Origin: Microbispora corallina
GTDB lineage: Bacteria; Actinomycetota; Actinomycetes; Streptosporangiales; Streptosporangiaceae
DNA length: 64,000 nt
Direction: 5' to 3'
Assembly (NCBI RefSeq): GCF_016863035.1
Contig: NZ_BOOC01000030.1
Span: forward strand, 1 to 64,000
The notes beneath the pieces were generated by a model. That model saw nothing but the letters and a program-made list of their open reading frames with translations, ran no database searches and had not been told where the DNA came from. Positions 1 through 64,000 of this stretch are shown in pieces (position 1 is the stretch's first letter; each line of letters starts with the position of its first letter). Both the position numbers and the translations under genes were made by a program.

Positions 1-490
1 CGATACGTGAAAACGACACGGTACGGGGACCGGCGGGTACGGCGGAGGCGTTGCGCGAGGCTGCCAACAGATGTCCTTCCGAGGGCTCGCGGACTGACTA
101 CACGCACGCCAGACGACCAGGACTAAGCATTACTCAGAGAAGCGGTCGTCAAAGGGCAGCGCAAAGGGGCAGTGTAGCCGATAGGCATACACCTGTCCAC
201 TCCGCTCTCGCTCTGCGCTCCACGTTGGTGGCAGCATCACCCGTCCGCGCCGAAACGTCAAGCCCGAGAGCCGACATTTCGCCTAACTGACAGGCACCAC
301 GCTGGGTTTTTCCCGCCCGTGTGACTGCCTACCGCCGACGGATCCAGTCCCTACCCGGGAGCCGGTCCAGGTAACGCTCTGTCACACGGAGGGTCCAACG
401 CTGACCGTCGGTCGACGCCGCCGTGCCCTTGTCATCCCACCGGGCGGCCCATCCCAAACGCAGTCTTTGCTAACAATTTAGTCACGCCCC
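1..490. other. Gene-free region, probably upstream of rpoB
   Basis: No convincing coding frame on either strand; short frames here lack family features and codon bias. The two minus-strand genes to its right follow rplL, and in actinobacteria rpoB normally comes next on the same strand. I therefore infer that this stretch carries the rpoB promoter and leader, with rpoB beyond the left edge. The base composition is less GC-skewed than in the coding regions, as expected for a long leader. Confidence 0.5.
124..152 (-). promoter_or_regulatory. Possible sigma-70 type promoter facing left
   Basis: On the minus strand TTGACG is followed, after 17 bases, by TGCTTA. The -35 is good and the -10 is poor. 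Its position and direction would suit an rpoB transcript. This is a by-eye match only. Confidence 0.25.
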
Positions 491-1033
491 TCAGCGGGCG
501 GGCGTGTCCCCCAGGAGGGTCGACAGGGCGGACACCCTCCAGCCGTCGCCCTGCGTGACCAGCACGAGTCTCGCCCTGCTCTGGACCACCTGCTGGGTCG
601 GCCGGGACGCCCCTGGATCGGTCCTGCTGGTGACCAGGTTGACGAACACGAGCACCCGGACCTCGCCCGGCGACTGCGACTCGACGCCCGCCGCGGCCAC
701 CACGGCCTGTTGCACCTTGTGACGCAGCCGGGCGTCCGGGCCGATCGCGGCCGGCAGGCGGCGGTACTGCTCGGCGAGCGCGCCCGTCGCGTGTGCGCCC
801 GCCCGCGCGAGGTCCCTGTCGATCGTCCGGTAGTCGTACGACAGCATCTCGGGCGCGTACGCCCGCGCTGCCGCCAGGGCGCTTCCTCCGGCCTTCTCGG
901 CGTCCTGGAGGCTCCGAAGGTCGCGGTAGGCCGACAGGGCCGCGAGACCCAGGCCGACGGCCGCCAGGGCCATTAGGGCCACCAGGAGACGTCTGAGCCG
1001 CCCCGGGGGCCGCCGCCCCTCCTCCGGGGTCAC
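491..1033 (-). CDS. Mce-associated-type membrane protein (second of a pair)
   Basis: 180 aa from a GTG start whose GTGA overlaps the stop of the preceding gene, so the two are translationally coupled. There is a short basic N-terminus (RPPGRLRRLL), one transmembrane helix at about residues 13-33, then a roughly 145-residue extracytoplasmic part. The helical stretch with SYDYRTIDRDL, followed by beta-rich sequence ending in GDGWRVSALS, is the layout of actinobacterial Mce-associated proteins (SnoaL/NTF2-like fold). The neighbour has the matching phrase SVDHRTIDDDI, so the pair arose by duplication. No mce operon is visible here. Function unknown; perhaps an envelope accessory role. The frame stays open far upstream, but the GTG fits the coupling and the membrane helix. 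Confidence 0.75.
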   Translation of the reverse strand: MTPEEGRRPPGRLRRLLVALMALAAVGLGLAALSAYRDLRSLQDAEKAGGSALAAARAYAPEMLSYDYRTIDRDLARAGAHATGALAEQYRRLPAAIGPDARLRHKVQQAVVAAAGVESQSPGEVRVLVFVNLVTSRTDPGASRPTQQVVQSRARLVLVTQGDGWRVSALSTLLGDTPAR

Positions 1034-1518
1034 TGGACGAGCTCCGACCCGGCCACGAGCCACGAGCCGGACGTCTTGACCAGGTCCATCCGCCACCGGA
1101 AGAACCGCTCCTCGGGGGCGGCCTTCCTGCCGTCCTCCCAGTGGATCACGGCGTCGGCCACCACCAGCACCTCCGCCGTACGGCGGTCGGCGCCGAACGA
1201 GGCGAGCGCGGTGGCCCGCAGGACGCCGGTCTGCACGACCTTGTTCTTGGTCGTGGCGTCCCTGAGGTCGGTCTGGCCGGCCGCGAACCGCTCCCGCTCG
1301 GGCCCGGTGGACGTCGCCAGGACCCGCTTGATGTCGTCGTCGATCGTCCGGTGGTCGACCGACAGGAGGGCCACGGCGTGGGACGCCGCCGCCCGGACGG
1401 CCGCCTCGCGGTCGTCGGCGAGCGCCTGGGCGGCGCTCCTGTCCTGCCCCAGCCGCACGACCAGGGCCGCCAGCGCGGCGACGAGGAGGACCAGGCCGAG
1501 GGTCAGCGCGCGCCGCAT
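1030..1518 (-). CDS. Mce-associated-type membrane protein (first of a pair)
   Basis: 162 aa, single N-terminal transmembrane helix (about residues 3-23: leucine, valine and alanine rich) and an extracytoplasmic domain. It shares with the downstream gene the HRTIDDDI-type helix and a C-terminal strand with a tryptophan pair (SGSWLVAGSELVQ). I chose the ATG at 1518 because AGGGGG lies about 9 bases upstream; a GTG at 1539 would add seven residues but has no clear ribosome site. It lies after the rplL terminator hairpin, so it may have its own promoter. Function not known. What is odd is that the pair sits where rplL and rpoB are usually adjacent. Confidence 0.75.
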   Translation of the reverse strand: MRRALTLGLVLLVAALAALVVRLGQDRSAAQALADDREAAVRAAASHAVALLSVDHRTIDDDIKRVLATSTGPERERFAAGQTDLRDATTKNKVVQTGVLRATALASFGADRRTAEVLVVADAVIHWEDGRKAAPEERFFRWRMDLVKTSGSWLVAGSELVQ

Positions 1519-1632
1519 GGTCGCCCACCCCCTGATCACGTCGCCGGACGCCGGATCCTAACCCGCAACATAGATCAGCGGCCGCGGGTGTGCCCATAGG
1601 GTCTGGAGCCCGTACGGACCCCGGGCATGCGA

Positions 1633-1672
1633 AAGGGGCGGGTCATCCGGCACCTGGATGGACCCGCCCCTT
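1633..1672 (-). terminator. Intrinsic terminator after rplL
   Basis: Inverted repeat 1633-1644 with 1661-1672 (12 bp, arm GGGGCGGGTC), extended by ATCC/GGAT inside the loop. On the minus strand it ends in CCCCTTTCG. It would end or attenuate the rplJ-rplL transcript before the Mce-associated pair. Confidence 0.7.
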
Positions 1673-1707
1673 CCGGTGAAGCGTGGTCGGCTCGACCCGG
1701 AACGGTC

Positions 1708-2103
1708 TTACTTGACCGTGACGGTGGCGCCGGCGCCCTCCAGGGCGGCCTTCGCCTTCTCGGCCTGCTCCTTGTTGACCTTGCCGTCGAAGACGGGCTT
1801 GGGAGCGCCGTCCACGAGGTCCTTGGCCTCCTTGAGGCCCAGGCTCGTCAGGGCGCGGATCTCCTTGATGACCTGGATCTTCTTGTCGCCGGCGGCCTCG
1901 AGGATGACGTCGAACTCGTCCTGCTCCTCGGCCTCCTCGGCGGCGGCGGCACCGCCGGCGCCGGCCGGGGCGGCGGCCACGGCCACGGGGGCGGCGGCCT
2001 TGACGTCGAAGGTCTCCTCGAAGACCTTCACGAAGTCGGACAGCTCAAGGAGGGTCATCTCCTTGAAGGTCTCGAGCAGCTCGTCGGTGCTGAGCTTCGC
2101 CAT
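1708..2103 (-). CDS. rplL: 50S ribosomal protein L7/L12
   Basis: 131 aa, normal length for the family. The N-terminal dimerisation domain (about residues 1-35, [13 protein letters not shown]) is followed by the Ala/Gly/Pro-rich hinge (about 36-60) and the C-terminal globular domain with [20 protein letters not shown] and [14 protein letters not shown]. The latter is the surface that recruits EF-Tu and EF-G to the ribosomal stalk. GGAGGAAC lies upstream of the ATG. It is the second gene of the rplJ-rplL operon, 75 bases after rplJ, with a strong terminator downstream. No anomalies. Confidence 0.98.
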
Positions 2104-2130
2104 GTTGGTGTTCCTCCAGTGGATCTAGCA

Positions 2131-2179
2131 AAAATGAAAAGGGACCGCGGTGCGCGCTCCCCCGCCCGCTGCGCGGACC
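2131..2179 (-). promoter_or_regulatory. GC hairpin with T-rich tail between rplJ and rplL
   Basis: On the minus strand GGTCCGCGCAG can pair imperfectly with CGCGCACCGCGGTCC and is followed by CCTTTTCATTTTTGC. This has the shape of a weak terminator or RNA processing site within the operon. L7/L12 is needed in four copies per ribosome, so intergenic control here would be reasonable. Only the hairpin shape is seen. Confidence 0.4.
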
Positions 2180-2703
2180 TACTCGCCGGCCTCTTCGCGC
2201 TTGGCGCGCAGAGCTTCGGCCAGTCGAGCCATCTGCGTGGGCAGCGCGGCGAAGGTGGCGGCAGCCTGGGACTGCTTGGCCTTCAGCGCACCGGCCAGCT
2301 TCGCGAGGAGCACCTCACGGGACTCGAGGTCAGCAAGCTGGGTGATCTCCGAGGGGGTCATCGACTTGCCGTCGACGACGCCGCCCTTGATCACCAGGAG
2401 GGGGTTGGCCTTGGCGAAGTCACGCAGACCCTTGGCCGCCTCCACGACGTCGCCCTTGACGAACGCGATGGCGGTCGGGCCCTGGAGCAGGTCGTCCAGG
2501 GCGGTGATCCCGGCGTTGTTCGCCGCGATCTTGGTCAGCGTGTTCTTCGCCACGGCGAACTTCGCATTCCCACCGAGCGAGACGCGCAGCTGCTTGAGCT
2601 GGGCGACGGTGAGACCGCGGTATTCGGTCAGAACGGCGGCGCTGGAGCCTTCGAACTCGTTCGCGAGCTCGGCGATCGCACCGGCCTTGTCTGCCTTCGC
2701 CAT
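2179..2703 (-). CDS. rplJ: 50S ribosomal protein L10
   Basis: 174 aa. Starts [17 protein letters not shown] with GGAAGGAGG upstream of the ATG. The N-terminal rRNA-binding domain contains [16 protein letters not shown] and AKNTLTKIA. The C-terminal helix ([16 protein letters not shown]) binds L7/L12 dimers to build the stalk. L10 is the classical autoregulator of its own operon by binding the mRNA leader, and a leader-like structure lies directly upstream (2740-2890). First gene of the rplJ-rplL unit. Confidence 0.97.
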
Positions 2704-2739
2704 GGGCCTCCTTCCAGATGTGCCGCCGGCGAAGGCCCG

Positions 2740-2890
2740 GGAAAACGAACAAGCCCCGGCGCAGGCGCACGGGGCTTGGATGGACGTGACACGTCCCAAG
2801 CGTCTCCATACCTGCGCGGGTCGTCCACTTCCGTGGATCCTTCGGTCACCGGGGTTTGCCCGGCGACGACCGGCGGTCTTCGGCAGGAGA
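2740..2890 (-). ncRNA. Ribosomal protein L10 leader with terminator-like hairpin
   Basis: Reading the minus strand toward rplJ there is a segment starting CTGCCGAAGACCGCCGG and continuing GGGCAAACCCCGGTGACC. It resembles the actinobacterial L10-leader kink-turn region. It ends in a hairpin of AAGCCCCG with CGGGGCTT (2750-2758 with 2770-2778) followed by GTTCGTTTTCCC. Position, order and the terminator-like 3' element fit autoregulation by L10-L7/L12. I assign it from pattern memory; a covariance search would settle it. Confidence 0.6.
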
Positions 2891-2921
2891 CAGAATACGT
2901 GTCAATCCCTAGGACGCCAAA

Positions 2922-3752
2922 TCAGTTGCCCGGCCGGAAGTTCTGCGGCAGCTCACCGACCTGGTCGGCCGGGGGCGCGTCGATCGTGACCGGCTCGTTG
3001 AACGACTTGAACAGGGCGGTCGCCTTGAACGTGCCCTGATCGGCCTTGCCGCCGTTCAGCTCGATCTTGCGCGGCAGGCCCTGGCCGTCGATCCAGGCGT
3101 CGAACTTGACGTCCTTGGCGTCGGCGAGCTGGCCCCGCATCCGCGCCTGGGCGTCCGCAGGCAACTGCTTCACGGCCTGATCCACCGGGAACGTGCCCGA
3201 GTAGTGCGTGGTGTCCACGCCGCCCACGCTCTCGGTGCCGACCGACTTGACGTCCTTGGACGCGGTGAGCAGCGCCACGCTGGTCTTCAGGTCGATCTGC
3301 TGGGCCTGGGCGAGGTACTGGTCGACGTTCACGCCGGCGTTCGAGCCGAGCTGCTTGAGGTCGAGCCTGATCCACGGCTTGGTGGCGCCCACGAGGGTCT
3401 TGAGCATGTCGAGCTTCACGTACGCGACGTCGCCCTGGAGGATCACCCGGACGCCGCCCGGCAGGTTCTGCCCGCCGAACGCCACCTGGTTGAGCGTGAT
3501 GTCGGACGCGATCTGCGGGGTCTTCTTGTAGAGCATCGTGCCCTGGACGCCGCCCGTGCCCCCCTGCTTGTCGCTGACGTTCACGACGAGGTCGGCGGAG
3601 TACGAGGTGACATCGTCGGCCTTCTGCGCGGTCTGCTGCAGGACTTCGGCCGCCGAGAGCTTGGCGTTCTCCAGAGACGGAGTCGCGGTCGTCCCGCATC
3701 CCGCGACCGTGATCGCGGCCACCGCTCCGGCGGCCACCAGTAGTCGGCGCAT
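2922..3752 (-). CDS. LppX/LprAFG-like lipoprotein
   Basis: 276 aa. Signal peptide MRRLLVAAGAVAAITVAGC with a lipobox (TVAGC), so Cys19 should be lipidated and the protein anchored outside the membrane. The mature part is rich in beta strands with a repeated 'G.. Y ... Q.I..D' style (GTMLYKKTPQIASDI, GDVAYVKLDMLKTL). It ends near FKSFNEPVTIDAPPADQVGELP, typical of LppX/LprG-type lipid-binding lipoproteins (hollow beta-sandwich). It lies between rplA and rplJ on the same strand; a lipoprotein at this spot is common in actinomycetes. It is separated from rplA by a strong terminator. Lipid-transfer function is inferred from the fold family only. Confidence 0.85.
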   Translation of the reverse strand: MRRLLVAAGAVAAITVAGCGTTATPSLENAKLSAAEVLQQTAQKADDVTSYSADLVVNVSDKQGGTGGVQGTMLYKKTPQIASDITLNQVAFGGQNLPGGVRVILQGDVAYVKLDMLKTLVGATKPWIRLDLKQLGSNAGVNVDQYLAQAQQIDLKTSVALLTASKDVKSVGTESVGGVDTTHYSGTFPVDQAVKQLPADAQARMRGQLADAKDVKFDAWIDGQGLPRKIELNGGKADQGTFKATALFKSFNEPVTIDAPPADQVGELPQNFRPGN

Positions 3753-3890
3753 GTTTCCATCCCTTTCGTCTCCCCGATTTACCTGCCCTTGACCCTATGC
3801 GCCTAACTCGCGCCGCGCGGCGATCGCCCGCAAACCCTCATGGATCATCCACAAACCCTGCACAACTGCCGCAGGACGCGCGGAAACGCG

Positions 3891-3922
3891 GAAGGCCTCC
3901 GTCCCGAGGGACGGAGGCCTTC
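3891..3922 (-). terminator. Intrinsic terminator after rplA
   Basis: Near-perfect palindrome: the 15-bp arm 3891-3905 (GAAGGCCTCCGTCCC) pairs with 3908-3922. On the minus strand it lies about 20 bases after the rplA stop. It separates rplK-rplA from the lipoprotein gene. Confidence 0.8.
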
Positions 3923-3942
3923 GCTGCTGTGCCGGAGAGGGC

Positions 3943-4656
3943 TCAGGCGTCGATCTCGGCGGTCATCGCCCGCGTCACGTTCGGGTCGACCGGGATGCCC
4001 GGGCCCATGGACGTGGTGAAGGTGACCTTCTTGAGGTAACGGCCCTTGGCGGCCGACGGCTTGAGACGCAGCACCTCGTCGAGCGCGGCGGCGTAGTTCT
4101 CCAGGAGCTGGCGCTCCTCGAAGGACGACTTGCCGATGATGAAGTGCAGGTTCGCGTGCCGGTCGACCCGGAACTCGATCTTGCCGCCCTTGATGTCCGT
4201 GACCGCCTTGGTCACGTCCGGGGTGACGGTGCCGGTCTTCGGGTTCGGCATGAGACCGCGCGGGCCGAGCACCCGGCCCAGGCGGCCGACCTTGCCCATC
4301 AGGTCCGGCGTGGCGACGACCGCGTCGAAGTCGAGACGGCCCTTGGCCACCTCGTCGATCAGCTCGTCCGAGCCCACGATGTCGGCGCCCGCGGCGCGGG
4401 CCTCCTCGGCACGGTCACCGGTCGCGAAGACCAGGACCCGGGCGGTCTTGCCGGTGCCGTGCGGGAGGTTGACGGTGCCGCGGACCATCTGGTCCGCCTT
4501 GCGCGGGTCGACGCCCAGGCGCAGGGCGACCTCGACGGTGGCGTCGAACTTGGTGGTCGCGGTCTGCTTGGCCAGCCGGACGCCGTCCAGCGGGCTGTAG
4601 AGGCTCGCGCGGTCGACCTGGGCCGCCGCGTTCTTCCAGTTCTTGCTGCGCTTCAC
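3943..4656 (-). CDS. rplA: 50S ribosomal protein L1
   Basis: 237 aa, family length. Key motifs: [15 protein letters not shown] start, the [23 protein letters not shown] segment and the highly conserved [19 protein letters not shown] loop. L1 forms the mobile L1 stalk at the E site and in many bacteria represses its own rplK-rplA mRNA. It follows rplK by 113 bases on the same strand and ends at a strong hairpin terminator. No anomalies. Confidence 0.98.
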
Positions 4657-4769
4657 GATGGGTCTCCTTCATGGAGTTCGTGGTTCCGGGCCCGCGCAGG
4701 CCCTCCCACTCTGCTTGTCTGCCACGCCGCTGCCGGCTGCCGACGTCGCCGCGTCCGCGGCGCCGAAGG

Positions 4770-5201
4770 CTAGTCGGCGATGGTGATGCCCATGGAGCGG
4801 GCGGTGCCGGCGATGATCTTCTCGGCGGCGGCGATGTCGTTGGCGTTGAGGTCCTGCATCTTCGTCTCGGCGATCTGCCGCAGCTGGTCGCGGGTGAGCT
4901 TGCCCACCTTGTCCTTGTGCGGGTTCGCGCTGCCCTTCTGCAGACCGGCGGCCTTCTTGATCAGCTCGGGCGCCGGCGGCGTCTTCGTGACGAAGGTGAA
5001 GCTGCGGTCCTCGAAGATGGTGATCTCGACGGGGATGATGTTGCCCCGCTGGGACTCCGTCGCCGCGTTGTACTGCTTGACGAAGTCCATGATGTTGACG
5101 CCGTGCGGACCGAGGGCGGTACCGACCGGCGGCGCGGGCGTGGCCTGACCAGCGGGAAGCTGGACCTTGACCAGCGCCGCGATCTTCTTCTTTGGAGGCA
5201 T
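4770..5201 (-). CDS. rplK: 50S ribosomal protein L11
   Basis: 143 aa. N-terminal [29 protein letters not shown] is the signature region that contacts 23S rRNA of the GTPase-associated centre. C-terminal [12 protein letters not shown] is the rRNA-binding helix. The ATG is preceded by GGAGAAAAACAG. Lies between nusG and rplA in the conserved secE-nusG-rplK-rplA order. L11 is also the stringent-response sensor partner of RelA and a thiopeptide target. Confidence 0.98.
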
Positions 5202-5315
5202 CTGTTTTTCTCCGGGTCCTTTTTTCCTACAGAACCCTCACACGCGTGTGGGGAGCCGCCGCAGGACGACTCCCGGAAACGCGGTGAGGACGGCTATCGA
5301 GTCTATGCGAAGGCG

Positions 5316-6089
5316 TCAGATCTTCGAGACCTGGTTGAACGACAGCTCCACCGGGGTCTCCCGGCCGAAGATCGACACGAGCACCTTGAGCTTCTGCGAC
5401 TCGGCGCTGATCTCGCTGACGGTGGCGGGAAGCGTGGCGAAGGGGCCGTCCATGACCGTGACGGACTCGCCGACCTCGAAGTCGACGGTCGCGGCGGCGG
5501 TCTTGGCGGTCGCCTTCTTGGCCTCCTCGGTCGGCTCCGGGGCGAGGAGCTTGGCGACCTCGTCGAGGTTGAGCGGGCTGGGCTTGTTCGACAGGCCCAC
5601 GAAGCCCGTCACGCCCGGAGTGTTGCGGACGGCGGCCCAGGACTCGTCGGACAGGTCCATCCGCACCAGCACGTAACCGGGCAGGACGCGCTCCTTGATC
5701 GGAGTCTTCTTGCCGCCCTTGAACTCGGTGATCGTGTGCGTCGGCACCTCGACCTGGAAGATGAAGTCCTCCATGTTGAGGGAGCCGATGCGGCTCTCGA
5801 TGTTCTGCTTCACGCGGTTCTCGTAACCGGCGTAGGAGTGGATGACGTACCACTCGCCGAACTGGCCGCGGAGCTGACGCTTGAACTCTTCGATCGGGTC
5901 GACGTCCGGGACGATGTCGCCGTCCTCGTCGACCTCCGCCTCGGCCGAGGCGGCGTCGTCGCCGGCATCGTCCGAGCCGGCGGACTCGACGTCGCCGGTC
6001 TCGGTGTCGCCGACCTCTGCTACGGCCTCGTCCGGCTCGGTCTCCCACTCGTCACGGGAGCCGTCAGCCGGCATCGGGGACTCGGACAC
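5316..6089 (-). CDS. nusG: Transcription termination/antitermination protein NusG
   Basis: 257 aa, long for NusG because of an acidic N-terminal extension of about 80 residues (rich in Asp, Glu and Ala) that is typical of actinobacteria. The NGN domain follows ([37 protein letters not shown]) and then the KOW domain ([20 protein letters not shown]) to the end. It binds RNA polymerase and couples it to Rho or the ribosome. The start ATG has GGAAGAGT upstream. Lies between secE and rplK, 55 bases after secE. Confidence 0.97.
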
Positions 6090-6144
6090 GGGACTCTTCC
6101 TTCTTCGATCGATGACTTTGACGCGCTGCGACGTCTCGGACGGA

Positions 6145-6402
6145 TCAGGATCCGCCGAAGGCCCAGAGCACGCCCTTCGTCAGAAGGAAGTCTAGTCCGG
6201 CCACGACCCCGACCATGATCACAACGAAGACCAGGACGACCGTGGTGTACGTGACCAGGTCGGTTCGCCGGGGCCAGATGACCTTGCGCAGCTCGGCGAC
6301 GACCTGCCGGTAGAACAGTGCGGGCGAGGTGCGCCTGACCTTCTTCTCACCGGTTGGCTTGCCTGGCTTTCCAGCGGTCTCGCCGCGGGTGTCGATCGCC
6401 AC
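6145..6402 (-). CDS. secE: Preprotein translocase subunit SecE
   Basis: About 85 aa with one transmembrane helix near the C-terminus (valine-rich, [15 protein letters not shown]) preceded by the amphipathic SecE signature [17 protein letters not shown]. That is the minimal single-span SecE form that clamps SecY. The frame is open back into the tRNA, so the start must be internal: I prefer the GTG at 6402 (AGGTGAGG close upstream); a GTG at 6411 adds three residues. It lies just after tRNA-Trp and before nusG, the classical arrangement. Confidence 0.93.
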
Positions 6403-6478
6403 AATCCTCACCTGATCCGTCGTGTCCGTCGCATCGCGCGGCGCGCTTTCACGCCATTGTTGCGCGGACCGCACTCCG

Positions 6479-6551
6479 CAGGGCACGAGGGACTCGAACC
6501 CCCAACCGCCGGTTTTGGAGACCGGTGCGCTACCAATTGCGCTAGTGCCCT
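6479..6551 (-). tRNA. tRNA-Trp (anticodon CCA)
   Basis: Reading the minus strand: acceptor arm AGGGCAC pairs with GTGCCCT, D-loop GCGCAATTGGTAGCGC, anticodon loop CTCCAAA with anticodon CCA, T-arm GGGGGTTCGAGTCCC, discriminator G. No CCA tail is encoded. It sits immediately upstream of secE, so it is probably co-transcribed and processed from the secE-nusG transcript. Confidence 0.97.
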
Positions 6552-6784
6552 AAGCCGTGCACCACGATACCCGAGAAACGTCCTTAAGCATCCGTACATC
6601 GCTCGCGTGGCCCACTAGTCGGTGAAGTGTACGTGGGAATCACCGCTTCGTCGAACCACGCGGCCGGCACGGTGAAGGGACGCCGGCCCGGTACCGCCGT
6701 GTGCTGCTCAAAAGTACCGTGCGGACCTGTCCGGATCCTGGATATGCCGAGGAAACCGCACGGCGCGTCTGGAACGATGGGGGC

Positions 6785-7990
6785 ATGACCCGACCTCGCA
6801 TCTCCGCGCGTATCTCCGCGATCTCCGAGTCCGCGACGCTCGCCGTGGACGCCAAGGCCAAGGCGATGAAGGCCGCCGGTCGCCCGGTCATCGGCTTCGG
6901 CGCCGGCGAGCCCGACTTCCCCACGCCCGACTACATCGTCGAGGCGGCTGTCGAGGCGTGCAGGAACCCCAAGTTCCACAAGTACACGCCGGCGGGCGGC
7001 CTGCCCGAGCTCAAGCAGGCCATCGCGGACAAGACGCGCCGCGACAGCGGGTTCGAGGTCGAGGCGTCGCAGGTGCTCGTCACCAACGGCGGCAAGCAGG
7101 CGGTCTACGAGGCGTTCGCCACGCTGCTCGACCCGGGTGACGAGGTGCTGGTCGTGGCGCCGTACTGGACGACGTACCCGGAGGCGATCAAGCTCGCGGG
7201 CGGCGTGCAGGTCGACGTGGTCACCGACGAGACGACCGGCTACCTGGCCACGGTCGACCAGCTCGAGGAGAAGCTGACCGACCGCACCAAGGTGCTGCTG
7301 TTCGTCTCCCCGTCCAACCCGACCGGGGCCGTGTACACGCCCGAGCAGGTCGAGGAGATCGGCCGCTGGGCCCTCGACAAGGGCCTGTGGGTCGTCACCG
7401 ACGAGATCTACGAGCACCTCGTGTACGGCGGCGCCCGGTTCTCCAGCATCGCGACCGCCGTGCCCGAGCTCCGTGAGCGCGTGGTCGTGCTGAACGGCGT
7501 CGCGAAGACGTACGCCATGACCGGCTGGCGGGTGGGCTGGCTGATCGGCCCGTCCGACGTGGTCAAGGCCGCCACGAACCTGCAGTCGCACGCGACCTCG
7601 AACGTCGCGAACGTCTCCCAGGCCGCGGCCCTCGCCGCCGTCGCCGGCGACCTGTCGGCCGTGGCGCGCATGCGCGAGGCGTTCGACCGGCGGCGGCAGA
7701 CGATGGTCCGGATGCTCAACGACATCCCGGGCGTCCTCTGCCCCGAGCCGCTGGGCGCCTTTTACGCCTACCCCTCGGTCAAGGCCCTCCTCGGCAAGGA
7801 GCTGCGCGGCCGGCGCCCGCAGACGTCCGCCGAGCTGGCCGAGCTCATCCTGGAGGAGGCCGAGGTCGCGCTGGTGCCCGGCGAGGCCTTCGGCACCCCG
7901 GGCTACTTCCGCCTCTCGTACGCCCTGGGCGACGACGACCTGGCCGAGGGCGTCAGCCGGGTGGCCAAGCTCCTCGGCGAGGCCCACTGA
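6785..7990 (+). CDS. PLP-dependent aspartate aminotransferase family protein
   Basis: 401 aa, class I/II aminotransferase of fold type I. Seen: [16 protein letters not shown] and the [11 protein letters not shown] cofactor-phosphate region, [27 protein letters not shown] (Asp/Tyr holding pyridoxal), and [16 protein letters not shown] with the Schiff-base lysine at about residue 241. [10 protein letters not shown] near the end supplies the Arg for the substrate carboxylate. It likely makes aspartate or a related amino acid from oxaloacetate and glutamate. I start at the ATG 6785 (MTRPRIS), where homology begins; an upstream ATG at 6701 would add 28 unlike residues. Divergent from the tRNA-secE unit. 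Confidence 0.93.
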
Positions 7991-7999
7991 GCGTTCTTC

Positions 8000-8035
8000 C
8001 GACGGCCCGGGCGACGCACTCCGCCCGGGCCGTCG
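8000..8035. terminator. Bidirectional terminator between convergent genes
   Basis: Perfect 14-bp inverted repeat, 8000-8013 (CGACGGCCCGGGCG) with 8022-8035, loop of 8. It lies in the 57-base gap between the aminotransferase and the convergent ATPase gene, so it can serve both. Confidence 0.75.
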
Positions 8036-8047
8036 CCGTGTCCGGCC

Positions 8048-9289
8048 TCAGCTCCAGATCGCGCAGATGGGCGCGGCCACGATCCGCTCACCCAGGTCGT
8101 AGACGGCCGGCCCGGTGTGCAGGACCACCCCGGCGACGAACCGGTCGCCCAGCTCGTCCCTGAGCCATTTGAGGTGCTTCGCGTCGTCCGCTCGTGGCGC
8201 GGCCTTCGCCTTCACCTCGATGCCCACCACCCGGCCCATGCCCAGCTCCAGGACGATGTCCACCTCGTGCCGTCCCTGGTCCTGGCGCAGGTGGTACATC
8301 CGGGGGCGGGACGCGGACACGGGCGTCTCCGCTCTGAGCTGCTGGGCCACGAACGTGTCGACCAGCCGTCCGAGCAGGTCCGGGTCACGCAGGACCGCCT
8401 CGGGGCCGGTCCGCAGCAGGGCCGGGACCAGCGCGGGCTCGACGACGTACCGCTTCGCTCCGCGAACCAGTCGCTTGAGCCGGTTGCTGAACCAGGCCGG
8501 GATCTTGTCGACCAGCAGGAGATCCCGCAGCAGCCGTTCGTACGCCTCCGCCGTGCGGGCGTTCACGGCTGCCGACTCATAGAGCGTCCTGTCCGTCACC
8601 ACGCCGGCCGTGTTGAGCGCCAGCGCCTCAAGGTAGGCCCTGAGCCGGGCCGGGTCGCGGCGTCCGTCCAGTGTCTCGATGTCCCGGGTGAGGGTCTGCT
8701 CGACGTAGCTCTCCAGCCATCGGGTCCGGACGGGGTCCGGCATCCGGTGTGCCTCCGGGTATCCGCTCCTGAACGCCATCGTCACGTAGTCGACGAGATC
8801 CGGAGGCCGGGCCGGCGTCGCGAGCTCCTCCGTACGGCCCTCCGCGAGGAGATCGACGAACGACGGCCTGCCGGTGGTCCGCTCGATCTCCTTGACGGCG
8901 AGACCGGTCATGTCCAGCCGCACGACGCGTCCGGTCCCCGGCCACGTACGCCCACCGAAGTCGGACCAGACCGAGCCGGTGAGGATGAAACGCCCGGGGC
9001 GGTGGCCGGCGTCCACCGCCCGCTTGACCGCCCCGAGCACCTCCGGGACGACCTGCCACTCGTCGAGCAGCGCCGGCTCCCGCAGCCGCCGCAGGGCGGC
9101 GTCTGGATCGGCCAGGAAGGGGGCGTTCTCCTGCTCGCGGTCGAGCCGGACGACGGTCTCCACGTGACGTGCGGCCGTCGTGGTCTTGCCCGTGGCACGC
9201 GGCCCCACCAGCATGATCGCTGGAAGGGTCCGGAACATCTCCTCGATCAGCGGGTCCACGAGACGAGGGATGTACGCGTCGGGGGCCAT
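8048..9289 (-). CDS. AAA ATPase with DUF4143 and nuclease-like C-terminus
   Basis: 413 aa. Walker A at about residues 28-36 (LVGPRATGKTTTA), Walker B-like ALLDEWQVVPEV, sensor phrase RFILTGSVW. Then the DUF4143 part with YVEQTLTRDIETL and a winged-helix-like stretch (ALNTAGVVTDRTLYESA). The C-terminal segment GRHEVDIVLEL...GIEVKAKA has the D-x(n)-E-x-K pattern of a restriction-endonuclease-like core. Stand-alone ATP-binding DUF4143 proteins are widespread and of unclear role (mobile-element or toxin-like suggestions exist). Its start is directly preceded by a 23-bp tandem repeat. Convergent with the aminotransferase. Confidence 0.85.
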   Translation of the reverse strand: MAPDAYIPRLVDPLIEEMFRTLPAIMLVGPRATGKTTTAARHVETVVRLDREQENAPFLADPDAALRRLREPALLDEWQVVPEVLGAVKRAVDAGHRPGRFILTGSVWSDFGGRTWPGTGRVVRLDMTGLAVKEIERTTGRPSFVDLLAEGRTEELATPARPPDLVDYVTMAFRSGYPEAHRMPDPVRTRWLESYVEQTLTRDIETLDGRRDPARLRAYLEALALNTAGVVTDRTLYESAAVNARTAEAYERLLRDLLLVDKIPAWFSNRLKRLVRGAKRYVVEPALVPALLRTGPEAVLRDPDLLGRLVDTFVAQQLRAETPVSASRPRMYHLRQDQGRHEVDIVLELGMGRVVGIEVKAKAAPRADDAKHLKWLRDELGDRFVAGVVLHTGPAVYDLGERIVAAPICAIWS

Positions 9290-9304
9290 GACCTACACAC
9301 TACC

Positions 9305-9350
9305 AAGATGACCCAGGGCCGAGTGCGAAGATGACCCAGGGGTGAGTGCG
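9305..9350. repeat. Two tandem 23-bp repeats upstream of the DUF4143 gene
   Basis: Copies at 9305-9327 and 9328-9350 begin AAGATGACCCAGGG and end GAGTGCG; they differ at two positions. They fill most of the gap between the ATPase start (9289) and the stop of the PASTA gene (9367). They may be operator sites or a trace of slippage. Confidence 0.85.
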
Positions 9351-9366
9351 AGGATTCCGCAGTTGG

Positions 9367-10347
9367 TCAGCCGGCGGGGGTGACGTGGGCGGCGATCTCG
9401 CGGAGCTCGGCGTCGGCGGCGTCCTCTCCCAGCTTCGCGCGGTAGTCGGGGCTGATCATCACTTCGACCCCCAGGCCGGGCCGGAGGGTCCAGAGGACGG
9501 CGCGGGTGGTGTTCCCCTCGGCCTCCGACACGAGGTAGGCCGTCGTGCCGCCCAGATCCACGGGCGTGCCGGTGCCGCGGGCGGCCTTGACGCGGCTGGC
9601 CAGGTCGCCGGCGGCCGCGCCGCGGTAGACGACCATCTCGACGCTGTACAGCCCGGTCTTCTCCAGGCCGCGCTCCACCCAGCTCGTGGCGTAGCTGTGC
9701 GTGCCGAAGCCGTCCTTGCCGGACCACTCGCCCCACACGAGGCCCTTCGGGAGGTATCCGACGTGGACGCCGCCGAAGGCCCGCCCGTCGCCCAGGTCGC
9801 CGAGGTCCTGCGGCATCTCGTCACGGCTCCCGGACGGGTCCGGGGTCGGCGTCGCCGAGGGGCGGTCGGTGGTCGCGATGACGGCCGCGACCTGCGAGCC
9901 GGGCGCGGCCGGCGCGCCGGCGGCCGGGTCCTGGGAGACGATCGTGCCCGGCGTCACGCCGGGCGTGACGGTCTTGCGGAAGGCCACGGCGAGCCCTGCG
10001 TCCTCCAGCATCGCCCTGGCCCGCTCGACGGCGACGCCGACGATGTTCGGGACCACGATCTGGGGCACGGCCACGTCGTCACCCGAGACGGCGGCCGACG
10101 GTCCCGCCGAGGGCGCGGCCGCCCCCACCGGAGCCGGAGACCCCCGGTGTCCCGTCGCGTCCTGCAGGGTCAGGTAGGCCGGTGCTGCTCCCGCCACCGC
10201 GACCGTCACCGCCGCCGCCCCCGCCGTGCGGAAGCGGACCTGGTGGCGGCGCCTGCGCCGCCGTACCGCCTGCCCGATCGACGGCGACGCGTGCACGCCG
10301 GCGACCTGCGCGCCCATCGCGTCCCTCAGCGCCTCTTCCACGTTCAT
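9367..10347 (-). CDS. PASTA-domain membrane protein, partner of the upstream sigma factor
   Basis: 326 aa. Short cytoplasmic N-terminus (MNVEEALRDAMGAQ, then an Arg-rich RRRRRRHQVRFR), a transmembrane helix at about 40-60, a linker, one PASTA domain at about 90-155 (VPNIVGVAVERARAMLEDAG ... GTIVSQDPAAGAPAAPGSQV) and a C-terminal domain of about 150 residues (FGGVHVGYLPKGLVWGEW) seen in other actinobacterial membrane proteins. Its ATG overlaps the sigma-factor stop as ATGA. The layout suggests a membrane sensor that could hold the sigma factor, with PASTA reading cell-wall fragments. That role is an inference. Confidence 0.8.
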   Translation of the reverse strand: MNVEEALRDAMGAQVAGVHASPSIGQAVRRRRRRHQVRFRTAGAAAVTVAVAGAAPAYLTLQDATGHRGSPAPVGAAAPSAGPSAAVSGDDVAVPQIVVPNIVGVAVERARAMLEDAGLAVAFRKTVTPGVTPGTIVSQDPAAGAPAAPGSQVAAVIATTDRPSATPTPDPSGSRDEMPQDLGDLGDGRAFGGVHVGYLPKGLVWGEWSGKDGFGTHSYATSWVERGLEKTGLYSVEMVVYRGAAAGDLASRVKAARGTGTPVDLGGTTAYLVSEAEGNTTRAVLWTLRPGLGVEVMISPDYRAKLGEDAADAELREIAAHVTPAG

Positions 10348-10844
10348 GCCGACGCCCCTTCCATGTGTCCCATTCGTGCGCGGACGCGGGCCAGGCCCCG
10401 CGCCGCCTGACTCTTCACGGTCCCGACCGAGCAGCCGAGCATGGCCGCCGTCTCGGCCTCGGACATGTCCTCCCAGTAGCGCAGGACGAGCACCGCCCGC
10501 ATGCGGGCGGGCAGCCTCCTGAGCTCGTCGAGAAGGGCCTGCCGCAGGCCGACGTCCGGGGACTCGACCGGCGTGTCCGGCGGGTGGGCGAAGGTGATCT
10601 CCTGGAGGACCTTCCTCCTGCGGGCCCGGCTGATCGCGCCGTTGACGACGACGCGCCGGGCGTACGCCTCCGGGTTGTCGTGCCGGATGCGCGGCCAGTG
10701 GCGGTAGACCTTCTCCAGCGCGCTCTGGACCATGTCCTCGGCGTCGGGCGTGGACGCCCCGCAGACCAGGATCGCCGTGCGGAGCAGGGCGGTGCTGCGC
10801 GCGGCCAGGAACTCGTCGAAGGCCGCCTCGTCTTCCTCGGTCAT
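10344..10844 (-). CDS. SigE-family RNA polymerase sigma-70 factor
   Basis: 166 aa. Region 2 (DEFLAARSTALLRTAILVCG ... AEDMVQSALEKVYRHWPRI) and region 4 (LPARMRAVLVLRYWEDMSEAETAAMLGCSVGTVKSQAARG) are clear; there is no region 3, as in ECF sigma factors of the actinobacterial SigE (ECF41/SigE-like) family. Start at ATG 10844 (MTEEDEAAFDEF). Translationally coupled with the PASTA protein. Divergent from the adenosine deaminase-like gene with a 74-base gap, so autoregulation from that gap is possible. Confidence 0.93.
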   Translation of the reverse strand: MTEEDEAAFDEFLAARSTALLRTAILVCGASTPDAEDMVQSALEKVYRHWPRIRHDNPEAYARRVVVNGAISRARRRKVLQEITFAHPPDTPVESPDVGLRQALLDELRRLPARMRAVLVLRYWEDMSEAETAAMLGCSVGTVKSQAARGLARVRARMGHMEGASA

Positions 10845-10918
10845 GGACTCCCCTTTCGCCCGTCCCCAACGTGCGAGGCGGGCGGGAGGTTGAGAGCGGG
10901 ATGCGGGAGGATGTGGAG

Positions 10919-11938
10919 ATGCCGCGTCCACTCGACAAACTCCCCAAGGCCCATCTGCACCTGCACTTCACCGGCTCGATGCGGCACGGCACGCTGATCG
11001 AGCTCGCCCGCGAGCAGGGGGTGCACCTGCCGGACGCGCTGGAGCAGGACTGGCCGCCCAAGCTGCGCGCAACCGACGAGCGCGGGTGGTTCAGGTTCCA
11101 GCGGCTGTACGACATCGCCAGGTCCGTGCTCCGGCGGCCCGAGGACGTCGGCCGCCTGCTGCTGGAGGCCGCGCAGGACGAGGCGCGCGAGGGCTCCCGG
11201 TGGCTGGAGATCCAGGTCGACCCCTCGGGGTACGCGCAGCGGTTCGGCGGCCTGACGGAGACGCTCGAGCTGGTGCTGGACGCGGCCGGGCGGGCCTCCG
11301 GCGCCACGGGCGTCGGCATCGCCGTGATCGTGGCCGCCAACCGCACCCGGCATCCCCTCGACGCCAGGACGCTCGCCCGCCTGGCCGCGCAGTACAGCGA
11401 CAGGGGCGTCGTGGGGTTCGGCCTGTCCAACGACGAGCGGCGCGCCCGGGCCCGCGACTTCGACCACGCCTTCCGTATCGCCAAGCGTGCCGGCCTGCTG
11501 GCCGTGCCGCACGGCGGCGAGCTGCTGGGCGCGGGAAGCGTCGCCGAGTGCGTCGACGACCTCGACGCCGACCGCGTGGGCCACGGCGTGCGCGCCGCCG
11601 AGTCGCCGCGGCTGATGGAGCGCCTCGCCGACCGGCAGATCACGTGCGAGGTGTGCCCGCTGTCCAACGTCGGCCTCGGCGTCGCCGAGCGGCCCGAGGA
11701 CGTGCCGCTGCGCCGGCTGTTCGAGGCGGGCGTGCCGATCGCGCTCGGCGCCGACGACCCGCTGCTGTTCGGCGCCCGGCTGCTGCCGCAGTACGAGCTC
11801 GCCCGCGAGGTGTACGGCTTCGACGACGCCGAGCTGGCCGAGCTGGCCCGCCAGTCGATCCGGTCCTCGGCGGCGCCCGAGTCGGTGAAGAAAGAGGTGC
11901 TGTCGGAGATCGACGCCTGGCTCGCCGCCCCCGCCTGA
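10919..11938 (+). CDS. Adenosine deaminase family protein
   Basis: 339 aa. Metal-binding and catalytic signatures of the family: KAHLHLHFTGSM (HxH), AVPHGGELLG (equivalent of HAGE), DRVGHGVRA (GHG) and the C-terminal ALGADDPLLFG (DD). The usual SNxxT phrase is present as PLSNVGLGV, so the substrate pocket departs from classical adenosine deaminase; deamination of adenosine or a related 6-amino purine is the family expectation. I start at ATG 10919, with GGAGG 8 bases upstream; an in-frame ATG at 10901 is possible. Flanked on both sides by sigma-factor gene pairs on the other strand. Confidence 0.88.
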   Translation: MPRPLDKLPKAHLHLHFTGSMRHGTLIELAREQGVHLPDALEQDWPPKLRATDERGWFRFQRLYDIARSVLRRPEDVGRLLLEAAQDEAREGSRWLEIQVDPSGYAQRFGGLTETLELVLDAAGRASGATGVGIAVIVAANRTRHPLDARTLARLAAQYSDRGVVGFGLSNDERRARARDFDHAFRIAKRAGLLAVPHGGELLGAGSVAECVDDLDADRVGHGVRAAESPRLMERLADRQITCEVCPLSNVGLGVAERPEDVPLRRLFEAGVPIALGADDPLLFGARLLPQYELAREVYGFDDAELAELARQSIRSSAAPESVKKEVLSEIDAWLAAPA

Positions 11939-11957
11939 CTCGGCCCCGGCCGTACGG

Positions 11958-12779
11958 TCAGCGGACCGACGCGGCGATGCGGAGGGCGCGGGCGCGGTCC
12001 GGGCCCTCCAGGCGCAGGCCGACCGCGTGGCGCTGCCAGATGAGCGTGGGCCCGGCCACCCGTTCCTCACGCGGGACCCCATTCGACGGCACGTACGAGA
12101 CGCCGTGGGGTCGCTGGATCCACCAGCCCCGGATCTGCGGCTGTTCCTCCGGCCACGGCTCGCCCAGCTCCTTGCGGAACACCACGCCCAGCGTGCCGTC
12201 GTACTCGTCGAGCCGGATCCCGGGCCAGAGCAGGGTCACGACGCGTCCGCCGTCGGCCACGCGGACGTCGGCGGGCTCGGGCAGCGCCGTCGGCACGGCC
12301 ACCGGGAAGCGGACCGAGGCCCGCGCCTCGTCGAGCGTCACCCGCCGCTCCCCCGGCAGCGGCCGGGGGACGCCGGTGGGCAGCGGCCCGGGCTCGCCCA
12401 CGTGGATCTCGACCCCGGCGAACCGCAGCACCGACGCGACCGCGGCCCGGCCCTGCGGGGTGGCCCCGAGCAGCACGGCGAGGACGACGGCGACCCCGGC
12501 GGCGACCCGGCGCGGCGACGGCCGGAGGCGTCGCAGGATGCCCCAACGGTTCCGGTCCGCGCGCCCGGGGTCCGCGCCGGGCCCGCTCCCCGGGACCGCC
12601 TCGCGCCCACGCCCGTCCGGCGACGCCTCGCGTTCCAGGCGGGCGCGGACGGCCCGGGCGACGCCGGAGGGAGGCGGGGCGGGAACGGCGAGGCTCTCGC
12701 CGAGCGCGAGGAGGTCGGCCTCCAGGTCCGCCAGGCGCTCGTCCGGGCGGTCGTCCGGGCGATCAGGCGAGGAGCTCAC
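11958..12779 (-). CDS. Putative membrane anti-sigma factor
   Basis: 273 aa. About 95 cytoplasmic residues (very acidic/arginine start SSSPDRPDDRPDERLADLEAD), one transmembrane helix (VAAGVAVVLAVLLG), then an extracytoplasmic domain beginning QGRAAVASVLRFAGVEIHVG, which resembles the C-terminal part of DUF4367-type proteins. No HxxxCxxC zinc motif is seen. Its GTG start lies 17 bases inside the preceding sigma-factor gene, so the pair is coupled. I infer an anti-sigma role from topology and coupling. Confidence 0.75.
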   Translation of the reverse strand: MSSSPDRPDDRPDERLADLEADLLALGESLAVPAPPPSGVARAVRARLEREASPDGRGREAVPGSGPGADPGRADRNRWGILRRLRPSPRRVAAGVAVVLAVLLGATPQGRAAVASVLRFAGVEIHVGEPGPLPTGVPRPLPGERRVTLDEARASVRFPVAVPTALPEPADVRVADGGRVVTLLWPGIRLDEYDGTLGVVFRKELGEPWPEEQPQIRGWWIQRPHGVSYVPSNGVPREERVAGPTLIWQRHAVGLRLEGPDRARALRIAASVR

Positions 12780-13305
12780 GGCCCACCTCCTCTCGCAGGC
12801 GCTTCAGGCCGCGGAAGGCCCGGGACTTCACCGTGCCGAGCCGCACCCTGAGGACCTCGGCCGTCTCGGCCTCGGACAGCTGAAGGAAGTACCGGCAGAC
12901 CAGGACCTCTCGTTCCCGCTCGGGCAGCCGCCGCACCGCGTCCAGCAGACGGCCGCGGCCGTCCGCGGCGACGGCGGCGTCCTGCGGGTCCTCCGGTCCG
13001 CCGGGCTCGCCCCGCGCCTCCAGACGCAGGCCGAGGTCCGTGCGACGGCCGCGCGAGCGGGTGACGTTGTGGGTCTCGTTGGCCACGATCCGCAGGAGCC
13101 AGGGCTTGAAGGCCGCCTCCCGCCGGAAGCTCGCGAGGTGGCGGAACGCCTTAACGAACGCCTCCTGCACCACGTCGTCGGCCTCATCCCCCGCGCCCAG
13201 CAGGCTCGCCGTACGGTGGGCGGCCGCGCTGTACCGGGTGACCAGCACCTCGTAGGCGTCCAGGTCACCGGCCAGGGAACGTGCAACGGCCTCGTCGTCG
13301 TCCAT
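12763..13305 (-). CDS. ECF sigma factor
   Basis: 180 aa. Region 2 with DAYEVLVTRYSAAAHRTA and DEADDVVQEAFVKAFRHL, and region 4 with LPEREREVLVCRYFLQLSEAETAEVL plus the helix-turn-helix RLGTVKSRAFRGLKRLR. Typical group 4 sigma with no region 3. Its downstream partner overlaps by 17 bases. The gene is divergent from a methyltransferase with a 135-base gap that should hold its promoter. This is the second sigma/membrane pair within 3.5 kb; the two sigma factors are different families, not tandem copies. Confidence 0.93.
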   Translation of the reverse strand: MDDDEAVARSLAGDLDAYEVLVTRYSAAAHRTASLLGAGDEADDVVQEAFVKAFRHLASFRREAAFKPWLLRIVANETHNVTRSRGRRTDLGLRLEARGEPGGPEDPQDAAVAADGRGRLLDAVRRLPEREREVLVCRYFLQLSEAETAEVLRVRLGTVKSRAFRGLKRLREEVGRELLA

Positions 13306-13440
13306 AGGGGGGATGAATCCGGTCGGGATGGGAGGTGAAGCCTACGATCGAGCGGGCATGCCGTCCAGAAGAACGCACACCGCCCGAACGGGCGGGCACT
13401 AGACTCTCCAAGACCGTCAGCCCGCGTAAACGAGGATCCT

Positions 13441-14172
13441 ATGTCTGGATATGACCGTGTAGTTCAGCCGGCGGCCGGAGACGAGGCTCTCGAGAACCAC
13501 CTCGGCGGCGACGAGGCCAAAAACTACCGGCAGTACGAGTTCGACATGGTCGCGCCGCACGTAGGGCGCTCCCTGCTGGAGATCGGATCGGGGCTCGGAC
13601 ACTTCGCCGAGCAGTTCCTCCCCCGCCTCGACCGCCTGGTGGTCAGCGACTTCGACCCGTACTGCGTCGAGCAGCTGGAGAAGCGCTTCGCGGACCGCTC
13701 CGACGTGTCGGTGCTCCAGTTCGGGCTGCCGACCGAGATCCCGCTGGCCGAGCCGGTGGACACCGTCGTCATGATGAACGTCCTGGAGCACATCGAGGAG
13801 GACGCCGAGGCGCTGCGGTCGCTGGCGAAGGTGACGGCCCCGGGCGGCCGGATCGTGATCTGGGTGCCGGGCTACATGCAGCTCTACGGGGACTTCGACC
13901 GCAAGGTCGGCCACGTCACCCGCTACACCCCCGCCACACTGCGCAAGACGGTGACCGAGGCCGGGCTGGGGATCGACGTGCTGAAGCCCATCAACTTCCT
14001 CGGCGGCATCGCCTGGTGGGCCGCAGTGCGGCGGGGCGGCGTCGGCTACCCCGACCCCAGGCTCGTGAAGATCTACGACCGCACCGTGGTGCCCACCACG
14101 CGGCTCATCGAGCGCTTCATCCGGCCGCCGTTCGGGCAGACGGTCTTCTGCGTGGCCCGCGTCCCGGGCTGA
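13441..14172 (+). CDS. Class I SAM-dependent methyltransferase
   Basis: 243 aa. Motif I LLEIGSGLGHFAEQFL, acidic loop VVSDFDPYCVEQLE, motif IV-like VVMMNVLEHIEEDAEALR and post-motif GGRIVIWVPGY. The tail (VPTTRLIERFIRPPFGQTVFCVAR) with an aromatic patch resembles methyltransferases next to glycan or membrane-lipid genes, but the substrate cannot be told. Start ATG with GAGGATCCT upstream. Divergent from the ECF sigma gene; no operon partner downstream. Confidence 0.88.
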   Translation: MSGYDRVVQPAAGDEALENHLGGDEAKNYRQYEFDMVAPHVGRSLLEIGSGLGHFAEQFLPRLDRLVVSDFDPYCVEQLEKRFADRSDVSVLQFGLPTEIPLAEPVDTVVMMNVLEHIEEDAEALRSLAKVTAPGGRIVIWVPGYMQLYGDFDRKVGHVTRYTPATLRKTVTEAGLGIDVLKPINFLGGIAWWAAVRRGGVGYPDPRLVKIYDRTVVPTTRLIERFIRPPFGQTVFCVARVPG

Positions 14173-14261
14173 CGACTCTCAGGGTTTTCCCATGAATCTC
14201 CTCCTCTAGGCCAAGCGGGGACCGCTTGTCTGAAACGGTCACCCGGCAAGAGGAGTGCTGA

Positions 14262-14738
14262 ATGAGGAAGCTGGCCATGGGCGCCGCGGCTGCGGCCGCC
14301 GCCGGCCTCCTCAGCGGTGGCGCCGCACTCGTCGGCGGCCAGACCGGTGCGGCAGCGGCACCGGCCGCGTCGTACACCCGGCCCGGTCAGGCCGCCGGCG
14401 CCACGTCCGCCCTCCGCGCGCACCGGCGCACGGCCGGAATCCACGGCCAGGCCACGTTCCGCGCGAAGGGCGGCGCCTTCGTGGTGCGAACCTGGCAGCG
14501 CGGCGCCGTGACCGCGAGGACGGCCGCCACCGTCACCGTCAGGAGCGCGGACGGCCTGTCCTGGACCTGGTCCACCGGCGCCTCTACCCGCGTACGCCGG
14601 GACGGCGGCCGCTCGGCCCTGTCCGCCGTCGCCGTCGGCGACACCGCGACGGTCGTGGGCACCCCGGCCTCCTCTCCTTCCGGATACCCGGCCGCCACGG
14701 CCGTCGTCGTCCGGACTCCGACCGCTCAGGGGAACTGA
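14262..14738 (+). CDS. Secreted protein, DUF5666-like
   Basis: 158 aa. Sec signal peptide (MRKLAMGAAAAAAAGLLSGG..., cleavage probably near AAAAPA-AS). The mature part has short beta repeats (GIHGQATFRAKGGAFVVRTW; VRSADGLSWTWSTGASTRV; SAVAVGDTATVVGTP), the style of DUF5666-type small barrels. The ATG has GAGGAG upstream. Stands alone and ends at a strong hairpin. Function unknown. Confidence 0.75.
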   Translation: MRKLAMGAAAAAAAGLLSGGAALVGGQTGAAAAPAASYTRPGQAAGATSALRAHRRTAGIHGQATFRAKGGAFVVRTWQRGAVTARTAATVTVRSADGLSWTWSTGASTRVRRDGGRSALSAVAVGDTATVVGTPASSPSGYPAATAVVVRTPTAQGN

Positions 14739-14748
14739 GGGGATCGCG

Positions 14749-14785
14749 GGTGCGGGGCCTCCAGGTGCGACGGAGGCCCCGCACC
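14749..14785 (+). terminator. Intrinsic terminator after the secreted protein
   Basis: Perfect 14-bp inverted repeat: 14749-14762 (GGTGCGGGGCCTCC) with 14772-14785, loop of 9. Confidence 0.75.
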
Positions 14786-14802
14786 TGCACAATGGGTGCT
14801 CC

Positions 14803-14955
14803 ATGAGTGCAGCGAAGAAGGCGAATCACCAGGCACGGCGCGATTCGCGAACGCGGCCCCCAGTCGGCGGGCGAGGGGGTGGCATGAGCGAGCGAAGCGA
14901 GCGAATCACCGGGCTCGAACGCGACCCGGAGCCGGCGGGCGAGGGGGCGGCATGA
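14803..14955 (+). CDS. Small upstream ORF overlapping the response-regulator start
   Basis: 50 codons from ATG 14803, with a second in-frame ATG at 14884. Its stop TGA overlaps the response-regulator ATG at 14952 as ATGA. The second half reads MSERSERITGLER and lies in a repeat that mimics the start of the regulator gene (MSETR). It may be a coupled leader or only a by-product of sequence duplication. The GAGCGAAGCGAGCGAA phrase recurs widely in actinobacterial genomes. No known domain. Confidence 0.4.
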   Translation: MSAAKKANHQARRDSRTRPPVGGRGGGMSERSERITGLERDPEPAGEGAA

Positions 14956-14960
14956 GCGAG
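14824..14960. repeat. Imperfect direct duplication in front of the two-component operon
   Basis: Two units (about 14824-14889 and 14904-14957) share GAATCACC, an intervening GC-rich part, and the near-identical end GGCGGGCGAGGGGG(T/C)GGCATGAGCGAG. The result is two ATGAGCGAG starts 68 bases apart. It suggests duplication of the translation-start region. Confidence 0.75.
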
Positions 14961-15650
14961 ACGAGGATCCTCGTCGTGGAAGACGATCCGAACATCCGGG
15001 ACGTCATCGACGTGGCCCTGCGCTTCCACGGTTTCCGCGTCACGGCGGTGGGGACCGGCAAGGGGGCGCTGGACGAGGTGAGCACGTCCCGGCCCGACCT
15101 GGTTGTCCTCGACGTCATGCTGCCCGACGTCGACGGGTTCGAGGTGTGCCGCCGGATCAGGGCCGACGGCGTCGGCGCTCCGGTGATCTTCCTGACGGCC
15201 CGCGACACGGTCGCCGACACGGTCAAGGGTCTGACCCTCGGCGGCGACGACTACGTCACCAAGCCGTTCTCGGTGGAGGCCCTCGTGGCCCGCATCCGCG
15301 CGGTGCTGCGGCGCACGACCGTGCCCGCCGAGGCCGAGCGCGCCAGCGGGAACCTGCTGCGCGTGGCCGACCTCGAGCTCGACGAGGGCCGGTGGGAGGT
15401 GCGCCGGGGCGGTGTCCCGGTGGAGCTGTCGCCGACCGAGTTCCGCCTGCTGGCCTTCCTCATGCAGCACGCCGGGCTCGTGCTGACCAAGCGCCAGTTG
15501 CTGGAGGAGGTCTGGGGCTATGGCGGGTCGTCGCAGGTCCTCGAGACGTACATCTCCTATCTGCGGCGCAAGCTCGACCCGCTCGGGCCCGCGCTGATCC
15601 ACACGCAGCGCGGGATCGGCTATTCGCTGCGCCCGCCGCAGAGCCCGTGA
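14952..15650 (+). CDS. OmpR-family response regulator
   Basis: 232 aa. Receiver domain: acidic pair EDD at 10-12, phospho-acceptor Asp54 in VVLDVMLPD, Thr in FLTARD and Lys in VTKPF. DNA-binding winged helix (about 130-230) with ELSPTEFRLLAFLM, TKRQLLEEVWGY and ETYISYLRRKLD. First gene of a two-gene signalling operon; its stop overlaps the kinase start. The ATG at 14952 is chosen because MSETRILVVEDD is the normal family start. The GGGGGCGG upstream serves as a ribosome site. Confidence 0.95.
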   Translation: MSETRILVVEDDPNIRDVIDVALRFHGFRVTAVGTGKGALDEVSTSRPDLVVLDVMLPDVDGFEVCRRIRADGVGAPVIFLTARDTVADTVKGLTLGGDDYVTKPFSVEALVARIRAVLRRTTVPAEAERASGNLLRVADLELDEGRWEVRRGGVPVELSPTEFRLLAFLMQHAGLVLTKRQLLEEVWGYGGSSQVLETYISYLRRKLDPLGPALIHTQRGIGYSLRPPQSP

Positions 15651-17035
15651 TGTCCCTGCGGACGCGCCTGCTCGCCGGCCTGCTGGGGGTGAGCGCCGTC
15701 CTGCTGGTGGTGCTCTCGTTCGTCAGCGTGGTCGTCCTGCGCGGGCACCTGCTGACCCGGCTGGAGGGGCAGGTCCTCGCCGCGACGGCCACGGCGGCCC
15801 GGCGGTTCGTGGACGAGGAGCCGGTCTCGCAGGCCCTGACGGGCTCCACCTACGCCGTCGCGTCGTACAACATCACGCTTGAACGGGCCCGGCTGGTCAG
15901 CGGGGACGCGTCGGAGGCGTCGGAGGTCCCGCGGCTGGTCGAGGCCCTCGGCAAGCAGCGCCTGCTGGCCTACTCGACGCAGAGCAACACGTTCAGCCTC
16001 GACCCGACGGGACGATACGAGCTGATCGCTGCGGCGGCCCTGGCCCGCAGCGGCTACCGCCTGGTGATCGTGGCCGTGCCGATGGACGCGGTCGACGACC
16101 CGGTCCGGCATCTGGTGCTCAGCGAGCTGGTCACGGGCGGGTTCCTCATCCTGTTCCTCGCGGTGGGCGGGCGGCTGCTGATCGCGAGCGGCCTCGGGCC
16201 CCTCGAGAAGATGGCGGTGACCGCGCACCGGGTGGCCGAGGGCGGCGACCTGTCGGAGCGGATGCCCGAGGGCTCGACGGAGATCGGCAGGCTGGGCGGG
16301 GCGATCAACCTGATGCTCGACCGCATCGGCGAGGCGTTCCGCGACCGGGGGGCGTCGGAGGAGCGGGTCCGCCGGTTCGCCGCCGACGCCTCGCACGAGC
16401 TGCGCACGCCGCTGTCCACCATCAGCGGGTACGCCGAGCTGTACCGGGCCGGGGCGATCCCCCCGGAGGACCTGCCGAAGATCATGGCCAGGATCGAGGG
16501 CGAGGCGGGGCGGATGGGCCGCCTGGTCGGCGAGATGCTGGAGCTCGCCCGCCTCGACCGCGGGGCCGTGCTGGAACGCTCGGAGACCGATCTGTCGGAG
16601 ATCGCGCGGGAGGTGGCCGCGGATTCCACGGCCCTCGACTCCGGGCACCCGATCGCGGTCGACGCCCCGCACCCGGTGGTCGCGGTCGTCGACGATGCCC
16701 GGATCAGGCAGGTGCTGGTCAACCTGCTGGGCAACGTCCGCGCCCACACGCCCGAGGGCACCCCGGCGACGGTGCGGGTGTTCAGGACGGACGACGCGGT
16801 GGCGCTGGAGGTGGCCGACAAGGGGCCGGGGATGCCGCCCGAGCAGGCGTCCCGGGCGTTCGACCGGTTCCAGCGGGGCGAGGAGCGGCTGTCGGACGGC
16901 GCCGGTCTCGGCCTGTCGATCGTCAAGGCCATCGCCGAGGCGCACGGCGGACGCTGCCACATCATCTCCTCCCCGGGGGGCGGCACGGTCGTAAGCATCG
17001 AACTTCCCGCGATGCAGGAGGCTACTGGCGGGTAG
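15650..17035 (+). CDS. Sensor histidine kinase
   Basis: 461 aa. Two transmembrane segments (about 8-30 and 160-182) flank a periplasm-side sensor of about 130 residues. HAMP-like linker (ASGLGPLEKMAVTAHRVAEGGDLSERMPE), HisKA with SHELRTPLSTISGYAEL (phospho-His about 249) and HATPase with NLLGNVRAHTPEG (N box), DKGPGMPPE (G1) and GAGLGLSIVKAIAEAHGG (G2). The start ATG overlaps the regulator stop by one base. It resembles the TrcS/CseC-type kinases of actinomycetes; the signal is unknown. Confidence 0.95.
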   Translation: MSLRTRLLAGLLGVSAVLLVVLSFVSVVVLRGHLLTRLEGQVLAATATAARRFVDEEPVSQALTGSTYAVASYNITLERARLVSGDASEASEVPRLVEALGKQRLLAYSTQSNTFSLDPTGRYELIAAAALARSGYRLVIVAVPMDAVDDPVRHLVLSELVTGGFLILFLAVGGRLLIASGLGPLEKMAVTAHRVAEGGDLSERMPEGSTEIGRLGGAINLMLDRIGEAFRDRGASEERVRRFAADASHELRTPLSTISGYAELYRAGAIPPEDLPKIMARIEGEAGRMGRLVGEMLELARLDRGAVLERSETDLSEIAREVAADSTALDSGHPIAVDAPHPVVAVVDDARIRQVLVNLLGNVRAHTPEGTPATVRVFRTDDAVALEVADKGPGMPPEQASRAFDRFQRGEERLSDGAGLGLSIVKAIAEAHGGRCHIISSPGGGTVVSIELPAMQEATGG

Positions 17036-17080
17036 GTATCGGGCATGGCTTCGTGAGCAGGCACCCTGAGGAGGTCGCCG

Positions 17081-18955
17081 ATGACCGATTACGCCAGGGC
17101 CCGAGAGGTCGCCGAGCAGGCCCGCGAGACGGAGTGGACGCGCCCGAGCTTCGGCAGGCAGCTATTCCTGGGCGACTTCCGGCTCGATCTGGTCCATCCC
17201 GCCCCCCGTCTCACCGAGGAGGCCGTCAAGAAGGGCGACGACTTCCTCCGGGCCCTCCGCCGGTTCCTGCAGGACAAGGTCGACCCCGCCCTCATCGAGC
17301 GCACCGCGCGCATCCCGGACGAGGTGGTCAAGGGTCTGGGGGCCATCGGCGCCTTCGGCATGACGATCGAGGAGGAGTACGGCGGCCTCGGGCTGAGCCA
17401 CCTCTACTACAGCAAGGCGCTCCAGATGGTGGCGTCGTACTCCCCCGCGCTGAGCGCGCTGCTGTCGGCCCACCAGTCGATCGGCGTCCCCCAGCCGCTG
17501 CGGCTGTTCGGCACGCCGGAGCAGAAGCAGCGGTTCCTGCCCCGGTGCGCCGCCGGGGAGATCTCGGCGTTCCTGCTGACCGAGCCGGACGTGGGCTCCG
17601 ACCCGGCGCGGCTCGGCACGACCGCCGTACGGGACGGCGACGCGTACGTCATCGACGGCGTGAAGCTCTGGACCACGAACGGCGTGGTGGCCGACCTGCT
17701 CGTCGTCATGGCCAGGACCGGCGCCAAGATCTCGGCGTTCGTCGTCGAGGCCGACTCACCCGGCATCACGGTCGAGCGGCGCAACGCGTTCATGGGCCTG
17801 CGCGGCATCGAGAACGGGGTGACCCGCTTCCACCAGGTCCGCGTCCCCGCCGACAACCTCATCGGCCGCGAGGGCCAGGGCCTGAAGATCGCCCTGACCA
17901 CGCTGAACACCGGCCGCCTGTCGCTGCCCGCCACCTGCGCGGGCGCGGCGAAGTGGGCCGCCGGGATCGCCCGCGAGTGGGGCACGGCCCGCGTCCAGTG
18001 GGGCCGCCCGATCGGCGAGCACGAGGCGGTGGCCGGCAAGATCGCGTTCATCGCCGCGACGGCGTACGCGGTGGAGGCCGTGGTCGACCTGTGCAGCCGT
18101 CTCGCGGACGACGAGCGCAACGACATCCGGATCGAGGCGGCCCTGGCCAAGCTGTACGGGTCGGAGATGGCGTGGCAGGCGGCCGACGAGCTGGTCCAGA
18201 TCCGGGGCGGGCGCGGCTACGAGACCGCGGAGTCGCTGCATGCGCGGGGCGAGCGCGGCGTTCCGGCCGAGCAGATGCTCCGCGACCTGCGGATCAACCG
18301 CATCTTCGAGGGATCCACGGAGATCATGCACCTGCTGATCGCCCGGGAGGCCGTGGACGCCCACCTGTCGGTCGCGGGCGAGCTCATCGATCCCAAGGCC
18401 GGGATCAGGGCGAAGGGCCGCGCCGCCACGCGGGCCGGCGGCTTCTACGCCCGGTGGCTGCCGAGCCTGCTGGCCGGGCCGGGACAGCTGCCGAGCTCGT
18501 ACGCCGAGTTCGGCCCGCTCGCCCAGCACCTGCGGTACGTCGAGCGGACCAGCCGCAAACTCGCCAGGTCCACGTTCTACGGGATGTCGCGCTGGCAGGG
18601 GCGGCTGGAGCACAAGCAGGGCTTCCTCGCCCGGATCGTCGACATCGGCGCGGAGCTGTTCGCGATCACGGCGGTGTGCGTGCGGGCCCAGGAGGACGGG
18701 GCCGAGCTCGGCCGCCCGCCGTACGAGCTGGCGGACGCGTTCTGCCGCCAGGCGCGCGTGCGGGCCGAGGCGCTGTTCGACCGCCTGTGGGACAACACCG
18801 ACAGCGCGGACGTGCGGCTGACCCGACGGGTGCTGGAGGGGCGGTACGCCTTCCTGGAGGACGGCGTGCTCGACCCCTCACTCGACGGTCCCTGGATCGC
18901 GGCGCAGCGGCCCGGCCCGTCGGAGGCGGAGGACGTCCACCGGCACGTCCGCTGA
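17081..18955 (+). CDS. VLCAD-like acyl-CoA dehydrogenase
   Basis: 624 aa, longer than the 380-aa type because of a C-terminal domain of about 190 residues, as in mitochondrial VLCAD/ACAD9. Core signatures: FGMTIEEEYGGLGLS, FLLTEPDVGSDPA (FAD/acyl contact), VKLWTTNG, RVQWGRPIGEHEAVAGKIA and RINRIFEGSTEIMHLLIAREA with the Glu next to Gly that acts as catalytic base in most family members. First step of beta-oxidation on long acyl-CoA. GAGGAGG precedes the ATG. It stands alone after the kinase gene and ends in a large hairpin. Confidence 0.9.
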   Translation: MTDYARAREVAEQARETEWTRPSFGRQLFLGDFRLDLVHPAPRLTEEAVKKGDDFLRALRRFLQDKVDPALIERTARIPDEVVKGLGAIGAFGMTIEEEYGGLGLSHLYYSKALQMVASYSPALSALLSAHQSIGVPQPLRLFGTPEQKQRFLPRCAAGEISAFLLTEPDVGSDPARLGTTAVRDGDAYVIDGVKLWTTNGVVADLLVVMARTGAKISAFVVEADSPGITVERRNAFMGLRGIENGVTRFHQVRVPADNLIGREGQGLKIALTTLNTGRLSLPATCAGAAKWAAGIAREWGTARVQWGRPIGEHEAVAGKIAFIAATAYAVEAVVDLCSRLADDERNDIRIEAALAKLYGSEMAWQAADELVQIRGGRGYETAESLHARGERGVPAEQMLRDLRINRIFEGSTEIMHLLIAREAVDAHLSVAGELIDPKAGIRAKGRAATRAGGFYARWLPSLLAGPGQLPSSYAEFGPLAQHLRYVERTSRKLARSTFYGMSRWQGRLEHKQGFLARIVDIGAELFAITAVCVRAQEDGAELGRPPYELADAFCRQARVRAEALFDRLWDNTDSADVRLTRRVLEGRYAFLEDGVLDPSLDGPWIAAQRPGPSEAEDVHRHVR

Positions 18956-18978
18956 TCGTCACGGGCCCGCAGACACGC

Positions 18979-19011
18979 GTGGACCGCCCCCTCGTCGAGG
19001 GGGCGGTCCAC
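18979..19011. terminator. Long hairpin between convergent genes
   Basis: 16-bp arm 18979-18994 (GTGGACCGCCCCCTCG) pairs with 18996-19011, flanked by a second pairing AGACAC/GTGTCT. It serves the acyl-CoA dehydrogenase and the convergent small-peptide gene. Confidence 0.8.
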
Positions 19012-19028
19012 GGTGTCTCCTTGGGAGA

Positions 19029-19202
19029 TCAGACGTCGTAGCACCACATCCAGCCGTAACCGGAGATGTAGCAGCGGTACCAGCCGTCGCCCGGCTGCAT
19101 CGCCTGCGCCGGGCTCGACATCACGCCGAAGGTCGCGACCGCGACGGCGGACGTGGCGAGGAGCGCGGCGGAGCGGGTGAGGGTGCGGCGGACGGACTTC
19201 AT
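19029..19202 (-). CDS. Short secreted Cys/aromatic-rich peptide
   Basis: 57 aa. AGGAG lies 9 bases before the ATG. Signal peptide MKSVRRTLTRSAALLATSAV... ends in SPAQA, giving a predicted 23-residue mature peptide (MQPGDGWYRCYISGYGWMWC plus three more residues). It has two Cys nine residues apart, three Trp and four Tyr. I do not recognise the family; small secreted peptides of this form occur in streptomycete relatives, mostly as hypothetical proteins. A disulphide loop is likely. No modification enzyme is next to it. A clear promoter lies upstream. Confidence 0.75.
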   Translation of the reverse strand: MKSVRRTLTRSAALLATSAVAVATFGVMSSPAQAMQPGDGWYRCYISGYGWMWCYDV

Positions 19203-19241
19203 GTCGGGTGTCTCCTGTGGTTCGTCGTCCCGTTGACAGGA

Positions 19242-19270
19242 CGAGTAGATCCGAGGCGACTTGCAGCCAA
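19242..19270 (-). promoter_or_regulatory. Promoter for the secreted peptide
   Basis: Minus strand TTGGCT (19270-19265), 17-base spacer, TACTCG (19247-19242), giving a leader of about 35 bases before the ATG. Good spacing, moderate match. Confidence 0.45.
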
Positions 19271-19401
19271 CTGCGCGATCACTTGGACGCCGCCTGAGCC
19301 TGGATCGCGTCCCCGGCCGAGCGCGGCCGACGGGCGTCACGGTAGGGGCGGCACGGGGGCGTTGGGGCGGCGCGAGGGCGGCGGGAAAACCTGTTGGGCC
19401 G

Positions 19402-19456
19402 CGGCCGGGCGGGCTGTTACGGTCGCGGCATGTGGATTCTGTACGGCGACCGCTGA
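19402..19456 (+). promoter_or_regulatory. Promoter and 8-codon leaderless ORF
   Basis: TTGGGC and TACGGT with about 18 bases between, then ATG at 19430 about 7 bases after the -10. That is the spacing of a leaderless start. The ORF reads MWILYGDR and stops at 19456. A nested hairpin (GACGCGG...CCGCGTC around GGCACC/GGTGCC, about 19518-19556) follows before the next gene at 19580. This could be an attenuator or chance. Confidence 0.35.
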
Positions 19457-19579
19457 TCCGCCGGGCGTCCCCGCACGCCCGACCGGTCGCGCCTCAGCTC
19501 TCTGGCCCTGTCCTTCCCGACGCGGCGGCTGAGTGACGGCACCTCGGTGCCGCGTCCCGTACGTACAAGGAGATTCCGC

Positions 19580-19735
19580 ATGCCTGCTCACCCCTACGCC
19601 AAGCGCGGCAAGGACCAGCCGCGCACTCCGCAGCCGCAGCCCAAGCACGGATTCCCGCCGGCGCGTCAGACGCCGGCGCCGCCCATGCCGGCCCGCCCGA
19701 TCCGGGCGCCGCGCCGCATCCCCCGCACCAAGTGA
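19580..19735 (+). CDS. Small basic Pro-rich protein
   Basis: 51 aa (starts MPAHPYAKRGKDQPRTPQPQ), rich in Pro, Arg and Lys, with no signal peptide or membrane helix. AAGGAGA lies 7 bases upstream of the ATG, which strongly supports translation. It ends just before a 19-bp palindromic terminator. No domain recognised; the composition suggests a disordered nucleic-acid-binding or ribosome-associated protein, but that is a guess. Confidence 0.6.
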   Translation: MPAHPYAKRGKDQPRTPQPQPKHGFPPARQTPAPPMPARPIRAPRRIPRTK

Positions 19736-19738
19736 CGG

Positions 19739-19776
19739 GAGAAGGGCACCCCGGGCCGGCCCGGGGTGCCCTTCTC
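19739..19776. terminator. Perfect 19-bp palindromic terminator
   Basis: Arm 19739-19757 (GAGAAGGGCACCCCGGGCC) pairs completely with 19758-19776. It lies between the convergent small protein and thiolase genes. Confidence 0.8.
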
Positions 19777-19787
19777 CGTCTGCGACG

Positions 19788-20933
19788 TCAGAGACGTTCG
19801 ATGATCGTGACGTTGGCCTGGCCGCCGCCCTCGCACATCGTCTGCAGGCCGTACCGGCCGCCGGTGCGCTCCAGCTCGTGCAGCAGTTTGGTCATCAGGA
19901 TCGCGCCGGTGCCGCCGAGCGGGTGGCCGAGGGCGATGGCGCCGCCGTTCGGGTTGGTGCGCTCCGGGTCCGCGCCGATCTCCTTGAGCCAGGCCAGCGG
20001 GACCGGGGCGAACGCCTCGTTGATCTCGACGACGTCGATCTGGTCGATGCTCAGGCCGGCCCTCTTCAGCGCCTTCTGGGTCGCCGGGATGGGCGCGGTC
20101 AGCATGTAGACCGGGTCGTCCCCGACCAGCGACAGCGTGACGATCCGGGCGCGCGGGGTCAGGTTGTGCTCCCGCACCGCCTGCTCGGAGGCGATGAGCA
20201 CGGCGCCCGAGCCGTCCGAGATCTGCGACGAGGTGGCGGCGGTGATCCGGCCGCCCTCCCGGAGGGTCTTCAGCTCGGCCATCTTCTCGAGCGTGGTGTC
20301 GGGACGGGGGCCCTCGTCGTCCTCCACGCCGTTGATCGGCGCGATCTGCTCCTTGAAGTGACCGTTCGCGATGGCCTTGGCCGCCCGCTGGTGGCTCTCG
20401 TAGGCGTACCGGTCCAGCTCCTCGCGGCTGAAGCCCCACTTCTCGCACATCAGCTCGGCGCCGCGGAACTGGGAGATCTCCTGCTTGCCGTACCGCTCCA
20501 CCCACTTGTCGCCGAACGGGAACGGCATTCCCTTCTCCAGGGCCGCCGTGATGCTCGACCCCATGGGCACGATCGACATCGACTCGACGCCGGCCGCGAC
20601 GACCAGGTCCTGCGTGCCGGACAGCACCCCCTGGGCCGCGAAGTGCACGGCCTGCTGCGAGGAGCCGCACTGGCGGTCGATCGTGACGCCCGGGACCGTC
20701 TCCGGCAGGCCCGCGCTCAGCCACGCGTTCCGGGCGATGTCCATCGACTGCGGGCCGAACTGCATGACACAGCCCATGATCACGTCGTCCACCGCGGCCG
20801 GGTCGACGCCGGTGCGCTCGACGAGCGCGGCTAGGGTGTGAGCGGCAAGGTCGGTCGGATGGACCGTGGACAGCCCGCCCTTCTTCTTGCCGACCGGGGT
20901 CCGGACCGCCCCGACGATGTACGCCTCTGCCAC
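19788..20933 (-). CDS. Acetyl-CoA acetyltransferase (thiolase)
   Basis: 381 aa. Nucleophile Cys89 in TIDRQCGSSQQA, then NEAFAPVPLAW, GGAIALGHPLGGTGA (His) and the C-terminal MCEGGGQANV (second Cys). The complete thiolase triad is therefore present. The extended loop with KWVERYGKQEISQFRGAEL is typical of long-chain FadA-type thiolases rather than PhaA. GTG start at 20933 with GGAGG close upstream. A palindrome at 20950-20966 may bind a fatty-acid regulator. No fadB partner is adjacent; two acyl-CoA dehydrogenases and a crotonase lie elsewhere in the window. Confidence 0.93.
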   Translation of the reverse strand: MAEAYIVGAVRTPVGKKKGGLSTVHPTDLAAHTLAALVERTGVDPAAVDDVIMGCVMQFGPQSMDIARNAWLSAGLPETVPGVTIDRQCGSSQQAVHFAAQGVLSGTQDLVVAAGVESMSIVPMGSSITAALEKGMPFPFGDKWVERYGKQEISQFRGAELMCEKWGFSREELDRYAYESHQRAAKAIANGHFKEQIAPINGVEDDEGPRPDTTLEKMAELKTLREGGRITAATSSQISDGSGAVLIASEQAVREHNLTPRARIVTLSLVGDDPVYMLTAPIPATQKALKRAGLSIDQIDVVEINEAFAPVPLAWLKEIGADPERTNPNGGAIALGHPLGGTGAILMTKLLHELERTGGRYGLQTMCEGGGQANVTIIERL

Positions 20934-20949
20934 AGTGCCTCCATAGGAA

Positions 20950-20966
20950 ACCGAGCAATGTTCGGT
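20950..20966. promoter_or_regulatory. Palindrome in the thiolase 5' region
   Basis: ACCGAGCAATGTTCGGT: 5-bp perfect arms (ACCGA/TCGGT) with partly symmetric centre, overlapping a TTGACC -35-like box on the minus strand. It resembles TetR-type fatty-acid operators of actinobacteria (ACCGAxC...GxTCGGT style). By-eye call. Confidence 0.4.
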
Positions 20967-21017
20967 CAATGAGAGGTTACATCAGAACTTTCGTCTGTGG
21001 ACGGTCCGGGTGGGGCC

Positions 21018-22157
21018 TCAGGCGTACCGCCCGGGCAGCACGTCCTCAGGCTCCCCGAGCTGGAACGCCCCGGAGTCCGCGGCGATCCCCTGGAGGCGGT
21101 CGGCGAGGGTCAGCGCCAGCGTCGCGCGGGCGAGCATGGCCTCCTCGGCATCGGCCGACCCGGTCTCCGGGCCGTACGCGAGGTCGTCCTCGTCCCCGGA
21201 CGCCTCCTCCATCTCCTCGGACTCCACGCTCTCCGGCTCGCCGCCCGCGCCGTCGACCACCGCGCCGTCGACCACCGCGCCATCCGCCGCGCCGCTCTGA
21301 GCGTCCTGCGCCGTCGCGGTTGCCTCGTCGTCCGCCGTCCCGTCCCGCTGCCCGTGCTCCCCCGCATCCTCCGGATCTTCTACGGCTCTCGCATCCACGT
21401 CGGCCACCTCGACGGTCTCGGCGGGCTCCTCCGGAGCGGCCGGCTCGTCCAGGTCGTCGGCGGCCCCCCGGCCGGGGTCGGCCTCGGCAGGCGGCCGGGG
21501 CGGCAGCGGGGAGACCCGCAGGACGGCGACCTCCGTCAGGTACGGCCAGCGGACCCCGACGGCCGGAGGGACCCGGTGGCCCTCCTCCACGGTGACGACG
21601 GTGTCCGCCCCGGCGTACACGTCGGTCACCCGCCCCTGGCGGACCGCGACGTGCACGATGCCGTCGGCCAGCTCGCCGTCCGGCCACCGGGCGGTGTCGA
21701 GCGCGTCGACCGGGCGCAGCAGCCCGGCGAGGACGGGCAGCGTCTCCTCCGGCGTCGGCGCGGCGGGCAGGTAGACCACGGGGTAGCGCCGTTCGTCCTC
21801 GACCGGGTCGGTCGGCTCGCCCTGGCAGAGCGACCAGCCGCCCAGCCGGTAGGCGATGCCCTCGGCCAGGGTCTTGTCGAAGAAGTCGACGGGCAGGGGG
21901 CCCTCGGCGGCGATCCGGCAGGCCCACAGCCGCTCCTCGCCCTCTACGCCGAGCTTGGCCAGCATGTCGGCGCCGAGCTCGACGGCGGGGAGGATGCGCG
22001 AGCCGCCCGCGAGGATTCCGTCGCCGTCGGGCCTGGCGGCGGGGTCGGCGAGCTGGGCGATGGCCAGCAGCGTCTTGGGGTCCGGGCGGACGGGAAGCAG
22101 GACCGTCGGTCCCGTCCTCAGCCGGCCGGGCAGCAGAAGATTCGAGAACCAGCCCAC
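21018..22157 (-). CDS. Hypothetical acidic protein
   Basis: 379 aa. The N-terminal half (about 1-225) is folded-looking, with GPTVLLPVRPDPKTLLAIAQ, VDFFDKTLAEGIAYRLGGW and GVRWPYLTEVAVLRVSPL. The middle (about 226-335) is strongly acidic and low-complexity, with the repeat DGAVVDGAVVDGAGG. The end is a short helical segment (MLARATLALTLADRLQGIAADSG). No signal peptide or membrane helix. I do not recognise a family. It lies between the thiolase and the sortase block on the same strand. An ATG with GAGGAGGG upstream supports the start. Confidence 0.7.
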   Translation of the reverse strand: MGWFSNLLLPGRLRTGPTVLLPVRPDPKTLLAIAQLADPAARPDGDGILAGGSRILPAVELGADMLAKLGVEGEERLWACRIAAEGPLPVDFFDKTLAEGIAYRLGGWSLCQGEPTDPVEDERRYPVVYLPAAPTPEETLPVLAGLLRPVDALDTARWPDGELADGIVHVAVRQGRVTDVYAGADTVVTVEEGHRVPPAVGVRWPYLTEVAVLRVSPLPPRPPAEADPGRGAADDLDEPAAPEEPAETVEVADVDARAVEDPEDAGEHGQRDGTADDEATATAQDAQSGAADGAVVDGAVVDGAGGEPESVESEEMEEASGDEDDLAYGPETGSADAEEAMLARATLALTLADRLQGIAADSGAFQLGEPEDVLPGRYA

Positions 22158-22248
22158 GGGCCCTCCTCATGATCGGTCGAAGAGACGATAGCCCCACGGA
22201 CCGCGATCCACATGCCCTTCGGGAAGGGGCCCCCGTTCGGTCGTGTCC

Positions 22249-23157
22249 CTAGGATTTGGCCTTGGCGAGATGCGTGCTCGTCATCGTCGCGTACACGATG
22301 ACGTTGTCCACATAATGGCCGGTCGTACGGTTGTAGGCACCCCCGCAGGTGATGAGCCGCAACTCCGCGTTGGCCGCCTGCCCGTAGACGCGGTTGGTCG
22401 GGAAGGTCTGCTTGTTCGCCTGCTCGACGCCGCCCACCATGAACACGGCGACCGTGCCGTCCATGCGGGTCACCTCGATCTCGTCGCCGTACCGCAGCTC
22501 GTGCAGGCGGCTGAAGACGGCGCTGCGGGTGGTGGTGTCCTTGTGACCGAGCATGACGGCGGGCCCGGCCTCGCCCGGGGTGGGTCCGCCGCGGTACCAG
22601 CCGACGAGGTTGGCGTTGTTGATCGGCGGCGTCTCGATCGCCCCGGCCTTATCGGTGCCGACCGAGACGATCGGCGCGTTGATCCCGAGCTTGCGGATGA
22701 TGAGCCGCTTCGGCGAGGACGGCTGCATGGCCGGCGCCGCGGGAGCCGGCGGCGCCGGCGGGGGCGCCATGGGCACGGCCTGGGTGAGCGCCTGCCCCGG
22801 GCCGCCCGGCCCGACGCTGGGCGCGAGGCCGCCCTGCCCCTTGGCCAGGTTGAGGCCCGTCCGCTCGGGCGGGGCGTACTCGTCGGGTGAGCTGACCATG
22901 AAGACGGCACCGAGGACGACGGTCACCAGACCGACCACGGCCGCCAGGATGAGCACGCCGCGGATCGCCTGCGTGCCGCCGCCCCTCGGCTCCTCGGGCT
23001 CCTGCGGCGGCGGCTGGACCTGGGGCAGCATGACCGGCTGGTAGACCGGTGGGCCCCACACCGGCTGGGGATGCCCGTGCAGGCGGGGGTCGTAGGGCAC
23101 GCCGTACGGCGGCTGCCCGGGCTGACCCGGCGGGTACTGTCCAGGCGGCGTCGTCAC
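22249..23157 (-). CDS. Class F sortase (first)
   Basis: 302 aa. Cytoplasmic Pro/Gly/Tyr-rich N-terminus (about 1-60, with GQYPPGQPGQPPYGVPY), a transmembrane helix (about 65-87), a linker, then the sortase barrel: catalytic His in VMLGHKDTTTR, Cys271 in LRLITCGG, Arg277 in YNRTTGHY. The class F pattern of PSIGV/NNANLVGWYRGG is visible. It should cleave a sorting signal and join the protein to the cell wall. It starts 9 bases after the secreted protein gene at 23167-24051, which I infer is its substrate. Confidence 0.92.
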   Translation of the reverse strand: MTTPPGQYPPGQPGQPPYGVPYDPRLHGHPQPVWGPPVYQPVMLPQVQPPPQEPEEPRGGGTQAIRGVLILAAVVGLVTVVLGAVFMVSSPDEYAPPERTGLNLAKGQGGLAPSVGPGGPGQALTQAVPMAPPPAPPAPAAPAMQPSSPKRLIIRKLGINAPIVSVGTDKAGAIETPPINNANLVGWYRGGPTPGEAGPAVMLGHKDTTTRSAVFSRLHELRYGDEIEVTRMDGTVAVFMVGGVEQANKQTFPTNRVYGQAANAELRLITCGGAYNRTTGHYVDNVIVYATMTSTHLAKAKS

Positions 23158-23166
23158 GACCCCGTC

Positions 23167-24051
23167 CTACTGCCGCACGGGCCGCCGGCGGGCCCGCATC
23201 ATGAGTCCGCCCGTGGCCGCGGCGAGCATCAGGCCGGTGCCGGTGAGGACGAGGACCCGCCCGTCCGGGCCCGCCTCGCCGCCGCCGCCCGTCGCGGCGC
23301 CGCCGCCGGGCGTGTGGGTGACCTGCCCCGAGCGCCGCGACTTGGACGGGCTCGCGGTGACGGTCTCGTACACCGTCCGGGTGTGCCGCGGAGTGGGGCT
23401 CGTCGAGGTGCTGGGCGAGGTGCTCGCTGACGGCGTCGAGGACGCGGTCCCGACGGCGACCGTCGCGACCGCCGGCAGCGTGGACACCCCGGTCGTCGAG
23501 ATCTTGCAGTCGTAGAGCAGCTCGGGCGTCGTGGAGCCGCTCGTGGCCGAGCCGAGCAGGTTCAGCTTGAAGTCCCTCGCCGTGAGGACGACCGACGTCG
23601 CGCCCGTGGACGGCGTGACCGTGATCGTCGCCACTGGGAGGGCCCCCATGGGCGAGCCGACGGGCGCTGAACTGAGCGAGGCGGAGGGGGACGGCGTGGA
23701 CACCCCTGCGGCGCCCGAGGCCGAAATCGACGGCTCGACCTGGATCCACTTGTCCGTCCCGATGGCCACGGGCGCGGGCAGCGCGGAGGCCCCGGACGAC
23801 AGCGTCAGCGTCGCGGTGAAGGCGGTGCCGACCGCGGCGCTCCCGTTCGCGGTCAACGACACCGTGAAGTCGTGCGTGACGGCGGCACCCGAGGACGGGG
23901 TGCACGTGTAACTGACCGTCTTGGTGTCGGCGTGCGCGTTGACGACCGCCAGACCGCCGAGGAGGACGCCCGCGCTGACCACTCCGGCCCCGGCGGCCCT
24001 CCGGACGACTCGGCCGCGTGCCCTGGACTTCAGCACTGACTTCTCTCCCAT
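23167..24051 (-). CDS. Secreted surface protein with non-canonical sorting tail (C)
   Basis: 294 aa from ATG 24051. Signal peptide ending NAHA-D. N-terminal module with VSYTC and a matching LLYDC near its end, probably one disulphide. A Ser/Thr/Pro stalk with TSPSTSTSPTP follows. The tail has GGGAATGGGGEAGPDGR, a hydrophobic helix and RARRRPVRQ, the order of a sortase signal but without LPXTG. It is the upstream gene of a sortase (9-base gap). Closely parallels the proteins at 24202-25503 and 27289-28719. Confidence 0.82.
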   Translation of the reverse strand: MGEKSVLKSRARGRVVRRAAGAGVVSAGVLLGGLAVVNAHADTKTVSYTCTPSSGAAVTHDFTVSLTANGSAAVGTAFTATLTLSSGASALPAPVAIGTDKWIQVEPSISASGAAGVSTPSPSASLSSAPVGSPMGALPVATITVTPSTGATSVVLTARDFKLNLLGSATSGSTTPELLYDCKISTTGVSTLPAVATVAVGTASSTPSASTSPSTSTSPTPRHTRTVYETVTASPSKSRRSGQVTHTPGGGAATGGGGEAGPDGRVLVLTGTGLMLAAATGGLMMRARRRPVRQ

Positions 24052-24201
24052 CCCGGATCCCCGTAGTAACAGGCGTACCAGCATTCCAGCATACGGTCAC
24101 GGTCAGGTAGCGATCCTACGGACAAAGCCCCCCTAATGGCCTCTCTCTGCCGGGAATCCGTCAGGGAACGGCCAAGAAACGCCGCCCCCGGCGTACGGGT
24201 C

Positions 24202-25503
24202 CTAGACATGGCGCACGCCTCGTGCCGACGTCCGCGAGCCGGATCTGCGCAGCACGAGGCCGCCGGTCGCGGAGGCGGCCATCAGGACGGCGCCGGCGAG
24301 CACGAAGACCCGTCCGTCGGGGCCGATCTCGCCGCCGCCACCTGTCTGCGCGCCGCCCAGCGGAGTGCGGGAGATCTGGGCCGTCGCCCGGTGGGTGACG
24401 GTCGCGGTCGACGACACGGTCGAGGTGACCGTCGTGGTCGCCGACGCCGTGGTGGTCTCCGTGACCGTCTCGGTCGGGGCGGGAGAGTCGTCGGCGCCGT
24501 CGGTGCCGTCGTCGCTCGGCGTGGCGCTCGGGCTCGTGGCGGGGGACGACACGATCGTGAGGGCGACCGAGGCCCGCGAGCCGGACTCGGGAGCGGTGCA
24601 GGTGTAGAGGTCGTGGGTGGTCGTCCCGCTCTGCGGCGCGAGTTCCAGCCCGAAGTCGCCGGCCACCACGCCCACCGTCCCCACGGCGGTCGGGGTAAGG
24701 GTGATCACCATGTCGGGGATGGGCGCCAGCGTGGCCGTGGCCGGCACGGCGGTGCTGACGGTCGCCGAGGCGACGGGCGTCACGGTGACCGCCGGCACGG
24801 CGGCCGAGAACGGGTCGCCGGTCGTGTCCGTCGCCTCCGGGCTCGGGGAGCCGGTGCCCGCGTCGCCCGGCGAGGACGCGGCGTCCGTAGGCGTTCCGGA
24901 GTCGGTGGGCGTTCCGGAGTCGGTCGGAGACGAGGTGGCGTCGGCCGCGGTGTCCGAGAACTCGGAGCCGGCGCCGTCGCCCGACGGCGTGGTGCCGCTG
25001 CCGGAGGGGCTCGGGCTAGGGGAACTGGGAGACGGAGACGCGCCGCCGGCGGACGGGCTCGCGCTGCTTGACGGGGACGGGCTCCCGCTACTTGACGGCG
25101 TCGGGCTGCCGCTGCTCGACGGCGTCGGGCTCGCGCCGCCCGCGACCGGGGCTCCGGTGGCCTCGGCGGTCCCCTCGGCCACGATCACGTCGCCACTCGC
25201 GAGGCTCGTCCCCGCGACCATCGGCGACTGCCCGGCGCCGGGGCTGCCGGGCGTGATCCTCCAGGTGATCCGCGCGGTCTGCCCGGGCGTCACGCCGTCG
25301 GGGGCCTGGAGGGCGACGGTGACGGGGTACGTCGCCGTGGCCGTGCCGCCGAGGGCGGTGCAGGAGTAGAGGACGGTGGCGGAGCCGTCCTGCGCGAGCA
25401 CCGGCCAGGCCATCAGCGCGATCGCACCCGCGCCCGCCGCCGCGGCCGCTCGCATGGCGATGCGCCGCCGCGCACTTCTGTGCCGGACGCTCACGTTGGG
25501 CAC
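24202..25503 (-). CDS. Secreted surface protein with non-canonical sorting tail (B)
   Basis: 433 aa from GTG 25503 (GGGAGA about 8 bases upstream). Signal peptide ending VLAQ-D, then the LYSC module (CTALGG, later DLYTC). The middle is a long low-complexity Ser/Pro/Thr/Gly region with short repeats (SPTPSSSGSPTPSSSGS; TDSGTPTDSGTPTD) that also shows as tandem DNA repeats near 24889-24930 and 25064-25135. The tail is TPLGGAQTGGGGEIGPDG, a hydrophobic helix and RRSGSR. No sortase directly follows, but protein C and its sortase are next on the strand. Divergent from 25640-26371. Confidence 0.82.
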   Translation of the reverse strand: MPNVSVRHRSARRRIAMRAAAAAGAGAIALMAWPVLAQDGSATVLYSCTALGGTATATYPVTVALQAPDGVTPGQTARITWRITPGSPGAGQSPMVAGTSLASGDVIVAEGTAEATGAPVAGGASPTPSSSGSPTPSSSGSPSPSSSASPSAGGASPSPSSPSPSPSGSGTTPSGDGAGSEFSDTAADATSSPTDSGTPTDSGTPTDAASSPGDAGTGSPSPEATDTTGDPFSAAVPAVTVTPVASATVSTAVPATATLAPIPDMVITLTPTAVGTVGVVAGDFGLELAPQSGTTTHDLYTCTAPESGSRASVALTIVSSPATSPSATPSDDGTDGADDSPAPTETVTETTTASATTTVTSTVSSTATVTHRATAQISRTPLGGAQTGGGGEIGPDGRVFVLAGAVLMAASATGGLVLRRSGSRTSARGVRHV

Positions 25504-25639
25504 AGCTGTCTCTCCCACCACCGCGGTCACGATCAAGCGGGCCCAGTCTTCCAGGCTTTGACCGCGGGCATCACCAAAAGCGGACTTATGTCAGGAAACA
25601 CTCAGGGAACCTTCACGGCATTCCCGGTGTATCGGGTGC

Positions 25640-26371
25640 ATGAGACGACTACTCGTGGCGCTCGCCGCCGTGGCGGCGATCCTGGCATGGGCGCCCCCCG
25701 CGTACGCGGGGAACTGGGCGGTGACCGAACTCGACCCGCTCCCCTCCCGGATGGAGCCCGGAGTGGCCTACACGGTCGGCTACTGGGTCCTCCAGCACGG
25801 CACCCACCCGTTCGACGGCACGGCCGCGGAGCTCGGCACCACCGGGCTTCGCATCGTCGGGGAGAACGACAAGGGGGTCACGTTCGCCGGCACGCGACTG
25901 CCGGAGCCGGCCCACTACGCCGTTACGATCATCCTGCCGCCGGGCGTCTGGCGGTTGCAGGGCGTCCAGGGCGTCTTCGGGACGTGCGAGCTCGGCCTGC
26001 TCACCGTGCCGGGCGGACTGCGGCCGGTCCCGCCGGAGTTCCCCGCCGCGCCCGGCGGGGAGGTCAAGGACTACTGGGGCGACGCGAAGCCGCCCGGCTT
26101 CCCGTGGTCGTCGACCCCGGTCGCGGCCGCACCCGCGACACCCGCGGCCACGACGGCCGCACCCGTGCCAGCCACACCCGCGCCGGCCACGTCGGCGAAG
26201 GCCTCCTCGGCGTCCGGCGGCGTGCCGTACCCGCTGGCCGCCGTCCTCGTCCTGGCGGCGGGCGCGGCGGCGCTGCTCACCCGCAGGGGAGCCGGCCGGC
26301 GGGCGGAAGACGACGCCGCTGAGCCGGACGGCCCGGCTCAGGACGTGATCACAATCGGCCGGGGAAGCTGA
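25640..26371 (+). CDS. Secreted/membrane-anchored protein with GNWAVTELDPLP domain
   Basis: 243 aa. Signal peptide MRRLLVALAAVAAILAW... cleaved after AYA-GNW. The domain of about 125 residues (GNWAVTELDPLPSRMEPG, YTVGYWVLQHGTHPF, PEPAHYAVTIILPPGVW) is a conserved beta-sandwich found in many actinobacterial membrane proteins, of unknown function. An Ala/Pro/Thr linker, one transmembrane helix (about 195-213), and an acidic cytoplasmic tail follow. Probably shown on the outside by a type I topology. It ends 15 bases from the convergent sortase gene. The tail lacks the GGA-x-TG motif of its neighbours. Confidence 0.8.
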   Translation: MRRLLVALAAVAAILAWAPPAYAGNWAVTELDPLPSRMEPGVAYTVGYWVLQHGTHPFDGTAAELGTTGLRIVGENDKGVTFAGTRLPEPAHYAVTIILPPGVWRLQGVQGVFGTCELGLLTVPGGLRPVPPEFPAAPGGEVKDYWGDAKPPGFPWSSTPVAAAPATPAATTAAPVPATPAPATSAKASSASGGVPYPLAAVLVLAAGAAALLTRRGAGRRAEDDAAEPDGPAQDVITIGRGS

Positions 26372-26386
26372 CCCCGACCGGGGACG

Positions 26387-27277
26387 TCACTTGCCCTGCA
26401 CGCCGGTCAGCGTCGCGTACACGATGATGTTGTCGGTGTAGCTGTGCCGCTTGGCGTTGAAGACGCCGCCGCAGGTGACCAGCCGGAGCGAGGCCGTGAT
26501 CGTGTTGCCGTAGACCCGCTTGGTGGGGAACGTCGTCTTCCCCACCTGCTCCACGCCGTCGACCGTGAAGATCGCGATCTTCCCGTCGGCGCGCAGCACC
26601 GAGATCTTGTTGCCCCGCTTCAGCTCGTGCAGGCGGCTGAAGACGGCCGCGCCCGTACGGGTGTTCACGTGGCCCAGGATGATCGCCGGTCCTTGGTCGC
26701 CGGGGGCCGGGCCGAGGCGGTACCAGCCGGTGAGGCTCGGCCGGCTCAGCGGAGGCGCCTGGATCTCGCCGGACTTCTGCACGCCGACGGCCCCGACCTT
26801 CGCCTTGACCCCGATGGACGGGATGCTGATCTTGACGGGCCGGCTGGACGTCTTCAGGGCCGTGGCCGTCTTCGACGACGAGGACGAGGACGTCGGGACG
26901 TTCACCGGCAGCGACGAGGACGAGGCGGTGGTCGTCGTCAGCGACAGCGGCGCGAACGGCTGGAGCGCGGGCGCCGGCGGCGGGGCCGTCGGGTCGGCCG
27001 CCGTCAGCGGCACCCCCGGGCCTCCCGGGCCGACGGTCGGCGGCAGGAACGCGACGTTCCCCGCGTCCTGGACGGTCGTCTGGTACCCGGGCACCTCCTC
27101 CGTCCCGGAGGAGGGCGCGAGGACGGCCAGCATGCCGGCCATCACGGCCACGATGCCGCCGAACGACCCGGCCACGAGCAGCGTCGCGAGGACGGGCTGC
27201 GGGAGCGACCGGCGCTTCGCGGGCGTGGCGGGCTGCTGAGGCTGGGGAGCCTGGCCCTCGGGAGGAGTGGCGGTCAT
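26387..27277 (-). CDS. Class F sortase (second)
   Basis: 296 aa. Short cytoplasmic segment, transmembrane helix (about 28-52), a Ser/Thr-rich linker, then the barrel with IPSIGVKAKV, IILGHVNTRTG (His), Cys269 in LRLVTCGG and Arg277 in FNAKRHSYTDN. The linker contains a run of six Ser residues. It starts 11 bases after the secreted-protein gene at 27289-28719, mirroring the other substrate-sortase pair. The two sortases are clear paralogues (VGPGGPG, GGVEQ.NK/GKTTFPT.RVYG). Confidence 0.92.
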   Translation of the reverse strand: MTATPPEGQAPQPQQPATPAKRRSLPQPVLATLLVAGSFGGIVAVMAGMLAVLAPSSGTEEVPGYQTTVQDAGNVAFLPPTVGPGGPGVPLTAADPTAPPPAPALQPFAPLSLTTTTASSSSLPVNVPTSSSSSSKTATALKTSSRPVKISIPSIGVKAKVGAVGVQKSGEIQAPPLSRPSLTGWYRLGPAPGDQGPAIILGHVNTRTGAAVFSRLHELKRGNKISVLRADGKIAIFTVDGVEQVGKTTFPTKRVYGNTITASLRLVTCGGVFNAKRHSYTDNIIVYATLTGVQGK

Positions 27278-27288
27278 CGTGATCCTCC

Positions 27289-28719
27289 TCAGACCGTGAG
27301 GTTCCGGTCGCCCGAGTGGGCCGCCCTGCGCCTGAGCAGGGCCACCCCGCTGAACACGCCTATCACCAGCATCACGCCGCCCGACCCGACGAGCAGCGGG
27401 CCGGACGCGGAGGTGCGGACCGGCTCCTCACCGGTCTGCGCCCCGCCCTTGGGGGTGACCCGCACCTGCGCCACGGTCGGCGTGGCGGTCAGCGTGACGG
27501 TCGTGGTGGCCGTCGGCGTCGGGCTTCCCTGCACCACCACCGCGACGACCTGGCTCTGCGACTGCGACGGAGTCGAGCTCGGCGACGCGGAGGCCGAGCC
27601 GCTCGGGCTGGGCGAACCGGACGGAGGAGGCGTGGAGCCACTGGGGTCGGGCGAACCGCTGGGAGAGCCCGAGGAGGACGGGGTCGTGGGCGGGGTCGTC
27701 CCGCCGCCGCCGCCGTCGCCGCCGCCACCGCCGATCGTCACCCGGACGGCCGTCGGCTTCTTGGTCGGCGTGCACACCGCCTGGAGCTGCTTCGGCGGGG
27801 TCATGATCTGCTCGGTGACGACGCGGAAGCCGTCCACCATGGCCCACTTGGCGTCCAGCTTCTTCACCGTGAGCGTGTGCTGCTTGTACGGCAGGCCGCG
27901 CATGCCCCACAGCGTGTGGTTGCCCTGGTTGGCGACCACCACCGGGTTCCCGTTCTCGTCCTTCGAGGCGTCGGCCGTGGCCGGGATGCCCGGCTTGCCG
28001 TCGATCGCGAACTGCACCTGCCCGGCGCGGTAGTCCTGCTCGGTGATGAAGTCGACGCCCGTGCCGGTGAAGGGGAAGGAGACCTCCGCGCCGGTGACCT
28101 CGCTCGCGTGGACGTCCTCGTGGATGTCCTTGAACTGCGGCGCGCGGTCGTTGTAGTCGGCCCAGTCCGAGCCGACGTACGCGATCGAGGGGTCGTCGTC
28201 GTTGACGACCGTCTCGGACGCCGGTGGGGTGAAGTCGATGAACAGCTTCTTGGGCACCAGTTCCAGCGTCCCGGCCTGGGTCGTGGACACCGCGCCGGAG
28301 ATCAGCTCCGGCAGCTCGATCGGCCCGCCGTTCTGGAGCAGCGCCTGGTCCTTGTATCCGAGGGAGTTGAGCTCCCCGTTCCACAGGTCGCCGCTGATTC
28401 CGGAGACGCCGGTCGCGGACAGGCGGGCGCCGGGCTGGAACAGGCCGGGCGACAGGAACCGCGTGCCGTCCCGGTAGGCGACGCCCCACCGGACGTCGAG
28501 CGGCTGGCCCACGGCCAGGGCGGTCTGCAGCGTGAGCGTGACCTTGAGGTTGACCGGCGTGGGCGCCACGCCCTGGGGGCCGGAGACACACGTGTAGTTG
28601 AGGTCGATCTCGACCGCCTCGGCCCTGGCCGAGGTCAGGGGCAGCGCGAGGAGCACCCCTCCGGCCACGCTCACGACCGCGGCGGCGAGCGTGCGCCGCC
28701 CCGCTCTCCACCGAACCAC
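27289..28719 (-). CDS. Large secreted surface protein with sorting tail (A)
   Basis: 476 aa. Signal peptide ending SARA-EA. N-terminal module with DLNYTC and a later LQAVCTP. The middle is a jelly-roll-like domain (about 190-300) with VSFPFTGTGVDFITEQDYRA, VQFAIDGKPG, HTLWGMRGLPYKQHTL and KWAMVDGFRVV, the style of carbohydrate-binding galactose-binding-fold modules. Gly-rich and Ser/Pro stalk (PPTTPSSSGSPSGSPDPSG). The tail is TPKGGAQTGEEPVRTSASG, a hydrophobic helix and RRRAAHSGDRNL. First gene of a pair with the second sortase. Confidence 0.85.
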   Translation of the reverse strand: MVRWRAGRRTLAAAVVSVAGGVLLALPLTSARAEAVEIDLNYTCVSGPQGVAPTPVNLKVTLTLQTALAVGQPLDVRWGVAYRDGTRFLSPGLFQPGARLSATGVSGISGDLWNGELNSLGYKDQALLQNGGPIELPELISGAVSTTQAGTLELVPKKLFIDFTPPASETVVNDDDPSIAYVGSDWADYNDRAPQFKDIHEDVHASEVTGAEVSFPFTGTGVDFITEQDYRAGQVQFAIDGKPGIPATADASKDENGNPVVVANQGNHTLWGMRGLPYKQHTLTVKKLDAKWAMVDGFRVVTEQIMTPPKQLQAVCTPTKKPTAVRVTIGGGGGDGGGGGTTPPTTPSSSGSPSGSPDPSGSTPPPSGSPSPSGSASASPSSTPSQSQSQVVAVVVQGSPTPTATTTVTLTATPTVAQVRVTPKGGAQTGEEPVRTSASGPLLVGSGGVMLVIGVFSGVALLRRRAAHSGDRNLTV

Positions 28720-28808
28720 GACGCGCTCCGATCGGGAAGCCTGGCCCCACGGGCAAGAACAGCAAACCGAGGCTAGATCTTACGGGTTACGTCAGGGGCT
28801 TATGGGGT

Positions 28809-28841
28809 GTAATCGACGATGGTGGCGGAGTTGTAATCGAC
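28809..28841. repeat. Two TGTAATCGAC direct repeats
   Basis: Copies at 28809-28818 and 28832-28841, 23 bases apart (about two helical turns), in the gap between divergent genes. Spacing suggests a pair of operator half-sites on one face of the helix. Confidence 0.5.
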
Positions 28842-28886
28842 TCGTCCACTAACGTGACGAGCCGCGACAATCGACCCCGAGAGACT

Positions 28887-28899
28887 AGAATCGTATTCT
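28887..28899. promoter_or_regulatory. AGAAT-CGT-ATTCT palindrome upstream of the acyl-CoA dehydrogenase
   Basis: A perfect 5-bp inverted repeat with 3-base centre, 41 bases before the start at 28940. It resembles the TAGAAC...GTTCTA type operators of TetR regulators of lipid/sterol genes in actinobacteria. By-eye call. Confidence 0.45.
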
Positions 28900-28939
28900 G
28901 GCCGCGGCAACGACCACGCGACTTCGGAAGGCGTACCCG

Positions 28940-30085
28940 ATGCGGCGAGACCTCTTCGACGAGGAGCACGACCTCTTCCGCGAGACCGTCCGCGAGTTCA
29001 TGGCTCGCGAGGTGGTCCCGCACCACGCGCAGTGGGAGCAGGACGGCATCGTCCCGAGAGAGGTGTGGAAGAAGGCCGGCGAGCTCGGCATGTTCGGCTT
29101 CTCGATCCCCGAGGAGTACGGCGGGTCGGGCATCACCGACTTCCGCTACAACACGGTGATCGTCGAGGAGATCATCCGCCACGGCGCGACCGGCCTCGGC
29201 TTCGGCCTGCACAACGACATCATGGCGCCGTACCTCGTCGACATGACCGACGACGAGCAGAAGCAGCGCTGGCTGCCCGGGTTCGCCTCCGGTGAGCTGA
29301 TCACGGCCATCGGCATGACCGAGCCGGGCGCGGGCAGCGACCTGCAGGGGGTGCGGACGACCGCCGTCCGCGAGGGCGACCACTACGTCGTCAACGGGCA
29401 GAAGACGTTCATCACGAACGGCATCAACTCCGACCTCGTCGTCGTGGTGACCAAGACCGATCCCACGGCCGGGGCGCGGGGCACGACCCTGCTGGTCGTC
29501 GAGCGCGGCATGGAGGGGTTCACCCGCGGCCGCAATCTCGAGAAGGTCGGCATGCACGCCCAGGACACGGCCGAGTTGTTCTTCGAGAACGTCCGGGTAC
29601 CGGTGGCCAACCGCCTCGGCGGCGAGGAGGGCCAGGGCTTCATCCAGCTCATGGTCAACCTGCCCCAGGAGCGGCTGTCGATCGCCGTCGCGGCCGTCGC
29701 CGCCGCCGAGACCGTGCTGGAGCAGACGATCGAGTACTGCAGGAGCCGCAAGGCCTTCGGCAGGAACATCGGGCAGTTCCAGAACACCCGCTTCCTGCTG
29801 GCCGAGCTGTCGACCGAGGTGGAGATCGCCCGCCACTACGTCGACAAGTGCATCCTCGCGCTGAACGCCAAGGAGCTGACGGTCGTGGACGCGGCCAAGG
29901 CCAAGTGGTGGACGACCGAGCTGCAGAACAAGGTCATCGACCGGTGCCTCCAGCTTCACGGCGGCTACGGCTACATGCTGGAGTACCCGGTCGCCAAGGC
30001 ATGGCTCGACAGCCGCGTCCAGACGATCTACGGCGGCACGACCGAGATCATGAAGGAGATCATCGGCCGCTCGTTCGGCTTCTGA
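28940..30085 (+). CDS. Long-chain-type acyl-CoA dehydrogenase
   Basis: 381 aa. Signatures: SIPEEYGGSGITDF, IGMTEPGAGSDLQGVRT, QKTFITNGINSD, and the tail QTIYGGTTEIMKEIIGR. At the place where medium-chain enzymes have the catalytic Glu (YEGT), this protein has Gly (YGGT), as in LCAD. The base is then expected from the Glu of NLPQERLSIA, the LCAD/IVD position. GGAAGGCG precedes the ATG. Divergent from the surface-protein gene; a possible regulator site at 28887-28899. Confidence 0.92.
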   Translation: MRRDLFDEEHDLFRETVREFMAREVVPHHAQWEQDGIVPREVWKKAGELGMFGFSIPEEYGGSGITDFRYNTVIVEEIIRHGATGLGFGLHNDIMAPYLVDMTDDEQKQRWLPGFASGELITAIGMTEPGAGSDLQGVRTTAVREGDHYVVNGQKTFITNGINSDLVVVVTKTDPTAGARGTTLLVVERGMEGFTRGRNLEKVGMHAQDTAELFFENVRVPVANRLGGEEGQGFIQLMVNLPQERLSIAVAAVAAAETVLEQTIEYCRSRKAFGRNIGQFQNTRFLLAELSTEVEIARHYVDKCILALNAKELTVVDAAKAKWWTTELQNKVIDRCLQLHGGYGYMLEYPVAKAWLDSRVQTIYGGTTEIMKEIIGRSFGF

Positions 30086-30091
30086 CCCCGG

Positions 30092-30253
30092 TCAGCGGTG
30101 CTGCTGACCCCAGATGGCGAGCATGGCGATGATGAACACGATCATCACGCCTACGTAGGCCACCGGGCCCAGCCGGAAGAACCTGCGCACCCGGTTCAGC
30201 AGCCACGCGAACAGGAACGCCAGGAAGACCAGAAGGATGAGTCCGGGGTCCAT
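30092..30253 (-). CDS. Small two-helix membrane protein
   Basis: 53 aa. Two hydrophobic helices (ILLVFLAFLFAWLL and AYVGVMIVFIIAMLAIW) joined by a basic loop NRVRRFFRLG. ATG 30253. It ends 6 bases from the stop of the convergent dehydrogenase. No family recognised; hydrophobic profile and lack of codon anomalies support a real gene. Upstream lies the hydrolase gene on the same strand (65-base gap). Confidence 0.6.
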   Translation of the reverse strand: MDPGLILLVFLAFLFAWLLNRVRRFFRLGPVAYVGVMIVFIIAMLAIWGQQHR

Positions 30254-30318
30254 GCTGATCAGTATGCGCGGCTTTCGCCTCCGGCGCGGGCTTGCCGGAG
30301 GGGAAGGCCCCCGGACCC

Positions 30319-31101
30319 TCAGGAGTCGCGGCTGCCCTCGATGACGATCCGCGCCACGAGCGCGGGGTCGTCGCTCATCGGCAGGTGGCCGCACCCCTGG
30401 AGGATCTTGACCCGCTGCCCCGCCCACCGGGCCGCCCGTACGGCCTGCCGGTACGGCGGCAGCAGCCGGTCGTGCTCGCCCCACGCGAGCGTGATCGGCA
30501 CCTTGGGCGGGGCGGGCGGCGGCGTCCACGACATCGCCTCAAGCGTCTCGTCGAAGCCCGGGCAGGTCCCCAGCGCGTGGGCGGCGGCCAGCACCGCCTC
30601 GTCCGAGATCCGGTCGGGCCTGGCGACCAGCAGGCCCATGGCGGCCGCCTTGCCCCACGGAGTCGAGGTCAGCGCCGCGGCCAGTCCGCCTCGCCCGGCG
30701 CCGGCGGTCGCCCGCAGCACGCGCAGCACCATGCGCGCGTACAGGTGCTCAGGCCGGGACCAGAACCCGGCCGGCGAGAGGGCGACGGCCGAGCGGACGG
30801 TCCCGCCCGACGCCAGGTCGAGCGCGATGTAGCCGCCGAGCGAGTTGCCCGCGACGTGCGGGGCGTCGACGCCGAGCCCCCGCCAGAACTCCTCGACCGC
30901 GCCGCCGAGCGTCTCCGGCGTGTACGGGATGCCGGCCGGCAGCGGCGGGGACTCGCCGAAGCCCGGCAGGTCGACCGCGATGACGTCGTGCCGCTCGGCG
31001 AGCAGGTCCAGCACCGGCAGCCAGCCCTGCCGGTGGTGGCCGATGCCGTGCAGCAGGACGAGCGGCGGCCCGCTGCCCCGGCGGTCGTAGGCGAGCTCCA
31101 T
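30319..31101 (-). CDS. Alpha/beta hydrolase
   Basis: 260 aa. Oxyanion-hole strand LVLLHGIGHHRQGW, nucleophile Ser87 in AGNSLGGYIAL, acid in AWGEHDRLLPPY, His in LQGCGHLPMSDDP. All triad members present. Standard length and no signal peptide, so cytoplasmic. The lid (ARMVLRVLRATAGAGRG) is small. Substrate unknown; C-C hydrolase or ester hydrolase are options. It may be in an operon with the small membrane protein. Confidence 0.88.
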   Translation of the reverse strand: MELAYDRRGSGPPLVLLHGIGHHRQGWLPVLDLLAERHDVIAVDLPGFGESPPLPAGIPYTPETLGGAVEEFWRGLGVDAPHVAGNSLGGYIALDLASGGTVRSAVALSPAGFWSRPEHLYARMVLRVLRATAGAGRGGLAAALTSTPWGKAAAMGLLVARPDRISDEAVLAAAHALGTCPGFDETLEAMSWTPPPAPPKVPITLAWGEHDRLLPPYRQAVRAARWAGQRVKILQGCGHLPMSDDPALVARIVIEGSRDS

Positions 31102-31277
31102 ACCTGCGAGTCAAGCACCGAACGGCCGCACCGGCCAGCGTCCGCGCCCATGGACACGCCTTGGGCTGCCAGGGGCGGTCAGGGCGGCTCGCCGGTGCTC
31201 CACGCGGTCCGGGACCGGCCGGGGGCGTGCGGGAGGCCAGTGCCGCCTTCTCGCCCGCCGCGAGGAACGACCGCCGG

Positions 31278-33506
31278 TCAGCGGCCGCCGATGGGGATCT
31301 CGAACCAGACGGCCTTGCCCTCGCGCGTCGGCCGCGAGCCCCAGCGCCGGGCCAGCTGGTCGACCAGGTAGAGGCCGCGGCCGCCCTCGTCGTTCTCGCC
31401 GGCGCTGCGGATGCGGGGCAGCCGCAGGTCCTGGTCGAAGACCTCGACCCAGATGGACTCCCCGCCGCGGCGCAGCCGGAGCATGAACTCCTTGTCTCCG
31501 GCGATCTCCTCTTCGAACCCCGGCACGTCCCACGACTCGTCGAACGGCAGCGGCGGGCCGTCGAAGACCAGCTCCCGCCGGGGGACGCTGGCGCTCGCCG
31601 CGTGCAGGACCACGTTGGTCACGACCTCGGAGACCAGCAGGCAGGCCAGCTCGGCGCGCTCCTCGGGGACCCGCCATGCCGCGAACGCCTCCGCCGCCAT
31701 GCGGCGCGCCTCGCTCACCATGATCGGCTGCGCCGGGAACGTGCGCTCCTCGACCTCCAGCTCGCTGCCGGCGGACCTGACCACGAGGATCGCCATGTCG
31801 TCGTCGATCTCGCCCGGGACGGCGACGGTCGCCATGTCGGCGATCCGCTCGACGGGCTCGTTGGAGACCTTGGCGAGCTTCTCGAACAGCACCCCGAGCG
31901 TCTCGTCGTCGCTGGGCGGGGCGCCCTCGGCGTCGCGCGGCGGCCGCCGGTCGACCAGGCCGTCGGTGTAGAGGAGCAGCGTCGCGCCGGGCGGCAGCGT
32001 CCGCGTCTCCTCCTTGTAGACCAGGTCGGCGTGGACGCCCTTGGCGCGCACCCCGAGCGGCTGGCCGACCTCGGTGATGTCGAGCTCCGTCACGTTGCCG
32101 TCGACGATCAGCAGCGGCGGGGCGTGACCGGCGTTGGCGAACGACAGCTGGCGCGACCACGCGTCGTACACCATGTACTGGCAGGTGACGATCGGCGGAT
32201 TGGTGATGTCGGCGCCGAAGTCGTCGTGTTCCGGCGCGGCGACGATCCTGGTCCACTCGTCCAGGCGGGCGAGGATGTCGGCGGGTGGCTTGTCGTCCTG
32301 GGCGAAGGCCCGCAACGCGGCCCTGAGCTGGCCCATGACCGCCGCCGCCTTGGCCCCGCGGCCCTCGACGTCCCCGATCACGATGCCGACGCGGCCGGCC
32401 GACAGCGGGATCACGTCGTACCAGTCGCCGCCGACCTGGGTCTGGATGCCCTGCCCGTGGGAGGCGAGCGGGGCGGCCGGGTAGTAGCGGACGGCGATCT
32501 CCAGGCCGTCGAGCGAGGGCAGCGGCTGACGCGGGAGCAGGTTCTTCTGGAACGACTCGGCCGTGTGGCGCTCCTCCTCGAAGAGCAGCGCGTTGTCGAC
32601 GGCGAGCGCTACCCGGGTTGCGATGGCGCCCACGAAGTCGCGGTCGAAGGTGTCGTAGTGGGGCGAGCGCCGGTCGGTCAGGTTGGACATGCCGAGATAC
32701 ATCAGCCCGAGCGTCTCCCCGCGCACGCACAGCGGCGCGACGATCGCCGAGGTCATCCCGATCTCCCCGCACACGCGGGCCGCGCCCTCGCTCGGGGCGG
32801 GGTAGCTGACCTGCGAGAAGTCCTCGACGAGGATCGTCTCCTGGCGGCGGATGGCAATGTCGGCGTAGTGGCCGGGCGGGTACCGGATCTCGCCGCCCAC
32901 CGGCTGCCAGCTGTCCGGTGGCGGCGTCCAGCCGTGGACGTGCGTCGACACCTTGCGGATCAGCCGGTCGCCCTCGACGAGCTCGATGAAGCAGTGGTCG
33001 GCGAACTGGGGGACCAGCATCTCGGCGACGCGGTTGAGGGTCTCCTCGACGTACAGCGAGCCGGCGAGCCGCTCGCCGATGCGCTCCAGCAGGCCGAAGC
33101 GGTCCTTCTCGCGCTCGTTGCTGCGCATCGCCTCGCGCGCGGTGATCACGATGCCGGTGACGGAGCCGGACGGGTGGCGCAGCGGGACGGCCTGGGCGCG
33201 CACGTAGATCATCGTGCCGTCGCCGCGGACCACGTCGAAGGTGCCCTCCCACACCCCGCCCCGCAGCACGTGCTTGGCGAGGTCGACGGCGAGAGGGTGG
33301 TCCTTCTCCATGATCCCCAGCGAGAGCAGGGACTCCTTGCCGGTGGGGGCGCCGACCCGGCCGAACAGCTGCTCGGCGAACGGGTTCCAGTAGAGGACGT
33401 TGCTGAAGCGGTCGGTGACGACCACGGCCATCTCGGCGTGATCGAGGACGGAGCCGGCGGTGAGGTGGTCGTCGGTGTCCTGTGACAGGTCTCCCCAGCG
33501 TCTCAT
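31278..33506 (-). CDS. PAS-GAF-SpoIIE (PP2C) phosphatase with anti-sigma kinase-like domain
   Basis: 742 aa with four domains. PAS at about 15-115 (AEMAVVVTDRFSNVLYWNPFAEQLFG), GAF at about 140-315, SpoIIE/PP2C at about 335-560 (QVGGDWYDVIPLSAGRVGIVIGDVEG; LLLYTDGLVDRR; DDDMAILVV) and a C-terminal GHKL ATPase at about 590-742 (LACLLVSEVVTNVVLHA; GGRGLYLVDQLA). This is the actinobacterial fused phosphatase/kinase used to switch STAS antagonists. A STAS protein with Ser is at 40635-40979, a possible client. The sensed signal is unknown; stand-alone gene. Confidence 0.93.
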   Translation of the reverse strand: MRRWGDLSQDTDDHLTAGSVLDHAEMAVVVTDRFSNVLYWNPFAEQLFGRVGAPTGKESLLSLGIMEKDHPLAVDLAKHVLRGGVWEGTFDVVRGDGTMIYVRAQAVPLRHPSGSVTGIVITAREAMRSNEREKDRFGLLERIGERLAGSLYVEETLNRVAEMLVPQFADHCFIELVEGDRLIRKVSTHVHGWTPPPDSWQPVGGEIRYPPGHYADIAIRRQETILVEDFSQVSYPAPSEGAARVCGEIGMTSAIVAPLCVRGETLGLMYLGMSNLTDRRSPHYDTFDRDFVGAIATRVALAVDNALLFEEERHTAESFQKNLLPRQPLPSLDGLEIAVRYYPAAPLASHGQGIQTQVGGDWYDVIPLSAGRVGIVIGDVEGRGAKAAAVMGQLRAALRAFAQDDKPPADILARLDEWTRIVAAPEHDDFGADITNPPIVTCQYMVYDAWSRQLSFANAGHAPPLLIVDGNVTELDITEVGQPLGVRAKGVHADLVYKEETRTLPPGATLLLYTDGLVDRRPPRDAEGAPPSDDETLGVLFEKLAKVSNEPVERIADMATVAVPGEIDDDMAILVVRSAGSELEVEERTFPAQPIMVSEARRMAAEAFAAWRVPEERAELACLLVSEVVTNVVLHAASASVPRRELVFDGPPLPFDESWDVPGFEEEIAGDKEFMLRLRRGGESIWVEVFDQDLRLPRIRSAGENDEGGRGLYLVDQLARRWGSRPTREGKAVWFEIPIGGR

Positions 33507-33625
33507 CCCACGACCACCCCTCGACGGGGTGCTTTCGCTATGCCGGGCACGGGCGCTCCTGCAAGGGCTGGGTCGCGAGAAATGAGGGACTCCCTATGGG
33601 ATTCAACCAGGCACAACTCTTTCCG

Positions 33626-34330
33626 TCATCGTCTGGTGACGAAAACGTGAGCGGCGACGTCGCGCGGAAGATCCACGGCCGTGCTGCCCGCCTCACCATC
33701 ACCCGTCACCCGCACACCGTCGTCGCTCGCCGCGAGCGTCACCTCGCGTCCGGGTTGTATCCCAACTTGCTTGAGTTTAAGCATCACGGCGGGGTCGCTT
33801 TGCACTTGTTCGCTGATTCGGCGCACTACAACCGGGGTCTCCGCCGCACCGGCGAGGTTCGCCATGGGAGACACCATCTCATCTGCGGAGAATCCGGACT
33901 GGGCCACCCCGAGCTCGTCAAGACCGGGGATCGGGTTGCCGTGCGGGCAGAACCGGGGATTGTCGAGAAGGTTCACGAGCCGGCTCTCCACCGACTCCGA
34001 CATCACGTGCTCCCACCGGCACGCCTCGATGTGGACCTCTTCCCACGGCATGCCGATGACCTGGGTGAGGAGGCACTCCGCCAGGCGGTGCTTGCGCATG
34101 ACGCGGATGGCCAGCGTGCGGCCGCGCTCGGTCATGCTGAGATGCCTGTCCCCCTGCACCTTGACGAGGCCGTCGCGCTCCATACGTGCCACCGTCTGGC
34201 TGACCGTCGGACCGCTCTGCTGCAGGCGCTCCGCGATGCGGGCGCGCAGAGGCACGATGCCTTCCTCTTCGAGTTCGAAGATCGTACGGAGATACATCTC
34301 CGTCGTGTCGATCAGGCCGTGTGCGGTCAA
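33626..34330 (-). CDS. ideR: Iron-dependent repressor IdeR/DtxR
   Basis: 234 aa. N-terminal winged helix with LIDTTEMYLRTIFELEEEGIVPLRARIAERLQQSGPTVSQTVARMERDGLV, dimer/metal domain with Cys-Glu-His ligands (PWEEVHIEACRWEHVMSESVE; NPRFCPHGNPIPG) and the C-terminal SH3-like domain. Metal-binding residues of the DtxR primary and ancillary sites are present. Start is TTG at 34330 with GGAGGAG upstream; the first Met inside would cut the helix. I saw no IdeR-type inverted repeat nearby. Neighbours are a UdgX gene (divergent) and the phosphatase. Confidence 0.93.
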   Translation of the reverse strand: MTAHGLIDTTEMYLRTIFELEEEGIVPLRARIAERLQQSGPTVSQTVARMERDGLVKVQGDRHLSMTERGRTLAIRVMRKHRLAECLLTQVIGMPWEEVHIEACRWEHVMSESVESRLVNLLDNPRFCPHGNPIPGLDELGVAQSGFSADEMVSPMANLAGAAETPVVVRRISEQVQSDPAVMLKLKQVGIQPGREVTLAASDDGVRVTGDGEAGSTAVDLPRDVAAHVFVTRR

Positions 34331-34408
34331 GGCTCCTCCAGTCCTTGTAAATCGATGCTACGACCTCCCCCGCGTTCGCAGGTGACCTTATTGGGGAAGC
34401 GACCCAGG

Positions 34409-35020
34409 ATGGGAAACATCGGAGCCGAACGATTCCTTCCTGGCGAAGTCAGCCTGCCCGCGCTCCGTGAGGCCGCCCGGCACTGCGAGGGGTGCGACCT
34501 CTACCGGAACGCCACCCAGACCGTGTTCGGCGACGGCGTCCCCGACGCCACCTTCATGCTCGTCGGCGAGCAGCCCGGCGACCAGGAGGACCGGCGGGGG
34601 ACCCCGTTCGTCGGTCCGGCCGGTCACATGCTGGACAAGGCGCTCGAAGAGGCGGGGATCGACCGCGAAAGGGTCTACGTGACGAACGCGGTCAAGCACT
34701 TCAAGTTCGAGCCACGCGGCAAGCGGCGCATCCACCAGAAGCCGAACGCGGCCGAGATCGACGCCTGCCGCCCCTGGCTGGAGGCCGAGATGCGGCTGGT
34801 GGACCCGCTCGTGACGGTGGTGCTGGGCGCCACGGCCGCCCGGGCGCTGCTCGGGCCGTCCTTCCGGGTCACCCGGCACCGGGGGGAGCCGGTCCCCCGC
34901 CGCGACGGCGCGTACTACGTGGCGACCATCCACCCGTCCGCCATCCTGCGCGCGCCGGACAGGGACGCGGCCTACGACGGCTTCCTGGCGGACATCAGGG
35001 TCGCCGCGGCGCTGCCCTGA
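34409..35020 (+). CDS. udgX: UdgX-type uracil-DNA glycosylase
   Basis: 203 aa. Motif GEQPGDQEDRRG (GEQPG, family 4-like) and the UdgX-specific loop GKRRIHQKP with His at residue 109, the residue that forms the covalent bond to DNA in the characterised mycobacterial enzyme. Other markers: Cys26/Cys29 (HCEGCDLY) and Cys120 as iron-sulphur ligands, and IHPSAILRAP (motif 2). It excises uracil from DNA and stays attached. Divergent from ideR; start ATG 34409. Confidence 0.93.
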   Translation: MGNIGAERFLPGEVSLPALREAARHCEGCDLYRNATQTVFGDGVPDATFMLVGEQPGDQEDRRGTPFVGPAGHMLDKALEEAGIDRERVYVTNAVKHFKFEPRGKRRIHQKPNAAEIDACRPWLEAEMRLVDPLVTVVLGATAARALLGPSFRVTRHRGEPVPRRDGAYYVATIHPSAILRAPDRDAAYDGFLADIRVAAALP

Positions 35021-35061
35021 CCGGTGACGTGCGTACACGCGGGCCCTCGGGGCCGCCGGTC

Positions 35062-35706
35062 TCAGGGCGCGAGCCGCTCGCGCACCCACGAGCCTCCCGT
35101 CAGGCGGTAGCGCAGCCGGTCGTGCATGCGGTCGGTCTGCCCCTGCCAGAACTCGACCTCGGACGGCATGACCCGGAAGCCTCCCCAGAAGTCCGGCAGC
35201 GGCGGGTCCTGCGGCCAGCGCCTGGCGAGCTCCTCGTACCTCCGGTCGAGCTCCTCCCGCGAGGCGACCACGGCCGACTGCCGGGAGGCCCACGCCGCGA
35301 TGCGGGAGCCGTACGGGCGGGAATGGAAGTAGGCGGCGCTGTCCTCGCGCGGGAGCCGGACCACCCGGCCCTCGACGCGGACCTGGCGCCGGATCGGATG
35401 CCAGGGGAACAGCAGACAGGCACGTGGGTTCTCGGCGAGGTCGCGGCCCTTGCGAGACTCGTAGTTGGTGAAGAAGACGAACCCGCGCTCGTCGAAGCCC
35501 TTGAGGAGGACGGTGCGGGCGGAGGGGCGGCCGCCCGCGGAGCTGGTGGCCACGATCATCGCGTTGGGTTCCGGCAGGCCCGCGGCCACCGCGTCGCCGA
35601 ACCAGACGGCGAACTGCTCCATCGGGTCGTCGGCCATGCCGGACTCGAGCAGGGGCTCGCCCTCGTAACTGTGGCGGAGCCCGGGGAGTTGCGAAGCGCT
35701 GTCCAC
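35062..35706 (-). CDS. pdxH: Pyridoxamine 5'-phosphate oxidase
   Basis: 214 aa, family length. Signatures: DPMEQFAVWFGDAVAAG, NAMIVATSSAGGRPSARTVLLK, FVFFTNYESRKGRDL, CLLFPWHPIRRQVRVEGRV, SRPYGSRIAAWASRQS and the C-terminal FWQGQTDRMHDRLRYR. Oxidises pyridoxamine/pyridoxine 5'-phosphate to PLP with FMN. Divergent from citrate synthase with 170 bases between. Its product is the cofactor of the SerC and aspartate aminotransferase encoded in this window. Confidence 0.97.
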   Translation of the reverse strand: MDSASQLPGLRHSYEGEPLLESGMADDPMEQFAVWFGDAVAAGLPEPNAMIVATSSAGGRPSARTVLLKGFDERGFVFFTNYESRKGRDLAENPRACLLFPWHPIRRQVRVEGRVVRLPREDSAAYFHSRPYGSRIAAWASRQSAVVASREELDRRYEELARRWPQDPPLPDFWGGFRVMPSEVEFWQGQTDRMHDRLRYRLTGGSWVRERLAP

Positions 35707-35818
35707 GGAACGGTATTCTTGCGCGCTCGGTTGATGTCCCGCGCGTTACCCCCTACCAGGGAGAACGGCGTGGGGGAGGGCCGGGGGCACAACAGTGCCG
35801 CGCTGAGGGTTAAATTGA

Positions 35819-38266
<2,448 letters not shown>

Positions 38267-38298
38267 GCACCGCCGTTCGCCGCCGCCGCGCCCGTCAG

Positions 38299-38916
38299 TC
38301 AGGAGGCGCGGCGGCGCAGCAGCCAGGCGGCGAGGACACCGCCGATCAGCCCGAAGAGGTGGCCCTGCCAGGAGATGCCCGGCTGGGACGGCAGGGCGCC
38401 CCACAGGATCGAGTAGTACAGCACGGCGACGACGACGCCGAGGACGATGTCGAGGGCCCGGCGGTCGAAGAGCCCCCGGGCCACGACATAGCCGAAATAT
38501 CCGAACACGAGGCCGCTTGCGCCGATCGTCAGCGTGTTCGGCGGGCTGGTGAACCACACGCCCAGCCCGCTCACCACGATGATCACGAGGCTCGCGGCGA
38601 GGAACCGGCCGATCCCCCGGATCGCCGCCACGAAGCCCAGGATCAGCAGCGGCAGCGAGTTGGCCATGAGATGGCCGAACCCCGCGTGCAGGAACGGGGC
38701 GAAGACGATTCCGGTCAGCCCATCCGGCTCGTGGGCCACGATGCCGTACCGGTCGAGCCGGCCATCCTCGACGTAGTCGACCACCTCGACCGCCCACATC
38801 ACGCCCACGAGGGCGATCATGAGGATCGCGCTGCCGAGGGCGCCGCTGACGAGCCTCGCTGTACGGTCCTTCATCGACCGGCCGGATGGAGGAAGTCCGG
38901 TCCCGGAATCACTCAT
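38299..38916 (-). CDS. Rhomboid-family intramembrane serine protease
   Basis: 205 aa, about six transmembrane helices. Active-site Ser134 in GASGLVFGY and His186 in SWQGHLFGLIGG. The HAGFGHLMANS loop of rhomboids is intact, so the enzyme should be active. Short cytoplasmic N-terminus (MSDSGTGLPPSGRSMKDR). ATG 38916 is chosen; an in-frame start at 38943 adds nine residues. It lies alone between serC and the enoyl-CoA hydratase gene. Confidence 0.9.
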   Translation of the reverse strand: MSDSGTGLPPSGRSMKDRTARLVSGALGSAILMIALVGVMWAVEVVDYVEDGRLDRYGIVAHEPDGLTGIVFAPFLHAGFGHLMANSLPLLILGFVAAIRGIGRFLAASLVIIVVSGLGVWFTSPPNTLTIGASGLVFGYFGYVVARGLFDRRALDIVLGVVVAVLYYSILWGALPSQPGISWQGHLFGLIGGVLAAWLLRRRAS

Positions 38917-38985
38917 GGCCTTAAGGTACGCAGTCCCGCTCACGAACGAGCGATCTGCCCCGTAAGCACAGCCTTATGTATGGAA

Positions 38986-39013
38986 ACGCCCGGGACTCGC
39001 GAGCCCCGGGCGT
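38986..39013 (-). terminator. Intrinsic terminator after the crotonase gene
   Basis: 9-bp arms ACGCCCGGG (38986-38994) with CCCGGGCGT (39005-39013), and the loop holds another CTCG/CGAG pairing. Confidence 0.65.
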
Positions 39014-39031
39014 CGTCCTCCAGCGGAGGCG

Positions 39032-39811
39032 TCACTCGCCCTTCCAGACGGGCGCCCGCTTCTCGGCGAAGGCGGCGGCGCCCTCCATGGCGTCCTTGGA
39101 GCCGAACACCGGGTTGACGATCTCGCCCTGCTTCCTGAACATCTCGTCCCGCGACCAGTCGGCCGACTCGATCATCACGCGCTTGGTGGCGGCCAGCGCC
39201 AGCGGCGCGTTCGCGGCGATCGTCCGGGCCAGCCCGAGCGCGCCCTCCAGTGCGCCGCCAGCGGGGGTGACCCGGTTGACGAGCCCCAGCTCGTACAGCC
39301 GGGACGCCGGGTAGTGGTCGCCGGTCAGCGCGATCTCCATCGCGATGTGGTACGGGATGCGGCGCGGCAGCCGCATCACGCCGCCGGCGCCCGCGACCAG
39401 GCCGCGCTTGGGCTCCGGCAGGCCGAATCTGGCCTCTTCGGACGCGACGACGATGTCGCACGCGAGGGCCAGCTCGAACCCGCCGGCCAGCGCGTACCCC
39501 TCGACGGCGGCGAGCAGCGGCTTGCGCGGCGGCGCCTCGACGAGCCCGCCGAACCCCCGGCCCTCCACCACGGGCAGGTCGCCCGTGAGGAAGCCCTTGA
39601 GGTCCATGCCGGCGGAGAACGTGCCGCCCGCCCCCGTGAGGACGATGGCGGACACGTCGCTCCGCTCGTCCAGGTCGTCCAGGGCGGCGGCTATGCCGCG
39701 CGCCACGGCGCCGTTCACGGCGTTCCTGGCCCTGGGCCGGTTGATCGTGATGACGGCGACCCCGCCGTCCACCTCTACGAGTACTTCTTCCGCCTCGGCA
39801 GCGTCGGACAC
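39032..39811 (-). CDS. Enoyl-CoA hydratase/isomerase (crotonase) family
   Basis: 259 aa. Crotonase signatures: INRPRARNAVN, LTGAGGTFSAGMDLKGF (oxyanion), KPLLAAVEGYALAGGFELALACDIVVA and GLPEPKRGLVAGAGGVMRLPRRI. The two acidic residues (Glu in FELAL and Glu in LPEPKRG) fit a hydratase. C-terminal helix KQGEIVNPVFGSKDAMEGAAAF. It is 16 bases downstream of an SDR on the same strand, probably an operon for beta-oxidation of a branched or special acyl-CoA. Confidence 0.92.
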   Translation of the reverse strand: MSDAAEAEEVLVEVDGGVAVITINRPRARNAVNGAVARGIAAALDDLDERSDVSAIVLTGAGGTFSAGMDLKGFLTGDLPVVEGRGFGGLVEAPPRKPLLAAVEGYALAGGFELALACDIVVASEEARFGLPEPKRGLVAGAGGVMRLPRRIPYHIAMEIALTGDHYPASRLYELGLVNRVTPAGGALEGALGLARTIAANAPLALAATKRVMIESADWSRDEMFRKQGEIVNPVFGSKDAMEGAAAFAEKRAPVWKGE

Positions 39812-39827
39812 CTGATCTCCCCTGCGG

Positions 39828-40601
39828 TCACTTGGGCTGGAAGCGGATGCCGCCGTCGAAGCGGATGACCTCGCCGTTCATGTAGTCGTTCTCGACGAGC
39901 GAGCGCACGAGGTGGGCGAACTCCGACGCCCGGCCCATGCGCTTGGGGAACGGCACCGGCGCGGACAGCTTGGCCTTGAACGCCTCGGCCTCCGGCCCGC
40001 TCCCGTAGATCGGCGTGTCGATGATGCCGGGGGCGATGGTCAGCACCCGCACGCCGATCGCGGCCAGGTCGCGGGCCGCGGGCAGGGTCATGCCGATGAT
40101 GCCGCCCTTGGAGGCGGAGTAGGCCACCTGGCCGGTCTGGCCCTCGATGCCGGCGACCGAGGCCGTGTTGATCACCACGCCGCGGGCGCCGTCGGCGTCG
40201 GCCGGCTCGGTCTTCGCCATGGCCGCCGCACCGATGCGCATGAGGTTGAACGTGCCGATCAGGTTGACGTCGATCACCTTGCGGTACGACGCGAGGTCGT
40301 GCGGCGAGCCGTCGCGGCCCACCGTCCGGGAGGCCCAGCCGATGCCCGCGCTGTTGATCACGGCGCGCAACGGCCTGCTGGTGGCGACCGCGGCGTCCAC
40401 GGCGGCCTGGACCGAGCCCTCGTCGGACACGTCGGTCTGCGCGAACACGCCACCGAGCTCGTCGGCCAGCGCCTTGCCGCGCTCGGCGTTGAGGTCGGCG
40501 ATGACCACGGTCGCGCCGATGCGGGCCAGCTCGCGGGCCGTCGCCTCGCCGAGGCCGCTGGCGCCGCCCGAGATGATTGCTGCTGCTCCGTTCAGATCCA
40601 T
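39828..40601 (-). CDS. Short-chain dehydrogenase, 3-hydroxyacyl-CoA dehydrogenase type
   Basis: 257 aa. Cofactor loop IISGGASGLGEATAREL (Gly-rich), catalytic Ser148 in NTASVAG, Tyr161 and Lys165 in AYSASKGG, Asp for NAD preference in VVIADLN. Sequence style (GIEGQTGQVAYSASKGGI, MGRASEFAHLV, GEVIRFDGGIR) is that of human HSD17B10-like 3-hydroxyacyl-CoA dehydrogenases type II. First gene of the pair with the crotonase. Start ATG 40601. Confidence 0.93.
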   Translation of the reverse strand: MDLNGAAAIISGGASGLGEATARELARIGATVVIADLNAERGKALADELGGVFAQTDVSDEGSVQAAVDAAVATSRPLRAVINSAGIGWASRTVGRDGSPHDLASYRKVIDVNLIGTFNLMRIGAAAMAKTEPADADGARGVVINTASVAGIEGQTGQVAYSASKGGIIGMTLPAARDLAAIGVRVLTIAPGIIDTPIYGSGPEAEAFKAKLSAPVPFPKRMGRASEFAHLVRSLVENDYMNGEVIRFDGGIRFQPK

Positions 40602-40634
40602 AGCGGGACCTTAACGCGCCAACCGAATGAAGTT

Positions 40635-40979
40635 CTACTCGGGGTGACGCAAAATCGCGGTATCGACATCGGGGTAGACCTTGATGCGCCGGTCGAGCCC
40701 GGTGGTCTTCAGGATGCGGGCGACCGGGGGCTGCGGCGACGCCAGGCACACCACCCCGCCCTGGCTGGTGGCCAGCCGCCACGCCTCGATGAGCACGCTG
40801 AGGCCGCTGGAGTCCATGAACGACAGGGCGGCCAGGTCGAGCACGAGCGTGGGGCCGTCGCTCTTGATGGCCTCACGCACCTCGTCCCGCAGGAACGGCG
40901 CCGTGAAGAGGTCGAGCTCGCCCTCGACGGCCACGACGACGGCGTTGGAGAGCGATTGGCGCGCGAGCCGCAGCTTCAT
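40635..40979 (-). CDS. STAS-domain anti-sigma factor antagonist
   Basis: 114 aa, a single STAS domain. Phosphorylation site FMDSSGLSVL with Ser57/Ser58. N-terminus MKLRLARQSLSNAVVVAVEGELDLFTAP. GGAGG just upstream of the ATG. In this class a kinase phosphorylates the Ser and a SpoIIE-type phosphatase removes it; such a phosphatase is encoded at 31278-33506. The cognate anti-sigma factor is not in the window. Confidence 0.92.
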   Translation of the reverse strand: MKLRLARQSLSNAVVVAVEGELDLFTAPFLRDEVREAIKSDGPTLVLDLAALSFMDSSGLSVLIEAWRLATSQGGVVCLASPQPPVARILKTTGLDRRIKVYPDVDTAILRHPE

Positions 40980-41111
40980 CGGTGAACCTCCTCAGCCAGG
41001 CCCACTTTACTTGCGGATCACGCCCGGGCGAGCGAGAGGCGGCGAGCCGTGCGGCGGCCCCAGGCCACAGGCCGCCGGACGGCTCGGCCGCGGCACGCTG
41101 AAGCGCCGCAT

Positions 41112-41218
41112 GGCGGGCCGGGGGCGGCTCGGCTTGGCGCGCCGGGCGGCTCCGCTTCGCGGGCCGGGGGGCGGCTCGGCTTGATGGGCCGCTTGGCGGG
41201 CCGGGGGGCGGCTCAGCC
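41112..41218. repeat. Three GC-rich repeats of about 25 bp
   Basis: Copies at 41112-41135, 41158-41183 and 41195-41218, each GGCGGGCCGGGGGGCGGCTC plus a GGCTTG-like end (the last reads CAGCC). They fill the gap downstream of the glycosyltransferase (the third overlaps its 3' end). Likely slippage expansion; may also act as a GC-rich terminator. Confidence 0.6.
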
Positions 41219-43018
41219 GCGCCGCAGGGCGCGCAGCATGCGCCGCACGACGGTGAGCGGAGTCGCGAGCCGCACCGACACGCTCAGCCTGCGGTTCACG
41301 GCCGTCGCGTACGGCCGCGCCGTCCACTGCACGGGCCCCCGCCACCAGCGCAGCGGGCGGTCGAGCGCGTCGGGGCCGCCGACCTTCACGGGGAACCGGG
41401 CGGGCGGGCCGCCCACGTCCAGCTCCAGGTAGGCGTCCCAGGTCCCGGGACGGAAGCCGCCCGTCTCCGCGGCGAACCCCTGAGGCCCGGCGGCCTCGAC
41501 CGCCTCCCGCCGCTCCTCGCCCGACGCGCGCTCCCGCCACACGAGATGCCGTACGGCGGAGGCCGCCGGGGCCCGGCCGACGCGGACCTCCCCCTCGATC
41601 CGCAGTCGCCTGCCGCGCCAGGCCGTCGCGGTGAGCCGTACGGCGCCGGGCACCCGGACGGCGTGGCCGCCGACGTCGATCCCGAGGTGGCCGCCCGTCC
41701 GGGTGAGGAAGGGCACCACGACCACCCCGCCCGTGAAGCGCGGATCGGGGACCGCGACGGACGCGTCCCTGGCCGGGCCGAGGCGCACCAGCCGGCGGGC
41801 GCCCCCGCAGTCGACGGCCGCGTGGACGTCCCAGACGCCGGGCGGGAGCGCGGACGCCTCGACCGTGCCGCTGAACAGGTCGGCCACCCGGGTCACCGGG
41901 GGCGTGCGCTCCTCCCGGGACGTCCGCTCCCGCAGCACCAGCCCCGGCTCGCCGCGCATCCCGGCGAGCGAGACGCTCCCGGAGATCGTGAGCCGGTCGC
42001 CGTCCCATTCCAGCCCCGTCAGGCGGTGGCGCAGCGTCGCCGTCCCGACGCGGGCCAGCCGTACGAGGTGGCCGAGGTCGTCGAGCGACGCGGCGCGGGC
42101 GCGGTCGGCGGCCTCCAGGAGGTCGCGCACGCCGGCGGTGAGCCACTGGGCGCAGATGTCGGCGACCTCGACCGCGATCTTCTCCCGGTCGGCCTCCCCC
42201 GCCGTGAGGAAGGGCGCGCCGAGCTGGGGGAAGACGTCCCGGCGGAAGTGGCGCAGGAGCAGGTGGTCGCGCAGCGGGCCCGCCGGCACGTGGCGGGCCA
42301 TGAGCTCGATGGGGACGCGGACCGTGCGCAGCCAGGCGAGCGGGTCGCGGCCGGCCGGCGGCCCGGGGAGGGCGTCGCCGTCGCGGCGGCGGCTGACGTG
42401 GTAGCAGTCGTGGTCGGCCACGACGGAGATGACCCGCGCGTGGCAGTAGGCGTGGACCGCGAAGGCCATGTCGGCGCCCAGGCGAAGGCCCTCGTCGAAC
42501 CGGATGCCGTGCCGCAGCAGGGTCGCACGGCGGAAGAGCTTGAAGCAGGACAGGTCGTCGTAGACGCGGCTGCCGCGTAACGGCACGCGTTCGGCGCTCT
42601 CCCGGTAGACGGACGCCGGGACGCGCTCGGGGTCGCCGACGACCCGGCCGAGGACGATGTCGGACTCGTTGCGGTCGCCCGCGGCCACCATCCGCCATAA
42701 CGCGTCGTGGCCGAGGTGGTCGTCGGCGTCGCAGAAGAAGGCGTAGCGGCCGGTCGCGAGGTCGAGGCCCCGGTTGCGGGCGGCGCCCGGCGTGCTCGGG
42801 TGCGGCTCGCGGACCACCGTGATCATCCGGGGGTGGTGGGCCGCGTAAAGATCGAGGAGCGCCCTCGTGCCGTCCGGCGAGCCGCCGTCCACGATGATGA
42901 TCTGCTTGCTGACCCGCTGCACGAGCAGGGAGGTGAGGCACCGGTCGAGGTGCGCGCGGCAGTTGTACGCCGGCACTATCACGCTGACGTCGACCCCGTC
43001 GTCACTCCCCGTGTTCAT
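41213..43018 (-). CDS. Glycosyltransferase family 2 with long C-terminal extension
   Basis: 601 aa. GT-A domain in the first 230 residues: VSVIVPAYNCRAHLDRCL, IIIVDGGSPDGT, GAARNRGLDLATGRYAFFCDADDHLG (DxD). The C-terminal 370 residues are helical, then beta-sandwich-like (TISGSVSLAGM; RIEGEVRVG), as in TagF/TarS-type wall teichoic acid or polysaccharide enzymes. No signal or membrane helix, so cytoplasmic at the membrane face. GGCGATG near the start; ATG at 43018. Not next to other glycan genes. Confidence 0.88.
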   Translation of the reverse strand: MNTGSDDGVDVSVIVPAYNCRAHLDRCLTSLLVQRVSKQIIIVDGGSPDGTRALLDLYAAHHPRMITVVREPHPSTPGAARNRGLDLATGRYAFFCDADDHLGHDALWRMVAAGDRNESDIVLGRVVGDPERVPASVYRESAERVPLRGSRVYDDLSCFKLFRRATLLRHGIRFDEGLRLGADMAFAVHAYCHARVISVVADHDCYHVSRRRDGDALPGPPAGRDPLAWLRTVRVPIELMARHVPAGPLRDHLLLRHFRRDVFPQLGAPFLTAGEADREKIAVEVADICAQWLTAGVRDLLEAADRARAASLDDLGHLVRLARVGTATLRHRLTGLEWDGDRLTISGSVSLAGMRGEPGLVLRERTSREERTPPVTRVADLFSGTVEASALPPGVWDVHAAVDCGGARRLVRLGPARDASVAVPDPRFTGGVVVVPFLTRTGGHLGIDVGGHAVRVPGAVRLTATAWRGRRLRIEGEVRVGRAPAASAVRHLVWRERASGEERREAVEAAGPQGFAAETGGFRPGTWDAYLELDVGGPPARFPVKVGGPDALDRPLRWWRGPVQWTARPYATAVNRRLSVSVRLATPLTVVRRMLRALRRG

Positions 43019-43110
43019 CGCCTTTCATTATGTGTCCCCTGGGGCCCGGCGGGGCGGTTCCGCCGCGCGACCCGCCAGAGGCGTCCGAGGACGCGCGGGG
43101 CGTGCGCCCG

Positions 43111-43707
43111 TCAGGACCGGCCCCGGGCGCCGACCTCCCCCTGGCGGTCCGGATCCCGCGACGGGAACCAGCCGGTGCCCACCGGCCCGACGTCGTGGTG
43201 GCGTCCCGGCTGTACGGCCGCGTGGCGGCGGCCGGGTCCGGGTCCACTGCGGGCGGCCAGGGCGTCGGCCACCACACCGGTGGCCATGCCGTACACGGTC
43301 TTGTGCAGCACGTCGGCGGCCAGCTCGTCGCGAGGCCAGGTCCAGGGCGGCGCGCCGACCCCGGTCGCGTTCTCCAGGAGCTGGTCGTTCGTCAGCCGGA
43401 CGGCGGTGAACATGGCCGAGGCCCACGGGCCGCGCAGCCCCGCGTGCGCCATCGCGGCCCGCAGCACGCCCATCAGCGCCCCCTGCCCGGCGTGCATGGC
43501 GACGTTGAGCACGCGTCCCCAGCGCGGGGACACCTCGCACACGCGCAGCAGGCGCTGGAGTGTACGGCCCGGCACCTTCGAGTCGGGCCGGCCGGTGAAC
43601 CGCTGCTCGATCTTCTCGCCCAGGGTCATCACGGCGGCGCCCGTCAGGCCGGCGACCAGCCCCTCGACGACGGTGCCTTTCATCATGCGAGTGGCGTACC
43701 CGTCCAT
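43111..43707 (-). CDS. Membrane-associated hypothetical protein
   Basis: 198 aa. N-terminus MKGTVVEGLVAGLTGAAVMTLGEKIEQRF has a hydrophobic helix and an EK.EQ pattern; another hydrophobic stretch (VLNVAMHAGQGALMGVLRAA) follows, as does LTNDQLLENATGVGAPPWTWPRDELAADVLHKTVYG. The last 50 residues are basic and low complexity. Similar proteins occur in actinomycetes without a function (DUF1440-like resemblance, not certain). ATG 43707 or 43686 could be the start. Divergent from the MFS gene. Confidence 0.6.
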   Translation of the reverse strand: MDGYATRMMKGTVVEGLVAGLTGAAVMTLGEKIEQRFTGRPDSKVPGRTLQRLLRVCEVSPRWGRVLNVAMHAGQGALMGVLRAAMAHAGLRGPWASAMFTAVRLTNDQLLENATGVGAPPWTWPRDELAADVLHKTVYGMATGVVADALAARSGPGPGRRHAAVQPGRHHDVGPVGTGWFPSRDPDRQGEVGARGRS

Positions 43708-43862
43708 ATCGGGACATACCGCCCACGCTCCTCCCGCTGCGCCGACCGGTCGCGCCGATGGTCATGAAGCGCGGAGCGGGGGGCAGTAACCCCCTAGACC
43801 GGTGACGAGACCGTCTGAAAGGGTTGGATCGCTCGCGGGATGCGGGCGGATCGGGGGCGACG

Positions 43863-45305
43863 GTGACGGCAGAGGGACCGCGAAGGGTGCCGGGCTTCCC
43901 GGCGGACCGGGCGAAGGCGCGGCGCGGATCGCCGGAACCGCGCCAGGACGGGGCCACGCGGCAGGACGCACCGGAACCCGGCCAGGACCGCGCGGACGGG
44001 CGTCGCGAACCGCCGGAGCCGCGCCGGGACCGCGCCGAGCGGCGGGGCGTGCCGGGGATCGTCCGCTACCTGGCGGCGGCGGTGCTCGTCCGTACGGCGG
44101 ACGGGGGCGCGGCCGTGGGGCTGGTCCTGCTCGCGCTCGACCCGGCGCTGCGCCTGCGCGACGCCGCCGCGACCGGCGGCCTGCTGGCGGCGGCGCTGAG
44201 CGCGCCGCACCTCATCGGGCCGTGGGCGGCCCACCGGCTCGACCGGTCCCGTGACAGCCGCCGCATCCTGGCCGTGGCGTACGTCCTCTACGGCGCCGGA
44301 CTGGCCGCCGGGTCGCTGGCCCTCGGCCGGGCTCCGCTCGTCACCGCCGTGGCACTGGTGGCCGTCGCGGGAGCGTGCGGCCCCCTGCTGACGGGCGGCC
44401 TGAGCAGCAGGCTCGGCGGCATCGTGGGCCCCAGCGTGCGCGAGCAGCGCCGGGCCCAGGGCTGGGACTCCCTGACGTACGGCATCGCCGGTACGGCCGG
44501 GCCGGGCGTAGTGGCCGCGTTCGCCGGGCTGCTCGGCCCGCTGCCCGCCCTGCTCGGCCTCAGCTGCGCGGCCGCGGCGGCCGCCCTGCTGACGTGGACG
44601 CTGCCGCACGACGGCCGTGGACGGCCGGCCGAGGAGGAGACCCCGGGCGTGCTGGCCGGGATGGCGGTGATGGCCCGGATCGGGCCGCTGCGCCGGGTGA
44701 CGCTGCTGACCCTGCTCAGCGCGCCGCAGATCGGCGCCCTCCCCGTCATCGCCGCCGTGCTCGCGCCCCACCTGACACACCGGCCGGGCGCCGCCGCGAC
44801 GCTGACGGTGGCGGCCGGGCTGGGCAGCCTCGCCGGATCGCTGGTCGTGACCGTCTTCCCGCTCAGGGGGGAGCCCGAGACGCTGGCGCTGCGGCTGTTC
44901 GCGGTGACGGCGGCCGCCACCGCCCTGTGCGCGCTCGCGCCGGCCTATCCCCTGGCGCTCGCCGGGTTCGCCGCGATCGGCGCGGCCAACGCGGTCTCCT
45001 TCACGGCCACCCTCGCCGCCCGTCAGGCGTACGCGCCGCCCGGCGCGCGGGCGCAGGTCTTCGTTACAAGCGCGGGGCTGAAAGTGGCGCTCGCCTCGGT
45101 CGGGTCGGCCACGGCGGGGGCGGCGGCGGGGCTGGGCGGCAATGCTCTGCTGCTGCTCACGGCCGCGCTGTTCGGGGTGGCCGTCCTGGCGGCGGCCGGC
45201 GACCTCGCCCTCACCGGGGGACGGCGTGCCGGCCGGAGGGCAGCCCGTCGGCCTGCTCCTGACCAGGCGTCCCCGCCGGAGCGCAGCCCGTCGGCCTGCT
45301 CCTGA
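43863..45305 (+). CDS. MFS transporter
   Basis: 480 aa, about 12 transmembrane helices. A cytoplasmic N-terminal extension of about 65 residues is Arg/Asp/Pro-rich and made of degenerate units (EPRQD, EPGQDRA, EPRRDRAERRG) that show as imperfect DNA repeats. Then VRYLAAAVLVRTADGGAAVGLVLLAL and later LDRSRDSRRILAVAYVLYG (loop 2-3 motif). No close substrate signature. GTG 43863 is preferred over TTG 43824 because of GGGGG upstream. Lies divergent from the hypothetical membrane gene. Confidence 0.85.
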   Translation: MTAEGPRRVPGFPADRAKARRGSPEPRQDGATRQDAPEPGQDRADGRREPPEPRRDRAERRGVPGIVRYLAAAVLVRTADGGAAVGLVLLALDPALRLRDAAATGGLLAAALSAPHLIGPWAAHRLDRSRDSRRILAVAYVLYGAGLAAGSLALGRAPLVTAVALVAVAGACGPLLTGGLSSRLGGIVGPSVREQRRAQGWDSLTYGIAGTAGPGVVAAFAGLLGPLPALLGLSCAAAAAALLTWTLPHDGRGRPAEEETPGVLAGMAVMARIGPLRRVTLLTLLSAPQIGALPVIAAVLAPHLTHRPGAAATLTVAAGLGSLAGSLVVTVFPLRGEPETLALRLFAVTAAATALCALAPAYPLALAGFAAIGAANAVSFTATLAARQAYAPPGARAQVFVTSAGLKVALASVGSATAGAAAGLGGNALLLLTAALFGVAVLAAAGDLALTGGRRAGRRAARRPAPDQASPPERSPSACS

Positions 45306-45322
45306 CGCGGCGGCCCGGGCCG

Positions 45323-46186
45323 TCAGGGGCGGGTGGCGGCCGGCGAGGACGGCCGGGCCGGAGCGGGCGGGGCGGCCAGGTGCCCGAGCAGGTGCAGCCG
45401 CTCGTACGAGGCCGAGCCCGGCTCGGCGTGGTACGTCACGAGCATCTGCCCCGGGGCGCCGGGGAGCGCGAGCTTCTCGTAGCGCAGGTCGAGCGGGCCG
45501 ACCTGGGGGTGGAGCAGGCAAGTCAGGCCGCTCGTCTTCTGCCGGACGTCGTGCCGGGCCCACAGGGTGCGGAAACGGTCGCTGCCCAGGCTGAGCTCGC
45601 CGACCAGCTCGAGGAAGCGCGGGTCGCCGGCGAGCGACCCCGTGACCGACCGCAGGTAGGCGACCGCCTTGGCCGTCATCTCGTCCCAGTCCCGGTAGAA
45701 GACCCGCATCTCCGGTTCGAGGAACGCGGCGCGCAGCGTGTTCACGCCGGGCGCGAAGAACGGGCTGAGCGCGACGGCCAGCGGGTTCGCGGCCAGCGTC
45801 GTCATGTACCGGCCGTGGACGAGGGCCGGCGTCGTCGTCCAATTGGCGATCAGGCTCCGCACGCTCGCGCTGACCCGCTCGGGCCGGGACGGCCTGCGTG
45901 CGGCGGGCCGGGCGGGACGGGCCAGCTCACGGAGGTAGGCGACCGCGTCGCCGTCGAGGCGCATGGCGCGTGCGATGCTCTCCAGGACCTGGTCGGACGG
46001 GTTGTGGTCGCGGCCCTGCTCCAGGCGCAGGTAGTACTCCACGCTGATCCCCGCGAGGAACGCGACCTCCTCTCGCCGCAGGCCCGGGACCCGTCGCCGG
46101 CCTCCCGAGGGCAGGCCGACGTCCTCCGGACGCAGGCGCTCGCGGCGCACGCGCAGGTAGTCGCCGAGGGTGCTGCTGGTCGCCAT
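45323..46186 (-). CDS. XRE-family regulator with MmyB-like ligand domain
   Basis: 287 aa. Helix-turn-helix at about 5-75 (TLGDYLRVRRERLRPEDVGLP, VPGLRREEVAFLAGISVEYYLRLEQGRDHNPS) followed by the MmyB-like ligand-binding part with RYMTTLAANPLAVALSPFFAPG and FLELVGELSLGSDRFRTLWARHDV. Such regulators nearly always sit divergent from a short-chain dehydrogenase and repress it; the arrangement here matches exactly (46288). Confidence 0.93.
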   Translation of the reverse strand: MATSSTLGDYLRVRRERLRPEDVGLPSGGRRRVPGLRREEVAFLAGISVEYYLRLEQGRDHNPSDQVLESIARAMRLDGDAVAYLRELARPARPAARRPSRPERVSASVRSLIANWTTTPALVHGRYMTTLAANPLAVALSPFFAPGVNTLRAAFLEPEMRVFYRDWDEMTAKAVAYLRSVTGSLAGDPRFLELVGELSLGSDRFRTLWARHDVRQKTSGLTCLLHPQVGPLDLRYEKLALPGAPGQMLVTYHAEPGSASYERLHLLGHLAAPPAPARPSSPAATRP

Positions 46187-46287
46187 GGCTTCAGGGTAGG
46201 CGCGGGCCGCCGGTGGATCCTGTCCCAGCGACTACCAGTGTCGGCGGGGACTTACTCCGCGTCACGGAAGTGTCCAGGGTGGACGCC

Positions 46288-47205
46288 ATGACACAGACCC
46301 TGACGACACCGTTCGGATTCAGCTCGACCGCCGACGAGGTCCTCGCCGGCGTGGACCTCACCGGGGCCCGGGCCGTGGTCACCGGAGCCTCTTCCGGCGT
46401 GGGGACCGAGACGGCCCGCGCCCTCGCCGCCGCCGGGGCCGCCGTCGTGCTCGCCGTACGCGACCGGGAGGCGGGCGGGCGGACCGCGGCCGGCATCGCG
46501 GAGTCCACCGGAAACCGGGACGTGCGCGCCGCCGTCCTCGATCTGGCCGACCTCGGCTCGGTCCGCCGGTTCGCCGAGGACTGGGACGGGCCGCTGCACA
46601 TCCTCGTCAACAACGCCGGGATCATGGCGCTGCCGGAGCTCACCCGCACGCCGGAGGGGCGGGAGATGCAGTTCGCCGTGAACGTCCTCGGGCACTACGC
46701 GCTGACCGTCGGCCTCCACCGGGCCCTCGCCGCGGCGGGCGGCGCCCGGGTCGTCTCGCTCAGCTCGAACGCCCACCTGTTCGGGCCTCCGGTGTTCGAC
46801 GACCTCGACTACCGGTTCCGGCCGTACGCTCCCCTTCCGGCGTACGCGGAGTCGAAGACGGCCTGCGTGCTCCTGGCGGTGGCGGTCACCCGGCGGTGGG
46901 CGGACGACGGCGTGCTGGCCAACGCGGTGCATCCCGGGGCCATCGCCACCGGCCTCCAGCGGCACACCGGCGGCCTGCGCACCCCTCCCGAGCGCCGCAA
47001 GACCCCGGCCCAGGGCGCCGCGACCTCGGTGCTCGCCGCCGCCTCGCCGCTGCTGGCCGGGGTGGGCGGCCGCTACTTCGAGGACTGCGCCGAGGCCGAG
47101 GTGAGGCGGGAGGCGCCGCCCCTGTTCGGCGGCGGCGTCGCCCCCTTCGCCCTCGACCCGGCCAACGCCGACCGCCTCTGGTCGCTCGCCGCCGCCATGA
47201 TGTGA
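46288..47205 (+). CDS. Short-chain dehydrogenase (retinol-dehydrogenase-like)
   Basis: 305 aa from ATG 46288. VVTGASSGVGTETARALAAAGA (TGxxxGxG), ILVNNAGIMALPE, catalytic Ser in SLSSNAHL, Tyr/Lys in AYAESKTACV. C-terminus contains GGRYFEDCAEAEV, common in this oxidoreductase group. Likely NADP(H) and a small carbonyl or alcohol substrate. Divergent partner of the MmyB-like regulator; the 101-base gap should carry the operator. The exact substrate is unknown. Confidence 0.9.
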   Translation: MTQTLTTPFGFSSTADEVLAGVDLTGARAVVTGASSGVGTETARALAAAGAAVVLAVRDREAGGRTAAGIAESTGNRDVRAAVLDLADLGSVRRFAEDWDGPLHILVNNAGIMALPELTRTPEGREMQFAVNVLGHYALTVGLHRALAAAGGARVVSLSSNAHLFGPPVFDDLDYRFRPYAPLPAYAESKTACVLLAVAVTRRWADDGVLANAVHPGAIATGLQRHTGGLRTPPERRKTPAQGAATSVLAAASPLLAGVGGRYFEDCAEAEVRREAPPLFGGGVAPFALDPANADRLWSLAAAMM

Positions 47206-47306
47206 GTAGGGGGGTACTCTCCACGTCCGGGCCCTTCCCGTCCCACCATCGAGGCGTCGATGGCGCACGGGCCGCCGTCCACGCGACGGCCGGAGGTGGG
47301 GACGAG

Positions 47307-47876
47307 ATGGGCAGGGAACGGGTCGGAGAGATCCGCATCAGCAGGCGGACCGTCCAGATCGGGCACGAGGTCTACCCGCTGGCGAACATCTCGCGGGTGC
47401 AGAGCCTCCGCCTGGTCTGGGGCGGCCGGCTCGCGACGCTCTACCCGCTCCGGCAGATAGCCGTGACTTTGCTGCTGGCCGCGGTTGTCGTCGCGGCTGC
47501 GGGACTCGTCCCCCGTCTCGGCCTGGACACCGGCGTCGACCTCGACGACCTTTCCCGGCAGGTCGCCGCCGGGGCCGCCGTCCTCGCCGGGGTAAGGATC
47601 GCGTATCTGCTCCTCGTGCTGCTCCACCGCCTGCTGGTCAGGCGGTCGCGGTACGCGCTGATGATCGAGACGGCGGGCACGCAGTACGCCGCGCTGTCGG
47701 GGACGGACGAGAACGAGATCCACCGGATCAAGGGCGAGATCGTCCGGGCCATCGAGGACCCGCCGGCGCACGACCGCGTGGTTCAGGTGCACGGCGACCT
47801 CGTGATCGGCGAGAAGGTCGGCCGGGACAAGTACCAGGTCGGCGGCGCCGGCAACTCGATGACCGTCAACAAGTGA
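47307..47876 (+). CDS. DUF6232-like membrane protein with C-terminal KVGRDKY motif
   Basis: 189 aa from ATG 47307. N-terminal ISRRTVQIGHEVYPLANISRVQSLRL is the style of DUF6232; two transmembrane helices (about 45-65 and 85-107), then a soluble part (MIETAGTQYAALSGTDENEIHRIKGEIVRAIEDPP) and a C-terminal tail VIGEKVGRDKYQVGG plus NSMTVNK. The tail motif is repeated at the N-terminus of the next gene. Starts with GGAGG about 10 bases upstream. It appears to be a two-gene unit with 47899-48243. Confidence 0.72.
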   Translation: MGRERVGEIRISRRTVQIGHEVYPLANISRVQSLRLVWGGRLATLYPLRQIAVTLLLAAVVVAAAGLVPRLGLDTGVDLDDLSRQVAAGAAVLAGVRIAYLLLVLLHRLLVRRSRYALMIETAGTQYAALSGTDENEIHRIKGEIVRAIEDPPAHDRVVQVHGDLVIGEKVGRDKYQVGGAGNSMTVNK

Positions 47877-47898
47877 ACGTCGTCAGGAGGGGTGGCCG

Positions 47899-48243
47899 AT
47901 GCCGGACCACGTGTTCGGGAGCAAGGTCGGGCGCGACCAGTACACGCAGAGCGGCAGCAACAACAGCTTCGTCGTCAACCACGGCGCCGAGGTGTCGCGG
48001 GCCGAGGTGGACGCCGCCGTCGAGGAGCTGCGCGCGTTCGTCGCCCAGCTGACCCGCGACGGCGTGGTCCACGCGGACGGGAGCGTCGCCGACCCCGGCG
48101 CGGTCGTCGCCGCCGTGGAGTCGCAGCCGAACCGGCTGCGGGCGCTCGCGGGCGCCATCGCCGGCGGCGCCAAGGACGCCGTCCTCTCCGTCGTCAAGGA
48201 CGGGGTGGCCGCCCTGATCGTCGCCCTCGTCGGCCGGATGTGA
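47899..48243 (+). CDS. Small protein with N-terminal KVGRDQY motif
   Basis: 114 aa. N-terminus VFGSKVGRDQYTQSGSNNSF and VVNHGAEV matches the C-terminal tail of the previous gene (EKVGRDKYQVGGAGNSMTVNK). The rest is helical (SRAEVDAAVEELRAFVAQL ... AKDAVLSVVKDGVAALIVALVG) with an amphipathic, possibly membrane-associated end. Ribosome site GGAGGGG. Gap 22 bases. I see no known enzyme domain; the G-x-KVGRD-x-Y motif is known from effector-associated regions of bacterial conflict proteins. Confidence 0.7.
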   Translation: MPDHVFGSKVGRDQYTQSGSNNSFVVNHGAEVSRAEVDAAVEELRAFVAQLTRDGVVHADGSVADPGAVVAAVESQPNRLRALAGAIAGGAKDAVLSVVKDGVAALIVALVGRM

Positions 48244-48262
48244 CCCCCTGCCGGGGCGGCGT

Positions 48263-49135
48263 TCACGACGCCAGCGCGTCGGCGATGCTCCGGGCGATCG
48301 GCGTGGTGGGACGGCCGATGAGACGCGACAGGTCACCCGGCGTGCCGGCCAGCAGGCCGCGCCCGATGGCGAGGTCGACGTCGACGTAGACCTCGGCGAC
48401 GGGCTCGGGCAGGCCCACGCCGACGAGGATCGCACGGCGCTCCTCCGGGGTGACGGAGACGTGGACGACCGTCCTGCCGGTCTGCCGCGACACCTCCTCG
48501 GCGAACTCCTCGAACGTCCACGCGGTGTCGCCGCTCAGCTCGTACGCCGTGTTCAGGTGGCCGTCCTCGCGGAGGACGACGGCCGCGGCGGCGGCGTAGT
48601 CCGCACGGGCGGCGGTGGCGATGCGGCTTCCCGGGGCCGCGTTGGTGACGACGGCCCCGCGCTCCACGACGCCGGGGAGGTCGCCGACGTCCCCGGCGTA
48701 GACCTCGGAGTACCAGTTGTTGCGCAGGAAGGTGTACGGCAGGCCGGAGTCGAGAATCAGCTGCTCGGTCTCCCTGTGGTCGGCCGCGAGCAGGAAGTCG
48801 GCCTTCGGGCCCCCGAACACGCCGGGGTAGGCCACCTGGCCCACGCCCGCCGCCCCGGCGGCCTCGATGACGCCCGCGTGCTGCGCTCCGCGCCTGCCCA
48901 GGTCCCCTCCGGGGATGAGCAGCAGGCGGTCGTCCGGCCCGAAGGCGCCCGCGAACGACTCCGGCCGGTCGTAGTCGGCCACGTGCAGCCGTACGCCCCG
49001 GTCCGCCAGGTCGGCGGCCTTGTCCTTGTCGCGCACGACGGCCGTGATCCCGGCCGCCGGCACCCCGGACGCGAGCAGGTCCCCGATGACCAGGCGGCCG
49101 AGCCGTCCCGTCGCGGCGGTGATGACGATGCCCAT
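48263..49135 (-). CDS. NmrA/QOR2-type NAD(P)H-binding oxidoreductase
   Basis: 290 aa from ATG 49135. Rossmann start GIVITAATGRLGRLVIGDLL (GxxGxxG), ITAVVRDKDKA, LRNNWYSEVYAGDVGDL and YELSGDTAWTFEEFAEEVSRQTGR are the NmrA/quinone oxidoreductase 2 (YtfG-type) features. No Tyr-x3-Lys active site, as in the family. Divergent from an HxlR regulator, the typical quinone/electrophile-sensing arrangement; it probably reduces quinones or methylglyoxal-type electrophiles. Confidence 0.9.
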   Translation of the reverse strand: MGIVITAATGRLGRLVIGDLLASGVPAAGITAVVRDKDKAADLADRGVRLHVADYDRPESFAGAFGPDDRLLLIPGGDLGRRGAQHAGVIEAAGAAGVGQVAYPGVFGGPKADFLLAADHRETEQLILDSGLPYTFLRNNWYSEVYAGDVGDLPGVVERGAVVTNAAPGSRIATAARADYAAAAAVVLREDGHLNTAYELSGDTAWTFEEFAEEVSRQTGRTVVHVSVTPEERRAILVGVGLPEPVAEVYVDVDLAIGRGLLAGTPGDLSRLIGRPTTPIARSIADALAS

Positions 49136-49199
49136 CGACGTGCTTCTCTCCTCAGTGGGTGGATCCGTGCGGCTCGACCCTAGGCGCCCTACTGGCGGG

Positions 49200-49229
49200 A
49201 AGTAAGTACCCACTTTGAAGTAAGGTACT
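49200..49229. promoter_or_regulatory. AAGTAAG-GTAC direct repeat, HxlR operator candidate
   Basis: AAGTAAGTACC (49200-49210) and AAGTAAGGTACT (49218-49229) lie 18 bases apart, next to the HxlR start (49233) and 65 bases before the divergent oxidoreductase. The second copy covers the HxlR ribosome site region. Confidence 0.55.
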
Positions 49230-49232
49230 GGG

Positions 49233-49607
49233 ATGGAGGTAAGGACGACCGAGGTCCCGGACGTGGACCGGTTCTGCCGCTTCTCCCGGGCCGTGCTCGA
49301 ACACGTCACCAGCCGGTGGGGGGTCCTCGTCCTCATCGCCCTGCTGGAGCGGTCGTACCGGTTCAGCGAGCTGCGCCGGCGGGTCGGCGACGTGAGCGAG
49401 AAGATGCTCGCGCAGACCCTGCAGACGCTGGAGCGCGACGGGTTCGTCCACCGCGACGCCAAGCCCGTGATCCCGCCGCGGGTGGACTACTCCCTGACGC
49501 CGCTCGGCCGCGAGGCCGCCGAACGGATCTGGGAGCTGACCCGCTGGGTGGAGGCGAGGCTCGACCAGGTCGCGACGGCGCAGGAGTCGTACGACGGCCG
49601 CCCCTGA
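49233..49607 (+). CDS. HxlR-family winged-helix regulator
   Basis: 124 aa. RAVLEHVTSRWGVLVLIALLERSYRFSELRRRVGDVSEKMLAQTLQTLERDGFVHR is the HxlR domain. Cys14 (RFCRFS) near the N-terminus could be a redox sensor, as in YodB/HypR-type members; it is the only Cys in the protein. ATG with GATGGAGGTAAGG region. Divergent from and probably repressor of the quinone-type oxidoreductase. Confidence 0.92.
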   Translation: MEVRTTEVPDVDRFCRFSRAVLEHVTSRWGVLVLIALLERSYRFSELRRRVGDVSEKMLAQTLQTLERDGFVHRDAKPVIPPRVDYSLTPLGREAAERIWELTRWVEARLDQVATAQESYDGRP

Positions 49608-49636
49608 CCAGCCTGCGGCTCGGGCCGCGGCCGGGT

Positions 49637-50311
49637 TCAGTCGAACGCCGGCAGCTGCCGCTCGCGCGCGCGGCTGAGATGGGCGCGCATGGCCTCCTCC
49701 GCCTCTTCCGGACGGCCGGCCCCGATGGCGGCGGCGACCCGCCGGTGCTCCTCCACCGTCGTGCCCGCGTGGGCGTACGGGAAGTACCTGCGGTGCAGGT
49801 GGAGGTGGACGTGCAGGCGTTCGAGCCCGTCGCGCAGCAGCGGGTTGCCCGACGCCTCGGCGACCAGGTCGTGGAACCGGGCGTCGTGCGTGGTGAAGGC
49901 CGCGTGCCAGCCCCGGCCGTCGGGGTCGTCCGCCTCCGGCGTCAGTGACGTCGCGGCCTCCATGGCGATCGCCTCCCGCTGCTCGGACGTGGCGCGCTCC
50001 GCGGCCCACCGGGCGGCCGCGCACTCCAGCAGCAGCCGCATCTCGAACATCTGGGTGAACTCGGCGGGCGTGAGGAGGGGGCTCACGGTGTAGCCGGCGA
50101 GGGGCCTCTTGCGTACCAGCCCGTCGGACTCCAGCCGGGCCAGGGCCTCGCGGACCGGCGTGGGGGACACGTCGAGCTCACGGGCCAGCGCGTCGATGTT
50201 GACCCGGTCGCCGGGCCGCATGCTGTGCTCGAGGATCAGCGCCCGCAGCGTCTCGTACACGTCGTCGCCGAGCGTGGACCGCCTGAGTCGGATCGGTTCC
50301 GGCCGTGCCAT
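49637..50311 (-). CDS. GntR-family regulator (FCD type)
   Basis: 224 aa from ATG 50311. Winged helix: LGDDVYETLRALILEHSMRPGDRVNIDALARELDVSPTPVREALARLESDGLV. FCD ligand domain: MRLLLECAAARWAAER, HDARFHDLVAEASGN (metal-binding His/Asp), HLHLHRRYFPYAHAGTTVEEHRRV. Divergent from an enolase-superfamily gene with a palindrome (50380-50391) between; likely controls that sugar-acid or related catabolic gene. Confidence 0.92.
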   Translation of the reverse strand: MARPEPIRLRRSTLGDDVYETLRALILEHSMRPGDRVNIDALARELDVSPTPVREALARLESDGLVRKRPLAGYTVSPLLTPAEFTQMFEMRLLLECAAARWAAERATSEQREAIAMEAATSLTPEADDPDGRGWHAAFTTHDARFHDLVAEASGNPLLRDGLERLHVHLHLHRRYFPYAHAGTTVEEHRRVAAAIGAGRPEEAEEAMRAHLSRARERQLPAFD

Positions 50312-50379
50312 CGAGCGCAATCCTCCCAGCCTTACGCCTTGACGTCCCACCGAGGAGCGGACTATATCTCCGTTTTGAA

Positions 50380-50391
50380 ATCCTATAGGAT
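50380..50391. promoter_or_regulatory. Perfect 12-bp palindrome ATCCTATAGGAT
   Basis: Lies 41 bases before the enolase-superfamily gene start and 69 bases from the GntR start, in an AT-rich island of the gap. Shape fits a FadR/FCD-type GntR operator. Confidence 0.6.
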
Positions 50392-50431
50392 CTACGATGG
50401 GCGTCCACCCGCCCAGCCAGGAGCTCTCCCC

Positions 50432-51517
50432 TTGCTCGCGATCACCCAGGCCGAGGCCTACCTCGTCGACCTCGAGGTCGAGACCGTCCGCACCGACGCC
50501 GTCCAGTCGTTCGTCAAGCAGGAGACCGTCTTCGTCGAGATCCGGACCGACGACGGCGGCGTCGGCACCGGCTACTCGTACACCATCGGCACCGGCGGCA
50601 CGGCGGTCCTCGCGCTGCTGCGCGACTACCTCTTACCGCGGCTGCTGGGCGCGGACGCCCGGCGGGTGGAGGCGGTGTGGCGCGACCTGTTCGCCGCGAC
50701 CCGGGCGACCACGGTCGGCGCGATCACCTCTCTCGCCCTCGCCGCGGTCGACACGGCCCTGTGGGACCTGCGGTGCCGTGACGCGGGACAGCCACTGTGG
50801 GTGCTCGCGGGCGGGGCGAAGGACCGGATCCCCCTGTACGACACCGAGGGCGGCTGGCTGCACCTGAGCACCGAGGAGCTGATCGCGGGCGCAACGGCGA
50901 GCCGGGCCGCGGGCTGGCCCGGGGTGAAGCTCAAGATCGGCCGCTCGCCGGTGGAGGACGCGGAGCGCCTGGCCGCCGTCCGGGCCGCCGTCGGGCCGGA
51001 CCTCGACCTCATGCTCGACGCCAACCAGTCGCTCACCCCGGCCGAGGCCGTCCGGCGGGCCCGGCTCCTCGAGCCGTACGACCCGTACTGGTTCGAGGAG
51101 CCGCTGCCGGGCGACGACGTCGCCGGGCACGAGGCGCTGGCGGCGGCGTCCACGATTCCCATCGCGGTCGGCGAGTCGCTCTACTCGCCGGCGCAGTTCC
51201 GCGAGTACCTCCACCGGCGGGCGGCGGGCGTCGTCCAGGTGGACGTGGCGCGCATCGGCGGCATCACGCCGTGGCTCAAGGTCGCGCACCTCGCCGAGAC
51301 GTACAACGTGCCGGTCTGCCCGCACTTCCTGATGGAGTTGCACGTGAGCCTGTGCTGCGCGGTGCCCAACAGCCGCTACCTGGAGCACATCCCCCAGCTC
51401 CGGGCGATCACCCGCGGGGAGATCGCGGTCGCCGACGGGCACGCGCTGCCGCCGGCCGCGCCCGGCCTCGGCATCGAGTGGGACCGCGACGCCATCGACG
51501 ACCGAAGGGTCGCGTGA
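50432..51517 (+). CDS. Mandelate racemase/enolase superfamily protein
   Basis: 361 aa from TTG 50432, with AGGAG about 9 bases upstream. Barrel signatures: general acid/base VKLKIGRSP (KxK), metal ligands DLMLDANQSL, YWFEEPLPGDD and VGESLYS, and CPHFLMELHV (His). So a 2-Lys/His mandelate-racemase subgroup acid-sugar dehydratase or racemase is likely. The lid starts AITQAEAYLVDLEVE. Substrate unknown. Probably controlled by the divergent GntR. Confidence 0.88.
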   Translation: MLAITQAEAYLVDLEVETVRTDAVQSFVKQETVFVEIRTDDGGVGTGYSYTIGTGGTAVLALLRDYLLPRLLGADARRVEAVWRDLFAATRATTVGAITSLALAAVDTALWDLRCRDAGQPLWVLAGGAKDRIPLYDTEGGWLHLSTEELIAGATASRAAGWPGVKLKIGRSPVEDAERLAAVRAAVGPDLDLMLDANQSLTPAEAVRRARLLEPYDPYWFEEPLPGDDVAGHEALAAASTIPIAVGESLYSPAQFREYLHRRAAGVVQVDVARIGGITPWLKVAHLAETYNVPVCPHFLMELHVSLCCAVPNSRYLEHIPQLRAITRGEIAVADGHALPPAAPGLGIEWDRDAIDDRRVA

Positions 51518-51602
51518 CCACGCCCACCACGCCCACCATGAGGCGGCCGTGGGCGCCTGCGGCGCGGCCATTTTCGATGGCAACTGACACGCGATGCCGC
51601 TG

Positions 51603-52472
51603 CTACTGCTCGGTGAGGACCTGGCGGAGCGTGACGGCGAAGGCGTCCGGGTCGCCCTTCATGCCGAACTCACCGCCGAGAAAACCGCCGTGGTGGCTGG
51701 GGAAGACCACGGGCTTCGTGCCGAGCCGTTCGGCGACGGCCAGGCCCGCGCGGTGGGCCATCTCCCCCTCCGACTCGGCCCCGACACCGACGACGATGCG
51801 GGTGGAGGCCGCGCGCAGCGCGTCGAAGTCGTGCTCGTAGTGCGTGCAGGTCACGAGGTTCTGCCTGAACAGCGGATCGTCGCGGGTGCCGTCGTCGTCC
51901 GCCGGCAGCCCGAATTCGGCCGGGCTCGCGACCGGGCGGTCCGCGAAGTCGTCCGGGATCTCGCCGCGCAGGCCGGTCACCGCGATGAACTTCACCATCG
52001 CCGGCCCGAACCCGCTCTGCTCGTACGTCCGGCGGATGTCCGCCACCGCGGCCAGCGCCTGCTCCCGGTCGGGCAGCACCTGGGCGGCCGGCGGCTCGTG
52101 CGCCACAAGCGTGCGCACCTGCCGGGGGTGCCGGGCCACCAGCGCGAGCGCGTTGACGGCGCCCCCGCTGCTCGCGAACATGTCCACCGGCCCGCCGCCG
52201 AGCGCGTCGATGAGCCGGTGCAGGTCGTCCGCGTGCTGCTCGGGGGTCGACTCGCCGGCGCCCTCGGCCCGCGTGCTCCGCCCGATCCCGCGCGGGTCAT
52301 AGGTCACCACCGTGCGGTCCGGGAAGTGCCCGGCCAGGGCGGTGAAGCCGCCGGCGTCCATCGGCGACCCGATCATCAGCAGGATCGGGGAGCCGCTCCC
52401 GTCGGCCTTCCGTACGTCGTAGCAGATGACGCAGCCGGCCGTCTCAAGGGTGTGGGTCTCGGGCTCGGTCAT
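51603..52472 (-). CDS. Alpha/beta hydrolase
   Basis: 289 aa. Strand/oxyanion ILLMIGSPMDAGGFTAL, YDPRGIGRSTRAE, nucleophile in MFASSGGAVNAL (Ser about 102), His in VVFPSHHGGFLGGEF. Typical of the group of TetR/hydrolase pairs, but no regulator is adjacent. ATG 52472 with GGAGCGA nearby. It overlaps in the gap the start of a hairpin (52496-52516). Confidence 0.85.
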   Translation of the reverse strand: MTEPETHTLETAGCVICYDVRKADGSGSPILLMIGSPMDAGGFTALAGHFPDRTVVTYDPRGIGRSTRAEGAGESTPEQHADDLHRLIDALGGGPVDMFASSGGAVNALALVARHPRQVRTLVAHEPPAAQVLPDREQALAAVADIRRTYEQSGFGPAMVKFIAVTGLRGEIPDDFADRPVASPAEFGLPADDDGTRDDPLFRQNLVTCTHYEHDFDALRAASTRIVVGVGAESEGEMAHRAGLAVAERLGTKPVVFPSHHGGFLGGEFGMKGDPDAFAVTLRQVLTEQ

Positions 52473-52495
52473 GCGATCGCTCCTTGCTCATCGCC

Positions 52496-52516
52496 TGCGA
52501 TGCGACAGGCATCGCA
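52496..52516. promoter_or_regulatory. Inverted repeat in front of the hydrolase
   Basis: TGCGATGC-gacag-GCATCGCA, perfect 8-bp arms, 24 bases upstream of the hydrolase ATG. It could be an operator (TetR-like) or mRNA hairpin. Confidence 0.5.
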
Positions 52517-52565
52517 CACCAGTTCGACGACAAGCTACTACACCTCGTTACTCCCGCGCCGGTGT

Positions 52566-53129
52566 TCATGCGGGCCGGCCGCCGAACGCCCAGTTGTGCA
52601 CCTCGATGTCGGCGTACCGGTCCTGTGTCAGGATGGCGCGCGCCGCGTCCGCGTCCCGCGCCCGGAGCAGCGCCGCCGTACCCAGCCAGGCGGCGCCGTC
52701 GTCCGACAGCAGCGGCCCGTACGCGATCAGGTCCTCGTCCACACCGGCCGGTACGGCGAGGTCGGCGGCCTGCCCCGCACCGAGGCCGAGCACCAGGTAG
52801 CGGTTGCCGCCGGTACGGCCGCCGGAGAAGTCCCACATCGTCCGCCCCAGCGTGTTGCGCCAGCGCCGAAGCAGCACGTCCCGGTACACGCCGGCCTGGT
52901 AGTTGGGCTCGTCGAAGGCGAACGCGCGTGCGGCGGCGGAATCGGGCAGGTCGGCGATGTGCACGCTGCCGGTGGCCGGGTCGTCGTCGCCGCCGTCGCC
53001 CGCGAAGGTCGGGCCGCGGGCGATCATCTCGGCGGCGTGCCGGTCCATGTAGGACCAGTGCTCTTCCAGCAGTTCGTCGCGCAGGGCCATGGAACCGGGC
53101 CGGTCCCGGTGATAGCAGAAGAACTCCAT
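52566..53129 (-). CDS. YciI-like protein (two YCII units)
   Basis: 187 aa. First YCII unit: MEFFCYHRDRPGSMALRDELLEEHWSYMDRHA ... MIARGPTFAGDG. A second unit follows: DVDEDLIAYGPLLSDDGAAW and ADIEVHNWAFGGRP, where a GPLLSDDG/His-type pair is the active-site mark of YciI proteins. The function of the family is unknown (dehydrochlorinase-like fold). ATG start, single gene, downstream of a decayed pentapeptide-type gene that shares its strand. Confidence 0.75.
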   Translation of the reverse strand: MEFFCYHRDRPGSMALRDELLEEHWSYMDRHAAEMIARGPTFAGDGGDDDPATGSVHIADLPDSAAARAFAFDEPNYQAGVYRDVLLRRWRNTLGRTMWDFSGGRTGGNRYLVLGLGAGQAADLAVPAGVDEDLIAYGPLLSDDGAAWLGTAALLRARDADAARAILTQDRYADIEVHNWAFGGRPA

Positions 53130-53159
53130 GGTCGATTATCCGATCACCATGCCCGCTGT

Positions 53160-53907
53160 CCCGTGCGGGTGTAGTGGTCGTACTGCCTCTTACGGCCCCC
53201 GCTCTACGGACGGGTTTCGACTCGGCTGTGCACTCCGGCCGTACCCTGATCGACAGCCGATGCCGGGGCACACAGAATCGGCTCAGGTCGAGCCCCGCCA
53301 GGTCGGCTGCCCGTAGATCAATCTTCTCCAGTTCGATGCCATCTCCCGAAAGGACCATCGTTCGTCGGCTGAGCACCCCCATCACCGCACCGATGTCGTC
53401 GCGAAGTCCCCCGTGATAGCGCTCCCGTTCACGGTCGACTTCCTTCATCGGGCGGGTCGGCGGCCAGGGCGCGTGCAGTCGGACGAAGGAGGCCAGCAGG
53501 GCGGCGGCGTGACCGCGGTAGTGCGGCGCAGCAGACGCGATCTGCTCCATCGCGTAGACGCCCCCCATCCGCGTTCCGATGTGCTCGCTGGCCAACTGCT
53601 CGATGGCCTTGGCGAACAGGTCGACGAACTGTCCTTCTCGGTTCACTCGGATCTGGCGCAGTGTCATCACGGCGCCCAGCGCGACACTGCCCAGCGCCAC
53701 CAGCGCCGCCAGTCCCTGCAGCAAGGTCACCCGCACGTCGTTGATGGCTTTGAGCCGGTCGCCGGCCGCAAAGCCCGGCGCTCCGCCGCCAAGATCGTGC
53801 TGGACAAGCCAGGCGGGAAGAAGGAAGACGCATGCGACAACCAGGACACCCACAACGACCACGCCCAGAGTCACCACAATCGCACGTCGAATCACCCCGT
53901 GGGGCAT
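53160..53907 (-). pseudogene. Decayed pentapeptide-repeat-type membrane protein
   Basis: Starts ATG 53907: MPHGVIRRAIVVTLGVVVVG, a second transmembrane helix (LLQGLAALVALGSVALGAVM), the conserved linker QLASEHIGTRMGGVYAMEQIA and the beginning of pentapeptide repeats (LEKIDLRAADLAGLDLSRF). After that no further repeats occur; the sequence is unlike the family and the frame merely runs on to 52444 through the YciI-like gene. So the 3' end looks lost or replaced. Exact end of the relic is uncertain. Confidence 0.6.
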
Positions 53908-54110
53908 GACGCCACCCCCTCCCGAAGTACGGTCGAGCCAGAAGATTCAGGAACATGACTCCGCTTCGTCGCGAGTCGACCAGCGGGTGGCGTAGCCGGC
54001 AGCTGATCATGTGGCGTCGGCGAGTTGTGGTTGGTGTGACTATGACCCGGCCAGGGCGGTGTGCGCCAGGTGTTCGGCCAGATCGCCTGCGAGCGGGGCC
54101 GTGTCTGACC
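53908..54110. other. Gap with no recognisable gene
   Basis: About 200 bases between the pentapeptide-type relic and the helR stop. No frame with domain similarity and no clear hairpin terminator. It may carry the promoter of the relic. Confidence 0.4.
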
Positions 54111-56258
54111 TCAGGAGCCGGTGAGGATGACGAGCCGCTGGGTGGCCCGGGTCATCGCGACATAGCGGTCGACCGCTCCTTCGACCCCCGTGCCGAACGC
54201 CTCCGGGTCGACGAGCACGACCAGGTCGAACTCGAGCCCCTTCGCCAGCTCCGGGGTCAGCGACCGTACGCGGGACGTCTCCTGGAAGGCGGGGTCGCCG
54301 ATGACGCAGGCGACGCCCTCGGCGTGCTCGGCGAGCCAGGCGTCGAGGATCGGGCCCAGGTCGGAGACGGATCCGTGGACGACGGGGACGCCGCTGCCGC
54401 GGATGGAGGTCGGCACGTTGGCGTCCGGGATCACGGCCCGGATGACCGGCTCGGCCTCCGCCATGACCTCCCCCGGCGTCCGGTAGTTGATGCTGAGGGA
54501 GGCCAGGGTGATCCGGTCGAGCCCGATCCGTTCGAGCCGTTCCCGCCACGACTCGGTGAACCCGTGCCTGGCCTGGGCGCGATCCCCCACGATGGTGAAG
54601 CTCCGGGACGGGCAGCGGAGCAGCAGCATCTGCCACTCGGCGTCGGTCAGCTCCTGGGCCTCGTCCACGACGATGTGCGCGAACGGGCCGGCGAGCCGGT
54701 CCGGTTCGGCGGCGGGCAGCCCGGCCTCGTCGACCAGGGTGTCCTGCAGGTCCTGTCCGCGCAGCATCGACATCACGAGCATCTCGGAGTCGTCGGCCTC
54801 GATCAGGTCGTCGACCACCCGCGCCATGCCCTCGCGCTGGGCGGCGACGGCGGCGTCATGGCGGCGCCTGCGCCGTGACGCCTCCGGGTCGCCGAGCCGC
54901 TGCCGCGCCGCGTCCAGCAGCGGCAGGTCCGACACCGTCCAGGCGTGGGCGTCCCCGCGTTGCAGCCTCCGTACGTCGTCGGGAGCGAGCCAGGGGGCGC
55001 ACAGGCGCAGATAGGCCGGCACCGTCCACAGGTCTCCGACGAGGTCGGTCGCCTCGATCACGGGCCACGCCCGGTTGAACGCCGTGAGCAGTTCCCTGTC
55101 CTGCAGCAGCGACCTGCGGACGAGATGAGCCGGGGCGTCGCCGTCGTGCTTGTCCACCAGGATCGTGAGGAGCTCCTCCAAGATCCGGTCGCGTGCCTCG
55201 TTGTGCGGGGTGCCCGGTTCCGGCCCTTCGAACGCCTCGGCCCAGTCGTCCGGGCTCAGCCATATGTCGGACCAGTGGGTCGTGACCGTCATCCCCTTCG
55301 TGGGCGGGTTCTCGTAGAACCTGACGGCCGGCTCGATCGCCTTGACCATGTCCGCGGACGACTTCAGGCGGGCCACGTCCGGGTCGGTCTCGACCGCCGC
55401 CGCCGCTCCCTCGGCGACCAGGTCCCGCAGGGTGCAGGTCTGCACGCCCTCCTCTCCGAGGCTGGGCAGGACGTCGGCGACGTACGCCAGGTAGGGCTGG
55501 TGCGGACCGACGAACAGCACGCCGCCCCGGCGGTGACCGAGGCGAGGGTCGGAGTAGAGAAGGTAGGCGGCGCGGTGCAGGGCGACGACGGTCTTCCCCG
55601 TGCCCGGACCGCCGTCGACGACGAGGGCGCCGCGGGATCCCGCGCGGATGATGGCGTCCTGGTCCGCCTGGATGGTCCCGAGCACGTCCCGCATCCGGGC
55701 CGACCGGCCCGCGCCCAGGCTGGCGATGAAGGCGGACTGGTCGTCGAGCGCGGCGTGCCCGTCGAAGCCGTCCGAGGTGAACACCTCGTCCCAGTAGTCG
55801 CTGATCCGGCCGCGGGTCCAGCGATACCTGCGGCGGCTCGCCAGGCCCATCGGGTTGCCGTGGGTGGCTCCGAAGAACGGCTCGGCCGCCGGGGAACGCC
55901 AGTCGAGCAGCAGCCGGCGACCCGCGCGGTCGGTGAGGCCGAGTCGTCCGACGTACACAGGCTCGGGGTCGTCCGCGCCGACCATGTGCCCGAGGCACAG
56001 GTCCAGGCCGAAGCGGCGCAGCACGCGCAGACGAGCGGTCAGCCGGTGGATCTCCAGGTCGCGGTCCAACGCCTGCCGCCCCCCGCGGCCCGACGCCATG
56101 CGCTCGGCGTCGAGGCGCTCGGAAAGATCGGCGATCGACTGCTCGAGGCTCTCCGCGATGGCCGCGAACTGCTGCTCGTCGCGGGCGATCAGCGCCGGGA
56201 CCGCCTTGCGGGACAGGCGCTCGGGAAGGTCGAACGCGCTGGTGGTCAGCGGGTTCAC
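54111..56258 (-). CDS. helR: HelR-type RNA polymerase-recycling ATPase
   Basis: 715 aa from GTG 56258 (VNPLTTSAFDLPERLSRK). UvrD/HelD superfamily: Walker A LVVDGGPGTGKTVVALHRAAYLLY, Walker B HIVVDEAQELTDAEW, motif SINYRTPGEVMAEA and the C-terminal RYVAMTRATQRLVIL. The N-terminal coiled segment (about 15-90) fits the RNAP-channel arm of HelD proteins. In streptomycetes and mycobacteria HelR removes stalled or rifampicin-bound RNA polymerase and gives resistance. Here it has a rifamycin-associated element upstream (56541). The longer frame to 56504 has no similarity. Confidence 0.92.
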   Translation of the reverse strand: MNPLTTSAFDLPERLSRKAVPALIARDEQQFAAIAESLEQSIADLSERLDAERMASGRGGRQALDRDLEIHRLTARLRVLRRFGLDLCLGHMVGADDPEPVYVGRLGLTDRAGRRLLLDWRSPAAEPFFGATHGNPMGLASRRRYRWTRGRISDYWDEVFTSDGFDGHAALDDQSAFIASLGAGRSARMRDVLGTIQADQDAIIRAGSRGALVVDGGPGTGKTVVALHRAAYLLYSDPRLGHRRGGVLFVGPHQPYLAYVADVLPSLGEEGVQTCTLRDLVAEGAAAAVETDPDVARLKSSADMVKAIEPAVRFYENPPTKGMTVTTHWSDIWLSPDDWAEAFEGPEPGTPHNEARDRILEELLTILVDKHDGDAPAHLVRRSLLQDRELLTAFNRAWPVIEATDLVGDLWTVPAYLRLCAPWLAPDDVRRLQRGDAHAWTVSDLPLLDAARQRLGDPEASRRRRRHDAAVAAQREGMARVVDDLIEADDSEMLVMSMLRGQDLQDTLVDEAGLPAAEPDRLAGPFAHIVVDEAQELTDAEWQMLLLRCPSRSFTIVGDRAQARHGFTESWRERLERIGLDRITLASLSINYRTPGEVMAEAEPVIRAVIPDANVPTSIRGSGVPVVHGSVSDLGPILDAWLAEHAEGVACVIGDPAFQETSRVRSLTPELAKGLEFDLVVLVDPEAFGTGVEGAVDRYVAMTRATQRLVILTGS

Positions 56259-56374
56259 GTCATCAGCTCCGATCTTGGGCCGCTTGTACGCGCGGCACGG
56301 CGTCCTGGCCTCGGGTGACGAGCGCGAGCACGTTCCGTTGCCGGTGCGGGTTCTCGAGTTCTGGGCCGGTGTGG

Positions 56375-56482
56375 TCACGCGGAGACGGGCGGTCTCCGCC
56401 GTCGGGCCGCGTCGAGCAGCAGCCCCGCGGCCGCCGTCGCCCCGTCGGCGCGGGACCCGTACGTCGACAGCACCACGTGCAT
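56375..56482 (-). pseudogene. Relic of a rifampin-type glycosyltransferase N-terminus
   Basis: 35 codons from ATG 56482: MHVVLSTYGSRADG, then Ala/Leu/Arg-rich and stop. The first 13 residues match the start of UDP-glycosyltransferases of the Rgt/vancomycin type (MRVLLSTYGSRGD). GGGGGG lies upstream. It sits between the RAE and helR, so it may be a collapsed rgt gene or a short leader peptide. Confidence 0.45.
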
Positions 56483-56540
56483 GTCGCGCCCCCCATTTCC
56501 GCACGTTCCGGCCTCGGCCAGCGATTCTGCGGCATGACCG

Positions 56541-56559
56541 GGGTCTTGCCGCAAGCCCC
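56541..56559 (-). promoter_or_regulatory. Rifamycin-associated element (RAE)-like inverted repeat
   Basis: GGGTCTTGC-C-GCAAGCCCC, one mismatch from the 9+1+9 RAE form GGGGCTTGC-N-GCAAGCCCC as I recall it. A -10-like TATAGC lies at 56572-56567 on the minus strand, just upstream, so the element falls at the start of the helR leader. RAE precedes rgt, helR, arr and rph in other actinomycetes. Confidence 0.75.
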
Positions 56560-56744
56560 CCGGTCCGCTATACGTTGAGAGTGGAGAGGAGCGGACACTC
56601 CCCTTTCCCCTCATCGCCCGCCGCGGAGCGCACGCGGCGAATCCCCCGTTCAGGGCTTGTCACCTTAAGGCTGCGTCCCCCTGGGCGGAATGGCCGCTCG
56701 CAGAGATCCCGCCCGACCTTGATCGACTTCAGTACTCTGCGACC

Positions 56745-57233
56745 ATGAGAGTCGGCGCCCGGTCCGTAACGATCATCTTCGGCTTGGCCATGGCGGCCCT
56801 TGCGGTGAGCGGGCTCGGGTACACCGCGCTGAGGACGTCCACCGGTTCGGAATGCACATCCGCGGAGGAGGCCCTGATCCCGGTGCTGGCGGCTCAGACG
56901 ATTCTCGCCGCCCGCCCGGACAGTGCCGTCGCACGTGACCGTTACTCCGGATGCTTCCAGGACGACCCGTTCCCCTACGCGGGAACTTTCTACGAGTTTC
57001 GCGGACACCGGGAGAGCTACGCGTCCTTCTATGAGGCGAAGGCCAAAGCCGACGGATGGCGGCCGGTTGTCGCCGATGAGCCTTCCGAGGACGTCTGTTA
57101 CACGAAGAAGGTGGGTGACGCCACCGCCTTCTTGTCCGTAGGGGCGAACAGCGTCGACGCCGTCCAGGGATACAGCATCACCGTGTCCGCTTCTTACCAG
57201 GAGGTCCCGGAGGACGGCGGGCTCCTGTGCTGA
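56745..57233 (+). CDS. Secreted or membrane-anchored hypothetical protein
   Basis: 162 aa. N-terminal hydrophobic helix (MRVGARSVTIIFGLAMAALAVSG) with no lipobox; probably a membrane anchor or signal. Mature part has four Cys (EC, GCFQ, DVCY and the C-terminal Cys), suggesting two disulphides, and the segment FYEFRGHRESYASFYEAKAKADGWRPV. TACTCT six bases before the ATG suggests a leaderless transcript. Divergent from the helR region. Family not recognised. Confidence 0.7.
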   Translation: MRVGARSVTIIFGLAMAALAVSGLGYTALRTSTGSECTSAEEALIPVLAAQTILAARPDSAVARDRYSGCFQDDPFPYAGTFYEFRGHRESYASFYEAKAKADGWRPVVADEPSEDVCYTKKVGDATAFLSVGANSVDAVQGYSITVSASYQEVPEDGGLLC

Positions 57234-57290
57234 GTGTGGAAGGCATCGGACCGCGCGGCATCAAACTCCGGTGGGCTCGTGGTGAAGCCC

Positions 57291-57326
57291 GCACCTGCCG
57301 GGCCCATGGGATGGGCCGGCAGGTGC
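57291..57326. terminator. Terminator between convergent genes
   Basis: GCACCTGCC-(g)-GGCCCA pairs with TGGGCC-GGCAGGTGC, 15 bp with one bulge. It lies between the hypothetical protein and the convergent methyltransferase. Confidence 0.7.
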
Positions 57327-57330
57327 ATGC

Positions 57331-57996
57331 TCATTCCGTGCCGATCGTGTCTGTGGTGGGGCCGGAGCGCATCAGCAGGTGGCCGCGGCGGAATCGCTCA
57401 CCCTCCAAGGGCTCGCGCAGCATTCGCCCCACCTCGACGAACTCCTCCTTGCGGGCCAGGTCGGCCAACTCGTCGATCGGCCACCGGTAGGCCGGCGTGA
57501 CCTTGTGGTCGAACTGCGTCACCGGACCGCCCTCGGATTCGAAGAAGCCCAGCAGAAGGTGACCGCCCGGGGCCAGCACCCGGCGGAACTCGGCGAAGTA
57601 CGGCGGCAGCTCCGATGGTGGGATGTGGATGAGGGAGTACCAGGAGAGCAGGCCGCCCAGCTCGCCGTCGGCCACGTCGAAGGCGCCCATCGAACCGACC
57701 TCGAAACGCAGGTCGGGATAGTCCTTGCGGGCGATGTCGATCAGTGCCGGAGACAGGTCGACGCCGAAGGCGTCCAGTCCGAGGTCACGCAGGTGTGCCG
57801 TCATGTACCCGGGACCGCAGCCGGCCTCGGCGACGGGCCGGCGTCCGGCCGCCCGTACGAGTTCGGCGAACGCGGCGACTATCGCGCGGTCCAGTGGCAG
57901 GCGGTCGAGCGAGTCCCGGACGAAGTCGGCGTAGATGTCGGCGACGGCGTCGTAGGCGTCCGCCGTCGCGGTCAGGTAGGGGGAGGATTCGGCCAC
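57331..57996 (-). CDS. Class I SAM-dependent methyltransferase
   Basis: 221 aa from GTG 57996 (VAESSPYLTATADAYDAVADIYADF). Motif I PVAEAGCGPGYMTAHLRDLG, AFGVDLSPALIDIARK, VLAPGGHLLLGFFES. The Y-D-AVADIY start is common to the small-molecule methyltransferase group (Methyltransf_11/25). The frame stays open upstream (to 58098) but without similarity. Substrate unknown. Divergent from the SARP regulator with a 176-base gap. Confidence 0.88.
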   Translation of the reverse strand: MAESSPYLTATADAYDAVADIYADFVRDSLDRLPLDRAIVAAFAELVRAAGRRPVAEAGCGPGYMTAHLRDLGLDAFGVDLSPALIDIARKDYPDLRFEVGSMGAFDVADGELGGLLSWYSLIHIPPSELPPYFAEFRRVLAPGGHLLLGFFESEGGPVTQFDHKVTPAYRWPIDELADLARKEEFVEVGRMLREPLEGERFRRGHLLMRSGPTTDTIGTE

Positions 57997-58172
57997 GGCG
58001 GACGACTGTAGTTCATCGGCCGGCGGAAGTCGTCGGTCATCGACCGGTCCGCGCGGACAGCCGGGGTACGGCGACCGCAGGCGCCGAACGGCTCGCACGG
58101 TCCCCGCGGTGTGCGTGGCTCCCCGACATGTGACAACTGGACCGTTCGAAAGCGCCTCCCTACCATTGGCCC

Positions 58173-61100
58173 GTGCGGCTGAACGTCCTCGGGCCCATGG
58201 AACTCGTCGTGGCCGGGCGGGCAGTACCGGCCGGACCGCCGAAGCAGCGAGCCCTCCTGGCCCTCCTCGCCATGCACGCCGACCGCGTGCTCCCCGCGGA
58301 CCTCCTGGCCGACCGGCTGTGGTCCGGCAACCCGCCGGCCAGCGCCCAGGGGAGCCTGCAGGTCTACGTCTCCAACCTGCGCCGCCGGCTGGAGCCCGAC
58401 CGGCGGCCGGGCACCACCCCGGCCGTCCTGGTCAGCGCCGCCGACGGGTACGGCCTGATGACCGGCGGGCTCGACCTCGACACGAGGGACTTCGAGACGC
58501 TCGTGTCGGCCGGGTCCGGACATCTGGCCGAGGGACGGCACGAGGAGGCGGCGGCCGCCCTCGCCGAGGCTCTCGACCTGTGGCGCGGCGACCCGTACGC
58601 GGACGTGCGTTCCGAGGAGTGGGCGCAGCCGGAGATCGGCCGTCTGGTACAGGTGCGGCTGGACGCGGTGGAGGGGCTGGCCGCGGCCCTGCTGGAGCTG
58701 GGCCGCCACACGGACGTGGTCGCGCGGCTGGACCCGTTCGTCCGCGAACACCCCCTGCGGGAGCGTGCCTGGGAACTGCTGGTGCTGGCCCACTACCGGG
58801 CGGGGCGGCAGGCGGCGGCCCTCGAATGCCTGCGCAGGGTGCGGGAGGTGCTCGCGGGGGAACTGGGCATCGACCCCGGGCCGCGGCTGCGGGAGCTCGA
58901 AGGCGCGGTGCTGCGCCAGGACGCCACGCTGCTCCCAACGAAGCGGCCCGCCGCGCAGCGGACCCCGGTACGGACGACGGCGCGCAGGGCTCCCGAGTCC
59001 GCGGCGGACCAGCCGGTCTTCGTCGGCCGCGAGAGCGCGCTGGAGTTCCTGAACGAGGCGGCGAAGGCGTCGTCCGCCGCCGGGCAGGTCGTGCTGGTGG
59101 ACGGCGAGCCGGGAGTCGGCAAGACAAGCCTGCTGAGGCGGTTCCGCGCGACCGCCGACGTGCCGGTGGGCTGGGGGTCGAGTCCCGACCACGAGACGGC
59201 GCCCGCCCTGTGGCCCTGGGAACGGATCCTGCGCGACCTCGCCGCCGCGGCCCCGGAGGCCGCCCTGCCCGACGAGGTGGGCACGTTCCTGTCGGGCGGC
59301 CTGGAGGTGATCCCGGCGTCCGACGCGCAGGGGGCGCGGCTGCGGTTCTTCGAGGCGGTCGGCGCGTTCCTGGCCGGGGTCGCCCCGGTGGTCGTCGTGC
59401 TGGAGGACATCCACGCGGCCGACGACGCGACGCTGCGGCTGCTGGTCCACGTGGCGTCCACCGCCCGGCCGGGCCTGCTGCTGGTGGCGACCTTCCGGCG
59501 GCACGAGGCGTCGGCGCTCACCGCCACGCTGTCGGCGCTGTCGCGGGTCGGCGCGCGCAGGCTCGGGCTCGACGGGCTCGCCACCGAGGAGGTACGCGCG
59601 CTCGTCCGGGAGTTGTCCGGCCGCGACCCTGGCAGCCGCAAGGCCGAGGAGCTGCGCGGGCGCACCGCCGGGAACCCGTTCTTCCTCGCGGAGCTGGCCC
59701 GGGCGGGCGAGGAGCTGCCGCAGGGCGTGCTGGACGTCGTGCTGCACCGGGTGGCGGGCCTGGGAGAGGAGGCGGCCCGCGTTCTGGAGCTCGCCGCCGT
59801 GATGGGCGACGAGTTCGAGGCGGGCGTCCTGGCCCAGGTCGCGGGCCGCACAGTCGGCGACCTGCTGCCGCCGCTCGACGCGGCCCTCGACGCGGGGCTG
59901 ATCGGGGAGTCGACGCACCGGCTGGGCCTGTACCAGTTCGCGCACGCCCTGGTGACCGACGCGTTGCTGTCACGCCGGTCGCGGCTGTGGCGGGCGCGCG
60001 TGCACGAGCAGGTCGCCGGCGTCCTCACCCGCGTCCACGGGGACCGGGACGACCGTGCGGCGGTGATCGCGCGGCACTGGCTGGCGGCGGCGGACCTGGG
60101 CGCGGAGCCCGCCCGCATGGCGATGGACTACTCCGCCCGCGCAGCGCGGGCGGCCATGCGGCGGCACGCGCCCGACGACGCGGCCACCTCGTGGCAGGAG
60201 GCGCTGGCGGCGGCCGAGCCGGCCGGGGCAGGCGAGGCCGAGCGGTTCGAACTCGCCGTCGGGCTGGCGGAGAGCCGCTACGCCGCCGGGCGGTTCGACG
60301 AGGGCTACGAGGCGATCGAGCAGGCGCTCGCCATGGCCGGCGCCGACCTGGACAAGGCCGCCAGGGCCGCCGACATCGCGATGGGACACGGCGTCTGGGT
60401 GCCCTTCCGGCCCGGCCTTGACGTGGCCGCCCTGCGGGACTCGATGGACCGGGCCGTGCGAGAGCTGCCGCCGTCCACGCCGGCCTGGGCGACCGCACAG
60501 GCCGTACGGGCCGTCGTGCTCGCCCAGACCGGTCGCGAGGACGAGGTCGCCCCGGTCTCGTCGCAGGCCGTGGCGGCGGCCGAGCGCCTGGGCGACCCCG
60601 CCCTGCTGCGGCGCGTGCTCCACCTGCGGCTGCTCGCCATGCAGGGTCAGGACTTCATCGAGCAGCGCGCCGAGACCGCGCGGCGCCTGCTGGCCGAGCC
60701 TGACCTGTCGCCCCAGCTCACGGTCATCGCACAGCTCCACCTCGTCGCTCATCTCGTGGAGCACGGCAGGGTGCCGCAGGCCCGCGCGCTGCTGGCCGAG
60801 ATCGACACGCTGCTGCGCGACCTGCACAATCCCGCGCTGGCCCGGCAGGCGGCGGTGGCGCACGTGGGGCTCGACCTGTTCCAGGGCGTGCCGGAACCGG
60901 CCCGCCACTTCGAGTCCGCCACGGCGACGCTGTCGTTCGCCGATCTCGCGTACTTCGAGGTGAGCATGCTCGCCGTACGGGCCGAGACGCTCATCCACGA
61001 GGACCGCCTCGGCGAGGAGGCGGCAGCGATCGAGGACCTGTTCCGGCGCACCGGCCTGGCGGGGGCCGCCTACATCCTGGCGTCCGCGCTGGCGAACCTG

Positions 61101-61454
61101 GGCGAGCACGAGCGCGCCCGGCGGCTCCTGCGTGAGACCCCTCTGCCGCCGCGCGACTACAACTGGGCCATGGCCACCATGTGCCGGCTGCACGCGGCGA
61201 TCCAGCTCGGCGAACTGGACGTCGTGCGGGAGGTCTACGACGCGTTCCGTCCCTTCGCCGGGCTGGTGCACGTGAACGGCACGTGCACCACCGTCGACGG
61301 GGCGTACGACGGCCACTTGGGGGAGGCGCTGCTGGCGCTCGGGGACCGCGAGGGGGCACGGGCCCATCTACTGGAGGCGGTGCGCCTGCTGGAGCAGGCG
61401 GGCGCGGGCTACTGGCTGGCAAGGGCCCGCCAAGCTCTCGACAAGTGCGCGTAG
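58173..61454 (+). CDS. SARP/BTAD regulator with AAA ATPase and TPR-type C-terminus
   Basis: 1093 aa. Winged helix at about 1-95 (LNVLGPMELVVAG, KQRALLALLAMHADRVLPADLLADRLWSG, VSNLRRRLEP), BTAD at about 100-250 (AWELLVLAHYRAGRQAAALECLRRVREVL), ATPase with Walker A DGEPGVGKTSLLRRF near residue 310 and Walker B VVVVLEDIHAADDATLR, then a helical repeat region to the end. Typical AfsR/large-SARP pathway regulator. The GTG start follows TACCAT by seven bases (leaderless). No biosynthetic cluster is visible next to it; the hemerythrin and oxidase are directly downstream. Confidence 0.92.
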   Translation: MRLNVLGPMELVVAGRAVPAGPPKQRALLALLAMHADRVLPADLLADRLWSGNPPASAQGSLQVYVSNLRRRLEPDRRPGTTPAVLVSAADGYGLMTGGLDLDTRDFETLVSAGSGHLAEGRHEEAAAALAEALDLWRGDPYADVRSEEWAQPEIGRLVQVRLDAVEGLAAALLELGRHTDVVARLDPFVREHPLRERAWELLVLAHYRAGRQAAALECLRRVREVLAGELGIDPGPRLRELEGAVLRQDATLLPTKRPAAQRTPVRTTARRAPESAADQPVFVGRESALEFLNEAAKASSAAGQVVLVDGEPGVGKTSLLRRFRATADVPVGWGSSPDHETAPALWPWERILRDLAAAAPEAALPDEVGTFLSGGLEVIPASDAQGARLRFFEAVGAFLAGVAPVVVVLEDIHAADDATLRLLVHVASTARPGLLLVATFRRHEASALTATLSALSRVGARRLGLDGLATEEVRALVRELSGRDPGSRKAEELRGRTAGNPFFLAELARAGEELPQGVLDVVLHRVAGLGEEAARVLELAAVMGDEFEAGVLAQVAGRTVGDLLPPLDAALDAGLIGESTHRLGLYQFAHALVTDALLSRRSRLWRARVHEQVAGVLTRVHGDRDDRAAVIARHWLAAADLGAEPARMAMDYSARAARAAMRRHAPDDAATSWQEALAAAEPAGAGEAERFELAVGLAESRYAAGRFDEGYEAIEQALAMAGADLDKAARAADIAMGHGVWVPFRPGLDVAALRDSMDRAVRELPPSTPAWATAQAVRAVVLAQTGREDEVAPVSSQAVAAAERLGDPALLRRVLHLRLLAMQGQDFIEQRAETARRLLAEPDLSPQLTVIAQLHLVAHLVEHGRVPQARALLAEIDTLLRDLHNPALARQAAVAHVGLDLFQGVPEPARHFESATATLSFADLAYFEVSMLAVRAETLIHEDRLGEEAAAIEDLFRRTGLAGAAYILASALANLGEHERARRLLRETPLPPRDYNWAMATMCRLHAAIQLGELDVVREVYDAFRPFAGLVHVNGTCTTVDGAYDGHLGEALLALGDREGARAHLLEAVRLLEQAGAGYWLARARQALDKCA

Positions 61455-61499
61455 AGGCGGGTCGCGCACGCTGTTTCCGAGACGTGAGGAAACAGACTG

Positions 61500-62144
61500 A
61501 TGATCACACCCGAGCACCTGACCGGCTTCCTGATGATGCACGCCGGTTTCCGCGCCGAGTTCGGCCGCCTGGCCGAGGCGTGCGCGCACCCGCGTGACGA
61601 CGCGCACGAGGAGCTCCTGGAGGAGCAGCTCGCACTCGTGCTGGACATGCTGCACGCCCACCACTCGCACGAGGACGCCACCCTGTGGCCGACGCTCGCC
61701 GGCCGCGCCCCGGAGGCGGCGGACGTGCTGGCCGAGCTGGAGTCCGAGCATTCCGTGCTCGACCCGCTCGTCGCGGCCGCCTCCGACCGCGGGGTGCCCC
61801 TGGCCGAGCGCGCGCCCACCCTGCGGCGGCTGCACGAGGTCGTCAACGAGCACCTCGACCACGAGGAGCGAGCCGCCGTGCCGCTCATGCTCCGCCATCT
61901 CACCCCCGACGACGTCGAGGCCGACAAGCGCAAGGCGCTGGACGACTTCGGCCGCCGCCGGATCCCCGTCGTCTTCGGCTGGCTCGCCTCGAGCGCGGAC
62001 GCCGACCTGCTCGCGGCGTCGTACGCCGACCTGCCCGTCGTGGCCCGGCTCATGTTCCGCCTGTTCTGGTGGCCGGCCTACCGGCGGCGCTTCACCCGCC
62101 TGTACGGCGCCACCGCCCCCGCGAACACTCTCCTGGAGTCGTGA
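61500..62144 (+). CDS. Hemerythrin-domain protein
   Basis: 214 aa. HHE-type His/Glu pattern: FLMMHAGFRAEF (His14), MLHAHHSHEDATLWPTL (His/His/Glu), ELESEHSVLDPL, HEVVNEHLDHEERAAVPLM. These give the ligands for a di-iron site. C-terminal part (RRRIPVVFGWLASS ... FRLFWWPAYRRRFTRLYG) is amphipathic. It overlaps the next gene start by one base and follows the SARP gene by 45 bases. Confidence 0.88.
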   Translation: MITPEHLTGFLMMHAGFRAEFGRLAEACAHPRDDAHEELLEEQLALVLDMLHAHHSHEDATLWPTLAGRAPEAADVLAELESEHSVLDPLVAAASDRGVPLAERAPTLRRLHEVVNEHLDHEERAAVPLMLRHLTPDDVEADKRKALDDFGRRRIPVVFGWLASSADADLLAASYADLPVVARLMFRLFWWPAYRRRFTRLYGATAPANTLLES

Positions 62145-63145
62145 TGACCGCATCCACATCGACCACGTGGCCGCGCGAGGTGACCGAGATCCTCGGCCGC
62201 GCCCTGGTCTGCGAGTACGCCTCGCTCACCCGCGACGGCCGGCCCGTCACCTGGCCCGTCACGCCGTACGTCGGCGCGGGCGGCACGCTCGACGTGAGCA
62301 CCGGGCTCACCTACCCGGACAAGGCCGAGCGCGCCCGCCGCGACCCGCGCGTCGCGCTGCTCTACTCCGAGAGCACGGACCTGGATCGGGCGCCCGTCGT
62401 CCTCGTGCAGGGGCGGGCGACGGTACGCGACGCGGATCTGCAGGCCAACACCGACCGGTACGTCCGCGAGTCGCTCGCCAAGACCGGCGCCGGGTTCGCC
62501 GGGATGCCGTGGTTCCTGGTGAAGCGGCTGGGGTGGTATTTCGCCCGCATCTGGGTGGAGGTCACCCCTGAGAGGATCGTCTGGTGGCCCGAGGGCGACC
62601 TGTCCAGGACGCCCGAGGTCTGGACGTGCGCGGGGGACGTCGCCGTCCCCGCCTCCGATCCCGCCCCCGCCGGCCCCCGGCTGCCGAGCCGGTCGGCCCC
62701 TCCGGCAGACTGGCGGCCCTTCGCCGACCGCGCGGCACGCCTGGGCGAGCCCGTCGTCACCCTGGTCGCCGACGGCATGCCTCTGGCCGTGCGCACCCGC
62801 TCCGCCGTACGGACCGAGGCCGGATTCGACCTGCGACTGCCCGCGGGCGTCGAGGCGGCCGAGGGGCCGGTGTGCCTGACCTTCCACCGGCACGGCCCGG
62901 CCCTGGAGTGGCAGGAGAACGTGGTGCTCGTCGGCACCGCGGCCGGAGAGGGCGATCGGCTGAGCGTGCGGGTCGAGCGGGCCCTCAACGACTGGAGCCT
63001 CGCCGGGACCCGCCGCGAGCGGAACCGCTCGTTCCTCGGCCAGGGCAGAATGCTCAGGAAGCGCCTGAAGGCCGAGGCCGCCCGCCGCGGCCAGCCCGTC
63101 CCCCGCGTCCGCCGCCCCACGCCTCGCCAATCCGCCGGTGCATGA
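62144..63145 (+). CDS. Pyridoxamine 5'-phosphate oxidase-like flavoprotein
   Basis: 333 aa from ATG 62144. FMN-binding split-barrel half: EILGRALVCEYASLTRDGRPVTWPVTPYVG, STGLTYPDKAERARRDPRVALLY, VVLVQGRATVRDADLQ. The C-terminal half (about 190-333) repeats a barrel-like style (LGEPVVTLVADGMPLAVRTRSAV; LTFHRHGPALEWQENVVLVG), so it may be a double-domain protein. Coupled to the hemerythrin gene (TGATG). Might use F420 or FMN; the sequence does not tell. Confidence 0.82.
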   Translation: MTASTSTTWPREVTEILGRALVCEYASLTRDGRPVTWPVTPYVGAGGTLDVSTGLTYPDKAERARRDPRVALLYSESTDLDRAPVVLVQGRATVRDADLQANTDRYVRESLAKTGAGFAGMPWFLVKRLGWYFARIWVEVTPERIVWWPEGDLSRTPEVWTCAGDVAVPASDPAPAGPRLPSRSAPPADWRPFADRAARLGEPVVTLVADGMPLAVRTRSAVRTEAGFDLRLPAGVEAAEGPVCLTFHRHGPALEWQENVVLVGTAAGEGDRLSVRVERALNDWSLAGTRRERNRSFLGQGRMLRKRLKAEAARRGQPVPRVRRPTPRQSAGA

Positions 63146-63325
63146 CGGCCTGCGACGGGTGCGGGAAGCCTTCGGCGCGCAGCCCGACAGGTGGCGTCCG
63201 GTTTTCCGCACTATCGAGTCAGTGAAGTTGTCCGGTCTGGCGCAGGTGATCGGGATGTAGTAGGCGTCTTTGCCTCGCTCCGGGGTCGTAGGCGTGTAGA
63301 TCAGGAGCGGGCGTATGCTCACCGG

Positions 63326-64000
63326 ATGACCGATACTGAGTACAAGATTGAGCGCATCAGGCCACAGCAGTTTCACGAGATCGGCGGCCTGGAGGACTGG
63401 CGTGTGCTGGGCGAGGGGGCATGCGCCTACTTCCGTACCGGGTCGTTCACGGCCGGCGCTCAGTTCGTGCAGGCGATCAGCGAGTTGCCCGGTGTAGGGA
63501 GCGGTCATCCCGACGTCGACCTGCGCGATGAGGGCGTGACCGTACGGCTGATCACGATTGCAGATTTCTACGGGCTGAGCGAGCGGGATGCCGAGCTGGC
63601 CCGGCAGATCTCGGCTGTGGCCCGGACGCTGAACATCCCCGCTGATCCCTCGTCCGTACAGACTGTCCAGGTCACCATCGATGCTCTGGTCCTTTCCGAC
63701 GTGGTGCCGTTCTGGCGTGCCCTGCTCGGCTATGAGGACCGTGCGAACAGCCCCGAAGACCTGATCGATCCCCACCGCCGCGGAGCACCGTTCTACTTCC
63801 AGCAAATGGACGCTCCGCGCCCGCAGCGCAACCGGGTCCACGTCGACGTCTGGGTGCCGTACGACCAGGCCCAGGCGCGGATAGCGGCGGCGATCGCCGC
63901 CGGTGGCCGCCTGGTCTCCGACGCTTACGCACCGTCGCACTGGGTGCTGGCTGACCCTGAGGGCAATGAAGCTTGTGTGGGCGCGGCAGGCTGGATTGAG
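63326..64000 (+). CDS. Pterin carbinolamine dehydratase/VOC fusion, cut by the window edge
   Basis: At least 225 codons, no stop before 64000, so partial. ATG 63326 with TATGCT about 7 bases upstream (leaderless). N-terminal 4a-hydroxytetrahydrobiopterin dehydratase-like part (QFHEIGGLEDWRVLGEGACA; GHPDVDLRDEGVTVRLIT) then a VOC-type part (VQVTIDALVLSDVVPFWRAL; VHVDVWVPYDQAQARIAAAI). The 180 bases before it (63146-63325) hold no gene. Confidence 0.85.
   Translation, partial: MTDTEYKIERIRPQQFHEIGGLEDWRVLGEGACAYFRTGSFTAGAQFVQAISELPGVGSGHPDVDLRDEGVTVRLITIADFYGLSERDAELARQISAVARTLNIPADPSSVQTVQVTIDALVLSDVVPFWRALLGYEDRANSPEDLIDPHRRGAPFYFQQMDAPRPQRNRVHVDVWVPYDQAQARIAAAIAAGGRLVSDAYAPSHWVLADPEGNEACVGAAGWIE

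What the first reader, a model, noticed from the sequence alone, without database searches (positions are those of the whole stretch)
22249..28719. Two-sortase, three-substrate cell-surface locus with a GGA-x-TG sorting motif
Seen: two class F sortases, each 9-11 bases after a secreted protein, plus a third secreted protein; all three end in GGA(A/Q)TG, hydrophobic helix and Arg tail. Known: sortases normally read LPXTG. Inference: a self-contained surface-display module using a variant signal, with alternating substrate and sortase genes. This is my leading candidate for an undescribed system.
Basis: partly seen in the sequence, partly recalled or inferred. Interest (0 to 1): 0.75.

Follow-up and report, generated by a model that had tools for sequence, protein, structure and literature searches.

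The report
Sortases with a glycine-rich sorting tag
A soil actinomycete carries two wall-anchoring enzymes (class F sortases), each next to its own surface protein bearing an unusual glycine-rich tag in place of the textbook LPXTG, and the same kind of tag sits beside many class F sortases across the phylum, suggesting what these little-understood enzymes act on.

Summary
On the minus strand: protein A, sortase SrtF1 (11 bases later), protein B, protein C, sortase SrtF2 (9 bases later). Both sortases are class F; A, B and C end in TPxGGA(A/Q)TG, a hydrophobic stretch and Arg. The genome is a Microbispora. The A-SrtF1 / C-SrtF2 pairing occurs in 14 of 15 genus loci examined (the 15th is a short contig) and in 23 of 27 two-sortase loci fetched from the family.

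The motif generalises. With a pattern fixed before the test, P-x-[GADE]-x-[AVPIMST]-x-[TAS]-G, 28 of 37 anchored proteins directly upstream of class F sortases in other families match (shuffles: mean 2.0, maximum 6). NCBI already holds a related model, GVDTG_CTERM: 16 of its 17 best hits in the family were fetched, and all 16 lie directly upstream of a class F sortase. The window's proteins score below its cut-off. The active-site Arg-to-Asn change is already published.

Best explanation: dedicated class F sortases cut T|G and anchor these proteins covalently. Cleavage and wall linkage are inferred, not shown. Another class F clade in Microbispora has no such neighbour. Class F function is still called unknown in print, and this makes it testable. 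A new variant of a known kind.

The parts
27289..28719 (-). Substrate A: signal peptide, two confident beta domains (residues about 34-330; the second carbohydrate-binding-module-like), disordered Ser/Thr/Pro-rich stalk, sorting signal, hydrophobic helix, Arg tail
   Evidence: ORF; AlphaFold2 model with most of 34-330 at pLDDT over 90, helix 447-466; Foldseek to CBM35/CBM6/CE2; weak Pfam CE2_N in 10 of 27 relatives
27430..27453 (-). Sorting signal of A, P-K-G-G-A-Q-T-G (residues 423-430); predicted cut between T429 and G430
   Evidence: positions; P423, G425, T429, G430 invariant in 27 aligned proteins
26387..27277 (-). SrtF1, class F sortase with N-terminal hydrophobic segment and Pro-rich linker; His203, Cys269, Asn283
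   Evidence: NF033748 199.5 bits, cut-off 166; residues
25640..26371 (+). Divergent secreted protein with C-terminal hydrophobic stretch but no TG motif; a similar gene is seen in several Microbispora loci; not evidently a substrate
   Evidence: Pfam only DUF2567 below its cut-off
24202..25536 (-). Substrate B (longest ORF; the true start is probably further in)
   Evidence: B-type signal in 14 of 15 Microbispora genomes
24340..24363 (-). Sorting signal of B, P-L-G-G-A-Q-T-G (residues 392-399)
   Evidence: positions; P392, G394, A396, Q397, T398, G399 invariant in 8 aligned proteins
23167..24084 (-). Substrate C (longest ORF; the true start is probably further in)
   Evidence: C-type signal in 15 of 15 Microbispora genomes
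23287..23310 (-). Sorting signal of C, P-G-G-G-A-A-T-G (residues 259-266)
   Evidence: positions; P259, T265, G266 invariant and G261, G262 nearly so in 32 aligned proteins
22249..23157 (-). SrtF2, class F sortase; His205, Cys271 and Asn285 (in the usual Arg place by spacing)
   Evidence: NF033748 207.3 bits; catalytic-domain model pLDDT 93.3; conservation; residues

Best explanation
A two-enzyme, three-substrate surface-display locus. A, B and C are exported by N-terminal signal peptides and held by their C-terminal hydrophobic helix and Arg tail. A membrane-bound class F sortase (SrtF1 for A, SrtF2 for C and probably B and the unlinked protein D) reads P-x-G-G-A-x-T-G, cuts between Thr and Gly through its Cys, and passes the Thr carboxyl to an amino group of the wall precursor, so the folded head stands off on a Ser/Thr/Pro-rich stalk. 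Leu at P4 is replaced by Gly, while P3 is mostly Ala, Val or Pro. Specificity is probably carried by Pro at P7 and Gly at P5/P4, plus residues after the cut (E-x-P for A; G-G-G-x-x-G-P-D-x-R for B and C). Shown: genes, order, conservation, predicted sortase fold, pairing of sortase clade with substrate type. Inferred: cleavage site, covalent wall linkage, which enzyme takes B and D, and polysaccharide binding by A.
For: Class F assignment and predicted sortase fold, pLDDT 93.3, best PDB match E 2.7e-10. A beside one sortase and C beside the other in 14 of 15 genus loci and 23 of 27 fetched family two-sortase loci. In the genus the signal profiles find almost only these proteins. Among 120 family genomes 48 have the C-type signal at E <= 1e-6, and none of these is among the 19 without a class F sortase (57 first-look candidates scored per genome). 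Strict motif 25 of 65 upstream against 1 of 122 elsewhere. Hold-out in 14 other families with a pattern fixed beforehand: 28 of 37, shuffles mean 2.0 and maximum 6; LPXTG-like 2 of 37, shuffles mean 4.9 (note, test). Positions that the pattern left free are also biased: P4 Gly in 59 of 81 and P3' Gly in 63 of 81 distinct strings. All 25 labelled C-type sortases lie in one 33-row group with SH-aLRT 100; the A-type label needs 3 changes on the tree.
Against: No biochemistry. The class F enzyme of Cutibacterium acnes is reported to read LPXTG (PMC13257024, passage). The usual catalytic Arg is Asn in 223 of 225 aligned class F sortases, so activity cannot be taken for granted. Deleting all four class F sortases of Actinoplanes missouriensis gave no phenotype under the conditions used (PMC13251363). 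One Microbispora clade of class F sortases (8 loci, L049-L056) has no adjacent anchored protein with the motif. 9 of 37 hold-out proteins lack the fixed pattern (by eye six are near misses and two are probably spurious ORFs); 3 of 40 hold-out sortases and 13 of 103 in the named set have no detected anchored neighbour. Third-sortase loci carry a different tail, AGGGGTAAGG. Counts are not phylogenetically independent.
Confidence: 0.8

Rival explanations
1. A, B and C are ordinary tail-anchored membrane proteins. The Gly-rich stretch is a flexible juxtamembrane spacer and adjacency to sortases is incidental or regulatory.
For: Gly-rich stretches are common in high-GC actinomycetes (general knowledge); the plus-strand gene 25640-26371 has the same topology without the motif.
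Against: A pattern with fixed spacing from Pro to T-G matches 28 of 37 hold-out proteins and rarely their shuffles; P, T and G are invariant in A and C; in Microbispora the signal profiles find almost only these families; 16 of 16 fetched GVDTG hits precede a class F sortase.
Confidence: 0.08
2. The two sortases build a mixed polymer or pilus-like fibre: one links subunits, the other anchors the base.
For: Two sortases with two or three substrates in one conserved locus, each sortase clade keeping its own substrate type.
Against: Both sortases score as class F and far below the class C cut-off. Pilin features (lysine motif, isopeptide domains) were not tested. Part of A resembles a carbohydrate-binding module.
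Confidence: 0.1
3. The class E sortase of the genome processes these proteins and the class F enzymes do something else, or are weak because of the Arg-to-Asn change.
For: The genome encodes one sortase that is not class F and resembles class E; class F lacks the usual Arg.
Against: Class E is reported to read LAXTG, with Leu at P4 (PMC5148588, passages), absent here; physical pairing with class F; His and Cys conserved in 224 of 225 and 226 of 226 class F sortases.
Confidence: 0.07

Closest known systems
NCBIfam NF058571, GVDTG sorting domain (GVDTG_CTERM)
   Same: C-terminal P-x-G-G-V-x-T-G signal, hydrophobic stretch, basic tail; I fetched 16 of its 17 best hits in 120 family genomes and all 16 lie directly upstream of a class F sortase
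   Different: The window's B and C score 14.6 and 14.2 bits against a cut-off of 29, and A is not listed; Ala replaces Val at P3; two-sortase locus. I could not read NCBI's notes on the model.
Class F sortases (NF033748), first studied in Cutibacterium acnes
   Same: Both window sortases exceed the class cut-off; His and Cys conserved; Asn in the Arg place, as reported for Actinobacteria (PMC6998099, passage)
   Different: The C. acnes enzyme is reported to read LPXTG (PMC13257024, passage); the signal here has no Leu-Pro
Class E sortases with LAXTG substrates (Streptomyces SrtE1/E2)
   Same: Actinobacterial sortase whose signal has Ala at P3
   Different: Leu at P4, catalytic Arg, different class; class E score here 21.6 and 26.3 bits against a cut-off of 160
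Actinoplanes missouriensis srtF1/srtF4 neighbours AMIS_11010 and AMIS_36440 (PMC13251363)
   Same: Secreted proteins with C-terminal hydrophobic region and basic tail beside class F sortases, suggested as possible substrates (passages)
   Different: No recognition motif was identified there; their sequences were not examined here

Membership tests
Class F sortase | Score over the curated NF033748 cut-off (166 bits) | tested here: met
   199.5 and 207.3 bits
Class F sortase | Sortase fold | tested here: met
   Predicted model of the SrtF2 catalytic domain, pLDDT 93.3; Foldseek top match A. oris SrtA E 2.7e-10, TM 0.69 by query length. SrtF1 was not modelled.
Class F sortase | Catalytic His and Cys, Asn replacing Arg (actinobacterial class F) | tested here: met
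   H205, C271, N285 in SrtF2 and H203, C269, N283 in SrtF1; conserved in the census of 226 sortases; Asn reported in PMC6998099
Class F sortase | Transpeptidase activity | not testable with these tools
   needs purified enzyme
Cell-wall sorting signal (motif, hydrophobic stretch, basic tail) | Tripartite C-terminus on an exported protein | tested here: met
   signal peptides judged by hydropathy only, no dedicated predictor was run
LPXTG / Gram_pos_anchor (PF00746) | LPXTG-type pentapeptide and Pfam match | tested here: not met
   No LPXTG; PF00746 in 1 of 32 C-type proteins at E 0.034 and not among the families matched by 27 A-type proteins at E 0.05
GVDTG_CTERM (NF058571) | Score over the curated cut-off (29 bits) | tested here: not met
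   B 14.6, C 14.2, A not listed; 20 of 32 C-type relatives match at E <= 0.05, best 1.4e-6
GVDTG_CTERM (NF058571) | Next to a class F sortase (found here, not NCBI's definition) | tested here: met
   16 of 16 fetched hits, out of the 17 best, and the window's A and C
Sortase-assembled pilus | Class C sortase and pilin motifs | tested here: inconclusive
   Class C scores 13.7 and 12.2 bits, cut-off 160; pilin lysine motifs and isopeptide domains not tested

The most novel reading that the evidence does not exclude
Many actinomycete class F sortases form a phylum-wide sorting system with its own code, P-x-G-G-[AV]-x-[TA]-|-G-x-G. Recognition moves upstream from the Leu-Pro pair to a Pro at P7 and a Gly pair at P5/P4, served by a His-Cys-Asn active site. 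Their substrates were missed because searches used LPXTG-type motifs. Paired sortases in Streptosporangiaceae divide two substrate types by the residues after the cut.
Probability: 0.5. Interest if true: 0.8.

Novelty: new variant of a known kind. Interest (0 to 1): 0.62.

Why it matters
Class F is a sortase class whose role is still called unknown (PMC6998099; PMC13251363), and these two studies listed candidate substrates with PF00746 and with LPXTG-type motifs, both of which miss proteins like these. A signal with fixed spacing, present beside class F sortases in many actinomycete families, gives a direct list of candidate substrates and a peptide to test. If it is cleaved, it adds a sorting code without the Leu-Pro pair, catalysed without the usual Arg, of interest to actinomycete cell biology and possibly as an orthogonal ligation tool.

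Tried and rejected
LPXTG substrates hidden next to these sortases: rejected (0 of 65 upstream anchored genes; 2 of 37 in the hold-out, below the shuffle mean of 4.9).

Arg-to-Asn as a new finding: dropped after PMC6998099 (passages) reported it for actinobacterial class F.

A solved class F structure for comparison: no close relative in the PDB by sequence (best 4d70, E 1.1e-5). 5uus matched the genome's class E-like sortase far better (1.1e-28) than the class F profile (0.25). hhalign of class F against that sortase stopped before the last strand, so it did not settle the Arg position; the Asn assignment rests on spacing and the published report.

My first relaxed pattern (55 of 65 against 9 of 122) was made after seeing data and is descriptive only; several of the 9 elsewhere hits are extra substrate-like proteins near sortases. 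The pattern was fixed in a note first, but after the named set had been seen; its 88 of 90 in that named set is therefore not a test. The 65 and the 90 differ because the gene-calling filters differ.

Substrate identity: Pfam gave only weak CE2_N (10 of 27) and one weak DUF6801 match for A-type; for B and C nothing over a cut-off. Foldseek's top rows for A are poor overall fits (for example TM 0.17, rmsd 21.9 for the first), including distant beta-sandwich matches to insecticidal Cry proteins; I kept only the carbohydrate-binding-module likeness of the second domain.

Searches of a PMC open-licence library. One search (GVDTG with sortase) found 0 papers. The others gave listings; I saw titles, starts of abstracts, and passages of six papers (PMC13251363, PMC5148588, PMC13257024, PMC6998099, PMC10924467, PMC4255298), and in what I saw no class F signal of this kind is named. 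I made no literal search for GGAxTG. Subscription papers were not seen: Di Girolamo 2019 is not held, and Malik and Kim 2019 I know only from citations in the passages.
Full report
What is there. The window lies in an 8.36 Mb genome that I place in Microbispora: several contigs of genomes of the same genus have the same lengths as named Microbispora records. On the minus strand, 28719 to 22249, run A, SrtF1, (a plus-strand gene), B, C and SrtF2. The gaps A-SrtF1 and C-SrtF2 are 11 and 9 bases. Both sortases exceed the class F cut-off. The genome has four sortases in all: three class F, and a fourth that scores below the class F cut-off and resembles class E.

The signal. A, B and C share TPxGGA(A/Q)TG before the hydrophobic stretch. 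In 32 aligned C-type proteins the P, T and G of the motif are invariant; in 27 A-type proteins the P, first G, T and G are invariant; in 8 B-type proteins P, first G, A, Q, T and G are. What follows the cut differs: mostly TGEAPE-like in A, TGGGGxxGPDxR in B and C.

Nearly confined to these proteins. The B/C signal profile gave 37 strong hits in 15 Microbispora genomes: C in 15, B in 14, and 8 unlinked loci of a fourth protein D in 6 genomes, the window's own included. The next hits are at E 0.045 (150 of 195-361 first-look candidates scored per genome). The A profile found A in 14 of 15, with weaker hits to B, C and D and one to the neighbour of another class F sortase (G008). D has the same tail and, in relatives, a long N-terminal domain. 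In the window's own genome the N-terminal half of D is not in the same frame, from a frameshift or an assembly error, which I left as it stands.

Conserved pairing. A beside one sortase and C beside the other: 14 of 15 genus loci (the 15th is a 3.8 kb contig with C only) and 23 of 27 two-sortase loci fetched from the GTDB family; in the other four only one partner was called, and for two of these the other partner is visible. Of 120 family genomes, 101 have a class F sortase and 48 the C-type signal, none of these among the 19 without class F (57 candidates scored per genome). On a tree of 127 class F domains all 25 labelled C-type sortases fall in one supported group of 33, and the A-type label needs 3 changes. 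The other 8 rows of that group are 6 labelled 'other' and 2 without a neighbour; the six are probably the Nonomuraea proteins with TGAGG..GPDGR that my label missed.

General motif. 79 named loci hold 103 class F sortases, 90 with an anchored protein directly upstream, in Streptosporangiaceae, Streptomyces, Kitasatospora, Micromonospora, Actinomadura, Cryobacterium and others. The strict GGAxTG of the finding is in 25 of 65 upstream anchored genes and 1 of 122 elsewhere. I then fixed a wider pattern in a note and tested 40 class F sortases from 14 other families of the phylum (list, over the cut-off, one or two per genome; stretches). Of 37 with an anchored neighbour, 28 match, against a mean of 2.0 and maximum of 6 in 1000 shuffles; LPXTG-like strings occur in 2, shuffle mean 4.9. 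The other control named in that note, anchored ORFs not upstream of a sortase, was not run with this pattern. Positions left free by the pattern are strongly Gly (P4 59 of 81, P3' 63 of 81 distinct strings from both sets). Variants and exceptions: T-A or A-G instead of T-G, AGGGGTAAGG beside the third sortase in 15 of 15 genus loci, and no adjacent motif protein at 8 loci (L049-L056) of another class F clade in Microbispora.

Relation to NCBI's GVDTG model. NF058571 is present over its cut-off in 44 of 120 family genomes and at E <= 0.001 in 86, one of which (G077, a partial weak match) has no class F sortase. I fetched the regions of 16 of its 17 best hits, and all 16 lie directly upstream of a class F sortase, with tails such as PxGGVDTGxGG. 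The window's proteins fall under the model's cut-off, 20 of 32 C-type relatives match at E <= 0.05, and nine of ten diverse named proteins match at E <= 0.1, one of them over the cut-off. So this signal is a relative of a curated domain. I found no paper that describes it, within the searches listed under Tried and rejected.

Enzyme. The SrtF2 catalytic domain is modelled as a sortase (pLDDT 93.3; Foldseek). In 226 class F sortases His is kept in 224 of 225, Cys in 226 of 226, and the place that holds Arg in other classes is Asn in 223 of 225 (the rows include near-copies). This replacement is already reported (PMC6998099, passages).

Substrates. A's model (mean pLDDT 73.5) has two confident beta domains (34-330), a disordered stalk and a terminal helix. 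The second domain resembles CBM35, CBM6 and the CE2 N-terminal domain (CBM35 TM 0.70 by target length, E 2.5e-3; Pfam CE2_N weakly in 10 of 27). Polysaccharide binding is a guess from fold alone. B, C and D have no Pfam family over a cut-off.

State of knowledge. Class F is said to read LPXTG in C. acnes (PMC13257024, passage) and to have no known role (PMC13251363, PMC6998099, passages). Deleting all four class F sortases of A. missouriensis had no visible effect, and two proteins beside them were set aside because no pentapeptide motif was found, though suggested as possible substrates (PMC13251363, passages). The signal described here could explain why such proteins were missed. It was not checked in those two proteins.

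Limits. All evidence is comparative. Counts include related genomes; the genome searches score only part of their candidates; gene calls in high-GC DNA are approximate and starts of B and C are uncertain. Cleavage, wall linkage and enzyme-substrate assignment remain to be shown.

Noticed in passing
L118 (own genome G000:C29) around 4970-5115: A fourth, unlinked protein with the same GGAxTG-type tail; in the window's own genome its N-terminal half is not in the same frame (frameshift or assembly error), while some relatives have long open copies.
   Followed up: partly
L058-L072 (15 Microbispora genomes), e.g. L061:5074-6284: The third class F sortase has its own upstream protein ending APHAGGGGTAAGG, T-A instead of T-G; similar AGGGGTA tails occur upstream of class F sortases in Streptomyces loci L197 and L204. 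Possibly a second class F signal type.
   Followed up: partly
L049-L056: A further class F clade in Microbispora, with high scores to the class model, has no adjacent anchored protein with the motif; its substrates are unknown.
   Followed up: no
window 25640-26371 (+): Secreted protein with a C-terminal hydrophobic stretch and no TG motif, on the opposite strand between the two substrate-sortase halves; a similar gene is seen in several Microbispora loci.
   Followed up: partly
window 22249-23157 and 26387-27277: Both sortases share a P(S/T)VGPGGPG stretch in the linker before the catalytic domain.
   Followed up: no
L073:6202-6843: A protein ending LPFTG near the genome's class E-like sortase, a classic-looking signal in the same cell.
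   Followed up: no
window 31278-33506 (-): PAS-GAF-SpoIIE phosphatase-HATPase protein, a likely regulator, near the locus.
   Followed up: no
L177 and L178: The loci labelled Kibdelosporangium aridum and Rhodococcus rhodnii carry nearly the same class F substrate and sortase arrangement; one record may be mislabelled.
   Followed up: no
window 19788-20969 and 28940-30085: The locus is flanked by a thiolase and an acyl-CoA dehydrogenase; neighbours of similar length recur beside the locus in relatives.
   Followed up: no
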